NCBI GenBank assembly: GCA_902593285.1
Contig: CACJHW010000001.1
Span: 80,001-144,000 of the forward strand
Reading direction: 5' to 3'
Length of the DNA stretch: 64,000 nucleotides
Source of the DNA: an uncultured Pelagibacteraceae bacterium
GTDB lineage: Bacteria; Pseudomonadota; Alphaproteobacteria; Pelagibacterales; Pelagibacteraceae
Shown here: positions 1 to 64,000 of the stretch, one piece after another
How positions within the stretch are numbered: position 1 is the stretch's first letter
Layout of the letters: each line of letters starts with the position of its first letter
The notes under the pieces: model-generated
Seen by the model: only the letters and a program-made list of their open reading frames with translations
Told to the model about the DNA's origin: nothing
The model's database searches: none
Program-made: the position numbers and the translations under genes

Positions 1-342
1 ATTAGAATTAATAAAAGGGTTTGTTGCCTGAAGAAAAACTATTATATCAAAATCATCGTTTTTTTTCAAAAACTCTTCTATAACTACTTCAGATTTAGCA
101 TTTGATGTAGAGCTTTTTTTTGACCTTTTAAAAAAATCAATTTTTTTTTTATATTTTCCAATAGCCTGATAAATTTTTATGTTATCTGAAGCTATAAAAA
201 ACTGATCAATCTTTCTTGAATTGATAATTTTTTTACAAATAAATTTTATTAAAGGTATACGATTAATTTTAACCAAATTTTTATTTTTTATTCTTTTACT
301 TCCACTTCTTACTGGTATCAAACATGCTACTTTCTTTTTCAC
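1..342 (-). CDS. neuA: CMP-nonulosonate (sialic acid) cytidylyltransferase, C-terminally cut by window edge
   Basis: The first 114 codons of a CMP-sugar synthetase are present; the rest lies outside the window. The N-terminus has the family nucleotide-binding motif LIPVRSGSKRIKNKNL (about residues 8-23), and LQATNPF lies near the window edge. The start is GTG at 342, overlapping the TGA stop of the upstream neuB by 4 bp (GTGA), which implies translational coupling. By family knowledge the enzyme makes a CMP-activated 8- or 9-carbon keto acid from CTP in the cytoplasm, directly after NeuB. The exact sugar (Neu5Ac, legionaminic, KDN-like) cannot be told. A second, complete paralogue lies at 30747-31442. 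Confidence 0.85.
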   Translation of the reverse strand, partial: MKKKVACLIPVRSGSKRIKNKNLVKINRIPLIKFICKKIINSRKIDQFFIASDNIKIYQAIGKYKKKIDFFKRSKKSSTSNAKSEVVIEEFLKKNDDFDIIVFLQATNPFINSN

Positions 343-1178
343 CAGTATTTATTTTCTTTGAGTTTTATCTTTTCAATAGGTAAAAATTTTTTAATACCAT
401 CTCCATGAGCTTTTTCGAATTTTCTTATCAAATCTACCAGGTTTTTCATACCATTCTCTTCCAAAGACGCTGCGTGATCTGTTCCCCACATAGTTCTATC
501 CAATGTGATATGTCTTTCAACACTAGTAGCCCCCATACAAACTGCCATTAAACTTGGACTCACACTTTTTTCATGTCCTGAGTATCCAACGTTTACTTTA
601 AATTTTTTCTTATATGTTTGAATCATTTTAAGATTTAAGTCTTTGTCTAAACTTGGGTATGCAGACACACAATGCATAAGTTCAAATTTACAATTATATT
701 TTCTAAATATTTTAACAGCTTTTTCTACATCTTTCATTTTACTCATTCCAGTAGATATAAATGTAAATCTTTTTTGTTTCGCAATTGATTTAAGTAATTC
801 AATATTTGTTAACATTGGCGATGCTACTTTATTAAATTTAAGTTTATATTTATTTATAAAATTATTACTTTCAACGTCCCATGGACTTGCAAACCAATAA
901 ATATTAATTTTTTTACAAAATTTATTTATTTCATCGAATTCTTTTTTTCCAAACTCTATTTTTTTTTTGTATTCTAGATATGTAATTTTTCCCCAAGGCG
1001 TCTCTCTCTCTAAATTTGCTTTACTTTTTGGCGTAGTAATTTCAGGAGTTCTTTTTTGAAATTTTACTGCATCAAATCCAACTCTTTTAGCTAAAAGAAT
1101 TAATTCTTTTGCTTTTTTTAAACTTCCATTGTGGTTTATCCCTATTTCTCCAATGATAAAAATTTTTTTTAAAGGCAT
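339..1178 (-). CDS. neuB: NeuB-family nonulosonic acid synthase, short form without SAF domain
   Basis: This 279-residue TIM-barrel synthase condenses phosphoenolpyruvate with a hexosamine-type aldose to give a 9-carbon keto acid. Visible family motifs are GEIGINHNG (10-18), KFQKR (39-43), STGMS (142-146), GYSGHE (198-203) and ERHITLDR (221-228). Typical bacterial NeuB has about 340 residues and ends in an antifreeze-like SAF domain. This one stops right after the barrel, at a stop codon overlapping the GTG of neuA, so the short form looks genuine. The other NeuB, at 26385, keeps its SAF domain, so the two probably have different substrates. It is divergent from the gene at 1225. Confidence 0.85.
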   Translation of the reverse strand: MPLKKIFIIGEIGINHNGSLKKAKELILLAKRVGFDAVKFQKRTPEITTPKSKANLERETPWGKITYLEYKKKIEFGKKEFDEINKFCKKINIYWFASPWDVESNNFINKYKLKFNKVASPMLTNIELLKSIAKQKRFTFISTGMSKMKDVEKAVKIFRKYNCKFELMHCVSAYPSLDKDLNLKMIQTYKKKFKVNVGYSGHEKSVSPSLMAVCMGATSVERHITLDRTMWGTDHAASLEENGMKNLVDLIRKFEKAHGDGIKKFLPIEKIKLKENKYW

Positions 1179-1210
1179 TTAATTTTTATATTTCAGTGTA
1201 ATATTATTGG

Positions 1211-1216
1211 TATAAT
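1211..1216 (+). promoter_or_regulatory. Possible -10 element of the gene at 1225
   Basis: A perfect TATAAT lies 8 bp before the ATG at 1225, inside the 46 bp divergent gap after neuB. No convincing -35 element is present. If real, transcription would start only 1-3 nt before the ATG, giving an almost leaderless mRNA. In AT-rich DNA the hexamer may occur by chance. Confidence 0.3.
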
Positions 1217-1224
1217 CATACGTA

Positions 1225-2052
1225 ATGTTATTAAATTTTTTATCAAGAAAAATAATATCTAAAAATAAAGAATTGTATAACAATTATTTAGATGAGACTT
1301 GCTATTTATTTGGTAATGGCTACTCAATAAAATATCTTGACTTTGCAAATTTCCAAAATTTGAATGTATTTACATCTGGATACACATACTTACATAAGGA
1401 CTTTGAAAAACTTAAAATAGTTGGCGATTTTCATCTTCATCCAGGAATTTTCTCTCCTATTTGGAAACATCCATATACAAAAAAATATACTTTAATAAAT
1501 AAAACCAGAAAATTTTTTATTAAAACAAATAGAATTTCTGGCAATAATAGATTTTTCACATCTATTTATAATTATCCATTTATTAAAAAAAAAAAAACAA
1601 ACTATTTTTTACATAATTTTAATAGAACATTTGATTTAGAGTATATCGATCCGTCTTATAATTTTTCCTTAATGTTAGGGAGTTTGTATGCAATGATAGG
1701 TGTAGGCGTTTACATGGGTTTTAAAACTTTTATTTTTGTTGGCATGGATTATTTATCATCTAGTCCAAAATTTGGTCATTTTTATGAATTTGGAATAGGG
1801 AACAAAATAATTGAAAATAGTCATTATACAAAAAGAATAAAACTACTTACAGATTATTATGAGAAAAAAAATGGATGTAAGTTTTATTTTTTATCATTAA
1901 AAAATTCTATATCTTCGATATATGAAAATATCAATTATGAACAAAAGTTTGAAACTAATGAAAATTATAAAGAGAATTTTGATATTGTTAAGCCTGAGAC
2001 ACTTAAAGATTTATCTAATATAGAATTTGAGTATTATATATATAAAAAATAA
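1225..2052 (+). CDS. Putative GT42/DUF115-like glycosyltransferase (sialyltransferase candidate)
   Basis: I do not recognise this 275-residue protein with certainty. Its layout recalls the GT42 sialyltransferase (CstII) and DUF115 folds: LFGNGYSIKYLD at 28-39, like the GNGPSLKEID opening of Cst proteins; GFKTFIFVGMDY at about 165-176, like their GYKEIYLSGIDFY strand; and an SHYTKR segment near 199-204 followed by a helix and strand. Its position, divergent from neuB-neuA, fits transfer of a CMP-activated acid onto a surface glycan. This is inference from remembered motifs, not an alignment. A run of 13 A (1585-1597) lies inside the coding region. The last 50 residues are acidic and Asn/Glu-rich. 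Confidence 0.45.
   Translation: MLLNFLSRKIISKNKELYNNYLDETCYLFGNGYSIKYLDFANFQNLNVFTSGYTYLHKDFEKLKIVGDFHLHPGIFSPIWKHPYTKKYTLINKTRKFFIKTNRISGNNRFFTSIYNYPFIKKKKTNYFLHNFNRTFDLEYIDPSYNFSLMLGSLYAMIGVGVYMGFKTFIFVGMDYLSSSPKFGHFYEFGIGNKIIENSHYTKRIKLLTDYYEKKNGCKFYFLSLKNSISSIYENINYEQKFETNENYKENFDIVKPETLKDLSNIEFEYYIYKK
1585..1597 (+). repeat. In-frame poly-A tract (A13) in a putative transferase gene
   Basis: Thirteen consecutive A fall inside the coding sequence at 1225-2052 and encode the lysine run around residues 121-124. Tracts of this length are prone to slippage, and a one-base change would truncate the protein at mid-length. The current length keeps the frame open. Confidence 0.8.
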
Positions 2053-2128
2053 TAAATTATTTTAGTTTACAATTTGTTTTTTTTTTTAAAAAATTGGAAT
2101 ATAAGATTTAAAAAATATTTAAAAAATT

Positions 2129-3109
2129 ATGAAAGCTATTGTAACAGGAGGTGCAGGTTTTATAGGAAGTCATTTAGTTGAGCTATTAGTTATAAAAGGC
2201 TTTAAGGTAATTGTAATTGATAATTTTGCAACAGGTAGGAGTGAAAATTTATCTAAAGTTAAAAATAAAATTAAAATATTAAAATTAAATATTTCAAATT
2301 TTAAAAATATTGAGAAACATTTTAAAAATTGTGATTATGTTTATCATCTTGCTGGGCTAGCAGATATAGTTCCGAGTATAGAAAATCCAGAAAAATATTT
2401 TAATACAAATGTCAATGGAACTTTAAACGTTTTAAGAGCATCAAAAAAATATGGAATAAAAAAAGTAATTTATGCAGCATCTGCTTCGTGTTATGGAATT
2501 GTTAAAAAATTTCCAACAGATGAAAAAAATAAAATTTCAACAGAATATCCTTATGCTTTAACAAAATACTTGGGAGAAGAGTTAGTTTGTCATTGGGCTA
2601 AAGCCTATAAGCTTTCAACAATTTCTTTAAGGTTGTTTAATGTGTATGGGTTAAGGTCTAGAACGACAGGAGCCTATGGTGCAATGTTTGGTGTTTTTTT
2701 AGCACAATTAATTAATAACAAACCTCTGACAATTGTAGGTAACGGAAATCAGACAAGAGATTTTACATATGTTACTGATGTAGCAGAAGCTTTTTACAAG
2801 GCCTCAAGATCAAAAATATTTCATGATATTTTTAATGTAGGTACAGGAAAACCAACATCAGTAAATTATATAGCTAAAGAGCTTGGTGGTAGCAAAATAT
2901 ACATTCCTAAACGACCTGGTGAACCAGATAAATCACAGGCCAATATAAAAAAAATAATAAATGAATTAAAGTGGAGACCAAAAGTAAAAATTAAAGATGG
3001 AGTGTCTATTATGAAAAAAAATATAAAAGATTGGAAAAATGCTCCAATTTGGACACCTAATAAAATTAAAGTTAAGACAAAAGTCTGGTTTGATTTTCTG
3101 AAAAAATGA
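2129..3109 (+). CDS. NAD-dependent sugar-nucleotide epimerase/dehydratase (extended SDR)
   Basis: This 326-residue extended short-chain dehydrogenase acts on a nucleotide-activated sugar, most like UDP-glucose/UDP-GlcNAc 4-epimerases. Residues 7-13 carry the Rossmann motif TGGAGFIG, the catalytic region has SASCYG followed by YPYALTK (Tyr-x3-Lys), and the C-terminal half has the substrate-site segments NVYG and RDFTYV. Length is normal for the family. It ends in an ATGA overlap with the cytidylyltransferase-kinase fusion at 3106, so the two are translationally coupled. The sugar substrate cannot be told from sequence. Confidence 0.85.
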   Translation: MKAIVTGGAGFIGSHLVELLVIKGFKVIVIDNFATGRSENLSKVKNKIKILKLNISNFKNIEKHFKNCDYVYHLAGLADIVPSIENPEKYFNTNVNGTLNVLRASKKYGIKKVIYAASASCYGIVKKFPTDEKNKISTEYPYALTKYLGEELVCHWAKAYKLSTISLRLFNVYGLRSRTTGAYGAMFGVFLAQLINNKPLTIVGNGNQTRDFTYVTDVAEAFYKASRSKIFHDIFNVGTGKPTSVNYIAKELGGSKIYIPKRPGEPDKSQANIKKIINELKWRPKVKIKDGVSIMKKNIKDWKNAPIWTPNKIKVKTKVWFDFLKK

Positions 3110-4626
3110 AAAATAAAATAATAAAAAAAGAAAAGGATTATATAAAAATAAAAAAACTTAAGCAAAATGGAAAGAGAATTGTTTTGTGTCATGGAGTTTT
3201 TGATGTTGTTCACTACGGACATATAAGTCATTTTATTGCTTCCAGAAAATTTGGCGAAATACTTATTGTTTCAATTACAGATGATAAATTTGTAAACAAA
3301 GGTCCTGGAAGGCCTGTTTTTAGTTCAAAGATAAGAGCTGAGTTTTTAAGTAGTCTATCTTGTGTGGACTATGTAATAATTAATAGTTCAAAAACGTCTA
3401 TAGATTTAATTAAAAAATTAAAACCAAATTTTTATTCAAAAGGTGCTGATTATAAAGACAATAAAAAAGATATTACACGTGAAATAAAAAATGAAATAAG
3501 AGCTATTAAAAATGTTGGGGGAAAAATTGTATATACAGATGAATTTTCAAGTAGCTCAAGTAAATTAATTAATTCGTATTTAGATGTTTTAAATCCAGAT
3601 CAAAAAATTTTTATTAATAAACTAAAAAAATACAGTTCTAATTTTTCAGAATATTTTCAGAAATTTAGAAAATTAAATGTTCTTGTTATTGGAGAGACAA
3701 TAATAGATCATTATTTCTTTTGTGATATATTGGGAAAGTCTGGAAAAGATCCAATTTTGGCAATTAAAGAAAACTTTGACCAAAAATATGTTGGAGGTTC
3801 AGCATCTATTGCGATAAATTTATCTAAATTTTGTAAAAAAATTAATTTTGTTACTGCAATTGGTAGTAATAAAGAAGATCTTAAATTTCTTAAATCTAAA
3901 CTTACTAAAAATGTTAATTTACAAAATATTATTGACCATCAAAAACCCACTATAACAAAAAAAAGATTTGTTGACGAAATTAGTAATACAAAACTTTTAT
4001 CAGTTTATAATATTGAAGATTCTTACATGTCTATGAAAAATAGACAAAAATTATTTAATTTAATAAAAAAAAATATAAAAAAAAATGATTTAGTAATTGT
4101 TTCAGATTATGGTCATGGATTAATTGATTCCAAGATAGCTGATTATATTTGTAAAAATGCAAAATTTTTAGCAGTAAATGCTCAAATAAATGCAGCAAAC
4201 AGAGGATATCACTCCTTAACGAATTATAGAAAAAAAAATAATCTTATAATTGTAAACGAAAATGAATTAAGACATGAAATGAGAGATAGCAGATCAGATA
4301 TAAAAATATTAATGAAAAAATTCTCAAAAATGAATAATTTTAAAGATTTGATTATTACTAGAGGTAGCATGGGGGCAATTTTGTACAACAGAAATAGTAA
4401 GAAATTTTTTACATCAGAGGCGTTTGCAAAAAAAATTGTAGATAAAATAGGTTCAGGAGATAGTATGTTGGCACTATCTTCAATTTCATTAGCTAGTGGT
4501 TTAGATAAAAATTTATCTTTATTCTTTGGTTCTTTAGCTGCCGCACAATCTGTTGAAAGTATAGGTAATAGTGTTGCGACAGATCCAATAAAATTAGAAA
4601 AATCAATTAATCATATTGTAAAATAG
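3106..4626 (+). CDS. Cytidylyltransferase-PfkB sugar kinase fusion (HldE-like, domains in reverse order)
   Basis: Residues about 20-155 form a nucleotidyltransferase domain: CHGVFDVVHYGH carries the HxGH motif at 36-39, followed by GPGRPVFSSK. Residues about 165-505 form a PfkB/ribokinase domain, with the opening VIGETIIDHYFF, VGGSASIAINL and the anion-hole motif GSGDSMLA near residue 450. E. coli HldE (heptose kinase/adenylyltransferase) has the same two domains in the opposite order, kinase first. By analogy the protein phosphorylates a sugar and joins it to a nucleotide for a surface glycan. Substrate and nucleotide are unknown; a heptose is plausible because a GmhA-like isomerase lies at 55400. 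Confidence 0.8.
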   Translation: MKNKIIKKEKDYIKIKKLKQNGKRIVLCHGVFDVVHYGHISHFIASRKFGEILIVSITDDKFVNKGPGRPVFSSKIRAEFLSSLSCVDYVIINSSKTSIDLIKKLKPNFYSKGADYKDNKKDITREIKNEIRAIKNVGGKIVYTDEFSSSSSKLINSYLDVLNPDQKIFINKLKKYSSNFSEYFQKFRKLNVLVIGETIIDHYFFCDILGKSGKDPILAIKENFDQKYVGGSASIAINLSKFCKKINFVTAIGSNKEDLKFLKSKLTKNVNLQNIIDHQKPTITKKRFVDEISNTKLLSVYNIEDSYMSMKNRQKLFNLIKKNIKKNDLVIVSDYGHGLIDSKIADYICKNAKFLAVNAQINAANRGYHSLTNYRKKNNLIIVNENELRHEMRDSRSDIKILMKKFSKMNNFKDLIITRGSMGAILYNRNSKKFFTSEAFAKKIVDKIGSGDSMLALSSISLASGLDKNLSLFFGSLAAAQSVESIGNSVATDPIKLEKSINHIVK

Positions 4627-4650
4627 CTATAAAAACGTACACATCTTAAA

Positions 4651-5631
4651 ATGAAAAAAATTTATATTACTGGAGGAGCTGGTTATGTAGGTTCAAGACT
4701 CGTTCCTAAATTACTTGATAAAGGTTTTAAAGTTACAGTGCTAGATCTTATGATATATGGAGAGGACGTTCTTCCAAATCATAAAAATTTAAATAAAATT
4801 AAGGGAGATATTAGAGATATAGATTTGTTAAATAAAACAATGTCTAATCATAGTATATTAATTCACTTGGCTTGTATATCTAATGATCCAAGTTTTGAAT
4901 TAAATCCTAGTTTAGGAAAATCAATTAATCTTGATGCATTTGAACCTTTGGTTCAATCAAGTCTTAAAGCAAACATTAATCACTTTATCTATGCCTCTTC
5001 ATCTTCAGTTTACGGTATAAAAAATGAAAAAAATGTTACAGAAGATATGAAATTAGAACCTCTAACTGATTATTCTAAATTTAAAGGTGACTGTGAGAAA
5101 ATACTTAACAAATATAAATCTGATAATTTCATTACAACAACAATAAGACCATCAACCGTTTGTGGTTATGCAAAAAGACAGAGATTAGATTTAGTGGTTA
5201 ATATTCTCACAAATCATGCATATCATAACAGAGAAATTAAAGTATTTGGAGGAGAACAATTAAGACCAAATATACATATAGAGGATATGGTTGATTCATA
5301 TTTAGCCGTCATTGATGCAGATGTTAAAACAATAAATGGAGAAATTTTTAATGTTGGTTTTAAAAATCAGTCAGTAAATGAATTAGCTAGTGATGTAAAA
5401 TCAATAATTGGAGAAGATATAAAAATAATTAATACTGAAACAAATGATAATAGATCGTATCACGTAAGTTCTCAAAAAATTAAAGATGTTTTAAATTTTG
5501 AAACTAAATTTACAGTTAGGGATGCTGTAAAAGATTTAAAAAAAGCCTTTGAAAATAAAATTTTGATAGATACGTTTGAAAATGAAATGTTTTTTAATAT
5601 AAAAAGAATGAATAAATTAAAACTTAAATAA
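4651..5631 (+). CDS. NAD-dependent epimerase/dehydratase (extended SDR)
   Basis: A 326-residue extended SDR, 24 bp after the fusion kinase and 4 bp before a DegT aminotransferase. The Rossmann motif TGGAGYVGS is at about 7-15, the active-site region has ASSSSVYG, and YSK supplies the catalytic Tyr-x3-Lys (DYSKFK). RPSTVCGYAKRQR and RPNIHIEDM fit the substrate-binding segments of the family. It likely makes the keto or epimerised sugar nucleotide used by the next gene. The exact reaction (4-epimerase, 4,6-dehydratase or reductase) cannot be fixed. Confidence 0.8.
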   Translation: MKKIYITGGAGYVGSRLVPKLLDKGFKVTVLDLMIYGEDVLPNHKNLNKIKGDIRDIDLLNKTMSNHSILIHLACISNDPSFELNPSLGKSINLDAFEPLVQSSLKANINHFIYASSSSVYGIKNEKNVTEDMKLEPLTDYSKFKGDCEKILNKYKSDNFITTTIRPSTVCGYAKRQRLDLVVNILTNHAYHNREIKVFGGEQLRPNIHIEDMVDSYLAVIDADVKTINGEIFNVGFKNQSVNELASDVKSIIGEDIKIINTETNDNRSYHVSSQKIKDVLNFETKFTVRDAVKDLKKAFENKILIDTFENEMFFNIKRMNKLKLK

Positions 5632-5635
5632 ACGA

Positions 5636-6745
5636 ATGAAAGTTAGATACTCTTATTTAAAACAACAGTTTAGCAATTGCCCAGATTTATGGAGTAAACT
5701 AAAGAAATTTGTATCTACTGGAGATTTTACTTTAGGGAAAGAATTAGGATTTTTTGAGAGAAAATTTGCGCAATTAATAGGTACCAAATATGCAATTGGA
5801 GTTAACTCTGGAACAGATGCATTAAAAATATCTTTAAAAGCTATTGGTGTCAAATCTGGAGATGAAGTTATTACTGCTGCTAATACTTTTGTGGCAACCG
5901 TTGGAGCTATTACTGAAATTGGAGCGATACCAAAATTTGTAGATTGCGACGATACTTTTTGTATGAATGTAGAACATTTAGAAAAAAAAATTACTAAAAA
6001 AACAAAAGCTATAGTGCCTGTTCATTTCACAGGTTACATGACTAACATGCCAAAACTTATGAAATTAAGTAAAAAGTATAAAATTCCAGTCATAGAAGAT
6101 GCCTGTCAATCAATTTTAGGTTCCATTAATAATAAAAATGCTGGGACATGGGGTTTGACTGGAGCTTTCTCATTACATCCACTAAAGAATATAAATGTTT
6201 GGTCTGATGGAGGTATAATTACAACAAATAACAAAAAACTTTATGAAAAAATTAAACTTTTAAGAAATCATGGTTTGATTGATAGAGATACAGTAAAAAT
6301 AAATGGTTATAATTCAAGATTAGATACATTTCAGGCAGTTGTTGGTAATTGGCTTTTACCTAAAGCTAAACAAATTGCCAACAGAAGAATTAAAAATGCA
6401 AAATATTTTGACAATGAGTTTTCCAAAATAAAACAAATTAATATTCCTCCTAGACCCAAAAATATGAAAGTTGTATTTCATCTTTACATAATTTTCGCTG
6501 AGAATAGAGATGAATTATATAAATACTGTCTCAAAAAAGGGATAGAGGCTAAAATTCATTATCCAAAACCAATGTATTTGCAAGAAAGTGTTAAATATCT
6601 AGGATATAAAAAGAATGATTTTCCTATAACTGATGGGCATTGTAAAAAAATAATTTCATTCCCTTGTGATCAGCATCTCACAAAAAAACAACAAAATTAC
6701 ATTATTTCAACAGTTAAGAAGTTTTATATTGGTACTAAAAATTAA
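5636..6745 (+). CDS. DegT/DnrJ/EryC1 PLP-dependent sugar aminotransferase
   Basis: A 369-residue fold-type I aminotransferase that puts an amino group on a keto-sugar nucleotide. It has NSGTDAL (cofactor phosphate site), EDACQS (Asp of the PLP ring contact) and SLHPLKNINVW, with the Schiff-base lysine in HPLKN. The closest relative in this window is the DegT at 10931, which shares stretches such as NSGTDAL, KKTKAI and YLGYKKNDFPI or close variants. Its last 11 bp overlap convergently with the minus-strand VTC gene, which marks the junction of the inverted module at 6735-10853. Confidence 0.88.
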   Translation: MKVRYSYLKQQFSNCPDLWSKLKKFVSTGDFTLGKELGFFERKFAQLIGTKYAIGVNSGTDALKISLKAIGVKSGDEVITAANTFVATVGAITEIGAIPKFVDCDDTFCMNVEHLEKKITKKTKAIVPVHFTGYMTNMPKLMKLSKKYKIPVIEDACQSILGSINNKNAGTWGLTGAFSLHPLKNINVWSDGGIITTNNKKLYEKIKLLRNHGLIDRDTVKINGYNSRLDTFQAVVGNWLLPKAKQIANRRIKNAKYFDNEFSKIKQINIPPRPKNMKVVFHLYIIFAENRDELYKYCLKKGIEAKIHYPKPMYLQESVKYLGYKKNDFPITDGHCKKIISFPCDQHLTKKQQNYIISTVKKFYIGTKN

Positions 6746-7430
6746 TAAGTGAATTTTCGTATTTGGAAAATTTTGTAAATCTATTTTTAAAATTTTCTGA
6801 TAATTTTTTTATCTCTTCAAATTCATTATCATGATACTTGAATTCAACAATATTAAATTTTTTTTTGATAAAAAAATCATTTTTACTTATTTTTTTTTTT
6901 CTATAAAAGTTACAACTTCTTAGATTAGTGTCTAATGTAATTCTAATATTTTTAAACATAAAATATCTTCTATCATAAGAAAGTAGAATATTAGGATCTC
7001 TAGTATTATATTTTATTTGAGTAAGGTTATCTAAAATTTTTATATTATTAATGATTTTTTTAATTTCGGTAGTCGAAATTTCATTTGAAATATTTGCTAC
7101 TTTTAAATTTTGTTTTTTTTTATAATTTTTGTTATTTATTTTTATTTTATTTTCAAGTACTGGTTCAATAACACTGTTAAAAGTTTCGCCATACCATCTC
7201 ATTCTAAGTTTAGATCTATTTTTTTCTCCATCAATTGTATCTAAAAGATCATCAAAATTTTTTGTTTCAAAGTAAATACTGTTAATTTTTCTTTTTTGAA
7301 AAATTTCGCGAAATTTAAGAAATTTAAAAAAATTTAATAAATAGCTTTCAGTCTCTAAAAAAATTAATTTTTTTTCATTTCGTAACTCAATTTTTTCTAA
7401 ATTTTTATTGTGTATTTGAAATTTTTGCAT
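6735..7430 (-). CDS. VTC-domain (triphosphate-tunnel) protein, candidate polyphosphate polymerase
   Basis: This 231-residue protein has the charged motifs of VTC/CYTH tunnel enzymes, in order: EKK (19-21), SIYFET (51-56), LRMRW with the Arg-x-Arg pair (76-78), ENK (93-95), YDRRYF (152-157), RITLDTNLR (163-171) and VEFKYH (195-200). In yeast Vtc4 the equivalent basic and acidic residues line the tunnel that makes polyphosphate from ATP. Bacterial VTC proteins are often encoded beside DUF4956 and CotH proteins, as here. It overlaps the CotH gene by 26 bp and is translationally coupled. Real polyphosphate synthesis is inference. Confidence 0.75.
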   Translation of the reverse strand: MQKFQIHNKNLEKIELRNEKKLIFLETESYLLNFFKFLKFREIFQKRKINSIYFETKNFDDLLDTIDGEKNRSKLRMRWYGETFNSVIEPVLENKIKINNKNYKKKQNLKVANISNEISTTEIKKIINNIKILDNLTQIKYNTRDPNILLSYDRRYFMFKNIRITLDTNLRSCNFYRKKKISKNDFFIKKKFNIVEFKYHDNEFEEIKKLSENFKNRFTKFSKYENSLINF

Positions 7431-10167
7431 CAGGATAAAGTATAGTAAAAAGATCTTTCCTTAATTCATGCGAATATTCATTAACATCAATTTTAAATTT
7501 TGAACCTTCTTCAATTAAAATTGGATTAAGATTGTCTTTTAAATTTATTTTTGAAATTTCGAGATCTGCTGGTCCAAATTCATCTTTCTTTATATAAGTC
7601 GTTATTGGATATTCAGTTGATCGTACATTTATTTTATTTATTTTAGCAATGGAACCGTCTTTAATCGCAATTCCAACATATGAGTTTGTAATATCTAAAT
7701 TTGTTCCATTTATAATACTATTTTCACCAATGCTAATAGCTTTATCCTGTATTTGAGAAGCTTTATAATTTTTAAGTACTAATGTGGTATTCGAAATATC
7801 TATTCCATCGTTTGCACAATTTGTGCAAGAAAAATTATCAATTTTTCCAAAAGAATAATCTAAGTCTAAACCATCTGCATAAATATTTTTAAATTCAATA
7901 TTTTTTAATTCAAACTCTGAATTAATAAAATTAATCCCATCATCACCACTTTTATTATTTTTAAATACAACATTTTTCATAATAATATTTGATTTATAAA
8001 CATTTAGTGAACCTTCTGAAATTATCAAATCTTTGTCACAATTTCTTAAATTATCAAATTCAGTATTTTCAAAGATTGAGGTTTCTTTGGCATTTATAAT
8101 TAAAATACATTGACCTGAATTTTTATTTTTGTATTTTATGTTATTTTTCTGATCATTATTAATTTGCTCAAAAGGCAAACCTTTGATCAATATTTTATTT
8201 TCTTTTGTGCCTTTTGCAATTATTGGAGATTTAGAGATTATCTGCGCATTATTTGTTAGAATAAGTTCTGTACCTGGTAAAATAATTAATTTTTTTGAAT
8301 CAGGAATAATAAGATCTTTAGAAATTATCCACTTACCATTCTTAACAACATATTCATCTTTAATTAATTCAATAAATTTTAAATTATTTTGATCCTGATC
8401 TTTATTATTATTATTTACTAAAAAGTTATCAAATTTAAGATTAATTTTATCACCAGATTCTAATGGATTAGAAATTATTTTAGTTAACTTTCTAAGTGAT
8501 CCAGAAAAATTATAGTGAATTTTTACGCTTTTAAAATTTTTAAAATCTGGACTATTAAAATTTATTGTTTGATAATTTATTGGAGATTTTTCGAATTTTA
8601 AGCTTGAAAACATCTTCAAATTCCTAGGTTTCAAATTAATATCTATAAATTTTTCAAAATTTTCTCCGTTATAACCTTCGATTTCAATTTTACTTACTCT
8701 TATAGGTAACACATGCTTATTTCCGACATCTAGTATTGTATTGTATGAGCCATTGGTCTTTTTTTGTTCATAAAGTAGATCTAAATAAATAGGATCATAG
8801 TAGTTAATGAAACTTTTAACTTTTTTAATTTTTGTTTGAAATAACTCGTGAGGGAACTCGTAATAGGGACTTGATTTATAAATCTTTCTTAAATTTTTGT
8901 TAAATTCATTTTTTATTTTAAAGTTAAATTTTTTTAAATATTCATCTTCAGAATATACTTCTAAATAGTAAACATATTTTTTTAAAAATTCCTCTGATAA
9001 AAAAATATTTTTGTAAAATATACCATAGTTATAAACATCAAGATATCTGATATGTCTTTGCTTAACCTCGTTTGGACTACTAATATAACCTTCATTATAC
9101 CAATCTTGAAATATTGGTTCTAATTTTAAAGAAATTGGATTTAAATAAAAACTCATATTAGCCCAGTGTATTCCATGCCATCCATCTAAAATATCGGAAG
9201 CCGCAAAACCCTTTGCTAATTGATCAATATCAAAAACTTCCTCTGCTTTTAATAATCCTTTTCTAAATTTATCAATCAAATTATAAGCAATATTATAATT
9301 TTTTATTCTTTCTGGATCTGGCTTTGAGATAATTTTTTTATTTGAACTTTTTAATATTGTTTCTTTTTTTTTAATATTTTCATTTAAGGTATCTATTTCT
9401 GTAGTTACAAAACTATTGTCGAAAGCTGCATTAACTGGATTTGTCATAGATAGATCAATGCTATCTCTTATAAAATTATTATCTAATCTGATTGAAATAT
9501 TATCTCTTCTTTTATTTCTAGTAAGTGTTGCCTCTGTAATATTTTCGTCAATTACATAAATGCCATGGTTTTCTCCATTAATAAACAGATTTACAAATTT
9601 ATACTCTAAATAAATTAAACCTTCTTGTTTCAGAAAATTTCTTGCATACCATTCAAGAATATATCCTCTTCTTCTTAAATCCATTAGATTAAATTCTCTC
9701 AGACCTAATATATTTCCTTTCTCTCTCTTTTTTATTTTCACTTTATAGGATATATTTTTATTTCTCATTGAGGGGTTTAGATGTGTTTCAGTATCTCTTC
9801 CTTTAAACCTAATTTTAGATTCGTATTGTTTATTATTATAAACAATAGAAATATCTACCCAATCATTAAGCTCAGATAAAATAGAATTAGTTTTAATAAA
9901 AACTTCTCGTCTATTATTTAGTTCTTTTAAGTTTTCGAAGTTTATATTTAAATAAATTTGATCAACGTCCTGAATTTTCCCTTTTATAAATTTATTAATA
10001 AATTTTACATTTTGGAAAATTAAAGGTTTTATAAATGTATAGAAAAAATGTTTTTTGTGAGCATAAGCACCAAGGGTAAATGAGATTAATATCAATAAAA
10101 TAATTGCAGAAATTTTAAAGTATTTTAAATTATTGATGAAATTAATTTTATTCTTTTTAAAATACAT
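7405..10167 (-). CDS. CotH-kinase family protein with C-terminal parallel beta-helix
   Basis: A 920-residue membrane-anchored protein. Residues 18-36 form one hydrophobic segment (signal anchor). A CotH-like region at about 80-420 has RFKGRDTETHLNPSMRNK, LREFNLMDLR, GENHGIYVIDE (198-208) and DILDGWHGIHWANMSFYLN followed by EPIFQDWYNEG. CotH proteins are protein-kinase-fold enzymes, known as spore-coat kinases but also common outside spore formers. Residues about 620-900 look like a right-handed beta-helix with repeats rich in Asn, Asp and Ile (GDDGINF, ADGLDLD, NDGIDIS). The C-terminal part may bind a polymer outside the inner membrane. The substrate is unknown. It is the middle gene of a three-gene minus-strand operon. 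Confidence 0.72.
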   Translation of the reverse strand: MYFKKNKINFINNLKYFKISAIILLILISFTLGAYAHKKHFFYTFIKPLIFQNVKFINKFIKGKIQDVDQIYLNINFENLKELNNRREVFIKTNSILSELNDWVDISIVYNNKQYESKIRFKGRDTETHLNPSMRNKNISYKVKIKKREKGNILGLREFNLMDLRRRGYILEWYARNFLKQEGLIYLEYKFVNLFINGENHGIYVIDENITEATLTRNKRRDNISIRLDNNFIRDSIDLSMTNPVNAAFDNSFVTTEIDTLNENIKKKETILKSSNKKIISKPDPERIKNYNIAYNLIDKFRKGLLKAEEVFDIDQLAKGFAASDILDGWHGIHWANMSFYLNPISLKLEPIFQDWYNEGYISSPNEVKQRHIRYLDVYNYGIFYKNIFLSEEFLKKYVYYLEVYSEDEYLKKFNFKIKNEFNKNLRKIYKSSPYYEFPHELFQTKIKKVKSFINYYDPIYLDLLYEQKKTNGSYNTILDVGNKHVLPIRVSKIEIEGYNGENFEKFIDINLKPRNLKMFSSLKFEKSPINYQTINFNSPDFKNFKSVKIHYNFSGSLRKLTKIISNPLESGDKINLKFDNFLVNNNNKDQDQNNLKFIELIKDEYVVKNGKWIISKDLIIPDSKKLIILPGTELILTNNAQIISKSPIIAKGTKENKILIKGLPFEQINNDQKNNIKYKNKNSGQCILIINAKETSIFENTEFDNLRNCDKDLIISEGSLNVYKSNIIMKNVVFKNNKSGDDGINFINSEFELKNIEFKNIYADGLDLDYSFGKIDNFSCTNCANDGIDISNTTLVLKNYKASQIQDKAISIGENSIINGTNLDITNSYVGIAIKDGSIAKINKINVRSTEYPITTYIKKDEFGPADLEISKINLKDNLNPILIEEGSKFKIDVNEYSHELRKDLFTILYPDAKISNTQ

Positions 10168-10178
10168 CCTCTTTGATT

Positions 10179-10853
10179 TTAGATAACATCATGTTTATTA
10201 ATAAGGTTTATCTCTATTTTATCATTAATAGATTTTATCTCTTTTATTAAATTATCAATATTGTTTGAGTCCTGGAAATTGATTACCAGACCAATTTGAG
10301 ACTTATCAATTAATAAATCAAAATCCCTTAGATAAACACTCGAACAATAATTTTTACATAAATTCAAAATTTTATCTAAATCTAGTTTACCATTGAAGTT
10401 TAAAGTTAAATAAATAGCTTCATTAGATACTTCTTTATTTCCAAAAAATTTTTCTTTTATAATTATTGAAGCAATAATTAATATTACAGCCATAATTGTT
10501 ATGAGTTTATAATTCGCACCTAAACCTAGTCCTATTCCAATACAAATAAACAAATATGATATTTCCTCAGGTTCTTTTATTGCTGTCCTAAATCTTATTA
10601 TCGAAAGTGCACCAACCAAACCCAAAGATAATGCGAGCGATGACTTAACAATAGAGATTATAAATGCTGTAGTCATAGCAATGACAATAAAATTTTTGCT
10701 AAAAACTTTTTTATTATTTATAGTATTGCTATAATTTACAAATACATACTCTAAAATCCATGCCAGTATTGCAGCTATAATTAAATTTAGGGCTAAATCT
10801 GTATAGTTTAATTGAATATTGATATTTTGTTTTAATGACGTTAAAGATTCCAT
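10179..10853 (-). CDS. DUF4956 integral membrane protein
   Basis: A 224-residue protein with an N-terminal membrane domain: hydrophobic segments near 21-40, 54-72, 76-88 and 99-133. The hallmark SIIRFRTAIKEPEE follows the third segment. The last ~85 residues form a soluble alpha/beta domain with a ferredoxin-like look. These traits match DUF4956, a family of unknown biochemical function that frequently sits beside VTC-domain proteins. It is the first gene of the minus-strand operon, 11 bp before the CotH gene. A role in transport or assembly of the VTC product is inference from neighbourhood only. Confidence 0.75.
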   Translation of the reverse strand: MESLTSLKQNINIQLNYTDLALNLIIAAILAWILEYVFVNYSNTINNKKVFSKNFIVIAMTTAFIISIVKSSLALSLGLVGALSIIRFRTAIKEPEEISYLFICIGIGLGLGANYKLITIMAVILIIASIIIKEKFFGNKEVSNEAIYLTLNFNGKLDLDKILNLCKNYCSSVYLRDFDLLIDKSQIGLVINFQDSNNIDNLIKEIKSINDKIEINLINKHDVI

Positions 10854-10863
10854 AAGTAATTAG

Positions 10864-10891
10864 GTTATATTGTAATAAATTGTAAATTCAA
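10864..10891 (-). promoter_or_regulatory. Candidate sigma-70 promoter of the DUF4956-CotH-VTC operon
   Basis: On the minus strand, TTGAAT (10886-10891) and TATAAC (10864-10869) are separated by 16 bp, in the 77 bp divergent gap. The predicted start lies about 4 nt before the ATG at 10853, giving a leaderless or nearly leaderless message. It supports the three genes being one independent unit. Confidence 0.35.
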
Positions 10892-10930
10892 TAAAAGGTT
10901 TTTTGAAATAAATCTTAAAAACATTAAATT

Positions 10931-12031
10931 ATGAAGATTCCTTATATTAATTTAAAAAAACAATACGCATTAGAAAAAAAAAAATTATTAAAAATAATTG
11001 ATAAAACATTTGCTTCAGGAAATTGGGTTGGAGGTGATGAAGTAACTACGTTTGAAAAAAATATCTCTAATGCATGTAATGTAAAATACTGTGTAGCTTT
11101 AAATAGTGGAACAGATGCACTAACTCTTTCTTTGCATTTATTAGGAGTTAAACGTGGTGATGAAGTAATAACTCCTCCAAATTCTTTTGTCGCCTCAGCA
11201 GCTACAATTATTCACTTAGGTGCAAAGCCTGTTTTTGTTGATATCAAGGATGACCAAAATATTGATGAAAATAAAATAGAAAATCAAATTACAAAAAAAA
11301 CAAAAGCTATTATGCCTGTTCATTTAACTGGCAGAATGTGTAATATGGATAAAATTTTAAAAATTTCTAAAAAATTTAAAATACCAATTGTAGAGGATTG
11401 TGCTCAATCAATTTTATCTAAGTATAAGAATAAATTTTCTGGAACATGGGGTGATGTAGGTTGTTTTTCTGCTCATCCTTTAAAAAATTTAAATGCCATG
11501 GGAGACTCTGGTTATGTTACTACAAATAATAAGTCACTTTATTTAAAAATAAAAAATTTACGATCACATGGCATGGAGGAAAATAGAAATGACATAAGTG
11601 ATTTTGGACATGTTTCAAGAATGGATAACATACAAGCAGCAATACTTAATTTTAGATTAAAAAATTTAAAACAAATAATTAAACAAAGAAGAAATAATGT
11701 TAATTTATATTTAGAAAACCTAGACAGAAAAAAAATTTTTTTTCCAAAAGAAAAATTTGATGAGTTCAATACTTATCATACATTTGTAATTCAGGTTGAA
11801 GAAAGAGAAAAATTAATTAAGTATTTAGCTGATAATGGTGTAGGCACGGCTATTCATTATCCTATTCCAATACATTTACAAAAAGCCTCTAAATTCTTAG
11901 GATATAAAAAAAATGATTTTCCAATTGCAGAAAAGCAATCTAAAAAAATTTTAACTTTACCAATAAATCAGTTTTTAAGAAAAGAAGAAATTAATTTTAT
12001 CTGTAAATTAATTAATAAATTTTATAAATAG
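10931..12031 (+). CDS. DegT/DnrJ/EryC1 PLP-dependent sugar aminotransferase
   Basis: A 366-residue sugar aminotransferase with NSGTDAL, EDCAQS and the Schiff-base lysine in SAHPLKNLN. It is strongly similar along its whole length to the DegT at 5636; the inverted CotH/VTC module lies exactly between the two. It is followed 12 bp later by the split transketolase, so it heads the 'sporadic carbohydrate' operon and probably aminates the keto-sugar made there or used there. The substrate is unknown. Confidence 0.88.
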   Translation: MKIPYINLKKQYALEKKKLLKIIDKTFASGNWVGGDEVTTFEKNISNACNVKYCVALNSGTDALTLSLHLLGVKRGDEVITPPNSFVASAATIIHLGAKPVFVDIKDDQNIDENKIENQITKKTKAIMPVHLTGRMCNMDKILKISKKFKIPIVEDCAQSILSKYKNKFSGTWGDVGCFSAHPLKNLNAMGDSGYVTTNNKSLYLKIKNLRSHGMEENRNDISDFGHVSRMDNIQAAILNFRLKNLKQIIKQRRNNVNLYLENLDRKKIFFPKEKFDEFNTYHTFVIQVEEREKLIKYLADNGVGTAIHYPIPIHLQKASKFLGYKKNDFPIAEKQSKKILTLPINQFLRKEEINFICKLINKFYK

Positions 12032-12043
12032 AGTCTTATAAAT

Positions 12044-12874
12044 ATGAATTATGAAAAAAAATCTTTATCAATATCTTTAGATCATAGATCAAAATACTTA
12101 AGAAAATTAGTATTAAAATGTTTGATAGGTGGTGACAGAGGGCATATGGGATCAGCTATGTCATTAATTGAAATTTTACGAGTTTTATATGATGATGTAT
12201 TAAAGTTTTTTCCAAGTAATCCAAAAAACGAAAATAGAGACAGATTAATATTGAGCAAAGGTCATGGTTGTTTAGCACTATATGCAATTTTAGCTGATAA
12301 AGGTTTTTTTTCTAAAAATGTATTAAGCACCTCTAGTAAATTTGACTCAATTCTTGGTGGACATCCTGAATTTGATAAGGTTCCAGGTGTAGAGGCTTCG
12401 ACTGGCGCTTTAGGACATGGAGCTCCAATTGGAATAGGTTTGGCAATAGGAGCAAAAATAGATAATAAGAAATTTAAAACTTTTGTAATTGTTGGCGATG
12501 GTGAAATTAATGAGGGATCATTCTGGGAAGCCTCAATGATTGCAAAAAAACACAAACTTAACAACTTTCACGTTATAATTGACTATAACAAGATCCAATC
12601 ATATGGAAGAACTAAAGATGTTTTAGATTTAGAACCTCTTAAAGATAAACTAGCTTCTTTTGGATACAAAGTAGAGCAGGTTAATGGTCATGATATAAGA
12701 AAATTAAAAACATATTTTAAAAAAATAAAAAATTCAAAAACTCCAACAGCATTAATTAGTCACACAATAAAAGGAAAAGGTTTTTATTTTGCAGAGCAAA
12801 ATCCTTTTTGGCATCATAAAAATTTTTTTACTGAAGAAGAAATAAAAAAACTTAATAGCTGCATGAAAGATTAA
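12044..12874 (+). CDS. Transketolase, N-terminal (thiamine diphosphate) subunit
   Basis: A 276-residue protein covering only the pyrophosphate-binding half of transketolase. Seen: GGDRGHMGSAMS, SKGHGCLALYA, GHPEFDKVPGVEASTGALGHG and the ThDP motif GDGEINEG, with Asn about 26 residues on (DYNKIQ). The C-terminal half is the next gene, starting immediately after the stop codon, so the pair form one enzyme. Split transketolases in sugar gene clusters are distinct from the housekeeping tkt, which is also in this window (62275). A likely role is two-carbon ketol transfer onto a modified or branched sugar; this is inference. Confidence 0.85.
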   Translation: MNYEKKSLSISLDHRSKYLRKLVLKCLIGGDRGHMGSAMSLIEILRVLYDDVLKFFPSNPKNENRDRLILSKGHGCLALYAILADKGFFSKNVLSTSSKFDSILGGHPEFDKVPGVEASTGALGHGAPIGIGLAIGAKIDNKKFKTFVIVGDGEINEGSFWEASMIAKKHKLNNFHVIIDYNKIQSYGRTKDVLDLEPLKDKLASFGYKVEQVNGHDIRKLKTYFKKIKNSKTPTALISHTIKGKGFYFAEQNPFWHHKNFFTEEEIKKLNSCMKD

Positions 12875-13810
12875 ATGAGAAAAACTTGTCTAGAAACTGT
12901 TTTTAAATTAGCAAAAAAAAATAAAAAATTAGTTTTTATTGGATCAGATTTGGGGCCTGGAGTTTTAGATAACTTTAAAAAAAAATATCCAAATAGATTT
13001 TTTATGGAAGGTGTTGCTGAACAAGCAATTATTGGAATGGCAGCTGGGTTGGCAATGCAAAAATTTAGACCGTATGTAAATACAATAGCAACCTTCATTA
13101 CAAGAAGATGCTTTGAACAAGTTGTAGTTGATTTATGTTTACATAATTTGCCTGTAACTTTAATTGGTAACGGAGGTGGAATGGTATATGCACCTTTAGG
13201 TCCAACTCATCAGGCAATAGAGGATATTTCAATTATGAGAGCTTTACCAAATTTAACCATTCTTTGTCCATGCGATGCTAATGATATGAAGCAGTTAGTT
13301 ATGCAAACTATTAAAGTAAACGGTCCAATTTACATAAGAATTGCAAGAGGGGGTGAAAAGATTATCTCAGATGGGTTTAAAGCAAAAATTGGAAAAGGAC
13401 TCATATTCAAAAGAGTACAAAAGTATAATTTTATAACAACAGGTGTGATGGCTCAAGTAGGATTAGATGCTATAGATAAACTTAAGAAGAAATATAATTT
13501 AAATGTTGGATTGATACACTTTTCAACTATAAAACCACTTGATAAGACTTTATTAAGAAAAATTTTTAAAAAATCTGAAAAGATAATTACTATTGAAGAG
13601 AATTTAAAAGAGGGAGGATTTGGCTCTTCTATTTTAGAGTATCATTCTTCACTAAATAATAATGATAAAACTAAAATAAAAATTTTTGGTTTAAAAAGCT
13701 CATTTTCAAATAAATATGGAACGCAACAAGAAATTTTGAAAGAAAACAACTTACATGATGATTATTTATCTAAAAAAATGTATAGATTTATTTTGAATGA
13801 TAGATTTTAA
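12875..13810 (+). CDS. Transketolase, C-terminal (pyrimidine-binding) subunit
   Basis: A 311-residue partner of the preceding gene; its ATG follows that gene's TAA directly. It has the pyrimidine-domain motif EGVAEQAIIGMAAGLA with its catalytic Glu, ATFITRRCFEQV, and GPTHQAIEDISIMRALPN. The C-terminal domain, with the EENLKEGGFGS segment, is complete. Length is normal for the split form. Its last 14 bp overlap the 2OG-oxygenase gene in another frame, so translation is coupled. Confidence 0.85.
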   Translation: MRKTCLETVFKLAKKNKKLVFIGSDLGPGVLDNFKKKYPNRFFMEGVAEQAIIGMAAGLAMQKFRPYVNTIATFITRRCFEQVVVDLCLHNLPVTLIGNGGGMVYAPLGPTHQAIEDISIMRALPNLTILCPCDANDMKQLVMQTIKVNGPIYIRIARGGEKIISDGFKAKIGKGLIFKRVQKYNFITTGVMAQVGLDAIDKLKKKYNLNVGLIHFSTIKPLDKTLLRKIFKKSEKIITIEENLKEGGFGSSILEYHSSLNNNDKTKIKIFGLKSSFSNKYGTQQEILKENNLHDDYLSKKMYRFILNDRF

Positions 13811-14612
13811 AGAATCTTACGAAAAAAAATTATCTAAAGATTTTAAGAAAAAAGGATACTTAATCTTTAATACTAATGATACTGCTTCGTTAAATTACCT
13901 CAGAGATAAAATAGTATCAAGCATTGAGAGGACATGTAATTTAAATCATAAAAAAAATAAATCCAAAGAGGAGTTTTTGAATACATTTCATAAAAAAATC
14001 AAGAAACATAATTTAAATAACCATAGATTAAAAATAATTAATTTAATTAATAAAGATAGAAAATTTAAAGAAAAATATTTCCATTCAGCTAAAAAATTAC
14101 TTTATACAATCGTTGGCAATGAACTATCAATGCAAACTAGGATAAATTTAAGCATTCAAACTCCTAAAGATAATAGTTCACTTTTACCAGTGCATTCAGA
14201 TATCTGGTCGGGGGATTCTCCTTTCGAGGTAGTAGTTTGGATACCCCTTGTGAATTGTTACAAAACCAAAGCAATGTATATTTTGCCTCCTAATGAATAT
14301 AAAAAAGTAGAAAAGAATTTTTCTAAATATTCTGGAAACTCAAGCAAAGAATTTTTTAGTAAAATTAAAAAAAAAGTAAAATGGATTCATATTGATTTTG
14401 GTCAAATATTAATCTTTAACCAGGCCTTACCACATGGGAATGTAGTAAATTTTGAAAAAGAGACAAGATGGTCAATGAATTGTAGGTTTAAAAGTATTTT
14501 CTCTCCTTATGGAGATAAAAAAATTGGAGAATTTTTTGAACCAATAACTTTAAAAGTAGCGTCTGAATTAGCACTGAAGTATAAATTACCACAAATAGAT
14601 GAAAAAAGTTAG
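13797..14612 (+). CDS. Sporadic carbohydrate cluster 2OG-Fe(II) oxygenase
   Basis: A 271-residue protein with the double-stranded beta-helix metal motif of Fe(II)/2-oxoglutarate oxygenases: HSD in LLPVHSDIWSGDSPFE, the second His in LPHGN, and an Arg in TRWSMNCRFKS positioned to hold 2-oxoglutarate. The HSDIWSGDSPFE and FSPYGDKK segments recall the family named in annotation as 'sporadic carbohydrate cluster 2OG-Fe(II) oxygenase'. It overlaps the LIC12192-like gene downstream. It probably hydroxylates a sugar or sugar nucleotide; the true substrate is unknown. Confidence 0.72.
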   Translation: MIDFKESYEKKLSKDFKKKGYLIFNTNDTASLNYLRDKIVSSIERTCNLNHKKNKSKEEFLNTFHKKIKKHNLNNHRLKIINLINKDRKFKEKYFHSAKKLLYTIVGNELSMQTRINLSIQTPKDNSSLLPVHSDIWSGDSPFEVVVWIPLVNCYKTKAMYILPPNEYKKVEKNFSKYSGNSSKEFFSKIKKKVKWIHIDFGQILIFNQALPHGNVVNFEKETRWSMNCRFKSIFSPYGDKKIGEFFEPITLKVASELALKYKLPQIDEKS

Positions 14613-15009
14613 AGGATATATGTTTAGCAGAAATTTTATGGGTGAAAGAGTTCCTCAACATATTCAAAATCAGGTTATTAGAAATTTTTGTTTTCAGAAT
14701 AACTTTCAATACATGTTAAGTGCTGTTGAATATTCTATGAGTAATTCAAGTCTAATTTTAAATCAAATTTTTAATGAAACCAAAAATTTAGATGGAATAG
14801 GTTTTTATAGTTTATTTCAACTCCCCAAAAAAGAGGAAGCGAGATATAAATTTTTAAAAAAAATTGTTAATAAGAAAAAATTTGCTTTTTTTGCTGTAGA
14901 AGATTTTATTTTATCGTCCTCTAAAGATATTGAAAAAATTGAAACTATATGGTTAATAAAAAAAATATTGCCTAAATGTCTTGAGGCAAAAGATTTTAAA
15001 AATGTTTGA
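14599..15009 (+). CDS. LIC12192-family sporadic carbohydrate cluster protein
   Basis: A 136-residue soluble protein. The opening RGYMFSRNFMGERVPQHIQN and the following VIRNFC resemble the LIC12192-type family of scattered surface-sugar clusters, which has no known biochemistry. No catalytic motif is recognised. The gene overlaps its neighbours on the left by 14 bp, and the next ATG follows its TGA directly, so it is embedded in the operon transketolase N/C - oxygenase - this gene - radical SAM. The constant company suggests that these proteins act on one intermediate. Confidence 0.7.
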   Translation: MKKVRGYMFSRNFMGERVPQHIQNQVIRNFCFQNNFQYMLSAVEYSMSNSSLILNQIFNETKNLDGIGFYSLFQLPKKEEARYKFLKKIVNKKKFAFFAVEDFILSSSKDIEKIETIWLIKKILPKCLEAKDFKNV

Positions 15010-15981
15010 ATGAATTTTGAAAAATATATAGTTAACAGAGTAGATCCAAAACAAAACCTAGAAGGTTTGCTTAGATTCCCAAAGTATGTAGAAATTGAAA
15101 CAGTAAATGCTTGTAATGCTAGATGTCCAATGTGCACTATCAATGATTGGAAAAGAAATTATCCAGTTATGAAAGATGATGTATTTAATAAAATAAGTGA
15201 TGAATTAATTGAAAATAAAAATTTTTTGGAGAGAGTAAGTCTATATAGAGATGGAGAGCCCTTAATTGATAAAAAAATTACTATGAGGATTAATAAGTTC
15301 AAGGAGAGTGGAATAGATAGTACATCAATAGCTACCAATGTTGCTCTTTTAACAGAAGAGAAATCTTACGATCTTTTAAATTCTGGTCTTGGTATGATTA
15401 TAATGTCAATAGATAGTTTAAAAAAAAAAGTTTTTGAAAAAATAAGAGTTAGGCTTAAATTTGAAGAAGTTTTACAAAATGCAATAAAATTTTTTGAGTT
15501 AAGAAACAAGATAAACCCAAACTGTAGAGTATGGGTGAGAATGATTAGACAAGAAGAAAATTATAATGAGTGGGAAGAATATTTTAATTTTTGGAAAAAA
15601 TACACCTCTGAACAAGACAGAATTTATTTTCACAATATATTTAATTGGGGAGGTCAACTTAAGAATTATAAACCTGTTTCAGGTTCTTTCGAGCCAAATT
15701 TACCTTGTATATCATTATGGAGTTTAATGGTATTTTTTGCAAATGGAGATGTTCCTCTGTGTAATGTTGATTATAATAACAAATATCCTGTTGGTAATAT
15801 TTTTAAAAACTCAATTAAAGAACTTTGGAATTCAAAAATTTCTAATCTTAGAAGAAAATATCATTTAGAAATGCAAAAAGATAAAATTAGTATATGTAAA
15901 AATTGTAATGTTTGGGATGAAGGTGGGGAGGAGCTTATTTCCAACGATTTTGCAGAAAAAGTTTCACTAAAAAATTTATAA
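15010..15981 (+). CDS. Radical SAM protein with SPASM-type C-terminal cluster
   Basis: A 323-residue radical SAM enzyme. CNARCPMC at about 35-42 supplies the CxxxCxxC [4Fe-4S]/SAM motif. The C-terminal part has CISLW, CNVDYNNKYPVGN and CKNCNVW, which fits a SPASM/twitch domain holding extra iron-sulphur clusters. Its ATG follows the stop of the LIC12192-like gene. Relatives in surface-polysaccharide clusters probably carry out radical rearrangement, dehydration or epimerisation of sugars. The specific reaction is unknown. Confidence 0.85.
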   Translation: MNFEKYIVNRVDPKQNLEGLLRFPKYVEIETVNACNARCPMCTINDWKRNYPVMKDDVFNKISDELIENKNFLERVSLYRDGEPLIDKKITMRINKFKESGIDSTSIATNVALLTEEKSYDLLNSGLGMIIMSIDSLKKKVFEKIRVRLKFEEVLQNAIKFFELRNKINPNCRVWVRMIRQEENYNEWEEYFNFWKKYTSEQDRIYFHNIFNWGGQLKNYKPVSGSFEPNLPCISLWSLMVFFANGDVPLCNVDYNNKYPVGNIFKNSIKELWNSKISNLRRKYHLEMQKDKISICKNCNVWDEGGEELISNDFAEKVSLKNL

Positions 15982-16003
15982 AATTATAGAGTCTAAATTA
16001 TTT

Positions 16004-16114
16004 ATGGATAATAAATCTTTTTTAAACAATGGTTTTCTTGTTATAAGAAATGTATTCTCTAAGCAACTATTAATAGAAATTCAGAAAATAATAAATAAAA
16101 TAAATTTAATTTAA
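16004..16114 (+). pseudogene. Truncated N-terminus of a PhyH-type dioxygenase
   Basis: A 36-codon reading frame ends at TAA (16112-16114). Its product aligns with the start of the next gene: NNGFLVIRNVFSKQLLIEIQ here against DNGYIIIRNAFPIKLHKEMQ there, with the Met at a matching position. No dioxygenase core follows, so this is a remnant of a duplicated or replaced PhyH gene rather than a functional protein. It fills the 160 bp between the radical SAM gene and the intact copy. Confidence 0.65.
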
Positions 16115-16142
16115 AAAAGAAATATAATTTAAATAAGTGATA

Positions 16143-16952
16143 ATGAATAAAAATTTTGTAGATAACGGTTACATTATAATAAGGAATGCTTTCCCAATAA
16201 AACTACATAAGGAAATGCAAAATATAGTTTTTAAAATTTTAGATAAAAAACATAAAAAAAACTCTTATAAAGAATTTTGTTCACTAATTGATAAGAAAAA
16301 AAATAAATTGTTTGAAATAAATAAAGAAATTCACAGCGCTTTCATTTATGAAAAAATATTTCAAAAAATATTTACTAATAAAAAATTTTTTTCTATTCTG
16401 ACAAGTTTACTAGGTAAAGATTTATCTTTTTTAGATGAACCTTCAGTTGTAGTAAATATTCCAAAAAAATTTTTGAAAAAAAATTATTATTTTAAAGATT
16501 GGCATCAAGAGATTTGGTCAGGTGCAGACACATCATCAGTAATTACATGGACTCCTTTATTTCAAAAAGATTATTCAGGCCAAATAGAATTAATTAAAAA
16601 ATCTCATACATGGGGTCATATTCCACATAGAAATAGAAAACCTTTAAATCTTCCCTCAAAATTTACTACTTTAAAAACTAAATTGAATTATACCGATGTA
16701 ATAATAATGCATAGCATGCTATTACATAGATCGCTAGAAATTAAATCAAATTCTTTTTCACCGAGATTAGCAACACCATGCATGGTAAGAAATTTCAAAT
16801 TTAAAAATAATTCTTTTGAAAATAATAAATCATGGAAAATATTTAATTATGGAGAATTTACTGCAATAGAAAGAAAGCTTGGTAATTCTTATTTATCTCC
16901 GTATAGAATAATAGATATTGATAATAATGATTTATCAAAAGGATCTATTTAG
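16143..16952 (+). CDS. Phytanoyl-CoA dioxygenase (PhyH) family protein
   Basis: An Fe(II)/2-oxoglutarate oxygenase of about 269 residues. The metal site appears as HQE in KDWHQEIWSGADTSS, with the second His in MLLHRSLE, and an Arg in SPRLATPCM probably binds 2-oxoglutarate. The middle Glu in place of the commoner Asp is allowed in this superfamily. I chose ATG 16143 over the in-frame GTG at 16137 because it matches the start of the truncated paralogue at 16004. It probably hydroxylates a sugar or lipid substrate of the glycan pathway. Confidence 0.75.
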   Translation: MNKNFVDNGYIIIRNAFPIKLHKEMQNIVFKILDKKHKKNSYKEFCSLIDKKKNKLFEINKEIHSAFIYEKIFQKIFTNKKFFSILTSLLGKDLSFLDEPSVVVNIPKKFLKKNYYFKDWHQEIWSGADTSSVITWTPLFQKDYSGQIELIKKSHTWGHIPHRNRKPLNLPSKFTTLKTKLNYTDVIIMHSMLLHRSLEIKSNSFSPRLATPCMVRNFKFKNNSFENNKSWKIFNYGEFTAIERKLGNSYLSPYRIIDIDNNDLSKGSI

Positions 16953-16953
16953 T

Positions 16954-17619
16954 ATGTTTAAAATACTATCATTCTTACAACCAAACCATAATAAAACAAA
17001 AAGAAATTATTTGGAAAGAATGCAAAATAAAAAAATACACTGTATGAAAGTTGCTAAATATTATGAAAAAGATTACTGGGATGGAGATAGAAAGTATGGA
17101 TATGGAGGATACAAATATATACCTGGTAGACTCACCTCAGTTGCAAAAAAAATTATAAAAAAATTTAAAATAAATAATAATTCAAAAATTTTAGATGTTG
17201 GTTGTGGAAAAGGATATTTGTTATATGAAATAAAAAAGATTTTACCTAAATGTGAAATTCACGGATTAGATATTTCAAATCATGCTTTAAAAAATTCTCA
17301 TAAAGAAGTTAGTAAATATTTATTTTTACACGATGCAAAAAAAAAGCTACCTTTCAAAAAAAATTATTTTGATTTAGCTTTATCTTTTGGTGTTTATCAT
17401 AATTTTACCTTAAATGAATTAGAAAGTTCAATCAAAGAATTTAATAGGGTGGCAAAAAAAAAATATTTAATGGTTGAAAGTTATAAAAATGACACCGAAT
17501 TATTTAATTTACAATGTTGGGCCTTAACTTGTGAAAGTTTTTTAAAACCTGAAGAATGGATTTGGTTGTTAAAAAAGTTAAATTATAACGGTTATTATGA
17601 ATTTATATATTTTAAATAA
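16954..17619 (+). CDS. Class I SAM-dependent methyltransferase
   Basis: The SAM-binding motif I is ILDVGCGKGYL, with the acidic residue of motif II in HGLDIS. The N-terminal DGDRKYGYGGYKYIPGR segment is typical of small-molecule methyltransferases in sugar clusters. The frame is open upstream, but ATG 16954 sits 1 bp after the stop of the PhyH gene and is the best start (221 residues). Likely role is methylation of a sugar or sugar-linked acid; the acceptor atom is unknown. Confidence 0.75.
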   Translation: MFKILSFLQPNHNKTKRNYLERMQNKKIHCMKVAKYYEKDYWDGDRKYGYGGYKYIPGRLTSVAKKIIKKFKINNNSKILDVGCGKGYLLYEIKKILPKCEIHGLDISNHALKNSHKEVSKYLFLHDAKKKLPFKKNYFDLALSFGVYHNFTLNELESSIKEFNRVAKKKYLMVESYKNDTELFNLQCWALTCESFLKPEEWIWLLKKLNYNGYYEFIYFK

Positions 17620-17621
17620 AA

Positions 17622-18482
17622 ATGAAAAACTTAATAATTGGTGGATCCAGTAATTTAGGCGATCATATAATCAACTCTAATTCAAGAAATTATGATTTTA
17701 CTTATTTTAAAAATAAGAAAAAAAACGGTATTTTTTTCAATTTATTAGATTATAAAAAAAATTTGATAAATTATAAAAATTATAAAACAATTATACTTTT
17801 ATCTGCTATTTCAAATCCATATATTTGTCATGAAAATAAAGAGTATTCCAATAAGGTTAATGTTGAAGCTACAATTGATCTTATAAAATATATATCCGAT
17901 CAAAATGTTAAATTAATTTTTTTTTCCTCAGAATTTATTTATGATGGAAAAAAAGGAAATTATAATGAATTTGATGATCCAAACCCATTAAATTTATATG
18001 GAGATCAAAAACTACAAGTAGAAAATTTCATAAAGAAAAATGTTGAAAAATTTTCAATTTTAAGAGTTGCCAAAACATACACATCAAAACTAAATGACAG
18101 TTCCTTTTTATCTTTTATTTATTCAGAAATATTAGAAAAAAAAAAGAAAGAAATTTCTATCATAGATGATGAATATTTTTCTCCTTTGAATATCATTGAT
18201 TTGATTAATACTGTTAATTATTTAATTGATAATGACATAGATATTTTAAATGTTGGAGGGCCACAAAAAAAATCAAGATTAGATTGCTTAAAAAAGTTTT
18301 TAGAAATTAACAATGTTAGTTCGGTAAATATTCGTTTGTTTCAAAGAAAAATAACAAAAAACAGTGTCATTATTCCTAAAGATGTTTCATTTAATATAAA
18401 TAAAATAAGAGATATTCTTGGAAATATGATAACTATCGATAGTTTTTTAAAAGATATTTATAAACTCGATGAAAAAAAATAA
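17622..18482 (+). CDS. RmlD-like sugar-nucleotide reductase (SDR)
   Basis: A 286-residue SDR of the dTDP-4-dehydrorhamnose reductase type. IGGSSNLGDHI at 4-14 is an altered glycine-rich motif, FFSSEFIYDG is the RmlD strand, and NLYGDQK gives the catalytic Tyr-x3-Lys. The next gene, a WbuC-like cupin, overlaps by 14 bp. It probably reduces a 4-keto sugar nucleotide. No RmlA, RmlB or RmlC is in the window, so the rhamnose route itself is not supported. Confidence 0.7.
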   Translation: MKNLIIGGSSNLGDHIINSNSRNYDFTYFKNKKKNGIFFNLLDYKKNLINYKNYKTIILLSAISNPYICHENKEYSNKVNVEATIDLIKYISDQNVKLIFFSSEFIYDGKKGNYNEFDDPNPLNLYGDQKLQVENFIKKNVEKFSILRVAKTYTSKLNDSSFLSFIYSEILEKKKKEISIIDDEYFSPLNIIDLINTVNYLIDNDIDILNVGGPQKKSRLDCLKKFLEINNVSSVNIRLFQRKITKNSVIIPKDVSFNINKIRDILGNMITIDSFLKDIYKLDEKK

Positions 18483-18993
18483 ACTTGATATTTGGAAAGA
18501 TAATAAAGCTAAAACAGATTCATTTTATTTAAATAATCCCTACACAAAGGTTGGAAAAAAATTTATTACATTTCTAAAAAATTACTCAAGAAAAAATAAT
18601 AATTGTGATGTTAGAGTTTGTGTACATGAAGGTCCGAATAGTGTCCATCATGATATGATTTTATATCAAAAAAAAGGAAATTTTTATAAACCTCATAAAC
18701 ATAATCATTGTGGTGATACTTATCATGTAATCGAAGGTAAGTTAGCCTGCTTTCTTTTTGATGCCAAAGGTAACATAACTTATTCATGTATAATTCAAAA
18801 TAATGAAATTTTTAAAACACCAAAAAAGGTCTATCATGTTACTTCACCAATCACGGATGTAGTATATCATGAATCTAAATCTGGTAAATTCGACAGAAAT
18901 AAAAATTCAATTTTCCCAAAATGGTGTCCTGCAAGTAAAAATGAAATTAAAAATTTTAAAGAAAGACTAATTAAAAATCTCAAAAATGCATAG
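18469..18993 (+). CDS. WbuC-family cupin-fold metalloprotein
   Basis: A 174-residue cupin. RVCVHEGPNSVHHDMILYQ and PHKHNHCGDTYHVIEGK place several His residues where WbuC-type proteins bind metal. WbuC proteins are frequent in O-antigen clusters, but their reaction is not established. The gene overlaps both neighbours, so it is a coupled part of the RmlD-like - cupin - DegT run. Confidence 0.7.
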   Translation: MKKNKLDIWKDNKAKTDSFYLNNPYTKVGKKFITFLKNYSRKNNNCDVRVCVHEGPNSVHHDMILYQKKGNFYKPHKHNHCGDTYHVIEGKLACFLFDAKGNITYSCIIQNNEIFKTPKKVYHVTSPITDVVYHESKSGKFDRNKNSIFPKWCPASKNEIKNFKERLIKNLKNA

Positions 18994-20080
18994 AATAAGA
19001 TACGTAAATTTATCAGTAAAAGATAAAAATTTAAAAAAAGCATATTTAAATTCTTTGAACAAAATTTTTAATCATGGCATTTTCATTTTGGGTCCAGAGG
19101 TTGATCAGTTAGAAAAAAAATTAGCAAATTTTTGTAACAGAAAATATGCTGTAGCAACAGGTTCTGGAACTGATGCATTGTATTTAGCAATCAAATCTTT
19201 AGATTTAAAACAAAATGATGAAATAATTACTACGCCAATGTCTTGGGTTTCAAGCACTAATGCAATTTCTTTGAATAACGTAAAACCAGTATTTGTAGAT
19301 GTCAAGGATGATTTGAATATAGATGTTAATAAAATTGAAAAAATGATTACAAAAAAAACAAAAGCAATTTTATTTGTGAATTTTACTGGAAAAATTTGCG
19401 ATATAAAATCGTTAAGAAAAATTGCGAAAAAATATAAATTAAAGTTAATAGAAGATGCAGCCCAATCATTCGGTTCAAGAAAATATGGAAGTCCAAGTGG
19501 ATCTTTTGGTGATATTTCGTGCTTTAGTTTAAATCCAATGAAAGTATTACATAGTTTAGGTGAAGCAGGAATTGTTTTAACTGATAGTAAAAAAATTTAC
19601 GAAAAGATAAAAATATTAAGATATGCTGGAACAGTAAATAAAGAAAATTGTTATTTTCCAAGTTTAAACTTTAAAATTGATACTATTCAAGCAGCTTTTG
19701 TTTTAAATAATTTGAAAAACTTAAATAAAAAAATTTTTATTAGAAATAAAAATGCTCAGTACTATATTGAAAATTTAAATAATAAAATCAAACTTCCTGT
19801 CATTAATAAAAATGAAATTCATAGTTTTTATAGTTTTACAATAGTAGCTCCAAAAAGAGATGAGTTAAAAGATTATTTGATTAAATATGGTATTGAAACA
19901 AAAATTCAGCATCCTATTTTAATACCAAACCAGAAAGCCTATAAAAATAAGAAAAATAAAGATAAGTTAAAAAATGCAAATATTTTAGTAAAAAAAATAT
20001 TATGCTTACCTATCAATGAAAATCTTAAATTCAAAGATTTAAAATATATTGTGTCAAAAGTTAATAATTTCTATAGATAA
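18986..20080 (+). CDS. DegT/DnrJ/EryC1 PLP-dependent sugar aminotransferase
   Basis: A 364-residue sugar aminotransferase with TGSGTDAL, EDAAQSFGS and the Schiff-base lysine in SLNPMKVLHSLGEAG. It is more distant from the copies at 5636 and 10931 than those are from each other. It starts inside the cupin gene and shares a TAATG junction with the following methyltransferase. With the RmlD-like reductase and the cupin it may build one amino-deoxy sugar. Confidence 0.87.
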   Translation: MHRIRYVNLSVKDKNLKKAYLNSLNKIFNHGIFILGPEVDQLEKKLANFCNRKYAVATGSGTDALYLAIKSLDLKQNDEIITTPMSWVSSTNAISLNNVKPVFVDVKDDLNIDVNKIEKMITKKTKAILFVNFTGKICDIKSLRKIAKKYKLKLIEDAAQSFGSRKYGSPSGSFGDISCFSLNPMKVLHSLGEAGIVLTDSKKIYEKIKILRYAGTVNKENCYFPSLNFKIDTIQAAFVLNNLKNLNKKIFIRNKNAQYYIENLNNKIKLPVINKNEIHSFYSFTIVAPKRDELKDYLIKYGIETKIQHPILIPNQKAYKNKKNKDKLKNANILVKKILCLPINENLKFKDLKYIVSKVNNFYR

Positions 20081-21234
20081 TGACTGTTCTAAAGTATTAT
20101 ATTGAAGAAAAATTTAATCCAGTTCCAATTACTTTTTCAAATAAAAAAAATATTGACGAACATTATAAAAAAAGGATCAATTTAATACAAAACCATTTAA
20201 AAATCCCATTATCACTTTTAGAAGGAAAGGATATTTTAGAATTTGGATGTAATGGTGCAGAAAATGCATGTGTATTAGCATCCCATGGAGCAAATATTTA
20301 TTTGGTCGAACCAAATCAAAAAATGCATCCTTTAATTAGGAGAAATTTTAAAAAAATTAATAAATTAAATAGGTTAAAGTTACTTTCAAAAAGTAATCTA
20401 GAAAAATTTAAGATTAAAAAAAAATTTGATTTAGTCATTGCAGAAGGTTTTTTAAATACCTTAAAAAAAAGAAACACATATTTCAAAAAATTATCAAAAT
20501 TTGTTAAAAAAAAAGGAATTATAATAATTAACTATGATGATGGCCATGGAGTTTTGTTTGAGTTCCTAAAATCTTTGGTGTTATTAAAAGCTTGCATTTT
20601 AACTGATGTAAATTTTAGAGGAGAAAATTCATTGAAAATTGCAAAAAAATTTTTCTATAAAGAATTTTCTAAATTAAATAAATCAAGAACCTTTTCATCT
20701 TGGTGGAAAGACCAACTTGTTAACCCATATGCTTCAAAAATTTGGAAAATAAATGATATTTTAAAACTTTCACAATCTTCAAACTTACAGATATATTCAA
20801 CTTCTCCTATTTTTGATAATAGCAATCATTTTCAGTGGTATAAGAATTTAGATTTAAATAGGAATATAATTAATAATAAAATTATTTTAAATTCTTGGAA
20901 AAATAATTTTTTTTCATTTTTATTTAATATGCCACTTATACAAAAAAAAAAAATAAACAACCCAACCCTACTTGAGCTTGAAAATTTCATTAACCAAATA
21001 GGTGACTATATTTTTTATGGAAATATAAAAAAAAAAATAATTCAACCCAAAAAATTTTTGGTTTATTTAAATTCAAATAAAAAGAAAAAATTATCAAATG
21101 AAGTTTCAAAATTAATAAAAATAATTAATCAATGCAAAAGTTTGAGTCAGTTATTTAATTATTATAACTCTACATCAGAATTAAAAAAAACCTGGGGAAG
21201 TGTATTGCATTATGTTGCTCTATTTAAATCTTAG
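20080..21234 (+). CDS. SAM-dependent methyltransferase with C-terminal extension
   Basis: A 384-residue protein. The SAM site ILEFGCNGAENACVLAS is near residues 52-68, with YLVEPN as motif II. About 170 residues beyond the usual Rossmann fold form a Lys/Asn-rich extension of unknown role. The start ATG overlaps the stop of the DegT gene. Methyltransferases of this shape are common in polysaccharide clusters; the acceptor is unknown. Confidence 0.65.
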   Translation: MTVLKYYIEEKFNPVPITFSNKKNIDEHYKKRINLIQNHLKIPLSLLEGKDILEFGCNGAENACVLASHGANIYLVEPNQKMHPLIRRNFKKINKLNRLKLLSKSNLEKFKIKKKFDLVIAEGFLNTLKKRNTYFKKLSKFVKKKGIIIINYDDGHGVLFEFLKSLVLLKACILTDVNFRGENSLKIAKKFFYKEFSKLNKSRTFSSWWKDQLVNPYASKIWKINDILKLSQSSNLQIYSTSPIFDNSNHFQWYKNLDLNRNIINNKIILNSWKNNFFSFLFNMPLIQKKKINNPTLLELENFINQIGDYIFYGNIKKKIIQPKKFLVYLNSNKKKKLSNEVSKLIKIINQCKSLSQLFNYYNSTSELKKTWGSVLHYVALFKS

Positions 21235-21285
21235 TAAAAACTTGGGTCTGCATAATTTATATTTAAACAACAGTAAAATTATTAA

Positions 21286-22563
21286 ATGATGTTATTTAAA
21301 AAATTTTTTTCAAGATCCATTACTTACTTATTTTACCCAGTAGCATTTTTTTTAATAATCATTATCAGATTAATATCTCCAATTTATCTAATTAGATGGA
21401 ACTGTACTGTCTCCACAAGAATAGGACATTATGTTGACAACATGAATATGTATTTATGTGAAAAAGAGATTGGGAAAATTAAAATAAAAGTTAAGCACTT
21501 AGATATTTTTTATGATAGAGAGCAGGTCTGTAATAAGCAAATTCAAAAAATGTTAAGAAGAAAAGTAATCTTTCTTCCATGGTTTATAATGCACCCAATC
21601 AGTACATTAAATGAGTATTTTTTTGATAAAATTTTTGATAGCAAAAGAAAACATGATATTGGATATTATAGAGAGTTAGGAAAAGTTGAAAAAAATTTAG
21701 TCCCCCCACTTTATTCATGGGATAACTTAAATTCAGTTGATCAGGCAAAAGTGCAACTATTTTTTAATCAAAATGAAATTGATGACGCAAATCAAAAAAT
21801 GAAAAAAATTGGTATTAACCCAAATGATAAAGTTGTTTCTATAATTTTAAGAGATAAAGATTATTTAGAGAGAAATTATAAAAACATAAATTGGCTTCAT
21901 CATTCACTACGTGATACAGATCTGGGTTTTTATGAAAAAACTATAAAATATTTAATTGAGCAAAGAATAAAAGTAATTGTTTTTGGTCGTAAAAGAGAAA
22001 ACTTGAAAGACGAAATTTTAAAAAATGAGAGTAATGTTTATTTTTATGAGGATATTCTTCTAAAATCGGATTTAATGAATATTTATCTTTTGTATAAAAG
22101 TATGTTTGTAATATCTTCAGTTACAGGTCTTGACTCAGTTCCAGCCAGTTTTAAAATACCTGTTATTGAAGTTGGAGTTGTTCCTTTTTGCTTACAGAGA
22201 ACTTATTCAAATTTATATTTATCTTTATTTAAAAATTATTTCTCAAAAACTCTTAATAGAAATTTAACGATGAAAGAAATTTTTGAAAATGAACTTTTTG
22301 ATATTGATGGTAATAGTTTTTTAGACGACGAATTAAATTTAGTTCATCCAACCGAGGATGATATTAAAGATGCTTGTGAAGAAATGATGAAGAAAATTTC
22401 TAAAAATTATATTCAGAAAAATGAGAACATCCACAATCAAGAAAAATTTAAAAAAATGTATTCAAATTATATAGATAAATATTGTCCCTACAGGTCTGTA
22501 AATTTTAATAAAGGATCAGTCGGAGAAAGTTTTTTAGAGAGAAATAAATTTTTAATTTCTTAA
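21286..22563 (+). CDS. TIGR04372-type putative glycosyltransferase
   Basis: A 425-residue protein with an N-terminal hydrophobic segment (about 12-33), then TRIGHYVDNMNMYLCEKE. This RIGH-x7-YL signature and the C-terminal VTGLDSVPA...P segment recall the TIGR04372 putative glycosyltransferase family. The same elements occur in the broken gene at 25136 (RIGHFAANTELYL, VTGYDAVP). The two copies flank the ABC exporter and a methyltransferase. Activity is inferred from family naming. Confidence 0.65.
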   Translation: MMLFKKFFSRSITYLFYPVAFFLIIIIRLISPIYLIRWNCTVSTRIGHYVDNMNMYLCEKEIGKIKIKVKHLDIFYDREQVCNKQIQKMLRRKVIFLPWFIMHPISTLNEYFFDKIFDSKRKHDIGYYRELGKVEKNLVPPLYSWDNLNSVDQAKVQLFFNQNEIDDANQKMKKIGINPNDKVVSIILRDKDYLERNYKNINWLHHSLRDTDLGFYEKTIKYLIEQRIKVIVFGRKRENLKDEILKNESNVYFYEDILLKSDLMNIYLLYKSMFVISSVTGLDSVPASFKIPVIEVGVVPFCLQRTYSNLYLSLFKNYFSKTLNRNLTMKEIFENELFDIDGNSFLDDELNLVHPTEDDIKDACEEMMKKISKNYIQKNENIHNQEKFKKMYSNYIDKYCPYRSVNFNKGSVGESFLERNKFLIS

Positions 22564-22586
22564 ATAAGTTTTTGTTTGAATAAAAT

Positions 22587-24344
22587 ATGAAAATTAATAG
22601 TCTTTTTTTTAAAAATCTATTTAGTCTGTTAGATTATAATATAAAGATTAAGATTGTTTTTTTAGTATTACTTAATTTTATGTCAATCTTTTTTGATATA
22701 ATAGGAATAGGAATGGTCATTCCTATGGTAGTAATCATAATAGAAGATAAAAATAATTTAATAGAAACTTTTCCAATGTTCGCAAATTATTTAGTAGCTT
22801 ATGATAAAAATCAAATACTAATTTTTGCAGTAACAATTTTTTTAGTATTTTATTTGTTTAAAAGTTTATTTGTAACTTTCTTAACTTGGTATGATAGAAA
22901 ATTTGTTCTTTATACGCAGGTTGAATATGGAGAAAAACTTTTATTAAAATACTTATCTGAAGATTATCTAAATTTTTTAAGACAAAACTCTTCTGACTTA
23001 ATCCGAAATATAATTTTCGAAAGTGGACTTTTTGTAACTAGTGTAATTCACAATATAATCAAACTTTCTGTAGAAATAGTTTTAATTTTTGGAATAAGTG
23101 TTTTGCTAATTTATTATGAGCCAGTTGTTTCCTCAATTGCAATTGTTCTTATAACCTTAATATCAGTTTTCTATATTATTATTTTTAAAAAAAAATTAGT
23201 AAATCTTGGAATAAAAAGACAGAAAATTGATGGAATGTTAATTAAAAATTTAAATCAAGCCTTTACATTATTTAAAGAGGTAAGGTTATTTGATAAATCA
23301 AAATTTTTACTAAAAAGCTTTAAAGAATTTTCGAAAGAAAGGGCAAGTATATCAGTTTTTGAGCAACTAGTTAGTGCTTTGCCACGTGTTTATTTTGAAT
23401 TTATTGGATTAGTTATTTTAACCTTAGTAATTTATTCTTTTGTATATCTAAATAAAGATATTAATGATGTTATCCCAATTTTAAGTTTGTATGCAGCTGC
23501 AATGTTTAGAATAATCCCTAGTGCTAACAAAATTATAGGCTCTATAAATTCCTTGAATCATAATTTACCTGCTTTCGAAGTTGTTTATGAAGACTTAATC
23601 AAAGGAAATAAAATTAAAATAACAAATTATAAATTTGAGAAATTTAGAAATTACTTAAAAAGAAATCTTAAAATAAATTCAATTAAAATTGAAGATGTAA
23701 GCTTTTCATATAGTGAGGATGACAAAAGAAAAAAAATTTTAGACAACATAAATTTAGAAATATTCCCTGGCAAAATAGTAGGGTTGATCGGTCGTTCTGG
23801 TTCAGGGAAGTCTACTTTAGCAAATATAATATCAGGATTAATTACAAATTATGAAGGTAAATTGTTTATTAACGATAACACAAAAGTTAATAAAAAAATT
23901 TTACAAGGTATTACTGGACATGTGTCACAACATGTTAATTTAATTGATGATACAATTTTGAATAATGTTTGTTTTGGTATAGACAAAAAAGACTATGATT
24001 TAAAAAAAATAGATGAAATAATTGATAACTTAAATCTTAGAGATCTTATAAATAGTCTACCAAAAAAATATGAGAGCAAAATTGGGGAACAAGGTTTAAA
24101 GTTATCAGGTGGACAAAGGCAAAAAATTTCTTTAGCAAGAACATTGTATCTAGATCCAAAGATTATAATTTTTGATGAGTCAACTTCCTCACTTGATAGA
24201 AAATCTGAAATAGAATTTATTAATATAATAAATAATATTAAACATGATAAAATAATTTTTTTTATAAGCCATAATAAACAGCTGGAAGAAAGTTTTGATG
24301 AAATTTATGAAATTGAAAATCAGAAATTAAATAAAATAAAGTAA
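22587..24344 (+). CDS. ABC exporter with fused membrane and ATPase domains (MsbA/PglK-like flippase)
   Basis: A 585-residue half-transporter. Six hydrophobic segments lie in residues about 20-330. The ATPase domain has Walker A GLIGRSGSGKST, signature LSGGQRQKISLARTL, Walker B KIIIFDEST and the switch His in FFISHN. Fused exporters of this form flip lipid-linked oligosaccharides (PglK, Wzk) or lipid A (MsbA). Its place among glycosyltransferases favours a lipid-linked oligosaccharide. No Wzx flippase is seen in the window, so this may be the export step. Confidence 0.8.
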   Translation: MKINSLFFKNLFSLLDYNIKIKIVFLVLLNFMSIFFDIIGIGMVIPMVVIIIEDKNNLIETFPMFANYLVAYDKNQILIFAVTIFLVFYLFKSLFVTFLTWYDRKFVLYTQVEYGEKLLLKYLSEDYLNFLRQNSSDLIRNIIFESGLFVTSVIHNIIKLSVEIVLIFGISVLLIYYEPVVSSIAIVLITLISVFYIIIFKKKLVNLGIKRQKIDGMLIKNLNQAFTLFKEVRLFDKSKFLLKSFKEFSKERASISVFEQLVSALPRVYFEFIGLVILTLVIYSFVYLNKDINDVIPILSLYAAAMFRIIPSANKIIGSINSLNHNLPAFEVVYEDLIKGNKIKITNYKFEKFRNYLKRNLKINSIKIEDVSFSYSEDDKRKKILDNINLEIFPGKIVGLIGRSGSGKSTLANIISGLITNYEGKLFINDNTKVNKKILQGITGHVSQHVNLIDDTILNNVCFGIDKKDYDLKKIDEIIDNLNLRDLINSLPKKYESKIGEQGLKLSGGQRQKISLARTLYLDPKIIIFDESTSSLDRKSEIEFINIINNIKHDKIIFFISHNKQLEESFDEIYEIENQKLNKIK

Positions 24345-25132
24345 TGTCATTTAAAATATTTAAAAAAAAAATTTTCAATTCTTTTAAAGAAGCTGAAAAA
24401 AATTTAGGTAATCAAAGTATATATTTTTCAAAAGATTATTTATCTAGAAATTTAATAAAATTAAAAAAAATTAATAAAATTAAAAAATACCATGAATATG
24501 AATATACTTTCATTAGATTTTTATATTCAATTTTATTAAACCAAAATAAAAAAAAAAAATTTAATCTTTTAGATTATGGAGGTGGAATAGGTAATATAAT
24601 TTTAGAAATTATTAAAAAAAAATATTTTCATAACCAATTGAAAGTAAGTATTTTTGATAATAACTATAATTTAGTTAAAGAAGGAAAAAAATTTTTTGAA
24701 AAAAAAGTTGATAGAAAATATTTAAAAAATATCAAATTTTTAAAAAATTTATCAAAAAAACAAAATTATGATGCAATTCATTTTGGAAGCATGATGGAAT
24801 ATATAAGTGATGATGATGATAAATTTTTTAGTTCAATATTTTCTAAAATAAAAAAAAAGCCTATTCACATATTTTTTTCTGATATTTATATTTCAAAAAA
24901 TAATAAAGATTTTTTTGTAATTGGGAAATATTATAAAAAAAATTTTGTTGTTAGATTTCGTAATATTAAAAAATTAATAAAATTAATGCATAGCTTTGGA
25001 TATAAAATTATAGATAAAAGAAGTTTCATGCCAAACATAGCGGGCAAATATAAATTTTATGATATGAGCAACCTAGAGAAAAGATATCAAATATATAATA
25101 CAATGAATTTACATTTTAAATACTTTAAATAA
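24344..25132 (+). CDS. TIGR04325/LIC12133-type putative methyltransferase
   Basis: A 262-residue protein whose core has NLLDYGGGIGNII, a SAM-binding glycine motif, followed by SIFDNN. The N-terminal F-x-S-x-KEAEKN pattern and the DYGGG motif recall the LIC12133-type family of sporadic surface-sugar clusters. The start overlaps the stop of the ABC exporter (TAATG). The acceptor is unknown. Confidence 0.6.
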   Translation: MSFKIFKKKIFNSFKEAEKNLGNQSIYFSKDYLSRNLIKLKKINKIKKYHEYEYTFIRFLYSILLNQNKKKKFNLLDYGGGIGNIILEIIKKKYFHNQLKVSIFDNNYNLVKEGKKFFEKKVDRKYLKNIKFLKNLSKKQNYDAIHFGSMMEYISDDDDKFFSSIFSKIKKKPIHIFFSDIYISKNNKDFFVIGKYYKKNFVVRFRNIKKLIKLMHSFGYKIIDKRSFMPNIAGKYKFYDMSNLEKRYQIYNTMNLHFKYFK

Positions 25133-25135
25133 TCA

Positions 25136-26378
25136 ATGAGAAATTTTAGATTTTATAAAGAATTAAATATAATATTAAATGATCCAAAATTATTAATTAC
25201 TCTACCTTTAGCACTTTTAATAATGCCTGTTATCATCAGTATAAGAAAAATAATTCTAATTAGATTTGGATTAATTCATTCTGATAGAATAGGACACTTT
25301 GCAGCTAATACAGAGCTTTATTTATGTCACGAAAAAAATGATAGAAATAATCCTAGAATGAAAATTGATTTATTATATTTTCCTACAAAACCTTGTAATA
25401 ATTTTTTAGCAAAAATAATCAAAAGAAAAACAAAAATTTTACCAAAATATATAATTAGACCATTTTGTTTAATTTCAAGAAATTTTAAATTTTTAAATTT
25501 ACATATAGCTGGTAGGCCTCCAATGAGTGATCACGATATTTATAATTATTATGAAAAATTTGGAAATCAATTAAATTTAAATCATAATGAAATTAAAATG
25601 GGAAATGAGATAATTAAAAAAGTAAATCCAAAAAATAAACCGATCATTTTACTGACAATTAGAGACGCAAAATATTTGCAAGAAAAAACCAAATCTAATA
25701 ATTTTTCCTATCATAATCACAGAGATGATGACATTGAAAGATATAAGATTTTAGTAAATCATATGATAAAAAAAAGGTTTTTTTGTAATTAGGATGGGAA
25801 AAATAGTTAAAAAAAAGTTGAAAATAAACAATGTTAATTTTTTAGATTATCCTTTTTCTAAATTAAGGAGTGATTTTATGGATATATTTTTAGCACACAA
25901 ATGTTTTTTGTGTATTTCAAATGTGACTGGATATGATGCTGTACCAACAATTTTTAGAAAGCCAATGCTTTTTTTTGGATCTATTCCCATAGGTTTTATG
26001 CTTACCTCCTCAAAAAAATTTATAAATACAACATATGATCATTATTCAATTAAGTATAAGAGAAAATTAACTTTAGAAGAAATTTTTAAATTTGGTCTTG
26101 ATTGTAAATTTAAAGCTAGTGATTTTAAAAAACTAAAAATTATGTTGATAAAATTTAAGCCAGAATTAATGGTAAAAATTTTTAATGATTCTTTAATTTA
26201 TATAAATAAAGATTTTAAAATTAATAATTCAATGAAAAATATTAACACAATTTTTAAAATCAAATATTTTGAATGTTTAAAAAAATATTCAAAAAATTCT
26301 AGCTTTAAATATCATGGAAAGATTAGATCATACTTTTCAAAAAGTTGGTTGAAGGAAAATAATTATTTTTTACAATAA
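25136..26378 (+). pseudogene. Frameshifted TIGR04372-type glycosyltransferase
   Basis: Two consecutive reading frames (25136-25792 and 25794-26378) together make one protein of the same family as 21286. The first carries RIGHFAANTELYL, the second VTGYDAVPTIF. The break lies at a run of 8 A (25768-25775) followed by GG and 7 T (25778-25784). Removing one base there continues the frame as IKKGFFVIRMGK, which reads straight into the second half. It is either a true single-base slippage mutation, a phase-variable switch or a sequencing/assembly error. The N-terminal hydrophobic segment is intact. Confidence 0.8.
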
Positions 26379-26384
26379 CCAGTT

Positions 26385-27389
26385 ATGAAACTTTTTAACA
26401 AGAAAACAATTATTATTGCAGAAGGTTGTGATAATCATTTTGGTAAGTTAAAAAATGCAAAGAAAATTGCTTTTTTTTCAAAAAAAGCAAACGCAGATGT
26501 AGTTAAATTCCAGCATCATATTCCTGACGAAGAAATGTTGAAAAAGGTACCTAAATCATCCAATTTTGATATTTCCTTGTATGATTTTTTAAAAAAATAT
26601 TCATTATCTATTGATGATCACTTAAATCTTAAAAATTATTGTAAAAAAATAAATATCAAGTATTTATGTACGCCTTTTTCTTATAAGGCTGCTCAAGAAC
26701 TTAACGATATAGGAGTTGATTGGTTTAAGCTTGGTTCTGGAGAGTTTTTAGATACACCATTTATAGAAAAAATAATAAAATTTAATAAACCTTTGATACT
26801 TTCAACTGGAATGTCTACGGTAAAAGAGATTGATTTCATTTATAAATTTTTGATAAAAAAAAGATTTTATAAATTTGCTTTTATGAATTGCACAAGCGAA
26901 TATCCTCCAGTCTTAAAAGATATAAACTTAGGATTTATAAAAAAAATGAAATTAAGATACCCAAAAGCGATTATTGGTCATTCTGATCATACAAATGATA
27001 TATATACTTCGATCGGAGCAGTTGCTAATGGTGCTAAAATAATTGAAAAACATGTCTATTTAGACGGCTTGAATAATGGCCCGGATAAAGATGTTTCAAT
27101 AAATTTCAAACAAATGACAAATTTAGTAAAAGCCATCAGAGATATTGAGCAAGCTAGTGGTTCAAATAAAAAAATAAATAATAAGGAGAAAATAATTAGA
27201 AAATGGGCACACAGAAGTATTGTGACAATTAAAAATATTAAAAAAGGTGAAAAATTGACCTTGGATAATATTTGGAGTAAAAGACCAGGAACAGGTATCC
27301 CTTCATATAAAATGAAAAATGTTATTGGAAAAACTGCAAAGAGAAATATAAAAAAAGATAATTTAATCAACAAGAAAGATTTCTTTTAG
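26385..27389 (+). CDS. neuB: NeuB-family nonulosonic acid synthase with SAF domain
   Basis: A 334-residue full-length synthase. The TIM barrel has AEGCDNHFG (12-20), KFQHH, STGMS and IIGHSDHT. A C-terminal SAF (antifreeze-like) domain covers about 275-334 with HRSIV, KKGEKLT and KRPGTGIPSY. It condenses PEP with an N-acyl-mannosamine-type sugar. The next gene is the NeuC-type epimerase that supplies this substrate, and NeuA follows at 30747, so a complete CMP-nonulosonate route is present. Product identity (sialic, legionaminic or other) is open. Confidence 0.88.
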   Translation: MKLFNKKTIIIAEGCDNHFGKLKNAKKIAFFSKKANADVVKFQHHIPDEEMLKKVPKSSNFDISLYDFLKKYSLSIDDHLNLKNYCKKINIKYLCTPFSYKAAQELNDIGVDWFKLGSGEFLDTPFIEKIIKFNKPLILSTGMSTVKEIDFIYKFLIKKRFYKFAFMNCTSEYPPVLKDINLGFIKKMKLRYPKAIIGHSDHTNDIYTSIGAVANGAKIIEKHVYLDGLNNGPDKDVSINFKQMTNLVKAIRDIEQASGSNKKINNKEKIIRKWAHRSIVTIKNIKKGEKLTLDNIWSKRPGTGIPSYKMKNVIGKTAKRNIKKDNLINKKDFF

Positions 27390-27391
27390 TC

Positions 27392-28534
27392 TTGAAACTT
27401 TTATTTTTTACCGGTTCGAGAAGTGAGTGGGGTTATATAAGGCCTATACTTCAAATTTGTAAAAAGAAAAAAATCCAATATAAAATTTGTTGTACAAATA
27501 TGCATTTGCTAAAAAGATTTGGTGCATCAATTGATGAAATTGAAAAGGATGGTTTTAAAGTTCATGATAAAGTTTACATGGCTTTAGATGGATACAATAA
27601 CTATACCATGTCAAAATCTTTGGGAATTTTAATGACTTCATTTACAGATGTTATCCATAGAGTTAAACCAGATTGGTTAGTACTTGCAGGAGATAGAGGA
27701 GAGACATTAGCTGCTAGTATCGTTGGCGCATATACTAATACCCCTGTAGCTCATATTCAGGCTGGTGAAGTTTCTGGAAATATAGATGGTATGGCACGAC
27801 ATGCGATAGGAAAATTTACAAATCTTCATTTAGCCTCAAATGAAGACTCATGTAAAAGATTAGAGAAACTTGGTGAAGAAATTTTTAGAATAAAAAATGT
27901 TGGTGCTCCACAATTAGATGAATTAGTAGATAAAAAATTAAATAAAATAAAAATTAATAATCTTAAAAAAAAATACTCGTTGGAAAATTTTAAGAACTAT
28001 ATTTTAGTAGTTTTTCATCCTGTTACTGAAGATTTAAAAAATTTAAGAAATCAGATTAATGTTACATTAAATGAATTAAATAAAGAGAAGTATAAAAAAG
28101 TTGTAATTTTGCCTAATAACGATGCTGGATCTGATATGGTCAAAGAAGAAATCTATAGTCAAAGAAATTCAAATTATGTAATTTTTGATAATTTACCTAG
28201 ATATGAATATTTAGCATTTCTAAAAAATTGTAATTTTATGATTGGAAATTCAAGCTCAGGTATCATTGAGGCAGCTAGTTTTAAAAAGGGCGTAATAAAT
28301 ATAGGTAGAAGACAAAATAAAAGATTAAAAACATTTAATGTAATTAGTTTAGATAAAATAAATAAAAGAAACCTGCATTTGTCTATAAAAAAAATACAAT
28401 CTTTAAAATTTAAAAAAAGACTTAAAAAAGTAAAAAATCCTTATGGGGATGGAAAGTCGTCAGAAAGAATAATAAATCTATTATTAAAAACAAAAATAGA
28501 CCAGAAACTTTTACAAAAAAATATAACCTATTGA
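27392..28534 (+). CDS. neuC: NeuC-type UDP-N-acetylglucosamine 2-epimerase (hydrolysing)
   Basis: A 380-residue GT-B-fold epimerase. Seen are TGSRSEWGYIRP (8-19), AGDRGETLA, QAGEVSGNIDG and NSSSGIIEA. It releases UDP while inverting C2, giving the ManNAc-type substrate of NeuB. The start codon is TTG at 27392, two bases after the neuB stop; no nearby in-frame ATG fits the family N-terminus. It lies in the neuB-neuC-CBS-PhyH-DegT-neuA run. Confidence 0.85.
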   Translation: MKLLFFTGSRSEWGYIRPILQICKKKKIQYKICCTNMHLLKRFGASIDEIEKDGFKVHDKVYMALDGYNNYTMSKSLGILMTSFTDVIHRVKPDWLVLAGDRGETLAASIVGAYTNTPVAHIQAGEVSGNIDGMARHAIGKFTNLHLASNEDSCKRLEKLGEEIFRIKNVGAPQLDELVDKKLNKIKINNLKKKYSLENFKNYILVVFHPVTEDLKNLRNQINVTLNELNKEKYKKVVILPNNDAGSDMVKEEIYSQRNSNYVIFDNLPRYEYLAFLKNCNFMIGNSSSGIIEAASFKKGVINIGRRQNKRLKTFNVISLDKINKRNLHLSIKKIQSLKFKKRLKKVKNPYGDGKSSERIINLLLKTKIDQKLLQKNITY

Positions 28535-28536
28535 AA

Positions 28537-28872
28537 ATGAAAAACTTAAAAAAGTATATCGTTAAATCAAATGAAAAATTAAATTTTGTATCTGAAAAAA
28601 TACTTTCAAATAATAGTAGAACAGTATTTGTTGAAGAAAAATCTAAAATCATTGGTGTCATTACAGAAGGTGATATTTTAAGATCTCTTATTAGAGACGA
28701 TTCTTTGCACTTATTTGCAGAAGATATTATGAATAAATCTTTTAAGTTTTTAATGACAAGAGATAAAATAGTGTCAAAGAAATTATTTAAAAAATTTAAA
28801 ATTACTGCTATTCCAATTTTAGATAATAAAATGAAGATAAAGGATATAATTGAATTGTGGGATGTTATTTAA
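28537..28872 (+). CDS. Stand-alone CBS-domain pair protein
   Basis: About 111 residues forming two CBS motifs: TVFVEEKSKIIGVITEGDIL in the first half and ITAIPILDNKMKIKDIIEL in the second. CBS pairs bind adenosine nucleotides or SAM and regulate attached enzymes. In some legionaminic-acid clusters a CBS pair is fused to a nucleotidyltransferase (PtmE-like); here it is free. I chose ATG 28537 over the in-frame TTG at 28531, which overlaps the neuC stop. It likely senses nucleotide state or partners another enzyme of this run. Confidence 0.7.
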   Translation: MKNLKKYIVKSNEKLNFVSEKILSNNSRTVFVEEKSKIIGVITEGDILRSLIRDDSLHLFAEDIMNKSFKFLMTRDKIVSKKLFKKFKITAIPILDNKMKIKDIIELWDVI

Positions 28873-29612
28873 TGAAGAATAAAATAAATTTTTTTAATGC
28901 TAATGGCTGGGTAATTGAAAGAGAAATATTTTCCTCAGGAGAAATAAAAAAAATAAAAGAGGAAATTGATAGTTTTTTGAGGGATAATATTAATAATTAC
29001 AAAGGTAGAGATATCAATTTCGTAAATGATGTTGCAGATTTAAATAATTTAAATTCTTTTCATAAAATGGATGACTGTAATTACATTAAAAAATTAGCTT
29101 TAAATTCTAAAATATATGAAATTTCAAAAAAATACTTAAGTTCAAAAAAACCAGATTTAAGAGCATGTGAGCTGTTTGCAAAACCCAAATTATATGGTTT
29201 ATCAGCTCCAGTGCACCAAGATAATTTTTACTGGTGTGTTAATGATGCAAATGCATTAACTATTTGGTTAGCACTGGATGATACTTGTGAGGAAAATGGT
29301 GGTGTTTTTTATTATGATGGATCTCACAAAGGTGGTATTTTAGAACATACCGCATCATTTGCTAAAGGAAGTTCACAAAAAATTAAAGATTATGCTCAAC
29401 TTAAAACCTATAATCTTTCGATACCAAAATTAAATATAGGTGATTGCATAATCCACCATTCTTTAACTGCCCATGGAAGTAAAGAAAATAAAACAGATAA
29501 AAATAGAAGAGGTTTAACTTTTCAATATAAATCGGAAAAATCTTTTTATGACAACAAACTTAAATTGAAATATGAAAACAGTTTAAACACACAAATATTA
29601 AGCAGGAATTAA
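28872..29612 (+). CDS. Phytanoyl-CoA dioxygenase (PhyH) family protein
   Basis: A protein of about 246 residues with a complete Fe(II)/2-oxoglutarate site: HQD in APVHQDNFYW, the second His in TAHGSKEN, and the likely 2-oxoglutarate Arg in NRRGLTF. TIWLALDDTCEENGGVFY is a typical PhyH core segment. ATG 28872 overlaps the TAA of the CBS gene (TAATG) and is preferred over an upstream GTG. Placed between neuC and the DegT gene, it may hydroxylate the nonulosonic acid or its precursor. Confidence 0.8.
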   Translation: MKNKINFFNANGWVIEREIFSSGEIKKIKEEIDSFLRDNINNYKGRDINFVNDVADLNNLNSFHKMDDCNYIKKLALNSKIYEISKKYLSSKKPDLRACELFAKPKLYGLSAPVHQDNFYWCVNDANALTIWLALDDTCEENGGVFYYDGSHKGGILEHTASFAKGSSQKIKDYAQLKTYNLSIPKLNIGDCIIHHSLTAHGSKENKTDKNRRGLTFQYKSEKSFYDNKLKLKYENSLNTQILSRN

Positions 29613-29613
29613 A

Positions 29614-30750
29614 GTGCCTGGATTTGAAGTATTAGGGATTGAAGAAAGAAAAGCAATTAATAAATTATTTGACGAGGGTGGTATTTTATTCGCTCATGGT
29701 TTCACAAATAGAAGAAAAAAATATCATGTAAGAGAATTTGAAAGAGAACTGGCTAAAAAATTTAATTCAAAATATTCATTACCAGTTTCAAATGGTACCT
29801 CAGCAATAAAAATTGCACTAAAATCACTTGGTGTTAAGCCACAAGATGAAGTTATAACTCAATCATTTAATTTTATAGCCACTGTTGAAGCAATTGTTGA
29901 TTTAGGGGCCAAACCTATAATTTGTGATATAGATGAAACTTTAAATATGGATATAGAAGATTTAAAAAAAAAAATTAGCAGAAAAACAAAAGCTATTATT
30001 CCTGTCCATATGCTTGGCGCATCTTGTAATATGAAAGAAATAACAAGAATTGCCAAAAAATATAAAATTCCAATTTTAGAGGATAACTGTGAGGCAGTTG
30101 GAGGCAAATATGGCACACGATTTTTAGGAACTCTTGGAGACATTGGAGTTATGAGTTTTGATTTTGCAAAAATAATTACAACTGGTGAAGGTGGAGCTAT
30201 TTTGACAAATAAAAAAAAGTTATATAAATATTGTAAAGAATATCATGACCATGGTCATCAAAATAACTCAAAATTTCCAAGAGGAAATGATACAAGCAAA
30301 ATAGCTGGTTTTAATTATAGAATTACCGAATTACAGGGAATCATTGGAAAAATTCAATTAAAGAAATTAAATTTCATATTAAGTGAAAATAAAAAAAGAT
30401 ATCAAATTTTAGATCAGAATTTATCTAAATATTTCAAAATTAGAAAGATTGAAAAAAATTCAAGTCAAAACTTTGAGACGTATATTATTATAGAACAAGA
30501 TACGAAAATTAGAAATCAAATATTAAAAATATTGTCAAATTATGAGTATGGCACAAGAAATCTACCAGATGCCATTAAATGGCACTGTTCATATTATTGG
30601 AAAAGAGCTGTTGGAACTGAAGGAGTTTACAATTCAAAAGCTGCAAATAAATTATTAAAAACATGTATTGCTATACCAATTTGGTTATCTAGAACTAAAT
30701 CTGATTATATAAAGTTATCAAAAAAAATTTTAGATTTGAAAAAGAAATGA
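29614..30750 (+). CDS. DegT/DnrJ/EryC1 PLP-dependent sugar aminotransferase
   Basis: A 378-residue aminotransferase starting with GTG at 29614; the N-terminus PGFEVLGIEER matches a DegT subfamily that begins this way. NGTSAIKIAL, LEDNCEAVGGKY and SFDFAKIITTGEGG are seen, with the Schiff-base lysine in FAKIITT. It overlaps neuA by 4 bp. It is the most divergent of the four DegT proteins in the window and may add an amino group to the nonulosonic precursor. Confidence 0.85.
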   Translation: MPGFEVLGIEERKAINKLFDEGGILFAHGFTNRRKKYHVREFERELAKKFNSKYSLPVSNGTSAIKIALKSLGVKPQDEVITQSFNFIATVEAIVDLGAKPIICDIDETLNMDIEDLKKKISRKTKAIIPVHMLGASCNMKEITRIAKKYKIPILEDNCEAVGGKYGTRFLGTLGDIGVMSFDFAKIITTGEGGAILTNKKKLYKYCKEYHDHGHQNNSKFPRGNDTSKIAGFNYRITELQGIIGKIQLKKLNFILSENKKRYQILDQNLSKYFKIRKIEKNSSQNFETYIIIEQDTKIRNQILKILSNYEYGTRNLPDAIKWHCSYYWKRAVGTEGVYNSKAANKLLKTCIAIPIWLSRTKSDYIKLSKKILDLKKK

Positions 30751-31442
30751 AAGTTTTAGCAGTTGTACCAGCCAGATCTGGTTCAAAAGGTATAAAAAAT
30801 AAAAATTTAACAAAATTTCTTGGGAAACCATTAATATTTTATACTTTAAATATATTAAAAAAGTTAAATGATACTGTTTATCCTTTTATTTCAACTGATA
30901 GTAAAAAAATACTGAATTACTCAAAAAAATTAGGTTTTAATCAATCTTACTTAAGACCTAAGAAATTATCACTAGATAAAAGCAATGTAGTTTATGCTGT
31001 TTTAGATGGAATAAAATATCTTGAAAAAAAAAAATTAAATTTTGATTATGTTTTATTATTAGAACCTACTTCACCTAAAAGAGATGTTAAAAATTTAAAA
31101 AAAATAATTAAAAAAGCAGTAAATTCAAATTTAGAATCATGCACCAGTGTTTGTAGATTGCCATTTCACCCTTCAGAATCTGTTTTTTTTAAAAATGGGC
31201 GTTGGAAATTTATTAAAAAAAATAATGAAAATATATTTAGAAGACAACAATTTAATAAAAATTACTATTTTATAGATGGGAACTTTTATTTATGCAAAGT
31301 TAGTTTTTTAAAAAAATACAAAAAATTTATTAAGGAAGATAAAACATCATTAATCATAAATAATTCAAATTATCCAATAGATATAAATAATTACTTAGAT
31401 CTAAAAATTGCCGAAGCAATTATGAAGAATGAAAAAAAATAA
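30747..31442 (+). CDS. neuA: CMP-nonulosonate (sialic acid) cytidylyltransferase
   Basis: A 231-residue, complete CMP-sugar synthetase. It has VVPARSGSKGIKNKNL (about 5-20), LLEPTSPKR and YFIDGNFYLC, as in the NeuA/LegF group. It couples CTP to the product of the neuB at 26385. It overlaps the DegT gene before it and the putative transferase after it. It is a paralogue of the fragment at 1-342. Confidence 0.85.
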   Translation: MKVLAVVPARSGSKGIKNKNLTKFLGKPLIFYTLNILKKLNDTVYPFISTDSKKILNYSKKLGFNQSYLRPKKLSLDKSNVVYAVLDGIKYLEKKKLNFDYVLLLEPTSPKRDVKNLKKIIKKAVNSNLESCTSVCRLPFHPSESVFFKNGRWKFIKKNNENIFRRQQFNKNYYFIDGNFYLCKVSFLKKYKKFIKEDKTSLIINNSNYPIDINNYLDLKIAEAIMKNEKK

Positions 31443-32559
31443 AAAAAACTTAATTATTTGTGTAGAAAAAAATACAACTAAGAGAGATTTTCAAAGATTT
31501 GGTATTAACTATTTAAGTAAATTTTATAATATTGATATAATAAATTTTTATAATTTAATTAATAAAAAAAAAATTAAAAAATCTAAGTATGAAAAAAATA
31601 TAAAAAATTTATCTGATTTATTAAAGCTAATCGAAAAAAAAAAATACGTAGGTGCAATTGATTATTTAAGAACAAGTCAATTTAATAAAACAATAAAAAT
31701 AAAAAAAATATTACAACAAAATAATGTAAAGGTAATTCAAGTTCACAATGGTTTACTTCCTATAGAGAAAAAATTTTCAAAAGATAAATTACTCAAAATT
31801 TTTAAATTAAAATTTTTGGTAAAATATATATTAAAAAAATTAAATAATTTTTTATTTAATCAAAGCTTTATTTATGATATTTCTTTAATATCTGGTTTAG
31901 AGGCTGAAAATATATATCCAGAAACTAAATTTTCTAAAAAAAAAATTTACACCCACTCATTTGATTATGAAACAACTCTAAAGAAAAAAAAAATTTTAAA
32001 TAAAAAAAACCTAGGAATTTTTATTGATGAAAATTTGATATCTCACCCTGATTATAAATTATTTAATATAGATATTAATCGTTTTAAATCAGAGTACTAC
32101 AAAAATTTAAGAAAAACTCTAAAATATTTTGAAAAAAAATATAAAATTAAAATTGTTATCTGTGTTCATCATTCTCTTTGGAATAAAAATTTTAATAATT
32201 TTTTTAAAGGATTTAAATGTGTTATAGGGAAAACTGAGGAGTATTCTAAAAAAGCTTCTTTAACAATTTTACATCAATCAACAGCAATCTCTTTTTCAGT
32301 CATTTACAAAAAGCCTTTAATTTTTTTGAATTATAGTAAACTTAAAAGCACTTTTATATTTAACAACATTAATAGAATGGCAAAATTGTTTAATAAAAAA
32401 CCATACTTTATTGATAAAGAAATTTTACATAATAAAATTATAGATTTTAAAGTTGATAAAAGACATTATTCAAAGTATTTAAATAATTATATAATTCACC
32501 CTAAAGCTAATAAGAAATATTCAATGTGGAATTTATTAGTAAAAGAAATAAATAGATAA
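31429..32559 (+). CDS. Putative GT-B glycosyltransferase, family not recognised
   Basis: I do not recognise this 376-residue basic, Lys/Ile/Asn-rich protein. Its C-terminal half reads like the donor domain of capsule-type transferases: IVICVHHSLWNKNF, then CVIGKTEEYSKKASLTILHQSTAISFS and KPLIFLNYSKLK. The phrase 'HQSTAIS' sits where related proteins have a nucleotide-binding Ser/Thr loop. It lies between neuA and kdsB and overlaps the former by 14 bp, so it is a candidate for transfer of a CMP-linked acid. Confidence in the function is low. Confidence 0.4.
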   Translation: MKKNKKNLIICVEKNTTKRDFQRFGINYLSKFYNIDIINFYNLINKKKIKKSKYEKNIKNLSDLLKLIEKKKYVGAIDYLRTSQFNKTIKIKKILQQNNVKVIQVHNGLLPIEKKFSKDKLLKIFKLKFLVKYILKKLNNFLFNQSFIYDISLISGLEAENIYPETKFSKKKIYTHSFDYETTLKKKKILNKKNLGIFIDENLISHPDYKLFNIDINRFKSEYYKNLRKTLKYFEKKYKIKIVICVHHSLWNKNFNNFFKGFKCVIGKTEEYSKKASLTILHQSTAISFSVIYKKPLIFLNYSKLKSTFIFNNINRMAKLFNKKPYFIDKEILHNKIIDFKVDKRHYSKYLNNYIIHPKANKKYSMWNLLVKEINR

Positions 32560-33296
32560 TGATTTTTGGACTTATACCATCAAGACTTGCTTCTAGAAGA
32601 TTAGAAAAGAAAGCCTTGCTAGATATAGATGGTCTACCTCTTGTTGTACACACATTTAAAAGGGCAAAAATGGCAAAGTTATTAGACCAAGTAATCGTTT
32701 GTACAGACAGTAAAAAAATTGGAAATGTAATAAATAAGCATGGAGGCGAATTTAGATTAACTTCAAAAAAACATAAAAATGGCACCGAGAGAATAGCAGA
32801 AGTAGCTAGAAAATTAAAAAAAGCAAAACTCATTATTGATATCCAGGGAGACGAACCATTATTAAATCCAAATGATATAGACAATTTAATTAAATTTCAT
32901 AAAAAAAATTTTAAAAAATTTGATATTGTTGTTCCATGCATCAAAGGATCAAATTTAGATTCAAAGAATATTGTTAAAGTCTTATTTAACAAAATGGGTA
33001 AAGTTTTATATTTAAGTAGGGCTCCAGTTCCATTTGGTTTTAAAAATAATGATTTTAATTTGTTTAAACATTTGTCTGTTATTTCTTTTAAAAAAGAGAG
33101 TTTAATAAAATTTTCTAAATTAAAAGAATCTAAATACGAAAAAATAGAAGGAGTAGAGCTTTTAAGAGCTTTAGAAAATGAAATAAGTGTAGGAACATTT
33201 GTTTCAAAAAGCAATAGTTTTGCTGTCGATGTTAAATCAGATCTAGCTAAAGCTAAAATCATTATGCCCCATGATAATTTGAGAAAAAAATACTAA
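32559..33296 (+). CDS. kdsB: 3-deoxy-manno-octulosonate cytidylyltransferase
   Basis: A 245-residue CMP-Kdo synthetase. It has IPSRLASRRLEKKAL (6-20), CTDS, HKNGTERIAE and DIQGDEPLL, all hallmarks of KdsB. It activates Kdo, or an 8-carbon relative, with CTP in the cytoplasm for lipopolysaccharide core or glycan. It shares a 1-base overlap with each neighbour. KdsA, KdsC and KdsD are not in this window. It is the third CMP-acid synthetase here. Confidence 0.88.
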   Translation: MIFGLIPSRLASRRLEKKALLDIDGLPLVVHTFKRAKMAKLLDQVIVCTDSKKIGNVINKHGGEFRLTSKKHKNGTERIAEVARKLKKAKLIIDIQGDEPLLNPNDIDNLIKFHKKNFKKFDIVVPCIKGSNLDSKNIVKVLFNKMGKVLYLSRAPVPFGFKNNDFNLFKHLSVISFKKESLIKFSKLKESKYEKIEGVELLRALENEISVGTFVSKSNSFAVDVKSDLAKAKIIMPHDNLRKKY

Positions 33297-33916
33297 TGAT
33301 AAAATTACTTATTCTTGACTTGGATGGTGTAATTTTTGATACAGAAAGAAATATGATTAAATCGTGGGATGAGGTAAGAAAAAAACATGGTATTAGTAAA
33401 AAATTTGAAGATTACAGAAAGAATATTGGTTTACCTTTTTTTAAAATTTTAAAAAATCTTAAAATAAAAAAAAATCAAAAAAATATCCAAAAAACATATA
33501 AATATTATTCAATCAAAAATAATGATAAGATTAAATTATTTCCAAAAGTAAAAAGCACCTTAAATAAATTAAAAAAAGTATATCTTTTAGCAGTAGTTAC
33601 TTCAAAAGATTACGATAGAACAATAAAATTAATCAAAAAGTACAAATTACCATTGAAATATATTTCTTGTCCAAAAAAAAATTTAAGAGGAAAACCTTTT
33701 CCAGATCAAATTAACTATATAATGAAAAAGATAAATTTTAAAAATAGATCTGAGGTAGCATATGTAGGCGATACAAAGTATGATTATATGTCTGCTAAAA
33801 AAGCGAAAGTAAATTTTATACACGCTAGTTATGGCTTTGAAAAAAAAATTAAAGGTTTAAAAACTAGTATAAATAATTTTTTTGAAATTATTGATTATTT
33901 AAATGAAAGAAAATGA
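33296..33916 (+). CDS. HAD-superfamily phosphatase
   Basis: A 206-residue HAD hydrolase with DLDGVIFDTE (8-17: nucleophile Asp and acid/base Asp), a Ser/Thr in VVTSKDYD, a Lys in RGKPFPDQ and the metal-binding YVGDTKYDYMSAKKA. The insert looks like the helical C1 cap of phosphoglycolate-phosphatase relatives rather than the capless KdsC type. Position after kdsB suggests dephosphorylation of a sugar phosphate. The substrate is unknown. Confidence 0.75.
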   Translation: MIKLLILDLDGVIFDTERNMIKSWDEVRKKHGISKKFEDYRKNIGLPFFKILKNLKIKKNQKNIQKTYKYYSIKNNDKIKLFPKVKSTLNKLKKVYLLAVVTSKDYDRTIKLIKKYKLPLKYISCPKKNLRGKPFPDQINYIMKKINFKNRSEVAYVGDTKYDYMSAKKAKVNFIHASYGFEKKIKGLKTSINNFFEIIDYLNERK

Positions 33917-35312
33917 ACTGAAAATAATTCAAGATAGAATAGATTTTTTAAATAAAAATATTTCTTTACTTCAAAAAAATATTTTTGTTAATTGGTTTTT
34001 CCCCTTAAAGCCACATCCTTTTTATTTAAAAAAATACGAAAAATTAAATAAAAATAAAATAAGTTTATTTTTTTCATTATTTAAAAATTTTCTAAAAATT
34101 TTAATAATTTTTTTTGTAAATATTTTTAAACCAATTTCCAGGTTTAAAAATATGAAAGATACTAATTACGAATATGTTTTTATATCTCACCACATATCTA
34201 ACAAAAAAATATTTGATGAGGACTCATATTACAAAGATGTATTTAAAACTTTAAAAGAAAATAAAATTAAATTTCTTAAAATTTATTTAAATCATAAAAT
34301 TAAAATGGATAAAGAAATTTTAATTAATGAGGATAATTATTACTTTTTAGAAAAAAATTCCACTATAGGGATTGAAATTATATGCCTGATTGAAACTTTA
34401 AAATTATTTTTCTTTTACATTAAACTTAAAGAATTGAGTGTGATAGAAAAATTAATAATAATATCAGAAGTATTTAGTAGTGATACTTATTCTAATTTAA
34501 GAATTAATTTTCAGATTAAAAATTTATTTAAAAAAATTAATTTTAAAAAATTGATATGCACATTTGAGGGATTTAATTTCGAAAAAATTATTTTTGCACA
34601 ATCTAAGTCAAAAGATATTAATATTAAAAATATAGGAATTCAACATGCATCAATAATAAAAAATCAAAATTCAATATATAAATTACAAGATACAAATTTT
34701 TTTCCAGATTTTATTTTTACAAGTGGTGTTTATTATGAAAAACTTTTTAAAACAAAAATTATTAATAATACAGCTGTAAAGACTATAGGTTCAAACAAAT
34801 TTAATTTTACAAATTACAAAAATCATAACAAAGAAAATCTTTGTTTGGTTTTACCCGAGGCTATTTTAAGTGAGTGTGATATACTTTTTAATTTTACACT
34901 AAAATATTTAAAAAAGTATGATAATCTTAAATTTATTTGGCGTTTACATCCTTTAATGAATATTAAAGAAACGCTTAAAAAATTAAGCATAAATAATTTT
35001 AGCTCTGAAAAGATTATTTTGTCTTCAAACTATGATGAAGATTTTTTTAAATCTAAATATTGTTTATATAGAGGCTCTACTTCAGTAATACAATCTATCA
35101 AGTATTCAATTGCTCCATTATATCTAAATTTAAAAGAAGATTTTAATATAGATCCAATAATTGATTTAAATTTGAATAATAGCATAAATTCGATTGATGA
35201 TTTGTATAATAAAACCAAATTTGAAAATAGTGGAATAAATATAGAAAAACTTTCCTTTAAAATTAATGAATATTTTGAAAAACCTAAACAGAATATATTA
35301 AATTTGTTATAG
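33903..35312 (+). CDS. Putative surface-carbohydrate transferase, family uncertain
   Basis: A 469-residue protein that I cannot place firmly. A hydrophobic stretch lies at about 60-78. The C-terminal half has IGIQHASIIKNQNS, then FIWRLHPLM and YCLYRGSTSVIQSIKYSIAPLYL, an arrangement seen in GT-B transferases of the capsule/CDP-glycerol type (HP motif, then a Ser/Thr loop). It overlaps the HAD gene by 14 bp. A glycosyl or phosphoglycosyl transfer role is inference. Confidence 0.4.
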   Translation: MKENELKIIQDRIDFLNKNISLLQKNIFVNWFFPLKPHPFYLKKYEKLNKNKISLFFSLFKNFLKILIIFFVNIFKPISRFKNMKDTNYEYVFISHHISNKKIFDEDSYYKDVFKTLKENKIKFLKIYLNHKIKMDKEILINEDNYYFLEKNSTIGIEIICLIETLKLFFFYIKLKELSVIEKLIIISEVFSSDTYSNLRINFQIKNLFKKINFKKLICTFEGFNFEKIIFAQSKSKDINIKNIGIQHASIIKNQNSIYKLQDTNFFPDFIFTSGVYYEKLFKTKIINNTAVKTIGSNKFNFTNYKNHNKENLCLVLPEAILSECDILFNFTLKYLKKYDNLKFIWRLHPLMNIKETLKKLSINNFSSEKIILSSNYDEDFFKSKYCLYRGSTSVIQSIKYSIAPLYLNLKEDFNIDPIIDLNLNNSINSIDDLYNKTKFENSGINIEKLSFKINEYFEKPKQNILNLL

Positions 35313-35332
35313 ACAATATAATTTATTAAATA

Positions 35333-36667
35333 ATGCAAAATTTCAAAATTCAATTAAATCATATTTATATTTTTTTATCTATATTTTTTATAATTTCTAG
35401 CTTGTTTGGTCATAATAATAATTCTTATTTATTTAATTCTAAAATAGAGATTATAGTTTTGAATTTATTATTTATATTTGCAAATTTAAATTCTCCAAAT
35501 GATAATACTTTTCTCAAAATATATTTATCATATTTTTTAATTTATTTAATAAATATTTATTTTATACCATTTAATGGTTATATATCTCACTCTATCTTAA
35601 GAGAGGTACCTTTATTAGAACTGAACAATAATATTAATAATTTATCGTTGCACTTTATTTTATTATTTTTTCTTATAAGAATTATATTTATAAATTCTGA
35701 AAATTTTTTAAATAAAAGTGTAGATAAAAAAAAATTATATCATTTAATTAAAGCAATTTCTTTACTAACTTTAATAAGTTTAATTTTAAAAATATTAATA
35801 GAATATTTTAATTATAAATTTTATTTTTCATCTATATTTTCTGTTTTATTATCGCTGGATAAATTACTAGTTATTTCAACTATATTAGTAATAATTTTTT
35901 GGAGAAAATTAAATTTTTCTCACAAATCGTTGTGTATCTTAATAATTTTAATATGTATATCTGTAGATTTTCTGAGTAAAAGCAAGTCATCAATTTTTTA
36001 TTTTTCATTAATTTTAATAATTTGTTTTTTTTACATAAAAAAAGAAATTTATATTAATTTTAAACTTTTTCTATTTGGTATTGTTATGTTTATTTTTTCA
36101 ATATCTGCCTATTATCTTGCCCTTAATCCAATTGATGCGGTTAAAGATATGAATGATTTAATTAATATATTTTTTAGTTTTATATATAGAATATCTTTTT
36201 TTGAATTTTATTTAGATAAAAATAGTTTGGAAGTTTATGAAAACGTAATAAGTCTGAGTTATAATTTAAAAGCATTTATTGATAAAATTACACCTAGTTT
36301 TGATATATATGGCTATGCTTTGATGAAGAACCAACTACACTATCTATTTCATTATTTTGATGGAACAGATTATTCAGGAGTTGTATCTGAGCAATCAACT
36401 TTGTTTGCAATATCAAACCGAATATTTGGATATTACTTTATTTTTTATTATGTATCTGTTTTATATTTATTTAAATTTTTTTATAGTAAAATTCACTTTT
36501 TAAGTGCTGATAAAAAAATAATCATTCAAGTTTCAACTTTTGTCTTATTTATTAATTGGTTAGATGGTTTCGGCTTGGATCAATTTTTAATGATTACTTT
36601 TTATTATGCAATATTTTTGTTTATATTATTTTTTATATCAAATATTTTTAATAAAGTTTTAAAATAG
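35333..36667 (+). CDS. Polytopic membrane protein, probable O-antigen polymerase (Wzy-like)
   Basis: A 444-residue protein with about ten to twelve hydrophobic segments and a long hydrophilic loop in the C-terminal half (about 270-365). There is no conserved catalytic signature, as is usual for Wzy polymerases, which are recognised mainly by topology and context. It sits between a putative transferase and a GT4 gene, 1 bp before the latter. The role is inferred. Confidence 0.55.
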   Translation: MQNFKIQLNHIYIFLSIFFIISSLFGHNNNSYLFNSKIEIIVLNLLFIFANLNSPNDNTFLKIYLSYFLIYLINIYFIPFNGYISHSILREVPLLELNNNINNLSLHFILLFFLIRIIFINSENFLNKSVDKKKLYHLIKAISLLTLISLILKILIEYFNYKFYFSSIFSVLLSLDKLLVISTILVIIFWRKLNFSHKSLCILIILICISVDFLSKSKSSIFYFSLILIICFFYIKKEIYINFKLFLFGIVMFIFSISAYYLALNPIDAVKDMNDLINIFFSFIYRISFFEFYLDKNSLEVYENVISLSYNLKAFIDKITPSFDIYGYALMKNQLHYLFHYFDGTDYSGVVSEQSTLFAISNRIFGYYFIFYYVSVLYLFKFFYSKIHFLSADKKIIIQVSTFVLFINWLDGFGLDQFLMITFYYAIFLFILFFISNIFNKVLK

Positions 36668-36668
36668 A

Positions 36669-37784
36669 ATGTTTTCAGTACTACATATTTTAAATAAATA
36701 TGATTTATCCCAAGGTGGTCCACCTAGAGCAGTATTTAATATTTTAAAAGGTTTAAAAAAAAAAGGAATTAAAACTCAACTAATTTCTACTTCAGAAAAT
36801 CACATTCTAAAAAAAAATAATTTAATTTATTTAGGAAATAATTTAATTAAAAGATTTTCTTTTCCATCAATTTCTTTGATAATTTATCTTAAAAAAAAAA
36901 TTAAAGAGTATGACGTAATACATATACATTGTATGTGGAATTTCATAACATCAATCTCATTTTATTTTGCAATATTTTATAAAAAAAAAATAATTTTTTC
37001 ACCACACGGTACTATGGATAAAAATAATATCAAAAAAAATTTTTTTCTTAAAAAAATTTTTTATTATTTAGTTGAAAGAAATAATATTAAATATATTGAT
37101 TTAGTTCATTTTTTGAGTCCGGATGAAAAAAAAAACTCAAAGTACCTGACTGACAATAAATATTTTATAGCAAATAATGGTCTGGATCTAAACAGATTTA
37201 AAATTAATAAACAAAAAAAATTAAAAATATTTAAAAATAACAAGTTTAATATATTAAATATGGGAAGGTACAACAAAATTAAAGGTTTAGAAATCCAATT
37301 ACAATTGATTAAAAAAATAAATAAATTTAAAGATGAATTTCGAATATTTTTCGTTGGCCCTAATTGTAAAGAAAAAAAAAAACTTATTGAAAAAACTGAA
37401 ATGTTAAATTTAAAAAAAAATGTATTTTTTTTACCACCTATATATTCTGATAAAAGGTTTAAAATGTTATATGACTGTGATTTAGTAATTAATACTTCCT
37501 ATTATGAATGTAATTCAATGACGATATTAGAGTCTCTTGCAAGTGGGGGGCTAGTTTTAGCTGTAGAAAATGCAAACGTTAATCATCAATTTCAATATAA
37601 TGCTTTAATTAAAACAAAAAGAAACCTTAATGATCTTTCTAATGGCATCAGATTATTAAAGAAAAATAAAAAAAAACAGTTAAAAATAAGAAAAAATGCG
37701 ATTTTATATGCTAATAGATTTTTAAATATTAATACTTTGACAAATAAATACTTAAAACAATATAAGTCATTAATTAAATCTTAA
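36669..37784 (+). CDS. GT4-family glycosyltransferase
   Basis: A 371-residue GT-B enzyme. The N-terminal acceptor domain has SQGGPPRAVFNIL and IHIHCMWN. The donor domain has NMGRYNKIKGLE, FFVGP and the E-x7-E type motif in ECNSMTILESLASGG. It transfers a nucleotide-activated sugar with retention, at the cytoplasmic membrane. It abuts the CapE gene with no spacing. Sugar specificity is unknown. Confidence 0.82.
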   Translation: MFSVLHILNKYDLSQGGPPRAVFNILKGLKKKGIKTQLISTSENHILKKNNLIYLGNNLIKRFSFPSISLIIYLKKKIKEYDVIHIHCMWNFITSISFYFAIFYKKKIIFSPHGTMDKNNIKKNFFLKKIFYYLVERNNIKYIDLVHFLSPDEKKNSKYLTDNKYFIANNGLDLNRFKINKQKKLKIFKNNKFNILNMGRYNKIKGLEIQLQLIKKINKFKDEFRIFFVGPNCKEKKKLIEKTEMLNLKKNVFFLPPIYSDKRFKMLYDCDLVINTSYYECNSMTILESLASGGLVLAVENANVNHQFQYNALIKTKRNLNDLSNGIRLLKKNKKKQLKIRKNAILYANRFLNINTLTNKYLKQYKSLIKS

Positions 37785-38804
37785 ATGCAAATTAATTATA
37801 AAAAATTTTTTAACAAAAAAGTAATTTTGATTACTGGTGGAACAGGATCATTTGGAAAAAGTTTTTTAAAAAAAATAATTAATTATAATTGTGAAATAAG
37901 AATTTTTTCAAGGGATGAACTAAAACAAAATGAATTACGCAATGAAATAAATAATAGTAAATTAAAATTCTACTTAGGTGATGTTAGAGATGAAGAAAGT
38001 GTTTTCAAAGTAACCTCTGGAGTTGATTATGTTTTTCATGCAGCCGCTTTAAAACAAGTCCCATCTTGTGAATTTTTTCCTTTGGAAGCTGTAAAAACAA
38101 ATATTTTAGGTAGTAAAAATTTGATTAATTGTTGTGTCAAAAGTGGTGTAAAAAAAATAGTTTTCTTAAGTACAGATAAAGCAGTATATCCAATTAATGC
38201 AATGGGCATGTCCAAGGCTTTAATGGAAAAAACTTTAATTTCAGAAACAAGAAATGAAAATAATTTAAAAACTAAAATGTCCATAGTAAGATATGGTAAT
38301 GTTATGTTTTCTAGAGGGTCTGTAATACCTTTATTTTTAGATCAAATAAAAAAAAATCAAGAAATAACAATAACAGATAAAGAAATGACAAGATTTTTAT
38401 TATCACTAGATGATGCAATAGATCTAGTATTATTTGCAATAAGTTCAGACGATAATGGTAGTATATTTATTAAAAAAGCCCCAGCTTGTAAGATTTTAAA
38501 TTTAGCAGAAGTGTTGCTTAAAATTTTCAATAAAAAAAATAAAATTAAAATAATTGGTGCTAGGCATGGTGAAAAAATACATGAAACCTTAGCAACCTCA
38601 GCTGAATTAAGATTATCACAAGATCATAAGGAATATTTTAAAGTTCCGTCAGACAAAAGATCTTTAAATTATAAAAGTTATTATGATGTAGGTGTTAAAA
38701 AATCTTTAGTTAATGATTACAGTTCTGACCTCGCAAAAAATTTAAACAATAAAGAGTTAGAAAAGCTTTTAAGATCGTTTTCTGATATTAAAAATCTTTT
38801 ATAG
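37785..38804 (+). CDS. capE: UDP-GlcNAc 4,6-dehydratase (5-inverting), CapE/WbjB-type
   Basis: A 339-residue SDR of the FlaA1/CapE group: TGGTGSFGKSF (about 18-28), DVRDEESV, HAAALKQVPSCEFFPLEA and FLSTDKAVYPIN, with Met in place of the usual catalytic Tyr in the MGMSK motif, as in this group. It is the first enzyme of UDP-N-acetyl-L-fucosamine synthesis. The next two genes, CapF- and CapG-like, complete that route, which makes this assignment strong. Confidence 0.85.
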   Translation: MQINYKKFFNKKVILITGGTGSFGKSFLKKIINYNCEIRIFSRDELKQNELRNEINNSKLKFYLGDVRDEESVFKVTSGVDYVFHAAALKQVPSCEFFPLEAVKTNILGSKNLINCCVKSGVKKIVFLSTDKAVYPINAMGMSKALMEKTLISETRNENNLKTKMSIVRYGNVMFSRGSVIPLFLDQIKKNQEITITDKEMTRFLLSLDDAIDLVLFAISSDDNGSIFIKKAPACKILNLAEVLLKIFNKKNKIKIIGARHGEKIHETLATSAELRLSQDHKEYFKVPSDKRSLNYKSYYDVGVKKSLVNDYSSDLAKNLNNKELEKLLRSFSDIKNLL

Positions 38805-39893
38805 ATGAAAATACTTATAACTGGATCCAAAGGATTTATTGGTAAGAATTTATATTTTTATCTTAAAGAAAAAAATAAATATAAAATTTGTGAGTTTAAT
38901 AGAAATGATAGCTATAAAAAACTTGAAAAATTAGTAAATACATCTGATATTATTTTTCATTGTGCTGGTGAAAATAGAGCAAAATTTAAAAAAAATTACA
39001 AAATTTCAAATGTAGATTTAACAAAAAAAATAATAACTATTTTAAATAAAAAAAAAAATAAAACATATTTAATTTTTACATCTACTAAATTAATAAACAA
39101 TAAAGATAAAAGTACTTATTCAATCACAAAGTTTAAAGCAGAAGAAATAATTAGATTAAATTTAAAAAAAAAACATAAATTTAAAATATTAAGATTACCA
39201 AATATTTTTGGAAAATGGGCAAAACCAAATTATAATTCGGTTGTAGCAACTTTTTGTCATAATATTTCCAGAAATATTCCAATTTCAATATTAAAAAATA
39301 AAAATATAGACTTTTGTTATATTGATGACTTGTTGAAATTATTTAATGCAATAATAATTAATAAAGATAAAAAAATTCCAATCAAAACTTACAAGTGTAA
39401 TATAAAAACTTTAGCCGAGAAAATAAAAAAATTTAAAAAGGATCGGTTTAATTCTTTAAAAAATTTTTCAAAATCAAAATTTGATAAATATTTGTATGCA
39501 ACTTATCTAACTTATATACCAATTAAAGATATAACTTATAAATTAATTTCAAATAGTGATTATAGAGGTGATTTTGTCGAATTATTTAAATATCCAAACA
39601 ATGGACAAATTTCCTATTTTTCAATTAAACCAAAGGTAAAAAGAGGAGAGCACTATCACAATACAAAAGTTGAAAAATTTTTTCTAGTAGATGGCAAAGT
39701 GATTTTTGATTTTTATGATCTAAATACAAAAAAAAAATTTAGTATCAAACTAGACAGCAAAGACAATAAAATATTAGAAACTATTCCAGGAATTGTTCAT
39801 AGTATTAGAAATATGGAAAAAAAAATTTCTAAGGGTATAATTTGGAGCAATGAAGTGTTTGATAAAAATAATCCTGATACTATAAACGCTTAA
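38805..39893 (+). CDS. capF: CapF/WbjC-type bifunctional epimerase-reductase with C-terminal cupin
   Basis: A 362-residue protein with two domains. Residues 1-245 are an SDR (TGSKGFIGKNL at 5-15, FTSTKLINN, YSITKFK). Residues about 255-362 form a cupin with RGEHYHNTKVEKFFLVDG. This is the CapF architecture: the cupin epimerises C3 and the SDR reduces C4. It follows CapE with no gap and lies 3 bp before CapG. Confidence 0.87.
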   Translation: MKILITGSKGFIGKNLYFYLKEKNKYKICEFNRNDSYKKLEKLVNTSDIIFHCAGENRAKFKKNYKISNVDLTKKIITILNKKKNKTYLIFTSTKLINNKDKSTYSITKFKAEEIIRLNLKKKHKFKILRLPNIFGKWAKPNYNSVVATFCHNISRNIPISILKNKNIDFCYIDDLLKLFNAIIINKDKKIPIKTYKCNIKTLAEKIKKFKKDRFNSLKNFSKSKFDKYLYATYLTYIPIKDITYKLISNSDYRGDFVELFKYPNNGQISYFSIKPKVKRGEHYHNTKVEKFFLVDGKVIFDFYDLNTKKKFSIKLDSKDNKILETIPGIVHSIRNMEKKISKGIIWSNEVFDKNNPDTINA

Positions 39894-39896
39894 CTT

Positions 39897-41030
39897 ATGA
39901 AAAAAAAAATAAAAAAGTATAAATTGTGTACAGTTGTCGGTACTAGACCAGAAATAATTAGATTAAGTGTAATACTTAAGAAATTTGATAAAGAGTTTGA
40001 ACATACATTAATACATACTGGACAAAATTTTGACCATGAGTTATCCAAAATTTTTTTTGAGGATCTAAATTTAAAACTGCCAAAATTTCAAATTAATTCT
40101 TTCTCTGGTAATTCTATTGGTACAATTTCTAAAGCAATGATTAAGGTTGATGAAATTTTAAATAAGATAAAACCGGATGCTTTTTTTATTTTAGGTGATA
40201 CGAATAGTGCTTTGACTGCAATTTGTGCAAAAAAAAGAAAAATTCCGATTTTTCACTATGAGGCTGGAAACAGATCTTTTGATCAAAGAGTTCCAGAGGA
40301 AGCCAACAGAAAAATTGTTGATGTCATAGCCGATATAAATTTTACTTATAGTCATTTGAGTAAACTAAACTTAATAAATGAAGGAATGCTTTCAAACAGG
40401 GTAATAAATATCGGAAGCCCAATGAAGGAAGTTTTAGATTTCTATAAAAACAAAATAAATAATTCTAATATTTTAACTTCTATGAAGTTAAAAAGTAAAA
40501 ATTATTTTTTAATTAGCGCCCACAGGGAAGAAAATATAGAAGATCTAGATAGATATAAAAATATTCATGTGATTATTGAGTATTTGCAATCAACATATAG
40601 AATTCCGATAGTTATATCAACTCATCCAAGACTAAGAAAAAAATTAAAAAAAAATAATAAAAAAAATATAATTTTTCATAAACCATTTTCATTTACAGAT
40701 TATATAAAATTACAAAAAGAAGCTAAAATAGTAATTTCAGATAGTGGTACAATTAATGAGGAAGCATCTATTTTGAAATTTGATGCGATTAATTTAAGAG
40801 AGGCTCATGAAAGACCAGAAGCAGATGAAAATTGTGTAACAATTATGACTGGAACAAATTTAAACAACCTAATGAATGCCATAAAATATTTTGAGAACAA
40901 ATCTTCTAAAGAAGTAGATACTTATATTTCATCTTATGAAAAAAATAATGTTTCATCTACTATTACAAAATTAATTATTAGTTATATTAATTTTGTTAAA
41001 CAGAATAATTACAAACAAAATATAAATTGA
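39897..41030 (+). CDS. capG: UDP-HexNAc 2-epimerase, CapG/WbjD-type
   Basis: A 377-residue non-hydrolysing-type 2-epimerase with VGTRPEIIRLS (14-24), GDTNSAL, HYEAGNRSFDQRVPEEANR and ISDSGTINEEA. It completes UDP-L-FucNAc synthesis from the CapF product. The last 4 bp overlap the TTG start of the WbuB-like transferase, the usual fourth member of this set. Confidence 0.87.
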   Translation: MKKKIKKYKLCTVVGTRPEIIRLSVILKKFDKEFEHTLIHTGQNFDHELSKIFFEDLNLKLPKFQINSFSGNSIGTISKAMIKVDEILNKIKPDAFFILGDTNSALTAICAKKRKIPIFHYEAGNRSFDQRVPEEANRKIVDVIADINFTYSHLSKLNLINEGMLSNRVINIGSPMKEVLDFYKNKINNSNILTSMKLKSKNYFLISAHREENIEDLDRYKNIHVIIEYLQSTYRIPIVISTHPRLRKKLKKNNKKNIIFHKPFSFTDYIKLQKEAKIVISDSGTINEEASILKFDAINLREAHERPEADENCVTIMTGTNLNNLMNAIKYFENKSSKEVDTYISSYEKNNVSSTITKLIISYINFVKQNNYKQNIN

Positions 41031-42214
41031 GAATTTTAGTAATAAGTCAATATTTTTGGCCTGAAAACTTTAGGTTAAATGAATTATGTAAACATTTGGC
41101 TAAAAAAAATAAGGTTACTGTATTGACCAGTAAACCAACTTATCCAAATAGTAAATTATTTGAAAAAACTAGAAATTTAAAAAAATATGGCTCTATTAAA
41201 ATTATTCGTTTACCAACATATTTAAGAGATCAAAGTAATTTTTCAATTATTTTAAATTATTTGTCATTCATTATATTTTCTGTAATTTATTCAATAAAAT
41301 TTATTCTTAACTCCAATTTTGATAAAATTCTTGTCTTCGGAACTTCTCCTCCAAGTGGATTACTCGCTGCGCACATAATTAGAGTATTTAAAAAAATACC
41401 AGTTTATTACTGGATTCTTGATTTATGGCCAGAAACTTTAAACTCTGTCGGCTTTAGTAAAAAAAATTTAATATTTATAATTTTAGAAAAATTCATGAAT
41501 TATTCTTATTCGAAATGTAAATATATTTTTTGTCAGTCTAAATCTATTCAATCTTTAATTTCGAAAAAAATCAAAAATAAAAAAAAAGCTATTTATTTTC
41601 CATCATGGTCAGAAGATTTACCTTTACATAAAAATCAAAAATTAAATAAATTAATAAATAAAAAAGATTTTAATATAATGTTCACAGGAAATATAGGTCA
41701 ATCTCAAGATTTTGAATCAGTAATAAAAGCAGCTAAAATTTTAGAGGAATATAGAAATATAAAATGGATAATTGTTGGAGAAGGTAGATTTTTATATAAA
41801 TTAAAATTATTAATAAAAAAAAATAATTTAGAAAAAAAATTTATTTTTCTTGGTTCCCAAAAACTTAAATACATAAGATATCTATCATCTCTTTCAAGCT
41901 GTTTGTTAATCTGCTTAAAAAAAAACAAAATATTTTCTATTACAGTTCCAGGTAAGCTTTCAAATTATATGGAATGTAAAAAACCTATTTTAGGCATGAT
42001 AAGTGGTGAGACAAAAGAAATCATAGAAATGTCTAAAAGTGGTTATTGCTGTGATGCAGGTGATTACAAAACGTTTTCAAAGAATATATTAAAACTAAAT
42101 AAAAAAAAAATAAATCAACAGTTAAAAATTGGATATAATGGGTATATCTATTCAAAAAAATTTTTTAATAAAAAAATATTATTACGAAAATTTGAAAAAC
42201 ACTTGTTAATATAA
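41027..42214 (+). CDS. GT4 glycosyltransferase, WbuB-like (probable L-FucNAc transferase)
   Basis: A 395-residue GT-B enzyme. VISQYFWPENFRLNEL and SKPTYPN at the N-terminus, FGTSPPSGLLAA and YYWILDLWPE are characteristic of WbuB-type transferases, which use UDP-L-FucNAc. The donor site has FTGNIGQSQDFESVI. The start is TTG at 41027, overlapping the capG stop. Context with CapE-F-G supports the donor sugar. Confidence 0.8.
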   Translation: MRILVISQYFWPENFRLNELCKHLAKKNKVTVLTSKPTYPNSKLFEKTRNLKKYGSIKIIRLPTYLRDQSNFSIILNYLSFIIFSVIYSIKFILNSNFDKILVFGTSPPSGLLAAHIIRVFKKIPVYYWILDLWPETLNSVGFSKKNLIFIILEKFMNYSYSKCKYIFCQSKSIQSLISKKIKNKKKAIYFPSWSEDLPLHKNQKLNKLINKKDFNIMFTGNIGQSQDFESVIKAAKILEEYRNIKWIIVGEGRFLYKLKLLIKKNNLEKKFIFLGSQKLKYIRYLSSLSSCLLICLKKNKIFSITVPGKLSNYMECKKPILGMISGETKEIIEMSKSGYCCDAGDYKTFSKNILKLNKKKINQQLKIGYNGYIYSKKFFNKKILLRKFEKHLLI

Positions 42215-42260
42215 TTAAAAAGCTATTGATTTTAATTTAACATGCAATTAATTAAATTTA

Positions 42261-43538
42261 ATGATTTTAAATAATAAATTTATTGTAACTATTTTTTATT
42301 TATTGCCATTCTCTTTGATAACGGGTTCATTTTTACCTGATTTATTTGTTACTTTAATATTTCTTTTTTTTATTTTTATAAGTTTAAAAAATAATAATTT
42401 TTTTATAAAAAATAAATTTGCAGTTTTATTTATTTTTTTTTATTTAGTTATTTTATACTCTGTTATTATTGTTTCACCTGCTCCAATTTTAAATCAAGGT
42501 ACTTCGATATTTTATTTAAGATTTGGTTTATTTTCTTTAGCATTGATTTATTTTTTTTCAGATAAAGAAAAGCTTTTTAATTTTTCCAGAATATTTTTTT
42601 TTATTTTTATAATATTATTCATTGATAGTTTGTATCAGTTTTATTTTGAAAAAAATTTAATTGGTTTAAAATTAAGTCATCCACATAGAGTGTCTAGTTT
42701 TTTTGGAAGTGAATGGATTATGGGAAGTTTTATATCAAAAATTTTTCCTATAAATTTAATTTTTATTTCGTTATTAAATGTAAATAAAAAATTAAAAATT
42801 TATTTGTATACAATGGTTGTTGTATTTTCCTTTATATTAATTTTTCTTAGCGGTGAGAGAACTTCTTTAGGAATGTTTTTGTTTCAATTAATTTTTATAT
42901 TTTTTTTTATTAAATATAATTTTTACAAAAAATTAATTTTAATTTTGATTTGTTTATCAATTATTGTGACAACAATTTTTTCTTTTAAAATTCAAGATAT
43001 TACTTCACATAACAGAGTAGAGTCTAAAATATATAATACTTTGAAGAGATTTGAGCATGGATTTAAGAATTTTATAATATTTGAAAATGAAAATATTCTA
43101 ATTATCCCCTCTCATAAAGGTCATTATCAAACAGCAATCAATATATTTGAGCAAAATAAAATATTTGGAGGAGGAATAAAATCTTTTAGATATTATTGTA
43201 AAGATAAAAAGTATAACTTTGACGAAGGTTCATGCTCAACTCATCCCCATAATATATTATTATTATTTATGAGTGAATTAGGTTTGATAGGATTTTTAAT
43301 TTATATATTTTTTTTATTTTTTTTAATATTTGATATTTTAAGAAAATTTTTAAAAAAAGATTCAAATTTAATTAATTATATCAATTATAATAGATATGTA
43401 ATAATCACTAGTGGTTTGATATCTACTGTATTGCCATTTTTACCTAATGGAAATTTTTTCAATAATTATATGTCTATTTTGTTTTATTTATTAATGGGTT
43501 ATTATCTTTTTTTTAGAAAAGAAGTTTACAAAAATTAG
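42261..43538 (+). CDS. O-antigen ligase family membrane protein (Wzy_C)
   Basis: A 425-residue protein with about eleven hydrophobic segments. FLSGERTSLGMF and the large periplasmic loop ending in GGGIKSFRYYC and CSTHPHNILLLFMSELGLIG are the Wzy_C/WaaL signature. Such proteins join finished O-antigen to lipid A-core, or act as polymerases; the two cannot be told apart by sequence alone. It converges on the minus-strand FkbM gene with 8 bp between stops. Confidence 0.8.
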   Translation: MILNNKFIVTIFYLLPFSLITGSFLPDLFVTLIFLFFIFISLKNNNFFIKNKFAVLFIFFYLVILYSVIIVSPAPILNQGTSIFYLRFGLFSLALIYFFSDKEKLFNFSRIFFFIFIILFIDSLYQFYFEKNLIGLKLSHPHRVSSFFGSEWIMGSFISKIFPINLIFISLLNVNKKLKIYLYTMVVVFSFILIFLSGERTSLGMFLFQLIFIFFFIKYNFYKKLILILICLSIIVTTIFSFKIQDITSHNRVESKIYNTLKRFEHGFKNFIIFENENILIIPSHKGHYQTAINIFEQNKIFGGGIKSFRYYCKDKKYNFDEGSCSTHPHNILLLFMSELGLIGFLIYIFFLFFLIFDILRKFLKKDSNLINYINYNRYVIITSGLISTVLPFLPNGNFFNNYMSILFYLLMGYYLFFRKEVYKN

Positions 43539-43546
43539 TTTATTAA

Positions 43547-44332
43547 TTATTTTTTTATATGTTTTTTGATAATATCTTCTTTCATATAAATTAAATCTCC
43601 AAAAAAAAGTATACCCTCAAAAAGATTATTATTACAGGTTTCAATTCCAGTAAATCTATATTTATTTTTTAATAAATTTTTTTCTATATCAGTAAAAGTT
43701 AAATACTTTTCGTAAACATTATCAAAAATCATTTCCAATTCAATTATAGATATTTTGCCAGATTTTAAAATATTTTTACCTCCAGATAAAATTTTATCCT
43801 CATATCCCTGAGTATCAAGTTTAAGTAAATGAATATGTTTTATTTTATTTTGTTTACAGTAAAAATCTATTGACTTAATTGAGGTTTTCTTTTTTTCAAT
43901 AGTAAAGGAATTAATATTTTTTTTATTTTCCTTAGCTCTTAATTTTAACCATTTTGTATTTTTAGAAAGCTTGTTAAAGGATGATGTAGATGATTTAGCA
44001 TTAATATAAAAATTTTTTATATTATTTTTTTCACCTAGCGCAAAATTGTTTAATTTAATATTTTTAGAATTATAATTTTTTTTTAAAAAAAGAAAGTTTT
44101 TTTCAATTGGTTCGAAGCAATGTATTTCTGCATTAGGAAAAATATTTAAAAATCTGTTTATTGATTGACCCCTATTACCCCCAACATCAAAAATTATTAT
44201 TTTTCTGTTTCCAAAAATTTTTTTGTAAATTTCATCAAAATTTAGGAAATTTCTTTCTTCTTTTTGAATTTTTTTAATATTATATCCAAGGTATCTAAAT
44301 GAATTCAAAATAATTTTTTTAAACTTATTCAT
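43547..44332 (-). CDS. FkbM-family methyltransferase
   Basis: A 261-residue methyltransferase: FDVGGNRGQSINRFL (SAM site, about 48-62), HCFEPIEKN (acidic ribose contact) and HLLKLDTQGYED with the FkbM LD-x-Q/EG-x-E signature. It acts on sugar hydroxyls or related groups. It overlaps the next minus-strand methyltransferase by 8 bp and is the last gene of that operon. Confidence 0.82.
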   Translation of the reverse strand: MNKFKKIILNSFRYLGYNIKKIQKEERNFLNFDEIYKKIFGNRKIIIFDVGGNRGQSINRFLNIFPNAEIHCFEPIEKNFLFLKKNYNSKNIKLNNFALGEKNNIKNFYINAKSSTSSFNKLSKNTKWLKLRAKENKKNINSFTIEKKKTSIKSIDFYCKQNKIKHIHLLKLDTQGYEDKILSGGKNILKSGKISIIELEMIFDNVYEKYLTFTDIEKNLLKNKYRFTGIETCNNNLFEGILFFGDLIYMKEDIIKKHIKK

Positions 44333-45167
44333 AATTTTTTTTTACAAAAGCAATATATTTTCTTTTATATTTATATGAATTATTTTTCATATCTAATCTT
44401 TTATAAAATAAACTAAAGTTTATTAAATTATTTGTCTTTAATTGTTGTAATGTCTCATAACTCGCTAAGGAATTATACATTTCATCTTGTACCAATGGTT
44501 TATCAATCCATACGTCATCGCAAAGTATTACTCCATGTGAATTAATTAACTTAAGTGAATTAATTATGTCAATTGTTACCACTGGGTATCCATGTGCACC
44601 ATCAATCCATATTAAATCATATTTCTTTTTTTCAGCAGTTAAACTTACAGAGTTTCTTTGACTAAAGTTTATACTGGTGTTTTTTTTTAAAATATTATTT
44701 CTTGTATCAATTAATTTATTTAATTTTTTAATATTTTCTCTACCATAAGAATTTTTAAAAATTTCATCATCATCAGGTAAATCAATAGTATCTATATTAC
44801 TGTTAGGAAATAACTTGGAGATTAAAAAACTATTTGTTGCATCGTATGTTCCAATTTCTAATATACTTTTAATATTTTGTTTTTCAGATATAGCACTTAG
44901 CAAAATTTGATGTTCTGAGGATGATGTACTCTTTAAAAATTCATATTTGTTTGACAAATCAAAAAAAATCTTAATAGCAGAGTTTCTATTTAAGTTATTT
45001 TGCTCATATAAATAGTTTTGTTTTTCAATAAAGAGTTCTTTTTTATATTTTTTTTTTGCAATTAAATTATTGATTTCAAATTTAATCTTTTTTACAAAAT
45101 ATGTTGGATTAATAATAGCTTGGCGTAAAAAAAAAATTTTTCTAAATAAACTAAGCATGAAAAACAT
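44325..45167 (-). CDS. Class I SAM-dependent methyltransferase
   Basis: A 280-residue protein with SILEIGTYDATNSFLI (SAM site), DTIDLPDD, DLIWIDGAHGYPVV and GVILCDDVWID, typical of Methyltransf_24-like O-methyltransferases with metal-binding Asp residues. Met-1 is at 45167, and a second Met lies three codons on (45158). The gene overlaps the unknown protein upstream by 17 bp. Confidence 0.72.
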   Translation of the reverse strand: MFFMLSLFRKIFFLRQAIINPTYFVKKIKFEINNLIAKKKYKKELFIEKQNYLYEQNNLNRNSAIKIFFDLSNKYEFLKSTSSSEHQILLSAISEKQNIKSILEIGTYDATNSFLISKLFPNSNIDTIDLPDDDEIFKNSYGRENIKKLNKLIDTRNNILKKNTSINFSQRNSVSLTAEKKKYDLIWIDGAHGYPVVTIDIINSLKLINSHGVILCDDVWIDKPLVQDEMYNSLASYETLQQLKTNNLINFSLFYKRLDMKNNSYKYKRKYIAFVKKNYE

Positions 45168-45927
45168 CCATAAAATTATTTTTGTAATTAAAAATTACTG
45201 GTCTAAGAAATAAACAGTTTGATTTTATTGTAAAAATTTTTTCTGTTTTAGTTTCGATTATAAAACTTTCATTTTTATATAATTCATAAAATCTTCCATT
45301 TAAGTAAAATTTTATTTTTTGATCAGTTGGATTGGAAAAAAATAATTCTGTTCTATCATATCCATCAAAATAATTTTGAATTTTATAGATGGAATTTGTT
45401 AAAATTTTATTTTTAACAATATTAGAATATTTAATATTATGATTATTTATATAAGCATATGATGAATAGGTATTACCGTGCATAAAAGATGGAAGAGCTT
45501 TTTTCTTTGAGTATCCAACATAACATCGATTTGAGATCATTAATTTTTCTTTAATATCAATGTTCGATATATGATAAACATGAAATGTTCCATAATCCTC
45601 TAAATTGTTAAAGAATGATTTGTCAATTTTGATTTCATTCTCAGATTGTTTTAAGTTATCTAAGAGAATCTCTTTTAAAAATTTTCCTTGTTTATCATAA
45701 AATATAATTATTATTTTTGATTTATCTATTTTGTAAAAATTTTTTAAAATATCAGAAAACCTAAATATAGTCTCAAAATCCTTGTCTGTACGCCAACAAA
45801 AAGAATCACTTACACTAATATTTTTTTTAATATTAAATAAATCAAATTTATTTTTTTTAATATTAAGATTATTTCTCAAAAATAATAATAATTTTGAATT
45901 AAAAATTTTTTTAGCAAATAATTTCAT
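45151..45927 (-). CDS. Unrecognised 258-residue protein of a glycan cassette
   Basis: I do not recognise this family. The protein has no membrane segment or signal peptide. It is predicted to be beta-rich, with alternating aromatic residues and motifs such as CWRTDKDFETIFRF, SNRCYVGYSKKKALPSFMHG and YDRTELFFSNPTDQKIKFYLNG. The last part reads like an immunoglobulin-like or jelly-roll sheet. It overlaps both neighbours and lies in a five- or six-gene minus-strand operon with two methyltransferases. A carbohydrate-related role is inferred only from context. Confidence 0.5.
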   Translation of the reverse strand: MKLFAKKIFNSKLLLFLRNNLNIKKNKFDLFNIKKNISVSDSFCWRTDKDFETIFRFSDILKNFYKIDKSKIIIIFYDKQGKFLKEILLDNLKQSENEIKIDKSFFNNLEDYGTFHVYHISNIDIKEKLMISNRCYVGYSKKKALPSFMHGNTYSSYAYINNHNIKYSNIVKNKILTNSIYKIQNYFDGYDRTELFFSNPTDQKIKFYLNGRFYELYKNESFIIETKTEKIFTIKSNCLFLRPVIFNYKNNFMDVFHA

Positions 45928-46678
45928 AAAATTCTTTTTTAAAGTTTGCTACTATTTTAAATTTATCCTCACTTAAAATATACTCATGGGGTGGGTGAGT
46001 ATGTTCAAATGACAAATGTTTGTCTCGGGAAGATAAATACACTGGTATCCCAGTATAATTTTTGGTGAAAAAATATATTTCTTCGTGTAGTAGGTCATTA
46101 TGTATTTCAATACAATTAGTATAATTTGTCTTTAATTCAAATTTTTGAATAATTTTTTTACTTTTTAAATTAATAAAGTACCCCTTAAATGCTTCATTAA
46201 TTGGATCTTTATAAATATTTTTAAATATTAGGTAATTTTTAGAATTTTTTTTATTTGTTAAGATATTTAATGGACTTACTATTGATCCTTTTTTATTAAT
46301 CATTTGTAATGGATATTCAGATTGGTAAGAAGAAAATCCACCCTCTTTTAAATTTATTTCTAAGTTAGCCCTATAAGCAGGTGATGTTAAAGTAAAATTA
46401 TTTAATTTAATTAAATTTTTAAAACCTTTTTCTTTATAATTCAGTATCTCATTATCACTTGCAAGAAAGAAAATATTATCATTGTTGCAATCATAATTAT
46501 TTACCATATAAAAATCATCTGTTGATTGACTTGAATATAATTCTATATTCCATTTGTTATCTTTTATATTTATGCAATAAAGGTTGTAATTACTTTTTTT
46601 GTGTCCTTGATTTTGAAAAATAGGTATTTTAAGATTACTTGAGAATTCTAAAAATTTAATTCCAAAAAAAAAGTTCAT
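45911..46678 (-). CDS. Unrecognised 255-residue protein of a glycan cassette
   Basis: I do not recognise this family. It lacks signal and membrane segments and is rich in Asn, Lys and aromatic residues. Repeated strand-like units (NYNLYCINIKDNKWNIELY, NIFFLASDNEI, EIYFFTKNYTGIPVYLSS) suggest an all-beta fold, perhaps a propeller. GGFSSYQSEYP and EHTHPPHEYIL could form a metal or active site. It overlaps the next gene by 17 bp, so the two are coupled. The function is unknown. Confidence 0.5.
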   Translation of the reverse strand: MNFFFGIKFLEFSSNLKIPIFQNQGHKKSNYNLYCINIKDNKWNIELYSSQSTDDFYMVNNYDCNNDNIFFLASDNEILNYKEKGFKNLIKLNNFTLTSPAYRANLEINLKEGGFSSYQSEYPLQMINKKGSIVSPLNILTNKKNSKNYLIFKNIYKDPINEAFKGYFINLKSKKIIQKFELKTNYTNCIEIHNDLLHEEIYFFTKNYTGIPVYLSSRDKHLSFEHTHPPHEYILSEDKFKIVANFKKEFYEIIC

Positions 46679-46728
46679 AATTTATTAGTTATTTTTATAT
46701 TATTTTTAACAACTTTCAAAAATAGTAA

Positions 46729-47292
46729 TTAAAAAAACTTCGTTTCATGTTTAATTTTAAAAATTTTAATAGCGTCATTCTTAATTCCTAAATTTATCTC
46801 ATGTTGCCATCTTATATATTTTAATAATTCTTTTTCATAAACATCAAAAATATCATGTGTCGGGGGTGATCCAGGTAAATTAGCGACTAAACCATGATAT
46901 CTTTCCAAACCTTTAATGTAAGTTTTGTTTGATAGAAATTCATTAATCAAAGATGTGATTAATTTAATTTTTTTTTTGGATCGATTATTATCTTTAATTA
47001 CTAGAATAAAATAATTATTTTTATTAATAAGTCTTGAATTAGGATAAACTTTGTTAATTTCTTTTTTAATATTCTTATCTAAATAAAAGTCACTAAAATT
47101 TTTATTTATAATAACTAAGTTATGTTTCAAATGATTTCTATTAGTATCAATTTTAACAAAATCAGGATTAAAATTATGAGATCCGATTGTTTGGATAGTG
47201 AATACTATAAAATTATTTTTTTTTAAAAATAATATTGAAATTAAAAATATCAGCAAAAGTATAATAGTATAATTTAAATATTTTTTATTCAT
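46729..47292 (-). CDS. Unrecognised single-span membrane protein, 187 residues
   Basis: One hydrophobic segment at about 7-23 is followed by a soluble domain with a Lys/Asn-rich N-terminal half and a C-terminal part having RYHGLVANLPGSPPTHDIFDVYEKE. The protein is probably anchored in the inner membrane with its soluble domain in the periplasm, and may be a chain-length or assembly accessory protein. There is no recognisable family motif. It lies 2 bp downstream of the polytopic membrane gene at 47295-48464. Confidence 0.45.
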   Translation of the reverse strand: MNKKYLNYTIILLLIFLISILFLKKNNFIVFTIQTIGSHNFNPDFVKIDTNRNHLKHNLVIINKNFSDFYLDKNIKKEINKVYPNSRLINKNNYFILVIKDNNRSKKKIKLITSLINEFLSNKTYIKGLERYHGLVANLPGSPPTHDIFDVYEKELLKYIRWQHEINLGIKNDAIKIFKIKHETKFF

Positions 47293-47294
47293 AA

Positions 47295-48464
47295 TTATTT
47301 ATTTTTTTCTAAAGTATAAACCGACATCATAGAAGCAAAGGCAAACATTCCCAAAAGATAAGAATAATCTGGTTCTGCAGCTAAGCCCAATGAACTATTC
47401 AGAAAAATTCCAGGAAGAAAGAAAAATTTTACTTGATTACTTAATCCTTTTTTGAATAAATTATAAATACCTATATTTATAAATACGATTAAATACATAA
47501 TAATAACTCCTAATTTTGCAAAGGTGATTTTAATAAAATACAATGGATAATCTTTTACAAAATTGAAATATTCTTTCATTAATATTTTTTCATATTCTTT
47601 AGTGTATGGAACAACATTTGGATTAATCTTTTTAGCTTTTTTTACTGAGTATTCGTCAGTATTTTTTGGAAATTCTGACTTATAGTATGATAGAAAACCT
47701 AAATTATAATAAGCATTATGCCAAACTGCTCGGACATGATTTAAAGGTATATCTCTTTTTTCTAATTCATATAAAAAATTGGGGTTTTCTTTGAAAAATA
47801 AATTTCTTTTTTCTGACAAATGACTTAATAAAATTTGAGACAGTATTAATGGAAAAATTAATATAATTAAAGAGATAAATTTTAACTTAATTTGTTTTTC
47901 TATAGAGAAAAAATAATAAATTAAAATACAAAGTAAAATTATAGATCCTGATTGACCTCTTACCATCTCTGAAAAAGCAATTAATAAACCAGTAAAGATT
48001 GAGTACAAAATTAAACTATATTTTTCATTTATTAAATTTTTTTTGAAAAAAAAATACCACACTGGTATCAAAGCCAGTGATGTTAATCCGTAAAAACTGT
48101 AGGTATCACTTATAAATATATTTAGTAAAAATAATAAAAATATGCAAAAGAAACCATAAATTTTGCCAAAATAATTAAATTTAATTTTATTAAAATAATA
48201 AATAGATATTATAAATGTTAAAATTCCATAGCCAATAAAAAATATATTTGTAGATATATTTATATCTAAGTTAAAAAAAAATGACAAAATTGGAATAAAT
48301 ATATAAGAACCTAGATGGTCTGAAACTCCAGATGGAGTTAAAATATTTGATCCATTGTTGCAAATATCATTAAAAGAAACAAGTAATTTATCTGTTTTCA
48401 GATATCCATCAAGTGTAGCTTGGTAACCCTGTATTCTACACGGCATTACTTGAAATAATTTCAT
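47295..48464 (-). CDS. Polytopic membrane protein of unknown family (possible GT-C or polymerase)
   Basis: A 389-residue protein with about nine hydrophobic segments. A hydrophilic N-terminus (about 1-48) with CNNGSNILTPSGVSDHLGSY precedes the first span. A second hydrophilic loop (about 220-295) has RAVWHNAYYNLGFLSYY and a Lys/Pro-rich stretch. Such a layout is seen in lipid-sugar-using GT-C transferases, but the early acidic catalytic pair is not obvious and the N-terminus may be shortened. It heads the minus-strand operon, 82 bp from the divergent GT2 gene. Confidence 0.45.
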   Translation of the reverse strand: MKLFQVMPCRIQGYQATLDGYLKTDKLLVSFNDICNNGSNILTPSGVSDHLGSYIFIPILSFFFNLDINISTNIFFIGYGILTFIISIYYFNKIKFNYFGKIYGFFCIFLLFLLNIFISDTYSFYGLTSLALIPVWYFFFKKNLINEKYSLILYSIFTGLLIAFSEMVRGQSGSIILLCILIYYFFSIEKQIKLKFISLIILIFPLILSQILLSHLSEKRNLFFKENPNFLYELEKRDIPLNHVRAVWHNAYYNLGFLSYYKSEFPKNTDEYSVKKAKKINPNVVPYTKEYEKILMKEYFNFVKDYPLYFIKITFAKLGVIIMYLIVFINIGIYNLFKKGLSNQVKFFFLPGIFLNSSLGLAAEPDYSYLLGMFAFASMMSVYTLEKNK

Positions 48465-48546
48465 ATTTAATTAAGTGAATACAACTATTTTTAAAGTATC
48501 AACCAACTAAAGTCTAGAAAATCTAAAAAATTATTTATATCTTTAA

Positions 48547-49455
48547 ATGCCTATATTTAAATTTATGAACAAAAGTCTTATATCCATAATAATTCCGACA
48601 TTTAACCAAGGTACTTATCTTAAGAGATGTTTAACATCAATTGAAAATCAAACTTTTAAAGATTTTGAAATAATAATTATCGATAAATATTCAACAGACA
48701 ATACAAAAATAGTTGTAGATGAATTTTCACATTTACCAATTAAATTTTTACAGATAGAAAATAATGGAAATATTGCAAATTCAAGAAATTATGGAATTAA
48801 AAATTCCACAGGAAATGTAATAGCATTTTTGGACTCTGATGATATTTGGACAAATGACAAGCTAGATTCTTGTTACAGAAAAATTATTGAGGGCCATGAT
48901 ATTATTTTCCATAATTTAAAAATTATTGGTAATTCAAAAAATTATTTTAAAAAAATACTAAAAGGCAGGGTATTAAAGCATCCTATACTTAGAGATTTAT
49001 TAGTAAAGGGTAATCCAATATTCAATTCTTCGGTAATGGTTAAAAAAAATATTTTAGAACAAGTAAATTTAATTAATGAGAATAAAAAAATGATTGCTTC
49101 TGAAGATTATAATTTATGGTTAAAAATTTCAAATGTAACAAAAAAATTTTATTATATAAATCAAAATCTTGGTTCTTACCAACTAAATCATAATGGAATT
49201 TCTAAACGAAAAAATATGAGTTATTCTACATTATTTGCATCTAGGGAATTTTTTTCTCTATTAAGTCATAATGAAAAAAATTTAGCAAGATCTAGAATTT
49301 TTTATATCGGGGGTAAATTTTTTTTTCAAAAAAAAAAATATAATTTTTGTAAAAAAAAATTATTAATTTCATTTAAGTATGGGAATCTTAATTTAAAGAT
49401 AAAATCATTGTTACTTTTGTTTTTAATTAAAATTAAAACTTATTACAAAAATTAA
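48547..49455 (+). CDS. GT2-family glycosyltransferase
   Basis: A 302-residue GT-A enzyme. IIIPTFNQGTYLKRCLTSIE (about 13-32), IIIDKYSTDNT (in place of the usual DDGSTD-T) and FLDSDDIW with the DxD metal motif are seen, then ASEDYNLWLKIS with the catalytic Asp region. It uses a nucleotide sugar at the cytoplasmic face. ATG 48547 is used here; ATG 48565 (before NKSLISII) is an equally plausible start. It converges on the WecA-like gene. Confidence 0.82.
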   Translation: MPIFKFMNKSLISIIIPTFNQGTYLKRCLTSIENQTFKDFEIIIIDKYSTDNTKIVVDEFSHLPIKFLQIENNGNIANSRNYGIKNSTGNVIAFLDSDDIWTNDKLDSCYRKIIEGHDIIFHNLKIIGNSKNYFKKILKGRVLKHPILRDLLVKGNPIFNSSVMVKKNILEQVNLINENKKMIASEDYNLWLKISNVTKKFYYINQNLGSYQLNHNGISKRKNMSYSTLFASREFFSLLSHNEKNLARSRIFYIGGKFFFQKKKYNFCKKKLLISFKYGNLNLKIKSLLLLFLIKIKTYYKN

Positions 49456-49490
49456 ACGTTAACGAAATTAATTGAAAGATTTATTAAAAT

Positions 49491-50468
49491 TTATCTAAAT
49501 AATTTTACTCTTAAATAGCAATAAATAATAAAAAAAAAAGTAAATGAAATAATTGATATTGTATACAATTCAAACTTATTTAAAATTAATCCAACAATAC
49601 AAAAAATTATATGTAAAATATTACAAAAAAGCAATGATACGATTAAATTAAATTTTTTATTTAAAATATTAAATATAAAGTTCAGATCTCTTTTAAAAAT
49701 ATTTTTTTTTAATTTTATTCTTAAAATATTTATTGTTAAAAATTCATAAACTACAAATGCAACTGGCCAAATAATTGCAGTCGGATGAATAAATTTATTA
49801 CCTTGAGTAAGTATTATTAAAAATCCTGAAACTAAAAATCCTAATGCCAAACTTCCAGAGTCACCAAGAAATTGTTTTGGAAAAATACTAAATATATTCA
49901 AATTAAATAGCAAATATATGGCTAAAAAACAAATAATTGGCAAAAGAAAATTTGAAGTTTCATTGCTGATAAAAATAAAATAAGAAAAAGTAATCAGTAA
50001 ATTAGTAGAAAGCAATCCATCAATTCCATCAATATAATTAAAAGAATTTGTTAATAATAAAATACATAATACAGTGAATATAAAGCTGAAGGATCCTAAT
50101 TGAAAATTTACATTTTGATATGATCCTAAACTTTCAACTGTATAGACATATTTAGAAAATATTAAAATTGGTATTAAAAGAAATAAAATCTTTAACTGTG
50201 GTTTTATATTTTTTATATCATCAATTAATCCTATAATGATGACGATAATAAATAGAATAAAAGTAATAATTATTTTAATATTGTCGTAATTAAATAAAAT
50301 GATCAATATTCCAAATGGTAATAATCCTAAACCGGCAATGTTTGGTATCTTACTTGAGTGTATTTTAATTCCGTTTGGTAAATCATAGAGGTTAAAAATT
50401 TTTGATAATCTATAAGTTAATGCTAATGATGATAATGCGATAATTAAATAAAATAAAATAGAAAACAT
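49491..50468 (-). CDS. WecA/MraY-family polyprenyl-phosphate sugar-phosphate transferase
   Basis: A 325-residue, roughly ten-span membrane enzyme. It has GLIDDIKNIKP (DDxxD-like), NSFNYIDGIDGL (the catalytic NxxxxDG motif) and FLGDSGS (GDSGS loop). By family it loads a HexNAc-1-phosphate on undecaprenyl phosphate, the first membrane step of glycan assembly. The cytoplasmic loop that normally bears the HxHH motif reads KRDLNFIFNIL here, without the histidines. It lies at the island edge, divergent from the 5S rRNA gene. Confidence 0.8.
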   Translation of the reverse strand: MFSILFYLIIALSSLALTYRLSKIFNLYDLPNGIKIHSSKIPNIAGLGLLPFGILIILFNYDNIKIIITFILFIIVIIIGLIDDIKNIKPQLKILFLLIPILIFSKYVYTVESLGSYQNVNFQLGSFSFIFTVLCILLLTNSFNYIDGIDGLLSTNLLITFSYFIFISNETSNFLLPIICFLAIYLLFNLNIFSIFPKQFLGDSGSLALGFLVSGFLIILTQGNKFIHPTAIIWPVAFVVYEFLTINILRIKLKKNIFKRDLNFIFNILNKKFNLIVSLLFCNILHIIFCIVGLILNKFELYTISIISFTFFFIIYCYLRVKLFR

Positions 50469-50482
50469 TATATATATATATA
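50469..50482. repeat. (TA)7 dinucleotide repeat at the start of the WecA-like gene
   Basis: Seven TA units directly abut the ATG of the minus-strand gene that ends at 50468. Changes in repeat number would alter the spacing of any ribosome-binding or promoter element. No purine-rich ribosome site is seen upstream of that ATG. Confidence 0.7.
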
Positions 50483-50541
50483 CAGACTACTAAAATATTA
50501 GGTAACTATTTAATTATTAGTTTTTATTATAAATTATATAT

Positions 50542-50569
50542 TTGACGAAATATATAAATTGGGTATAAA
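50542..50569 (+). promoter_or_regulatory. Candidate sigma-70 promoter of the 5S rRNA gene
   Basis: TTGACG (50542-50547) and TATAAA (50564-50569) are spaced by 16 bp. A start about 6-7 bp downstream falls at 50575-50576, practically the mature 5' end of 5S rRNA. It is the clearest promoter-like sequence in the window, and it fits a 5S gene cut off from the 16S-23S transcription unit. Confidence 0.6.
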
Positions 50570-50572
50570 GCA

Positions 50573-50691
50573 TTGCCTGGTGATTATTGCGAAAGTGTAA
50601 TACCCGATCCCATTCCGAACTCGGAAGTCAAGCCTTTCAGCGCCAATGGTACTTTGTCTTAAGACATGGAAGAGTAGGACATTGCCAGGCT
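50573..50691 (+). rRNA. rrf: 5S ribosomal RNA
   Basis: The terminal helix GCCTGG (50575-50580) pairs with CCAGGC (50685-50690). Between them lie the invariant 5S blocks: TGATTATTGCG, ACCCGATCCCATTCCGAAC with the loop B/C consensus, GGAAGTCAAG, and the GGTACT and GGAAGAGTAGGACATTGCC segments. Length is about 118 nt, normal for bacteria. No 16S, 23S or spacer tRNA adjoins it: a sugar transferase lies on the left and an epimerase starts 12 bp to the right. In SAR11 the 5S gene is known to be separated from 16S-23S by a hypervariable region. Confidence 0.95.
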
Positions 50692-50702
50692 AAAGACTCT
50701 TC

Positions 50703-51593
50703 ATGAAAAATATAATAATTGTAACTGGTGGAGCTGGATTTGTTGGATCTCATCTTATCGAATTACTTTTATCAAAAACAAATAAATTTATTTATAGTTT
50801 AGATAACTATTCCACAGGATCGAAAAAGAATCATATAAAAAATTTGAGAGTAAAATATTTAAAAGGCCATACAAAACAAATTGATAAAATTTTAAAGACT
50901 CACAAAAATAAAATACACTCTTTATTTCATTTTGGAGAGTTTGCCAGAATTTATCAAAGTTTTAAAAATTTTAACAAATGCTTTCAGTCTAATTCTATTG
51001 GTTCTCAAGCTGTATTTAAATTTTGTTTAGATAATAAAATAAAATTAATTTATTCAGCAACATCAGCAAGTTTAGGTAACAATGGTATGGATAAAAATTT
51101 ATCACCTTATGCTTTTTCTAAATCAAAAAATTTAGAAATGTTAGAAAATTTAAAAAATTGGTTTAATTTAAAATTCGAAATAATTTACTTTTATAATGTT
51201 TATGGACCAAGACAAATTAGCAAAGGAGAAATGGCAACTGTCGTTGGAATATTTGAAAATCAATTTAAAAATAACAAATCACTTACAGTTGTAAAACCAG
51301 GAACTCAAACTAGACGTTTTACTCACATTTATGACACAGTAGAGGTGTGTTTTAAAGCATGGAAAAAAAACAAATGTCGTCATTACAGTATTTCTAATAA
51401 AAAATCATATTCTATAATCGATGTGGCCAAAATGTTTAAGCATAAAATAAAATATTTAAAAGCAAGAGAAGGTGAAAGATTTGCATCAGCACTTACAAAT
51501 ATGTCTTTAAATAATAAAATAATTAAAAAATATGGAAAAATACATTTGAAAGATTACATAACTTCGTTTATTAAGAGTCAAAAAAAACTATGA
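50703..51593 (+). CDS. NAD-dependent epimerase/dehydratase next to 5S rRNA
   Basis: A 296-residue extended SDR with [15 protein letters not shown] (9-23), SATSASLG and [10 protein letters not shown] (Tyr-x3-Lys), NVYGPRQ and RRFTHIYD. It resembles UDP-glucose 4-epimerases but is shorter than most. It starts 12 bp after the 5S rRNA with no room for a terminator, and its stop overlaps the rpmJ start (ATGA). It may therefore be expressed by read-through from the rRNA promoter. The substrate is unknown. Confidence 0.82.
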
Positions 51594-51715
51594 AAATAAA
51601 AAGTTCTTTAAAATCTATTAAAAAAAGAGATTTAAACTCTAAACTTGTAAGAAGGAGAGGAAGGGTTTATATAATTAATAAAACCAATCCTAAATTCAAA
51701 GCAAGACAAAAATAA
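51590..51715 (+). CDS. rpmJ: Ribosomal protein bL36
   Basis: A 41-residue ribosomal protein, [14 protein letters not shown]..., with the conserved [20 protein letters not shown] core. The four zinc-binding Cys/His of the C+ form are absent, as is usual in Alphaproteobacteria, so this is the zinc-free type. It binds the large subunit. The ATG overlaps the TGA of the epimerase gene. Confidence 0.92.
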
Positions 51716-51720
51716 TTTTT

Positions 51721-51831
51721 ATGGATAATGAAAACCATAAAAATACTTGGAATAATTTTACGAAATTCGTTCTGTGGGGAACTGTCGCTGTTGTAATCGT
51801 TTTGGTTTTAATGGCAATTTTCTTATTGTAA
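51721..51831 (+). CDS. aa3-type cytochrome c oxidase subunit IV-like peptide
   Basis: A 36-residue membrane peptide. The N-terminal HKNTWNNFTKFVLWGT matches the bacterial aa3 oxidase subunit IV pattern (H-x-TW-x-F-x-K-x3-WG), followed by one hydrophobic span (about 20-36). In Alphaproteobacteria this small gene is often found just upstream of the transhydrogenase alpha gene, as here. It stabilises cytochrome oxidase by family knowledge; its exact role is poorly known. Confidence 0.75.
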   Translation: MDNENHKNTWNNFTKFVLWGTVAVVIVLVLMAIFLL

Positions 51832-51843
51832 GGTCGTCAATAT

Positions 51844-52932
51844 ATGAAAATCGGTTCTATTTCTGAAAATCTAGAATTTGAAAAAAGAATTGCAATAACT
51901 CCAGAGATAGTAAAAAAATACTTATCTTTAGGGTTTGAAATATCTCTGACTGAAAATTATGGTTCTCATCTTGGAATTAAAGATGACGAGTACTTAAAAC
52001 AAGGTGTAAAAATTTTCAAAGATGAAAATGAAATATTAAATAATTCTAATCTTATTTTACAACTTGGGATGTTATCTGATGAAAAAAGCTCTTTGTTAAA
52101 AAAAAATCAAACATTAATTGGAGTGTTAAATCCTTATAATAATAAAGAAAAATTATTTGAAATCGCAAAAAAAAACATAAATCTTTTTTCTCTTGAGTTA
52201 TTACCAAGAATAACAAGAGCTCAATCAATGGATATTTTATCATCTCAAGCAAATTTAGCAGGATATAAAGCTGTGATAGAATCCTTTGCAAATTTTGAAA
52301 AAGCAATACCAATGATGATGACTGCAGCTGGTACTGTCCCTGCTGCAAAAGTATTGGTTGTTGGGGCTGGTGTCGCTGGACTCCAAGCAATTGCAACCGC
52401 AAAAAGAATGGGAGCAATTGTATTTGCAACAGATGTAAGATCTGCATCTAAAGAACAAGTTGAGAGCTTAGGTGGAAAATTTTTAACAATAGAGAGTTCG
52501 GAAAACATGGAAACTGAGGGAGGTTATGCAAAAGAAGCTTCTGAAGATTTTAAAAAAAAACAAGAGGAATTATTATCAGAAACACTTAAGAAAATTGATA
52601 TTGTAATTTGTACAGCTTTAATTCCAGGTAAAAAAGCTCCTCTAATTATTAAAGAAAGTATGATAAATAATTTGCAAAGTGGATCTGTGATTTATGATTT
52701 GGCAGCCATACAAGGTGGAAATACAGCTTTCACGGAAGTTGATAAAATTATTGAAAAAAATGGGGTAAAAATAATGGGTGAAAGCAATATTTTAAATAAA
52801 TTACCAATTTCTGCTTCTAGCCTATATTCAAAAAATGTATTTAATTTTGTGGATAATTTATTTGATAAAGAAACAAAAAAAATTGAAATTAAACTAGAGG
52901 ACGAAATAATAGAGAAAACATTGATAAAATAA
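51844..52932 (+). CDS. pntAA: NAD(P) transhydrogenase subunit alpha part 1 (NAD-binding domain I)
   Basis: A 362-residue soluble domain. It begins with KRIAITPE (the alanine-dehydrogenase-like fold), has RAQSMDILSSQANLAGYKAV, and the NAD site VLVVGAGVAGLQAIATAKRM near 178-197, then GYAKE. This is the split alpha form, usual in Alphaproteobacteria: domain I and the membrane part are separate genes. It works with the next two genes to couple hydride transfer between NADH and NADP+ to proton flow. Confidence 0.95.
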   Translation: MKIGSISENLEFEKRIAITPEIVKKYLSLGFEISLTENYGSHLGIKDDEYLKQGVKIFKDENEILNNSNLILQLGMLSDEKSSLLKKNQTLIGVLNPYNNKEKLFEIAKKNINLFSLELLPRITRAQSMDILSSQANLAGYKAVIESFANFEKAIPMMMTAAGTVPAAKVLVVGAGVAGLQAIATAKRMGAIVFATDVRSASKEQVESLGGKFLTIESSENMETEGGYAKEASEDFKKKQEELLSETLKKIDIVICTALIPGKKAPLIIKESMINNLQSGSVIYDLAAIQGGNTAFTEVDKIIEKNGVKIMGESNILNKLPISASSLYSKNVFNFVDNLFDKETKKIEIKLEDEIIEKTLIK

Positions 52933-52937
52933 AATTT

Positions 52938-53246
52938 ATGGAAATAGATCCTTTAATATTCAGATTAAGTATATTTATTCTTTCAATATTTATTGGTTAT
53001 TATGTTGTATGGAGTGTAACCCCGTCTTTGCACACTCCATTAATGTCAGTAACTAACGCAATTTCATCTGTAATTATTGTTGGAGCTATAATTGCTGCTT
53101 TAGCGGGAAATTCTGAGAGTATATTTAATACTTCAAGTATTTTTGGTTTTTTAGCTATAGCTCTTGCGGCAATAAATATTTTTGGTGGGTTTCTAGTAAC
53201 ACAAAGAATGCTTGCAATGTACAAAAAGAAAAAAAAGAGTAAGTGA
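52938..53246 (+). CDS. pntAB: NAD(P) transhydrogenase subunit alpha part 2 (membrane)
   Basis: A 102-residue protein with three to four hydrophobic spans and the family motif SVTPSLHTPLMSVTNAISS near 26-44, then LAAINIFGGFLVTQRML. It forms part of the proton channel of the transhydrogenase. It starts 5 bp after pntAA and overlaps pntB by 4 bp. Confidence 0.95.
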   Translation: MEIDPLIFRLSIFILSIFIGYYVVWSVTPSLHTPLMSVTNAISSVIIVGAIIAALAGNSESIFNTSSIFGFLAIALAAINIFGGFLVTQRMLAMYKKKKKSK

Positions 53247-54646
53247 TGATATCTGCAAATTTATCAGCGATTTTTTATCTTATTTCTGGAGTATTATTTA
53301 TACTTGCTTTAAGAGGTTTGTCATCTCCTGAAACTTCAAGGCAAGGTAACTTGTTTGGAATTTTAGGAATGATTATTGCTGTAACAGTAACTTTTTTATC
53401 TATAGGTAATTTTTCAAGTGGTTTTGTATTTGTTGTTATATTCATATTGGTAGGGGGCTCGGTTGGTGCCTTCATAGCATACAGAATACCAATGACAGCT
53501 ATGCCAGAATTAGTTGCTGGGTTTCATAGTTTAGTTGGTCTTGCAGCAGTATTTGTTGCAATTTCAGCTTTTTTAAATCCTGTTTCATTTAATCTTGGAA
53601 CACCAGGAAATATTAAACTTGGAAGTTTAATTGAAATGTCAATTGGTGCTGCAGTTGGAGCCATAACTTTTTCAGGTTCAATTATTGCTTTCTTGAAACT
53701 TCAAGGAATAATGTCAGGTTCTCCAATTGTATTTAAAGGTCAGCATGCTCTTAATGCGGTTATTCTAATATCAATAGTAGTGATAATTTATTTATTATGC
53801 TCAACACAATCAAACAACTTGTTTTGGATGTTAATAGCTATTTCATTTTTAATTGGTTTTCTTTTAATTATTCCTATTGGAGGGGCAGACATGCCTGTTG
53901 TTATTTCTATGCTTAATTCATATTCTGGTTGGGCAGCAGCAGGAATTGGGTTCACTTTGGAAAATACTGCACTTATTATTACTGGTGCATTAGTTGGTTC
54001 ATCTGGAGCAATCTTATCTTATATAATGTGCAAAGGAATGAACCGGTCATTTTTTAACGTTATCCTAGGTGGTTTTGGTGCAACAGATGATAGCTCAAAT
54101 AATCAAAATAATAATGAACAAAGGCCTGTTAAAAGTGGAAATGCAGATGATGCAGCATTTTTAATGAAGAATGCATCTTCAGTTATTATTGTACCTGGGT
54201 ATGGTATGGCTGTGGCTCAAGCACAACACGCACTTAGAGAAATGGTGGATACATTGAAAAAAAATGATATTAAAGTTTCTTATGCAATTCATCCTGTAGC
54301 AGGAAGAATGCCTGGGCACATGAATGTACTTTTGGCTGAAGCAAATGTTCCATATGATGAAGTCTTTGAGTTAGAAGAAATAAATAACGATTTTGCAAAT
54401 GCTGACGTAGCCTTTGTTATTGGGGCTAATGATGTAACTAACCCAGTAGCAAAAACTGACCCACAAAGTCCAATTTATGGAATGCCAGTTTTAGATGTTG
54501 AAAAATGTAAATCTGTTTTATTTGTTAAAAGAAGTCTTTCACCTGGTTACGCAGGTATTGATAATGACCTTTTTTATAAAGAAAATACATTAATGTTATT
54601 TGCAGATGCAAAAAAAATGACCGAGGATATTACTAAAAACTTATAG
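53243..54646 (+). CDS. pntB: NAD(P) transhydrogenase subunit beta
   Basis: A 467-residue protein. The N-terminal two thirds hold about eight or nine membrane spans with AYRIPMTAMPELVAGFHSLV. The C-terminal NADP-binding domain has VPGYGMAVAQAQHAL, HPVAGRMPGHMNVLLAEA, GANDVTNPVA and KRSLSPGYAGIDNDLF. With PntAA and PntAB it makes NADPH at the expense of the proton gradient. Confidence 0.96.
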   Translation: MMISANLSAIFYLISGVLFILALRGLSSPETSRQGNLFGILGMIIAVTVTFLSIGNFSSGFVFVVIFILVGGSVGAFIAYRIPMTAMPELVAGFHSLVGLAAVFVAISAFLNPVSFNLGTPGNIKLGSLIEMSIGAAVGAITFSGSIIAFLKLQGIMSGSPIVFKGQHALNAVILISIVVIIYLLCSTQSNNLFWMLIAISFLIGFLLIIPIGGADMPVVISMLNSYSGWAAAGIGFTLENTALIITGALVGSSGAILSYIMCKGMNRSFFNVILGGFGATDDSSNNQNNNEQRPVKSGNADDAAFLMKNASSVIIVPGYGMAVAQAQHALREMVDTLKKNDIKVSYAIHPVAGRMPGHMNVLLAEANVPYDEVFELEEINNDFANADVAFVIGANDVTNPVAKTDPQSPIYGMPVLDVEKCKSVLFVKRSLSPGYAGIDNDLFYKENTLMLFADAKKMTEDITKNL

Positions 54647-54654
54647 GTAAAAAA

Positions 54655-55353
54655 TTGAGCACTAAAATATTTTGTGATATCGCAGAGCTAAAAGTTATTA
54701 GAAAGTTTAACAACAAAAAAATTGTAAGAGGTTTCACCACAAATCCAAGCTTAATGAGAAAAGCTGGTGCTAAAGATTATAAGGACTACTCTAAAAAAAT
54801 TTTAAATATATGTAAAAAAAAACCTGTTTCTTTAGAAGTATTTGCAGACGAATATTTAAATATGAAAAAACAAGCTTTTGAAATTAATAAATGGGGAAAA
54901 AATATATATGTTAAAGTTCCTGTAATTAATTCCAAAGGTAGGTTTATGGGAAGAATAATTAAGGAATTAAATTCTCAAAATATCAAACTGAATATAACAG
55001 CAGTTTATACTTCTAAACAAACTGAAAAAATTTTAAAATTAATTAATAAAAAAACAAAAGTAATAATTTCAATATTTGCTGGTAGAGCTGGTGACACTGG
55101 AAAAGATCCAATTCCAGAATTTAAAAAAAGTATTTATTTAGCAAAAAAATTCAAAAATGTTGAAATATTATGGGCAAGTGTAAGGGAGCCATATAATTAT
55201 ACTCAAGCAAAAGCATTAGGATGTCATATTATAACCATTCCCCCAGGAATTATTGAAAAAATTGAAACTTTTGGCAAATCGTTTGATCAATTGACTAAGG
55301 AAACGGTTAAAGCCTTTTTGATAGACAGTAAAAAATCAAAATTTAGAATATAA
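54655..55353 (+). CDS. Transaldolase (short, TalC/FSA-like)
   Basis: A 232-residue aldolase starting with TTG at 54655, 8 bp after pntB. FCDIAELKVIRKF, GFTTNPSLMRKAG and YVKVPV (with the Schiff-base lysine) are the family landmarks, then SIFAGRAGDTG. It is shorter than classical transaldolase (about 320) and of the length of TalC or fructose-6-phosphate aldolase. It fits the non-oxidative pentose phosphate pathway together with the transketolase at 62275. Confidence 0.8.
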   Translation: MSTKIFCDIAELKVIRKFNNKKIVRGFTTNPSLMRKAGAKDYKDYSKKILNICKKKPVSLEVFADEYLNMKKQAFEINKWGKNIYVKVPVINSKGRFMGRIIKELNSQNIKLNITAVYTSKQTEKILKLINKKTKVIISIFAGRAGDTGKDPIPEFKKSIYLAKKFKNVEILWASVREPYNYTQAKALGCHIITIPPGIIEKIETFGKSFDQLTKETVKAFLIDSKKSKFRI

Positions 55354-55399
55354 TTTATTATAATTTAATTATAAAGTTAACATAAGATATTATTAAATA

Positions 55400-55984
55400 A
55401 TGAAAAAAATTAACAAATTTGTTCTTGAGTATTTAAATAATATTTCCAATAAGATATTAAAATCAAACTTAACTAATTTAGAATTATCAGCAAACGAAAT
55501 TTTAAAAACAATCAAAAGAAAAGGTTCAATTTATGTTTGTGGGAATGGGGGGTCAGCTGCAATAGCAAATCATTATGTGGTAGATTTTTTAAAATTTTTT
55601 AGAGAAAAAACAAATTTAAGACCAAAAATATATAGTCTATCTAACAATATTGAGACAGTTACTGCGGTTTCAAATGATATTAATTATGATAAAGTTTTTC
55701 TTTATCAAGCTGAAAGTTACTGTGATAAGAAAGATTTAGTTATAATTATAAGCTCTTCGGGAAATTCAAAAAACATTAAAGAGGTATTAAAATTTGCTAA
55801 AAAAAATAAAATAAAAACAATTGGATTTAGTGGTTTTAATGGTGGGTATTTAAAAAAGAAATCTGATATTTCAATTCATATCAATGCAAATAACTATGGT
55901 ATATCTGAGGACTCTCATCATATATTAATGCACATTCAACTACAGTACTTAATAGAGTCAATTAAAAATAGTAAAAAAAAATAA
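55400..55984 (+). CDS. SIS-domain sugar-phosphate isomerase (GmhA-like)
   Basis: A 194-residue SIS protein with VCGNGGSAAIANHYVVDFLKF, ISSSGNSKNIKEVLKFA, GFSGFNGG and SEDSHHILMHIQL, close to phosphoheptose isomerase GmhA. It probably converts sedoheptulose 7-phosphate to a heptose 7-phosphate. This would feed the cytidylyltransferase-kinase fusion at 3106, but that link is inference. It converges on tRNA-fMet with 11 bp between. Confidence 0.78.
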   Translation: MKKINKFVLEYLNNISNKILKSNLTNLELSANEILKTIKRKGSIYVCGNGGSAAIANHYVVDFLKFFREKTNLRPKIYSLSNNIETVTAVSNDINYDKVFLYQAESYCDKKDLVIIISSSGNSKNIKEVLKFAKKNKIKTIGFSGFNGGYLKKKSDISIHINANNYGISEDSHHILMHIQLQYLIESIKNSKKK

Positions 55985-55995
55985 TACAATAAGAT

Positions 55996-56072
<77 letters not shown>

Positions 56073-56074
56073 GC

Positions 56075-56281
56075 TTAGATTCTGTTTTTAAGTTTATTTA
56101 ACTTTTTTACTCTTTTAATGTTCTCTTGAAGGATTCTTTTTTTCTTTTCAGATGGTTTTTCATATGTATTCTTTAATTTAATTTCTTTAAAGAAACCATC
56201 TCTCTGAAGTTTTCTTTTTAAAACTCTTAGAGCTTGTTCAACATTATTATCTTTTACTTCTATTTTAATAACTACCTCCAA
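56075..56281 (-). CDS. rpsU: Ribosomal protein bS21
   Basis: The S21 core is clear: KDNNVEQALRVLKRKLQRDG and KEIKLKNTYEKPSEKKKR, basic throughout. The given end 56281 is a TTG, but no ribosome site precedes it. A perfect GGAGG (56275-56279) instead sits inside these first codons, 5 nt before an in-frame ATT (56267-56269). A start there gives MKIEVKDNNV, the exact N-terminal length of rhizobial bS21 as I recall it. The true start is therefore probably the ATT. The last base is 2 bp from tRNA-fMet, so both may share a transcript. Confidence 0.9.
   Translation of the reverse strand: MEVVIKIEVKDNNVEQALRVLKRKLQRDGFFKEIKLKNTYEKPSEKKKRILQENIKRVKKLNKLKNRI
56275..56279 (-). promoter_or_regulatory. 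Strong Shine-Dalgarno site of rpsU
   Basis: GGAGG on the minus strand, 5 nt before an in-frame ATT and 11 nt before an ATA. It overlaps codons 1-3 of the frame opened by TTG 56281, so it argues against that start. Confidence 0.6.
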
Positions 56282-56304
56282 AAAAGTGATTAGATAACAC
56301 TTTT
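56282..56304 (-). terminator. Hairpin with T-run before rpsU (terminator or attenuator)
   Basis: On the minus strand AAAAGTG (56298-56304) pairs with CACTTTT (56282-56288) around a 9-nt loop and runs into a stretch of T, ending directly against the GGAGG of rpsU. It lies between trcR and rpsU. It may end trcR transcription, or act as a leader control element of rpsU, since folding would place the ribosome site at the foot of a stem. Confidence 0.45.
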
Positions 56305-56332
56305 AACTTTTTATGTCTATTTGTTTTATTCA

Positions 56333-56908
56333 TTAATTTATATTTAGTTTAGCAATTTTCTCTTTCTGCTTTTTCTCTCTTTTAATCCTTCTTTCAGCTT
56401 TTTCTATTGCATCTAATAAATCTTTTTGATTAAATAAATTTAATGCAACAGGATCTTTAGGATTCAAATTATTATAATTCCAGTAACTTTTATTTCTTAT
56501 TGATGTAACTGAATTTTTAGTAATTCCAACCAATTTTGCTATTTGTGAATCTTTCAAAATATTATGTTGTTTTATTAACCATAGTGCTGAATCTGGTTTA
56601 TCTTGCCTTTTAGATAATGGAACGTATTTTTTTATTTTTTTTTCAGAGTTAGATATTTCAATATCTGTGCTTTTGATTTGCAATGGTCTATTCTCATCTT
56701 TTGAAGACAAATCAATTTCATCTCTAGTTAATTGACCAGATATAATTGGATTATAAGCTTTAATACCTTTTGCAACCTCGCCATCTGCTATACCTTGAAT
56801 TTCGACTTCGTGTAATTTACAGAAATCAGCAATTTGTTTAAAAGTTAAAGTTGTATTTTCAACTAACCAAAGAGCGGTAGCCATTGGCATAAGTGGTGCC
56901 TTGGACAT
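56333..56908 (-). CDS. trcR: Cell-cycle transcriptional regulator TrcR (DUF1013)
   Basis: A 191-residue protein opening with PLMPMATALWLVENTTLTFK and followed by CKLHEVEIQGIADGEVAKGI, the conserved block of alphaproteobacterial DUF1013. A second helix-turn-helix-like part has SALWLIKQHNILKDSQIAKLVG and TKNSVTSIR. A Lys/Glu-rich tail ends the protein. It is named TrcR in Caulobacter-type annotation. It lies directly after rpmE with no gap. Confidence 0.88.
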   Translation of the reverse strand: MSKAPLMPMATALWLVENTTLTFKQIADFCKLHEVEIQGIADGEVAKGIKAYNPIISGQLTRDEIDLSSKDENRPLQIKSTDIEISNSEKKIKKYVPLSKRQDKPDSALWLIKQHNILKDSQIAKLVGITKNSVTSIRNKSYWNYNNLNPKDPVALNLFNQKDLLDAIEKAERRIKREKKQKEKIAKLNIN

Positions 56909-57139
56909 TTAATTTTTCTTTTCTGATTTAAAATTTTGAAATTTTTTATTGAATTTACTTATTCTACCTTTGTCCATAAGTTTTTGCTTTCCTCCTGTCC
57001 ATGCAGAATGAGATTTTGGATCAATTTCAAGTTTAAGTACTTCTCCCTCAGCACCCCAGGTTGATCTTGTTTCAAATTGTGAGCCATCAGTCATTTCAAC
57101 TTTAATTGTGTGGTAATTTGGGTGTATCTTTTTTTTCAT
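56909..57139 (-). CDS. rpmE: Ribosomal protein bL31
   Basis: A 76-residue protein with [18 protein letters not shown], then RSTWG and [17 protein letters not shown], typical of the alphaproteobacterial bL31. The Cys residues of the zinc-binding type are absent. It is followed immediately by trcR. Confidence 0.94.
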
Positions 57140-57174
57140 ACCGAGACTTATAGCAAAAGAATTTTATAACACAA

Positions 57175-57915
57175 TTAAAAGTTACTTAAATTTTTTAGCA
57201 TTTGATCATTAATCGCACTACTCGACGCTCTAATATCAATATTATTTATCTTAAATTTACTAATATCATTTATAATTCCTCCAGCTTCCTCAACCATAAG
57301 GGCTCCAGCCGCAACATCCCAAAGATTAATATGATTATGAAAGAAACCGTCCAGTCTACCCGATGCTACATAAGCTAAATCTAATGAGGTACAACCACTA
57401 TATCTCATATTTAAATCACTGTATTTAACACCCTCATGATTGCTAGAAAATAAACAATCATCTAGTGAAGATTTTTTTGAAACTCTTAATCTGCGATTAT
57501 TTAAAAAAGCTCCTTTATACTTTTCAGCAAAAAACATCTCATCTTTAATTGGGTCAAAAATTAAACCACTTATTATCTGTTTTTTCGATATGAGAGCTAA
57601 ACAAATTGCAAAGTGAGGTATCCCGTGAAGAAAATTAGTTGTTCCATCAATTGGGTCAATAATCCAAATATTTTCTTTATCACTGTTATTAATTTTACCA
57701 GTTTCCTCAGATATAAATGAATAATTTTTTTTTATTTTACTCAGTTCCTCAATTAAAATTTTTTCAACTTGTTTATCTGTTTTAGTTACAAAATCTCTAG
57801 GTCCTTTTTTTGATACCTGTAATTTTTCAACTTCTCCATAATCTCTAATTATAAATTTGGAAGCTTTTTCAGCAGCTTTAATCATTATGTTTAAATTTGA
57901 GGATATTGATATCAT
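57175..57915 (-). CDS. suhB: Inositol monophosphatase family protein (SuhB-like)
   Basis: A 246-residue Mg-dependent phosphatase with FISEETG, IDPIDGTTNFLHGIPHF (metal-binding Asp residues) and WDVAAGALMVEEAGG. It dephosphorylates inositol or sugar monophosphates; SuhB also takes part in rRNA transcription in other bacteria. It starts 2 bp after the efp stop. Confidence 0.87.
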   Translation of the reverse strand: MISISSNLNIMIKAAEKASKFIIRDYGEVEKLQVSKKGPRDFVTKTDKQVEKILIEELSKIKKNYSFISEETGKINNSDKENIWIIDPIDGTTNFLHGIPHFAICLALISKKQIISGLIFDPIKDEMFFAEKYKGAFLNNRRLRVSKKSSLDDCLFSSNHEGVKYSDLNMRYSGCTSLDLAYVASGRLDGFFHNHINLWDVAAGALMVEEAGGIINDISKFKINNIDIRASSSAINDQMLKNLSNF

Positions 57916-57917
57916 CT

Positions 57918-58478
57918 TTATATTTTTTTTACGTATTCAAAACTTCTGGTATCAACTATTATATCTTCACCCGCTTCAATAAATGGTGGAACTTGAATAT
58001 TTAAACCATTATCAAGAGTCGCAGGTTTATAAGATGATGATACTGTCTGACCTTTAAGAGCCACATCTGTTTTTTCAATTCTGCACTGTACTTGATTAGG
58101 CAATTCAATTGAAATTGGATTTTCATTATAAAAACTTACAGAAACTTCAAGATTTTCTGTCAAAAATTTACCTTTATTACCTACACTTTCTTTTTTTATT
58201 TCAATTTGTTCAAATGTTTTTGGATTAATAAAAAAATAATAAATCTCATCACTGTATAGATAATTAAAAGATGTTTCTTCTAAAGATGCCTTTTCTACAG
58301 TTTCACTAGATCTAAATCTTTCATTTAATTTTGTATTTTTTTCTAAGCTTTTCATTTCAACTTGAGCAAACGCACCACCTTTCCCAGGTTTTACATGTTG
58401 AGTTTTTAAAACTTGCCATAAGTCATTTTTATATTCTAAGAGCATTCCCACTCTAATTTCTCCAGCGTTAATTTTCAT
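57918..58478 (-). CDS. efp: Translation elongation factor P
   Basis: A 186-residue protein with the three barrel domains of EF-P. QHVKPGKGGAFAQVEMK in domain I holds the exposed loop lysine (KPGKGGA) that is modified in many bacteria, and the C-terminal VDTRSFEYVKKI is typical. It relieves ribosome stalling at proline runs. It overlaps thiE by 4 bp. Confidence 0.95.
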   Translation of the reverse strand: MKINAGEIRVGMLLEYKNDLWQVLKTQHVKPGKGGAFAQVEMKSLEKNTKLNERFRSSETVEKASLEETSFNYLYSDEIYYFFINPKTFEQIEIKKESVGNKGKFLTENLEVSVSFYNENPISIELPNQVQCRIEKTDVALKGQTVSSSYKPATLDNGLNIQVPPFIEAGEDIIVDTRSFEYVKKI

Positions 58479-59089
58479 TTAAGTCTTTCTATTGCCTGTA
58501 ATGGTTTATATTTTTTATTTTTCCAAATGTAGCTTGAAATAGCTAAAAAATTAGCTTTATTCAATAATAGATTTTTATAATTAACATCATTAATTCCACC
58601 AATAGCTACTAATGGAGTTTTTGTAAATTTTTTAACTTTTTTTAAAATTTTGATTGAAGCTGCATACTTCGTTTTTTTAGTTTTAGATTGATAAAATGCA
58701 CCAAAAGCAATGTAACTGGCTTTAGCTTTAATTGCTTTTTTTGCTAAATTCACAGAATTATGACAGGTGACTCCTATAATTTTTTTACCAAGTATTTTTT
58801 TTGCTATTTGAATATTTGTATCATTTTGACCTAAATGACAACCATCAGCATTTAATTTCAAGGTAAGCACAGGATCATCGTTAACTATAAACTTTACTTT
58901 GTTTTTTTTACATATATTTCTAATTTTTTTTCCAATTATAATTTTTTTTTTTTGAGAGTAATTTTTAAGCCTAAGCTGAAAAAAACTCACTTTTTTAGTT
59001 TTGAGAACTAATTTAAGATTTTGATAGAAATTTATAGATATTTTGTTCGGAGAAATAAGATAAATAAATTTTTGCTTATTTACTCTCAA
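58475..59089 (-). CDS. thiE: Thiamine phosphate synthase
   Basis: A 204-residue TIM barrel. FIVNDDPVLTLKLNADGCHL and GQND form the pyrophosphate/Mg site, then IIGVTCHN, YIAFGAFY and VAIGGIN. It joins HMP-pyrophosphate to the thiazole phosphate. SAR11 is known to need the pyrimidine precursor from outside, which fits keeping thiE. It overlaps fbaB by 14 bp and efp by 4 bp. Confidence 0.87.
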   Translation of the reverse strand: MRVNKQKFIYLISPNKISINFYQNLKLVLKTKKVSFFQLRLKNYSQKKKIIIGKKIRNICKKNKVKFIVNDDPVLTLKLNADGCHLGQNDTNIQIAKKILGKKIIGVTCHNSVNLAKKAIKAKASYIAFGAFYQSKTKKTKYAASIKILKKVKKFTKTPLVAIGGINDVNYKNLLLNKANFLAISSYIWKNKKYKPLQAIERLK

Positions 59090-60086
59090 GTTTGCTCGTC
59101 CATTTTCCTCGAGCAGCCAATGTGCACATTTTTGCTCTATGATTAAAAGTATTTTGAGTTGTCACTTTATCTTCGATATTTTTTGACCAAACCTTTAAAG
59201 CACTTTGTTGGAGAGCTCTTCCATATGAATAAGTCATTATGAAATTTGTGTCATTATTTTTATTTATTAAATTTAAATTTTCTGTAGCCTCTATTTCAGA
59301 TTGTCCTCCAGATAAAAAAGCTATGCCAGGTACTTCGTTTGGCACCGATTCTTTTAGACATTTAATTGTATTAAGTGAAACTTCCTCATTAGAAACTTTA
59401 TTTTTTGACAGATTTCCAGCTAAAATCATATTAGGTTTTAAAATAATTCCTGATAGATCAACTTTATGTAAAATTAGTTCTTCAAAACATTTTTTAATTA
59501 CTTCCGATGTTTTCTTAAAACACACCTCAGCAGAATGGTCTCCATCCATCAATACTTCAGGTTCCACTATTGGAACCATTCCACTTTCTTGAACTAGTGC
59601 AGAATACCTAGCAAGTGCGTGAGCATTAGAATTAATTGCTAGCTTACTTGGATATTTTTCACTAATAGAATAGACACCTCTCCATTTTGTAAATCTTGCC
59701 CCAAGATCATAATATTTTTTTAATCTATCTCTAAGACCATCTAATCCTTCTGTAATTTTTTCTTCAGGGGAATTTGCTAAATTTTTTGCTCCAGTATCAA
59801 CTTTAATTCCAGGAACTGCACCTGAACTAGATATTAAATCTGGTATTGATTTTTCTGTGCTCGAAATTTGATTTATAGTTTCATCGTAAAGAATAACACC
59901 GCCTATGCAATCCTTCATTCCATCAGATGAAAAAAGAATTTCTCTGAAGGAAAGCCTATTTTCTGGAGTTGATTTGACATTTACTGCCTCAAGTCTTTTA
60001 GTCATAGTTCCATTGCTTTCATCAGCCGCAAGTATACCTTTACCATTAGAAATTATTTTAAGTACAATTTTATTTAATTCAGACAT
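59076..60086 (-). CDS. fbaB: Fructose-bisphosphate aldolase class I
   Basis: A 336-residue class I aldolase: GKGILAADESNGTMTKRL, KWRGVYSI, EPEVLMDGDH, GIILKPNM (with the Schiff-base lysine) and FLSGGQSE. This is the eukaryote-like class I type. It cleaves fructose 1,6-bisphosphate or runs in the gluconeogenic sense. It lies 1 bp after pgk in a run tkt-gap-pgk-fbaB. Confidence 0.93.
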   Translation of the reverse strand: MSELNKIVLKIISNGKGILAADESNGTMTKRLEAVNVKSTPENRLSFREILFSSDGMKDCIGGVILYDETINQISSTEKSIPDLISSSGAVPGIKVDTGAKNLANSPEEKITEGLDGLRDRLKKYYDLGARFTKWRGVYSISEKYPSKLAINSNAHALARYSALVQESGMVPIVEPEVLMDGDHSAEVCFKKTSEVIKKCFEELILHKVDLSGIILKPNMILAGNLSKNKVSNEEVSLNTIKCLKESVPNEVPGIAFLSGGQSEIEATENLNLINKNNDTNFIMTYSYGRALQQSALKVWSKNIEDKVTTQNTFNHRAKMCTLAARGKWTSKLESK

Positions 60087-60087
60087 T

Positions 60088-61266
60088 TTAATTTAATGCG
60101 GTTATACCAGGAAGGTTTTTACCTTCAAGATATTCTAAAAAAGCTCCACCTGCAGTTGAAACAAAATTAAACTCATTAACAGCGTTTAAATTATTTAATA
60201 AAGAAACTGTGTCCCCACCACCAGCAACTGAAAAAATTTTGTTAGCTTTATTATTTTCAATTATTTTTTTTGCTATTTGAATACTTCCATAAGCAAAATT
60301 TGGATTTTCAAAATATCCTGCAGGACCGTTCCACAGTATGGTTTTACTGTTATCAATAATTTTTGTTATTTTTTCTATAGTTTTTGGACCAATATCTAAT
60401 ATCATTTCATCAGACAATATTTCGCTCAATTCTTTCTTTTGAGGAGATCCATTTAAATCTTTAGATACAATCACGTCTTCTGGATAGATTATTTTACATT
60501 TTTCTTTTTTTGAAAGAGAGATGATTTCATCAACTATTTTATCGCAATTTTTGTCTTTAACAGATTTTCCAACACTATTTCCAAAATATTCTATGAAATT
60601 ATTAGCCATACCCCCAACAATTATAATATTGTCAAATTTAGGAATTAAGTTTTTAATAACATTAATCTTAGTTGAAATTTTAGACCCTCCAATAATACAA
60701 GTAATTGGTCTAGAAATTTCGTGAGTTATTTTATTAAGCGCATTCACTTCTAAGTCTAACTGTAATCCAGAAAATGATGGTAAGAATTTTGGAATTTTAT
60801 AAATCGATGTATGGGCTCTATGTGAACAAGAGAAAGCTTCATTGACATACATATCTCCAAGATTTGACAAGAGTTCAGCAAATTTATTGTCATTTTGCTC
60901 TTCTTCAGAATAAAATCTAATATTCTCTAAAATAAATATTTCTTCATTATAGTTATTGAAAAAATTTTTATTGTTTATTTCTTTAATATTTTCATCAATA
61001 AGTCTTATTTTTTTTCCCAATTTATTTTGTAATTCTTCACAAACTGGTTTTAGTGAGAGTTCTTTAACAACTTTTCCTTTTGGCCTTCCAATATGAGATA
61101 AAATGATAATTTTAGCTTTTTCTTTGATTAAAAAATTTAAGGTAGGAATAATTTTATCAATTCTTGTTGTATCTGTTATCTTATTTTTATGAAGAGGAAC
61201 GTTTAAATCTAGTCTTAATAATATTTTTTTATTCTTAAGATTTTTTTCGTTAATAATACTTCTCAT
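60088..61266 (-). CDS. pgk: Phosphoglycerate kinase
   Basis: A 392-residue enzyme with LRLDLNVPLH, LSHIGRPKG, EAFSCSHRAHTSI, GGSKISTKINVI and the nucleotide-binding VAGGGDTVSLL and STAGGAFLEYLEG. It is complete and of normal length. It shares a 1-base overlap with gap. It transfers phosphate between 1,3-bisphosphoglycerate and ADP. Confidence 0.96.
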   Translation of the reverse strand: MRSIINEKNLKNKKILLRLDLNVPLHKNKITDTTRIDKIIPTLNFLIKEKAKIIILSHIGRPKGKVVKELSLKPVCEELQNKLGKKIRLIDENIKEINNKNFFNNYNEEIFILENIRFYSEEEQNDNKFAELLSNLGDMYVNEAFSCSHRAHTSIYKIPKFLPSFSGLQLDLEVNALNKITHEISRPITCIIGGSKISTKINVIKNLIPKFDNIIIVGGMANNFIEYFGNSVGKSVKDKNCDKIVDEIISLSKKEKCKIIYPEDVIVSKDLNGSPQKKELSEILSDEMILDIGPKTIEKITKIIDNSKTILWNGPAGYFENPNFAYGSIQIAKKIIENNKANKIFSVAGGGDTVSLLNNLNAVNEFNFVSTAGGAFLEYLEGKNLPGITALN

Positions 61267-62273
61267 TAAGAGATTTTATGCAAACTTTCAGCAATATCAC
61301 ACATTCTATTAGAAAAGCCCCATTCATTGTCATACCAGGCTGATATTTTACCCATATTGTTTCCAACTACATTTGTTAAAGAAGCATCTACTATTGCAGA
61401 AGCAGAATGATGATTAAAATCTATAGATACTAATTTTTCATTTGTAAGTTCTAAAATATTTTTTAATTTATTTTTTGATGCCTGTTCAAAAGCATCATTG
61501 ATTATTTTTATATCGATTTTTTTTTTTGTGCAAAAGATCAACTCAATAAGAGAAACGTTTGGTGTGGGTACTCTCATTGCGACCCCTTCCAATTTCCCTT
61601 TAAGGCTAGGAATTATTTCTCCTATTGCTTTTGAAGCTCCTGTTGAGGTAGGAACAATTGATTGACTCGCAGACCTTGCTCTTCTTGGATCTTTGTGAGA
61701 ATTATCTAAAATTCTCTGATCGCTAGTAAATGCATGAATTGTGGTCATAAAACCTTTTTCAATTTCAAAATTTTCATTAAGAACACTCGCAACTGGTGCT
61801 AGACAATTGGTGGTGCATGACGCTGCAGATATTATTTTATCCTCTTTAGTAATTATATTTTCATTAACACCAAATACTATTGTTTTATCAGCATTTTTAC
61901 ATGGAGCAGAAACGATCACCTTTTTTGCACCATTTTCTATATGAGCAAGAAGTTTTTCTTTCGAATTAAATTTTCCAGTACATTCTAAAACATAATCAAC
62001 ATCATAATTTTTCCAATTTATGTCTTCAATTTTTGTTTCTTGAGAAAATGTAATTTTATTTTTATTAATTATTAAATGATTTTGATCATAATCTAAATCA
62101 GCATTTAATTTTCCATGTATAGAATCATATTTGATTAATTTAGATGTAGTCTCTGAATTTGACCTGTTGTTTATATGATTAATTTTTAAATTTTTATTTT
62201 TACTTTCGACAATTGATCTAACAACCATACGACCAATCCGTCCCATTCCATTAATTCCAATTTTAATTGTCAT
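61266..62273 (-). CDS. gap: Glyceraldehyde-3-phosphate dehydrogenase
   Basis: A 335-residue enzyme: INGMGRIGRMVVRS (8-21; NAD site), SAASCTTNCLAPV with the catalytic Cys, TTIHAFTSDQ with the base His, and NEWGFSNRM. It is complete. It starts 1 bp after tkt. By position it is shared by glycolysis and gluconeogenesis. Confidence 0.96.
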   Translation of the reverse strand: MTIKIGINGMGRIGRMVVRSIVESKNKNLKINHINNRSNSETTSKLIKYDSIHGKLNADLDYDQNHLIINKNKITFSQETKIEDINWKNYDVDYVLECTGKFNSKEKLLAHIENGAKKVIVSAPCKNADKTIVFGVNENIITKEDKIISAASCTTNCLAPVASVLNENFEIEKGFMTTIHAFTSDQRILDNSHKDPRRARSASQSIVPTSTGASKAIGEIIPSLKGKLEGVAMRVPTPNVSLIELIFCTKKKIDIKIINDAFEQASKNKLKNILELTNEKLVSIDFNHHSASAIVDASLTNVVGNNMGKISAWYDNEWGFSNRMCDIAESLHKIS

Positions 62274-62274
62274 T

Positions 62275-64000
62275 TTATTTATTTAATAATTTTTTTGTGA
62301 TATTTTTAATGTTTGTACTCTCAAGTCCAAAATATTTATAAATATCTTTATAGGGTGCACTTTTTCCGAATTCATCAATTCCAAAAGCAATACCGTTATC
62401 CCCTAAATATTTTTTCCAACAATCGCTTGATCCAGCTTCGATGGATATTTTAAATTTTGTTTCTTCTAAAATTTTATTTTTATAAGATTTTGATTGTAAT
62501 TCAAAAAGTTCCATACAAGGCATTGATATCACTTTGGAGTATATTTTATCTTTGGCTAATTTATGGCTAACCTCTGAAGCTAGATTAACTTCAGATCCAC
62601 TCGCTAATATTGTTAGATTAATTTTTTTATTTGTTCTTAAAACCTCATAAGCACCTAATGAGCATAAGTTTTTATTTGGATATGTTTTTCTTACTGGATT
62701 TAAATTTTGTCTTGTTAAAGACAGAACGCTGGGTGTTTTTGAGCTTTTTAATGCATGTTCCCAACACTCGATAGTTTCAATTCTGTCTGCAGGTCTGAAT
62801 ACATTTAGGTTAGGTATAGCACGTAAGCCCGAAAGCTGTTCTATAGGTTGATGGGTAGGGCCATCTTCTCCTAGCCCGATAGAGTCATGAGTCATTACAT
62901 AAATGACTCTTTTTTTCATTAAGGCAGACAATCTGATCGAAGGTTTGCAATAATCAGAAAATATTAAAAAAGTACCTCCATAAGGAATTAGGTTACTGTG
63001 AAGTGCGATACCATTCATGACCCCACTCATTGCGTGTTCTCTCACTCCGTAGTGAATGTAGTCACCAGTAAAATCTCCAGGTTTAATTATTTTATGGTTT
63101 TTAGTTTTTGTATTATTCGATCCCGCTAAATCAGCAGAACCACCAATTAAATTATTTTTTTGTTTTGTTAACGCATTCAATGTCATTTCTGAACATTTTC
63201 TAGTAGCTAAACTTTTTGGGTCCTTTATTGCATTCTCTTTTTCTTTCTTTAGCGCCGTAGTAAAGTTATTTTTTAAAGTTTGATTAAATTTTATTTTTTT
63301 TCTTTTTAATGCTTTGTTCCATTTTTTTTCTAAAATTTCACCTCTTTGGCCAATTTTTCTCCATTCTTTTAAAATTTTATTTGGGATATCAAAAGGTTTG
63401 GTTTTCCAATTTAAGGCTTTTCTTACAAGCTTGATTTCTTCTATTCCCAACGGACTTCCATGGGACGATGCTTTTCCTGATTTATTCGGTGAACCATATC
63501 CAATCTTTGTTTTACAAGAAATCACAGTAGGTTTTTTAGCTTTTTGAACTTTTTTTAGTGCTTTAAAAATTTCTTTTTCATTATGACCGTTGATAGAAAT
63601 ATAATCCCAACCATATCCTTCAAATCTTTTTTTAAAATTATCTGAAACCGCGAGATTTGTTGGACCATCAATTGAAATTGAATTGTTATCAAATAGCATA
63701 ACTAAATTTTTAAGTTTTAAATGTCCCGCTAAACTCATCGCTTCATGACTTATTCCTTCCATTAAGCACCCATCTCCAGCTAAAACATAAGTTTTGTGAT
63801 TAATTAAATCTTTACCTAATTTATTTTTTAAAATTTCTTCAGCTATTGCAAAACCAACTGCATTAGATATACCCTGTCCTAGAGGACCTGTTGTAGTTTC
63901 AATACCTGTTTTCGGATGATATTCAGGATGTCCAGCGCAAATAGAATTAAGCTGCCTAAATTTTTTAATATTATTAATTGATATACTTTTATATCCAGTT
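62275..64000 (-). CDS. tkt: Transketolase, N-terminus cut by window edge
   Basis: The frame stays open to the right edge, so the start lies outside the window. An internal Met at 63762 is not the start, because AGDGC and the ThDP Gly-Asp-Gly segment come before it. Also seen are [38 protein letters not shown] with the catalytic Glu, [18 protein letters not shown] and, at the C-terminus, [13 protein letters not shown]. It is the housekeeping full-length enzyme, distinct from the split pair at 12044-13810. Confidence 0.94.

Follow-up and report, generated by a model that had tools for sequence, protein, structure and literature searches.

Genes for a VTC-family protein, a CotH-fold protein and a DUF4956 membrane protein form a real and widespread set, found in many bacterial phyla and in archaea. 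It is already known, from the available parts of two reports, that cotH, polyphosphate polymerase and DUF4956 genes occur beside pel genes (PMC7112168, PMC12345266). The new part is a form in which the CotH-fold domain is fused to a beta-helix and has His in place of its catalytic Asp, together with the range of the trio outside Pel loci. This form lies in the window, the whole 64,000-nucleotide stretch of DNA analyzed here, which corresponds to bases 80001-144000 of contig 1 in a 1.04-Mb, 79%-complete genome of an uncultured Pelagibacteraceae bacterium.

Gene layout and family assignment

The original prediction of a VTC - CotH/beta-helix - DUF4956 module is confirmed as three minus-strand genes in a sugar locus. 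They are transcribed in the order DUF4956, CotH plus beta-helix, VTC, and their coordinates bear out the tight arrangement that had been claimed (table 1). The family calls also stand: the VTC protein matches PF09359 with 95 bits (cut-off 23), its sole Pfam match, the DUF4956 protein matches PF16316 with 60.8 bits (cut-off 30.6), and the CotH family is recognized by its fold.

Table 1. Features of the trio and of the adjoining gap (positions in the window)
Feature	Residues	Position	Strand	Basis
DUF4956 membrane protein, 224 aa		10179..10853	minus	
Five predicted membrane helices of DUF4956	17-41, 54-69, 72-89, 95-112, 116-140			
C-terminal ferredoxin/ACT-like domain of DUF4956	146-219			
CotH-fold domain fused to right-handed beta-helix, 920 aa, predicted membrane-anchored		7405..10167	minus	
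Predicted N-terminal membrane helix (anchor)	7-38	10054..10149	minus	model secondary structure and hydrophobicity
CotH-fold domain	66-456	8800..9972	minus	
His331 codon, place of CotH catalytic Asp228	331	9175..9177	minus	alignment
Asp355 codon, equivalent of CotH Asp251	355	9103..9105	minus	alignment
Right-handed beta-helix	591-905	7453..8397	minus	
VTC-family tunnel protein, predicted polyphosphate polymerase, 231 aa		6735..7430	minus	
77-bp gap between trio and divergent DegT aminotransferase gene		10854..10930	none	

Twenty flanking ORFs were scanned with Pfam, five of which had no match. NeuB is encoded on the minus strand. The plus-strand flanks encode NAD epimerases, a two-domain PfkB/cytidylyltransferase protein, DegT aminotransferases, a transketolase in two ORFs, methyltransferases, an ABC ATPase and a UDP-GlcNAc 2-epimerase. 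Judged by these predicted families, the surroundings are a surface-sugar type region. Of three DegT aminotransferase genes, two flank the trio and one is more distant; the trio is inverted between the flanking two (5636-6745 and 10931-12031), as if inserted. The transketolase ORFs occupy positions 12044-13810, in the sugar region next to the trio. The 77-bp gap is the only room for a promoter directly ahead of the DUF4956 gene, and promoter-like sites within it are not above chance, so that the predicted promoter of the trio's own is not supported.

No SPX domain was found in the VTC protein. A profile of 25 relatives matches yeast VTC2 (E = 6.3e-7) and VTC4 (E = 7.3e-7), and the profile alignment places R-L-R-W-Y-G of Vtc4 opposite R76-M-R78-W-Y-G of the window protein. 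We take the R-L-R pair aligned with R76 and R78 to be Arg264 and Arg266 of Vtc4; the roles of the remaining conserved tunnel residues are likewise our own reading. As predicted, tunnel-type residues are kept: across 103 bacterial and archaeal VTC ORFs, 18 charged or polar positions are each conserved in 100 or more (E19, K21, R72, K74, R76, R78, Y80, E93, K95, K104, Y152, R154, R163, D167, E196, K198, S222, and K223). The VTC alignment used 24 of 77 VTC matches. Arg264 and Arg266 of yeast Vtc4 are essential for polyphosphate synthesis, according to the available part of the report (PMC8749416). Like the yeast VTC complex, in which Vtc4 is the catalytic subunit, the window protein has the VTC tunnel domain, the R-x-R motif and further residues. 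Unlike it, the protein has no SPX domain and no fused membrane part; its membrane partner would be the separate DUF4956 protein. From the kept residues, we predict that it polymerizes phosphate from ATP.

The DUF4956 alignment used 29 of the 120 matches listed; the protein has invariant Arg and Lys residues. The MgtC Pfam match of this protein stays under the cut-off (11.3 bits vs 31.4). Fold searches matched only its C-terminal domain, with an MgtC-like C-terminal fold tied with many others, and listed no VTC1- or MgtC-like membrane match, a result that speaks against neither. Because these searches barely probed the membrane part, a conducting role of DUF4956 is something that we purely infer.

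A CotH-fold domain with His at the catalytic position, fused to a beta-helix

Lys-rich residues precede the predicted anchor helix of the CotH-beta-helix protein. PF08757 scores 23.1 bits against this protein (cut-off 23.8) and 33.9 bits in a six-frame search, and comparison with Bacillus CotH (5jd9/5jda) shows that the CotH fold is present. A 44-row profile of the whole protein matches CotH and, weakly, geminin; single-sequence PDB searches returned nothing below E = 0.1, and NCBIfam gave no useful match. The closest named relative of the kinase, from an uncultured Pelagibacteraceae bacterium, shares 60% identity, which makes the host SAR11-like and likely marine.

The claim of a CotH kinase holds for the fold and for the Asp251 equivalent (Asp355), and fails for a canonical kinase. 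The Glu208 column is also shared with Bacillus CotH, from which the window protein differs by the additional beta-helix, its predicted location outside the membrane and His331 in place of the catalytic Asp228. Because of this replacement, we file the domain as CotH-like and not as a CotH kinase. His occupies the position in 71 of 77 helix-fused kinases; in the same set Glu208 is invariant (77/77), and the Asp355 position holds 66 Asp, 10 Glu and 1 Asn. In the available part of one report, changing Asp228 to Gln inactivated Bacillus CotH (PMC7821199). The His in the window sequence suggests altered chemistry; it could also mark a dead kinase.

Repeated evolution of His together with the helix was considered and rejected: a single change suffices on a tree of 93 kinases, so the His-helix link counts as a single event. 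This tree left out 22 of 115 kinases, which were shorter than 200 residues or had another letter or a gap at the Asp228 position; it kept the His/Asp trait column, and its root, hence the direction of the change, is not known. Under a midpoint root, three fused His rows (L044, L045, and L047) join the Asp side, and the His row L108 8304-10073 is poorly aligned and has a very long branch. The kinases of L044, L045, and L047 branch apart from the other His-type ones, and that of L048 is outside the tree. In these four family loci, the DUF4956 and kinase-helix genes are separated by an additional gene of about 343 aa; the one member scanned had no Pfam match. At L034:401-7837 (minus strand), also in the family, the kinase-helix ORF encodes 2479 aa, compared with the usual 700-1000, and has no Pfam match either.

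The beta-helix displays a groove of Asp and Lys residues (D743, D765, D768, D770, D787, D790, D808, K809, E815, K836, D837, K860, and K861). These are near-invariant: groove residues are kept in 44/44 alignment rows, compared with 40/43 for Asp355 of the kinase part. A helix alignment used 44 of 79 helix stretches. The fold matches of the helix include alginate epimerase, polygalacturonase and lyase folds. With AlgG and the GH28 enzymes, which are pectin-lyase-like, it shares the right-handed beta-helix, in the case of AlgG by fold only. In a single hhalign comparison, its profile aligns with GH28 at E = 7.6e-10, the acidic groove falling coil by coil at the place of the GH28 active site, with changes; compared directly with solved structures, the profile gave only a chance-like match (E = 0.52). 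The GH28 coil motifs N-T-D, D-D, G-H-G, and R-x-K have catalytic roles. D765, D787, and K836 align with the same letters in GH28. Asn, Asp and Ala (N786, D808, and A834) replace, in this order, the first D (a catalytic Asp), the H and the R, N786 being present in 40/44 rows; GH28 membership was rejected on these replacements. At L124:9497-10303 and L097:13340-14137, several groove Asp are lost, and these are perhaps inactive paralogues.

The stricter conservation of the groove than of the kinase residues, the His at the catalytic Asp, and the fold and GH28 matches would all agree with a CotH part that is a pseudokinase or scaffold. The beta-helix, of epimerase, lyase or hydrolase type, would then edit the surface glycan, and the VTC product would only tune it or bind. 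We consider this somewhat unlikely: the Asp355 place holds Asp or Glu in 76 of the 77 helix-fused kinases and Glu208 is kept in all of them, whereas free decay needs neither, and the Asn at one GH28 catalytic Asp speaks against a working helix.

The literature searched, which covered no preprints and few subscription papers, gave no account of a CotH-beta-helix fusion or of the His switch. His for Asp228 and the Asp/Lys helix groove look like two new features.

Distribution of the trio and of its neighbors

A co-occurrence survey was run on an unselected sample of 249 genomes of the phylum. DUF4956 and VTC (over the cut-off) were found in the same seven, among them the window's own; a VTC match in an eighth, G670, stays under the cut-off. 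Since three of the seven genomes belong to one genus and two to one family, they represent fewer than seven independent cases. At 9/9 places, no more than about 3.4 kb separates the two genes. CotH stands next to six of these, fused to the helix at five (the window and L153-L156) and unfused at one (L152), and occurs in 19 further genomes without the pair. Its absence from the other three places shows that VTC and DUF4956 can go without CotH. Among 14 control genomes, DUF4956 and VTC matched in the same three. Of the controls, the laboratory organisms Methanosarcina acetivorans and Corynebacterium glutamicum have genomes with matches to all three families.

In the family sample, DUF4956 is patchy (36/197 genomes). 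All three genes are present at 33 of 40 family loci; in the remaining seven, VTC alone or both partners are missing because the contig ends or, at L034, because the fetched sequence does. A helix-fused kinase is seen at 33 of the 40. Among the seven loci without fusion, three lack a kinase and two have one cut at the contig end; in the last two, L033 and L064, the kinase is short and no helix was found. Of the 40 loci, 37 have a CotH-type gene and the other three are cut at the contig end. L032 and L073, both 28,638 bases long with identical kinases, are apparently the same contig, so that one case is counted twice. One family DUF4956 place, in G338 at a contig end, is outside the loci fetched.

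Outside the family, we took the best 80 of 552 loci by likeness to the window's DUF4956, and their percentages are therefore not unbiased: within the sequence fetched, 61 hold all three families, 69 VTC and 43 a fused kinase. Both partners are absent from four: L085 and L089 lie near a contig end, and L103 and L104 have about 7 kb on both sides. With these counts, the CotH/beta-helix combination is not the unusual one that had been supposed. Fused kinases occur in archaea (Methanogenium marinum and a Methanosarcina strain) and in Planctomycetota, Bacteroidota, Patescibacteria, Calditrichota, and Poribacteria. Two loci, L107 (Flavobacteriaceae) and L146 (Vallitaleaceae), encode kinase and helix in two adjoining genes. 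MAG contigs are possibly misbinned, for example L094 and L099; L086 and L124 carry strain names in their records. One further alignment took 52 of the 80 loci and 5 matches. In the class sample, DUF4956 was found in 6/289 genomes; among the three inspected, L163 and L164 have the fused trio and L162 has DUF4956 alone. At L049:8211-11762, VTC follows directly after DUF4956 and the kinase-helix gene is on the opposite strand; the gene order of the trio is therefore not fixed.

The present loci are a trio arrangement outside the Pel locus, which the authors of PMC12345266, a paper of 2025, failed to find, as stated in the available part of that report. PelG (PF16933) matched in none of the 36 family genomes with DUF4956, including the window's own and 14 that are at least 90% complete; the control, Thermotoga maritima, matches. 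Elsewhere, PelG was found in 2 of the 41 genomes reached through 41 of the 61 trio loci among the best 80 of 552. A Pel locus was rejected for the window, as there is no PelG in its 79%-complete genome. These data bear on the proposal, made for Pel loci in the available part of PMC7112168, that CotH is a Ser/Thr protein kinase regulating glycan synthesis, with which the lower Pel of a Streptococcus intermedius CotH deletion agrees. For the helix-fused form this is highly improbable: besides the lack of PelG in 36/36 family genomes, most helix-fused kinases have no Asp228, the residue whose change to Gln inactivates the Bacillus protein.

A metallophosphoesterase-type (calcineurin-like) gene abuts the trio genes on the same strand at 14 of 120 loci (40 of the family and the best 80 of 552 elsewhere) and divergently at 2; three of three scanned members of its cluster match Metallophos. 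Another gene stands beside CotH genes in nine of the best 80 loci, all labeled Bacteroidota or a member of it; Wzy_C was matched in one long member, and a second, a fragment, had no match. Such metallophosphoesterase and O-antigen-ligase-like neighbors would fit phosphate turnover on a surface glycan. Together with the phosphate transporter PHO4, they uphold, through relatives, the predicted link of the trio to phosphate and to surface glycans; none of them abuts the window's trio.

PHO4 follows DUF4956-VTC at both scanned CotH-less places, of the three that exist (L159 is the third). These are L157 and L158, of the same class, which have no CotH match and apparently represent a second, different use of the pair. 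The DUF4956 of L157-L159 is distant: Pfam detects it, but HMMs from the window's relatives do not. VTC and DUF4956 might be a phosphate storage or homeostasis unit to which the CotH-beta-helix is attached as a separate surface protein. Such a unit would agree with these PHO4 loci, with CotH standing next to only six of nine VTC-DUF4956 places, and with no PPK1 match in the window's own 79%-complete genome. It is nonetheless unlikely in view of the CotH-type gene at 37/40 family loci, the other three being cut.

A possible machine for phosphorylating surface glycans

Quite possibly, though we say so tentatively, the three proteins are one machine, in which polyphosphate made inside is passed through the membrane and used outside to phosphorylate a surface glycan. 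The VTC protein would polymerize phosphate from ATP. DUF4956, its near-constant neighbor, is the predicted membrane partner; on the model of the yeast VTC complex, it would keep the enzyme in place and may let the chain through. ATP is scarce outside the membrane. The CotH-fold part, predicted to lie there, would take phosphate from the delivered polyphosphate chain, and the conserved Asp/Lys groove of the beta-helix would be where the proposed substrate, a glycan, is held or processed.

We count in favor of one machine the co-occurrence of DUF4956 and VTC, the kept VTC residues, the phosphate-gene neighbors, the GH28 alignment and the sugar-gene flanks, as well as the effects of CotH and DUF4956 deletions in S. 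intermedius. Against it stand DUF4956 without either partner at L103, L104, and L162, the lack of CotH at three of nine VTC-DUF4956 places, the non-independence of the seven co-occurring genomes and the chance that His331 marks a dead kinase. As described in the available part of PMC12345266, deletion of DUF4956 in S. intermedius gives more Pel and less aggregation, deletion of CotH gives less Pel and less aggregation, and for deletion of the VTC gene SIR_1593 that part mentions no change. With no change mentioned for the VTC deletion and opposite effects of the other two on Pel, a simple linear pathway fits badly; as far as that part reports them, these deletions speak most strongly against steps that follow one another strictly. 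In the literature searched, we found no trio carrier for which a phosphorylated glycan is reported.

A bolder version of the one-machine proposal is that the His-type CotH-beta-helix protein is a new extracytoplasmic enzyme of bacteria and archaea, fed by polyphosphate and not by ATP, perhaps with a phospho-His331 and with the glycan in its groove. We see only a slim chance of this.

The available parts of two accounts place the same three families side by side in SIR_1592-1594 of S. intermedius, with an FN3 end reported for the CotH protein and the genes lying beside pelDEADAFG (PMC7112168, PMC12345266). The window's trio differs by the beta-helix fusion, His for Asp228 and no PelG found. NELoc-2 of Clostridium perfringens resembles it in the VTC and CotH families, listed there as VTC, "tubulin/FtsZ" and CotH with glycosyltransferase and deacetylase genes; it differs in that the available parts of these reports mention no beta-helix (PMC2879425, PMC11677781).

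Beyond Pel loci, the trio is now seen in SAR11-like bacteria, in methanogen strains and across many phyla. As one gene set, a predicted polyphosphate maker, a membrane protein and a kinase-like fold predicted to lie outside make two questions testable: how enzymes beyond the membrane obtain phosphate when they have no ATP, and what purpose bacterial VTC proteins serve. If the proposed machine is real, cells thought to be short of phosphate would spend some of it on their own surface.
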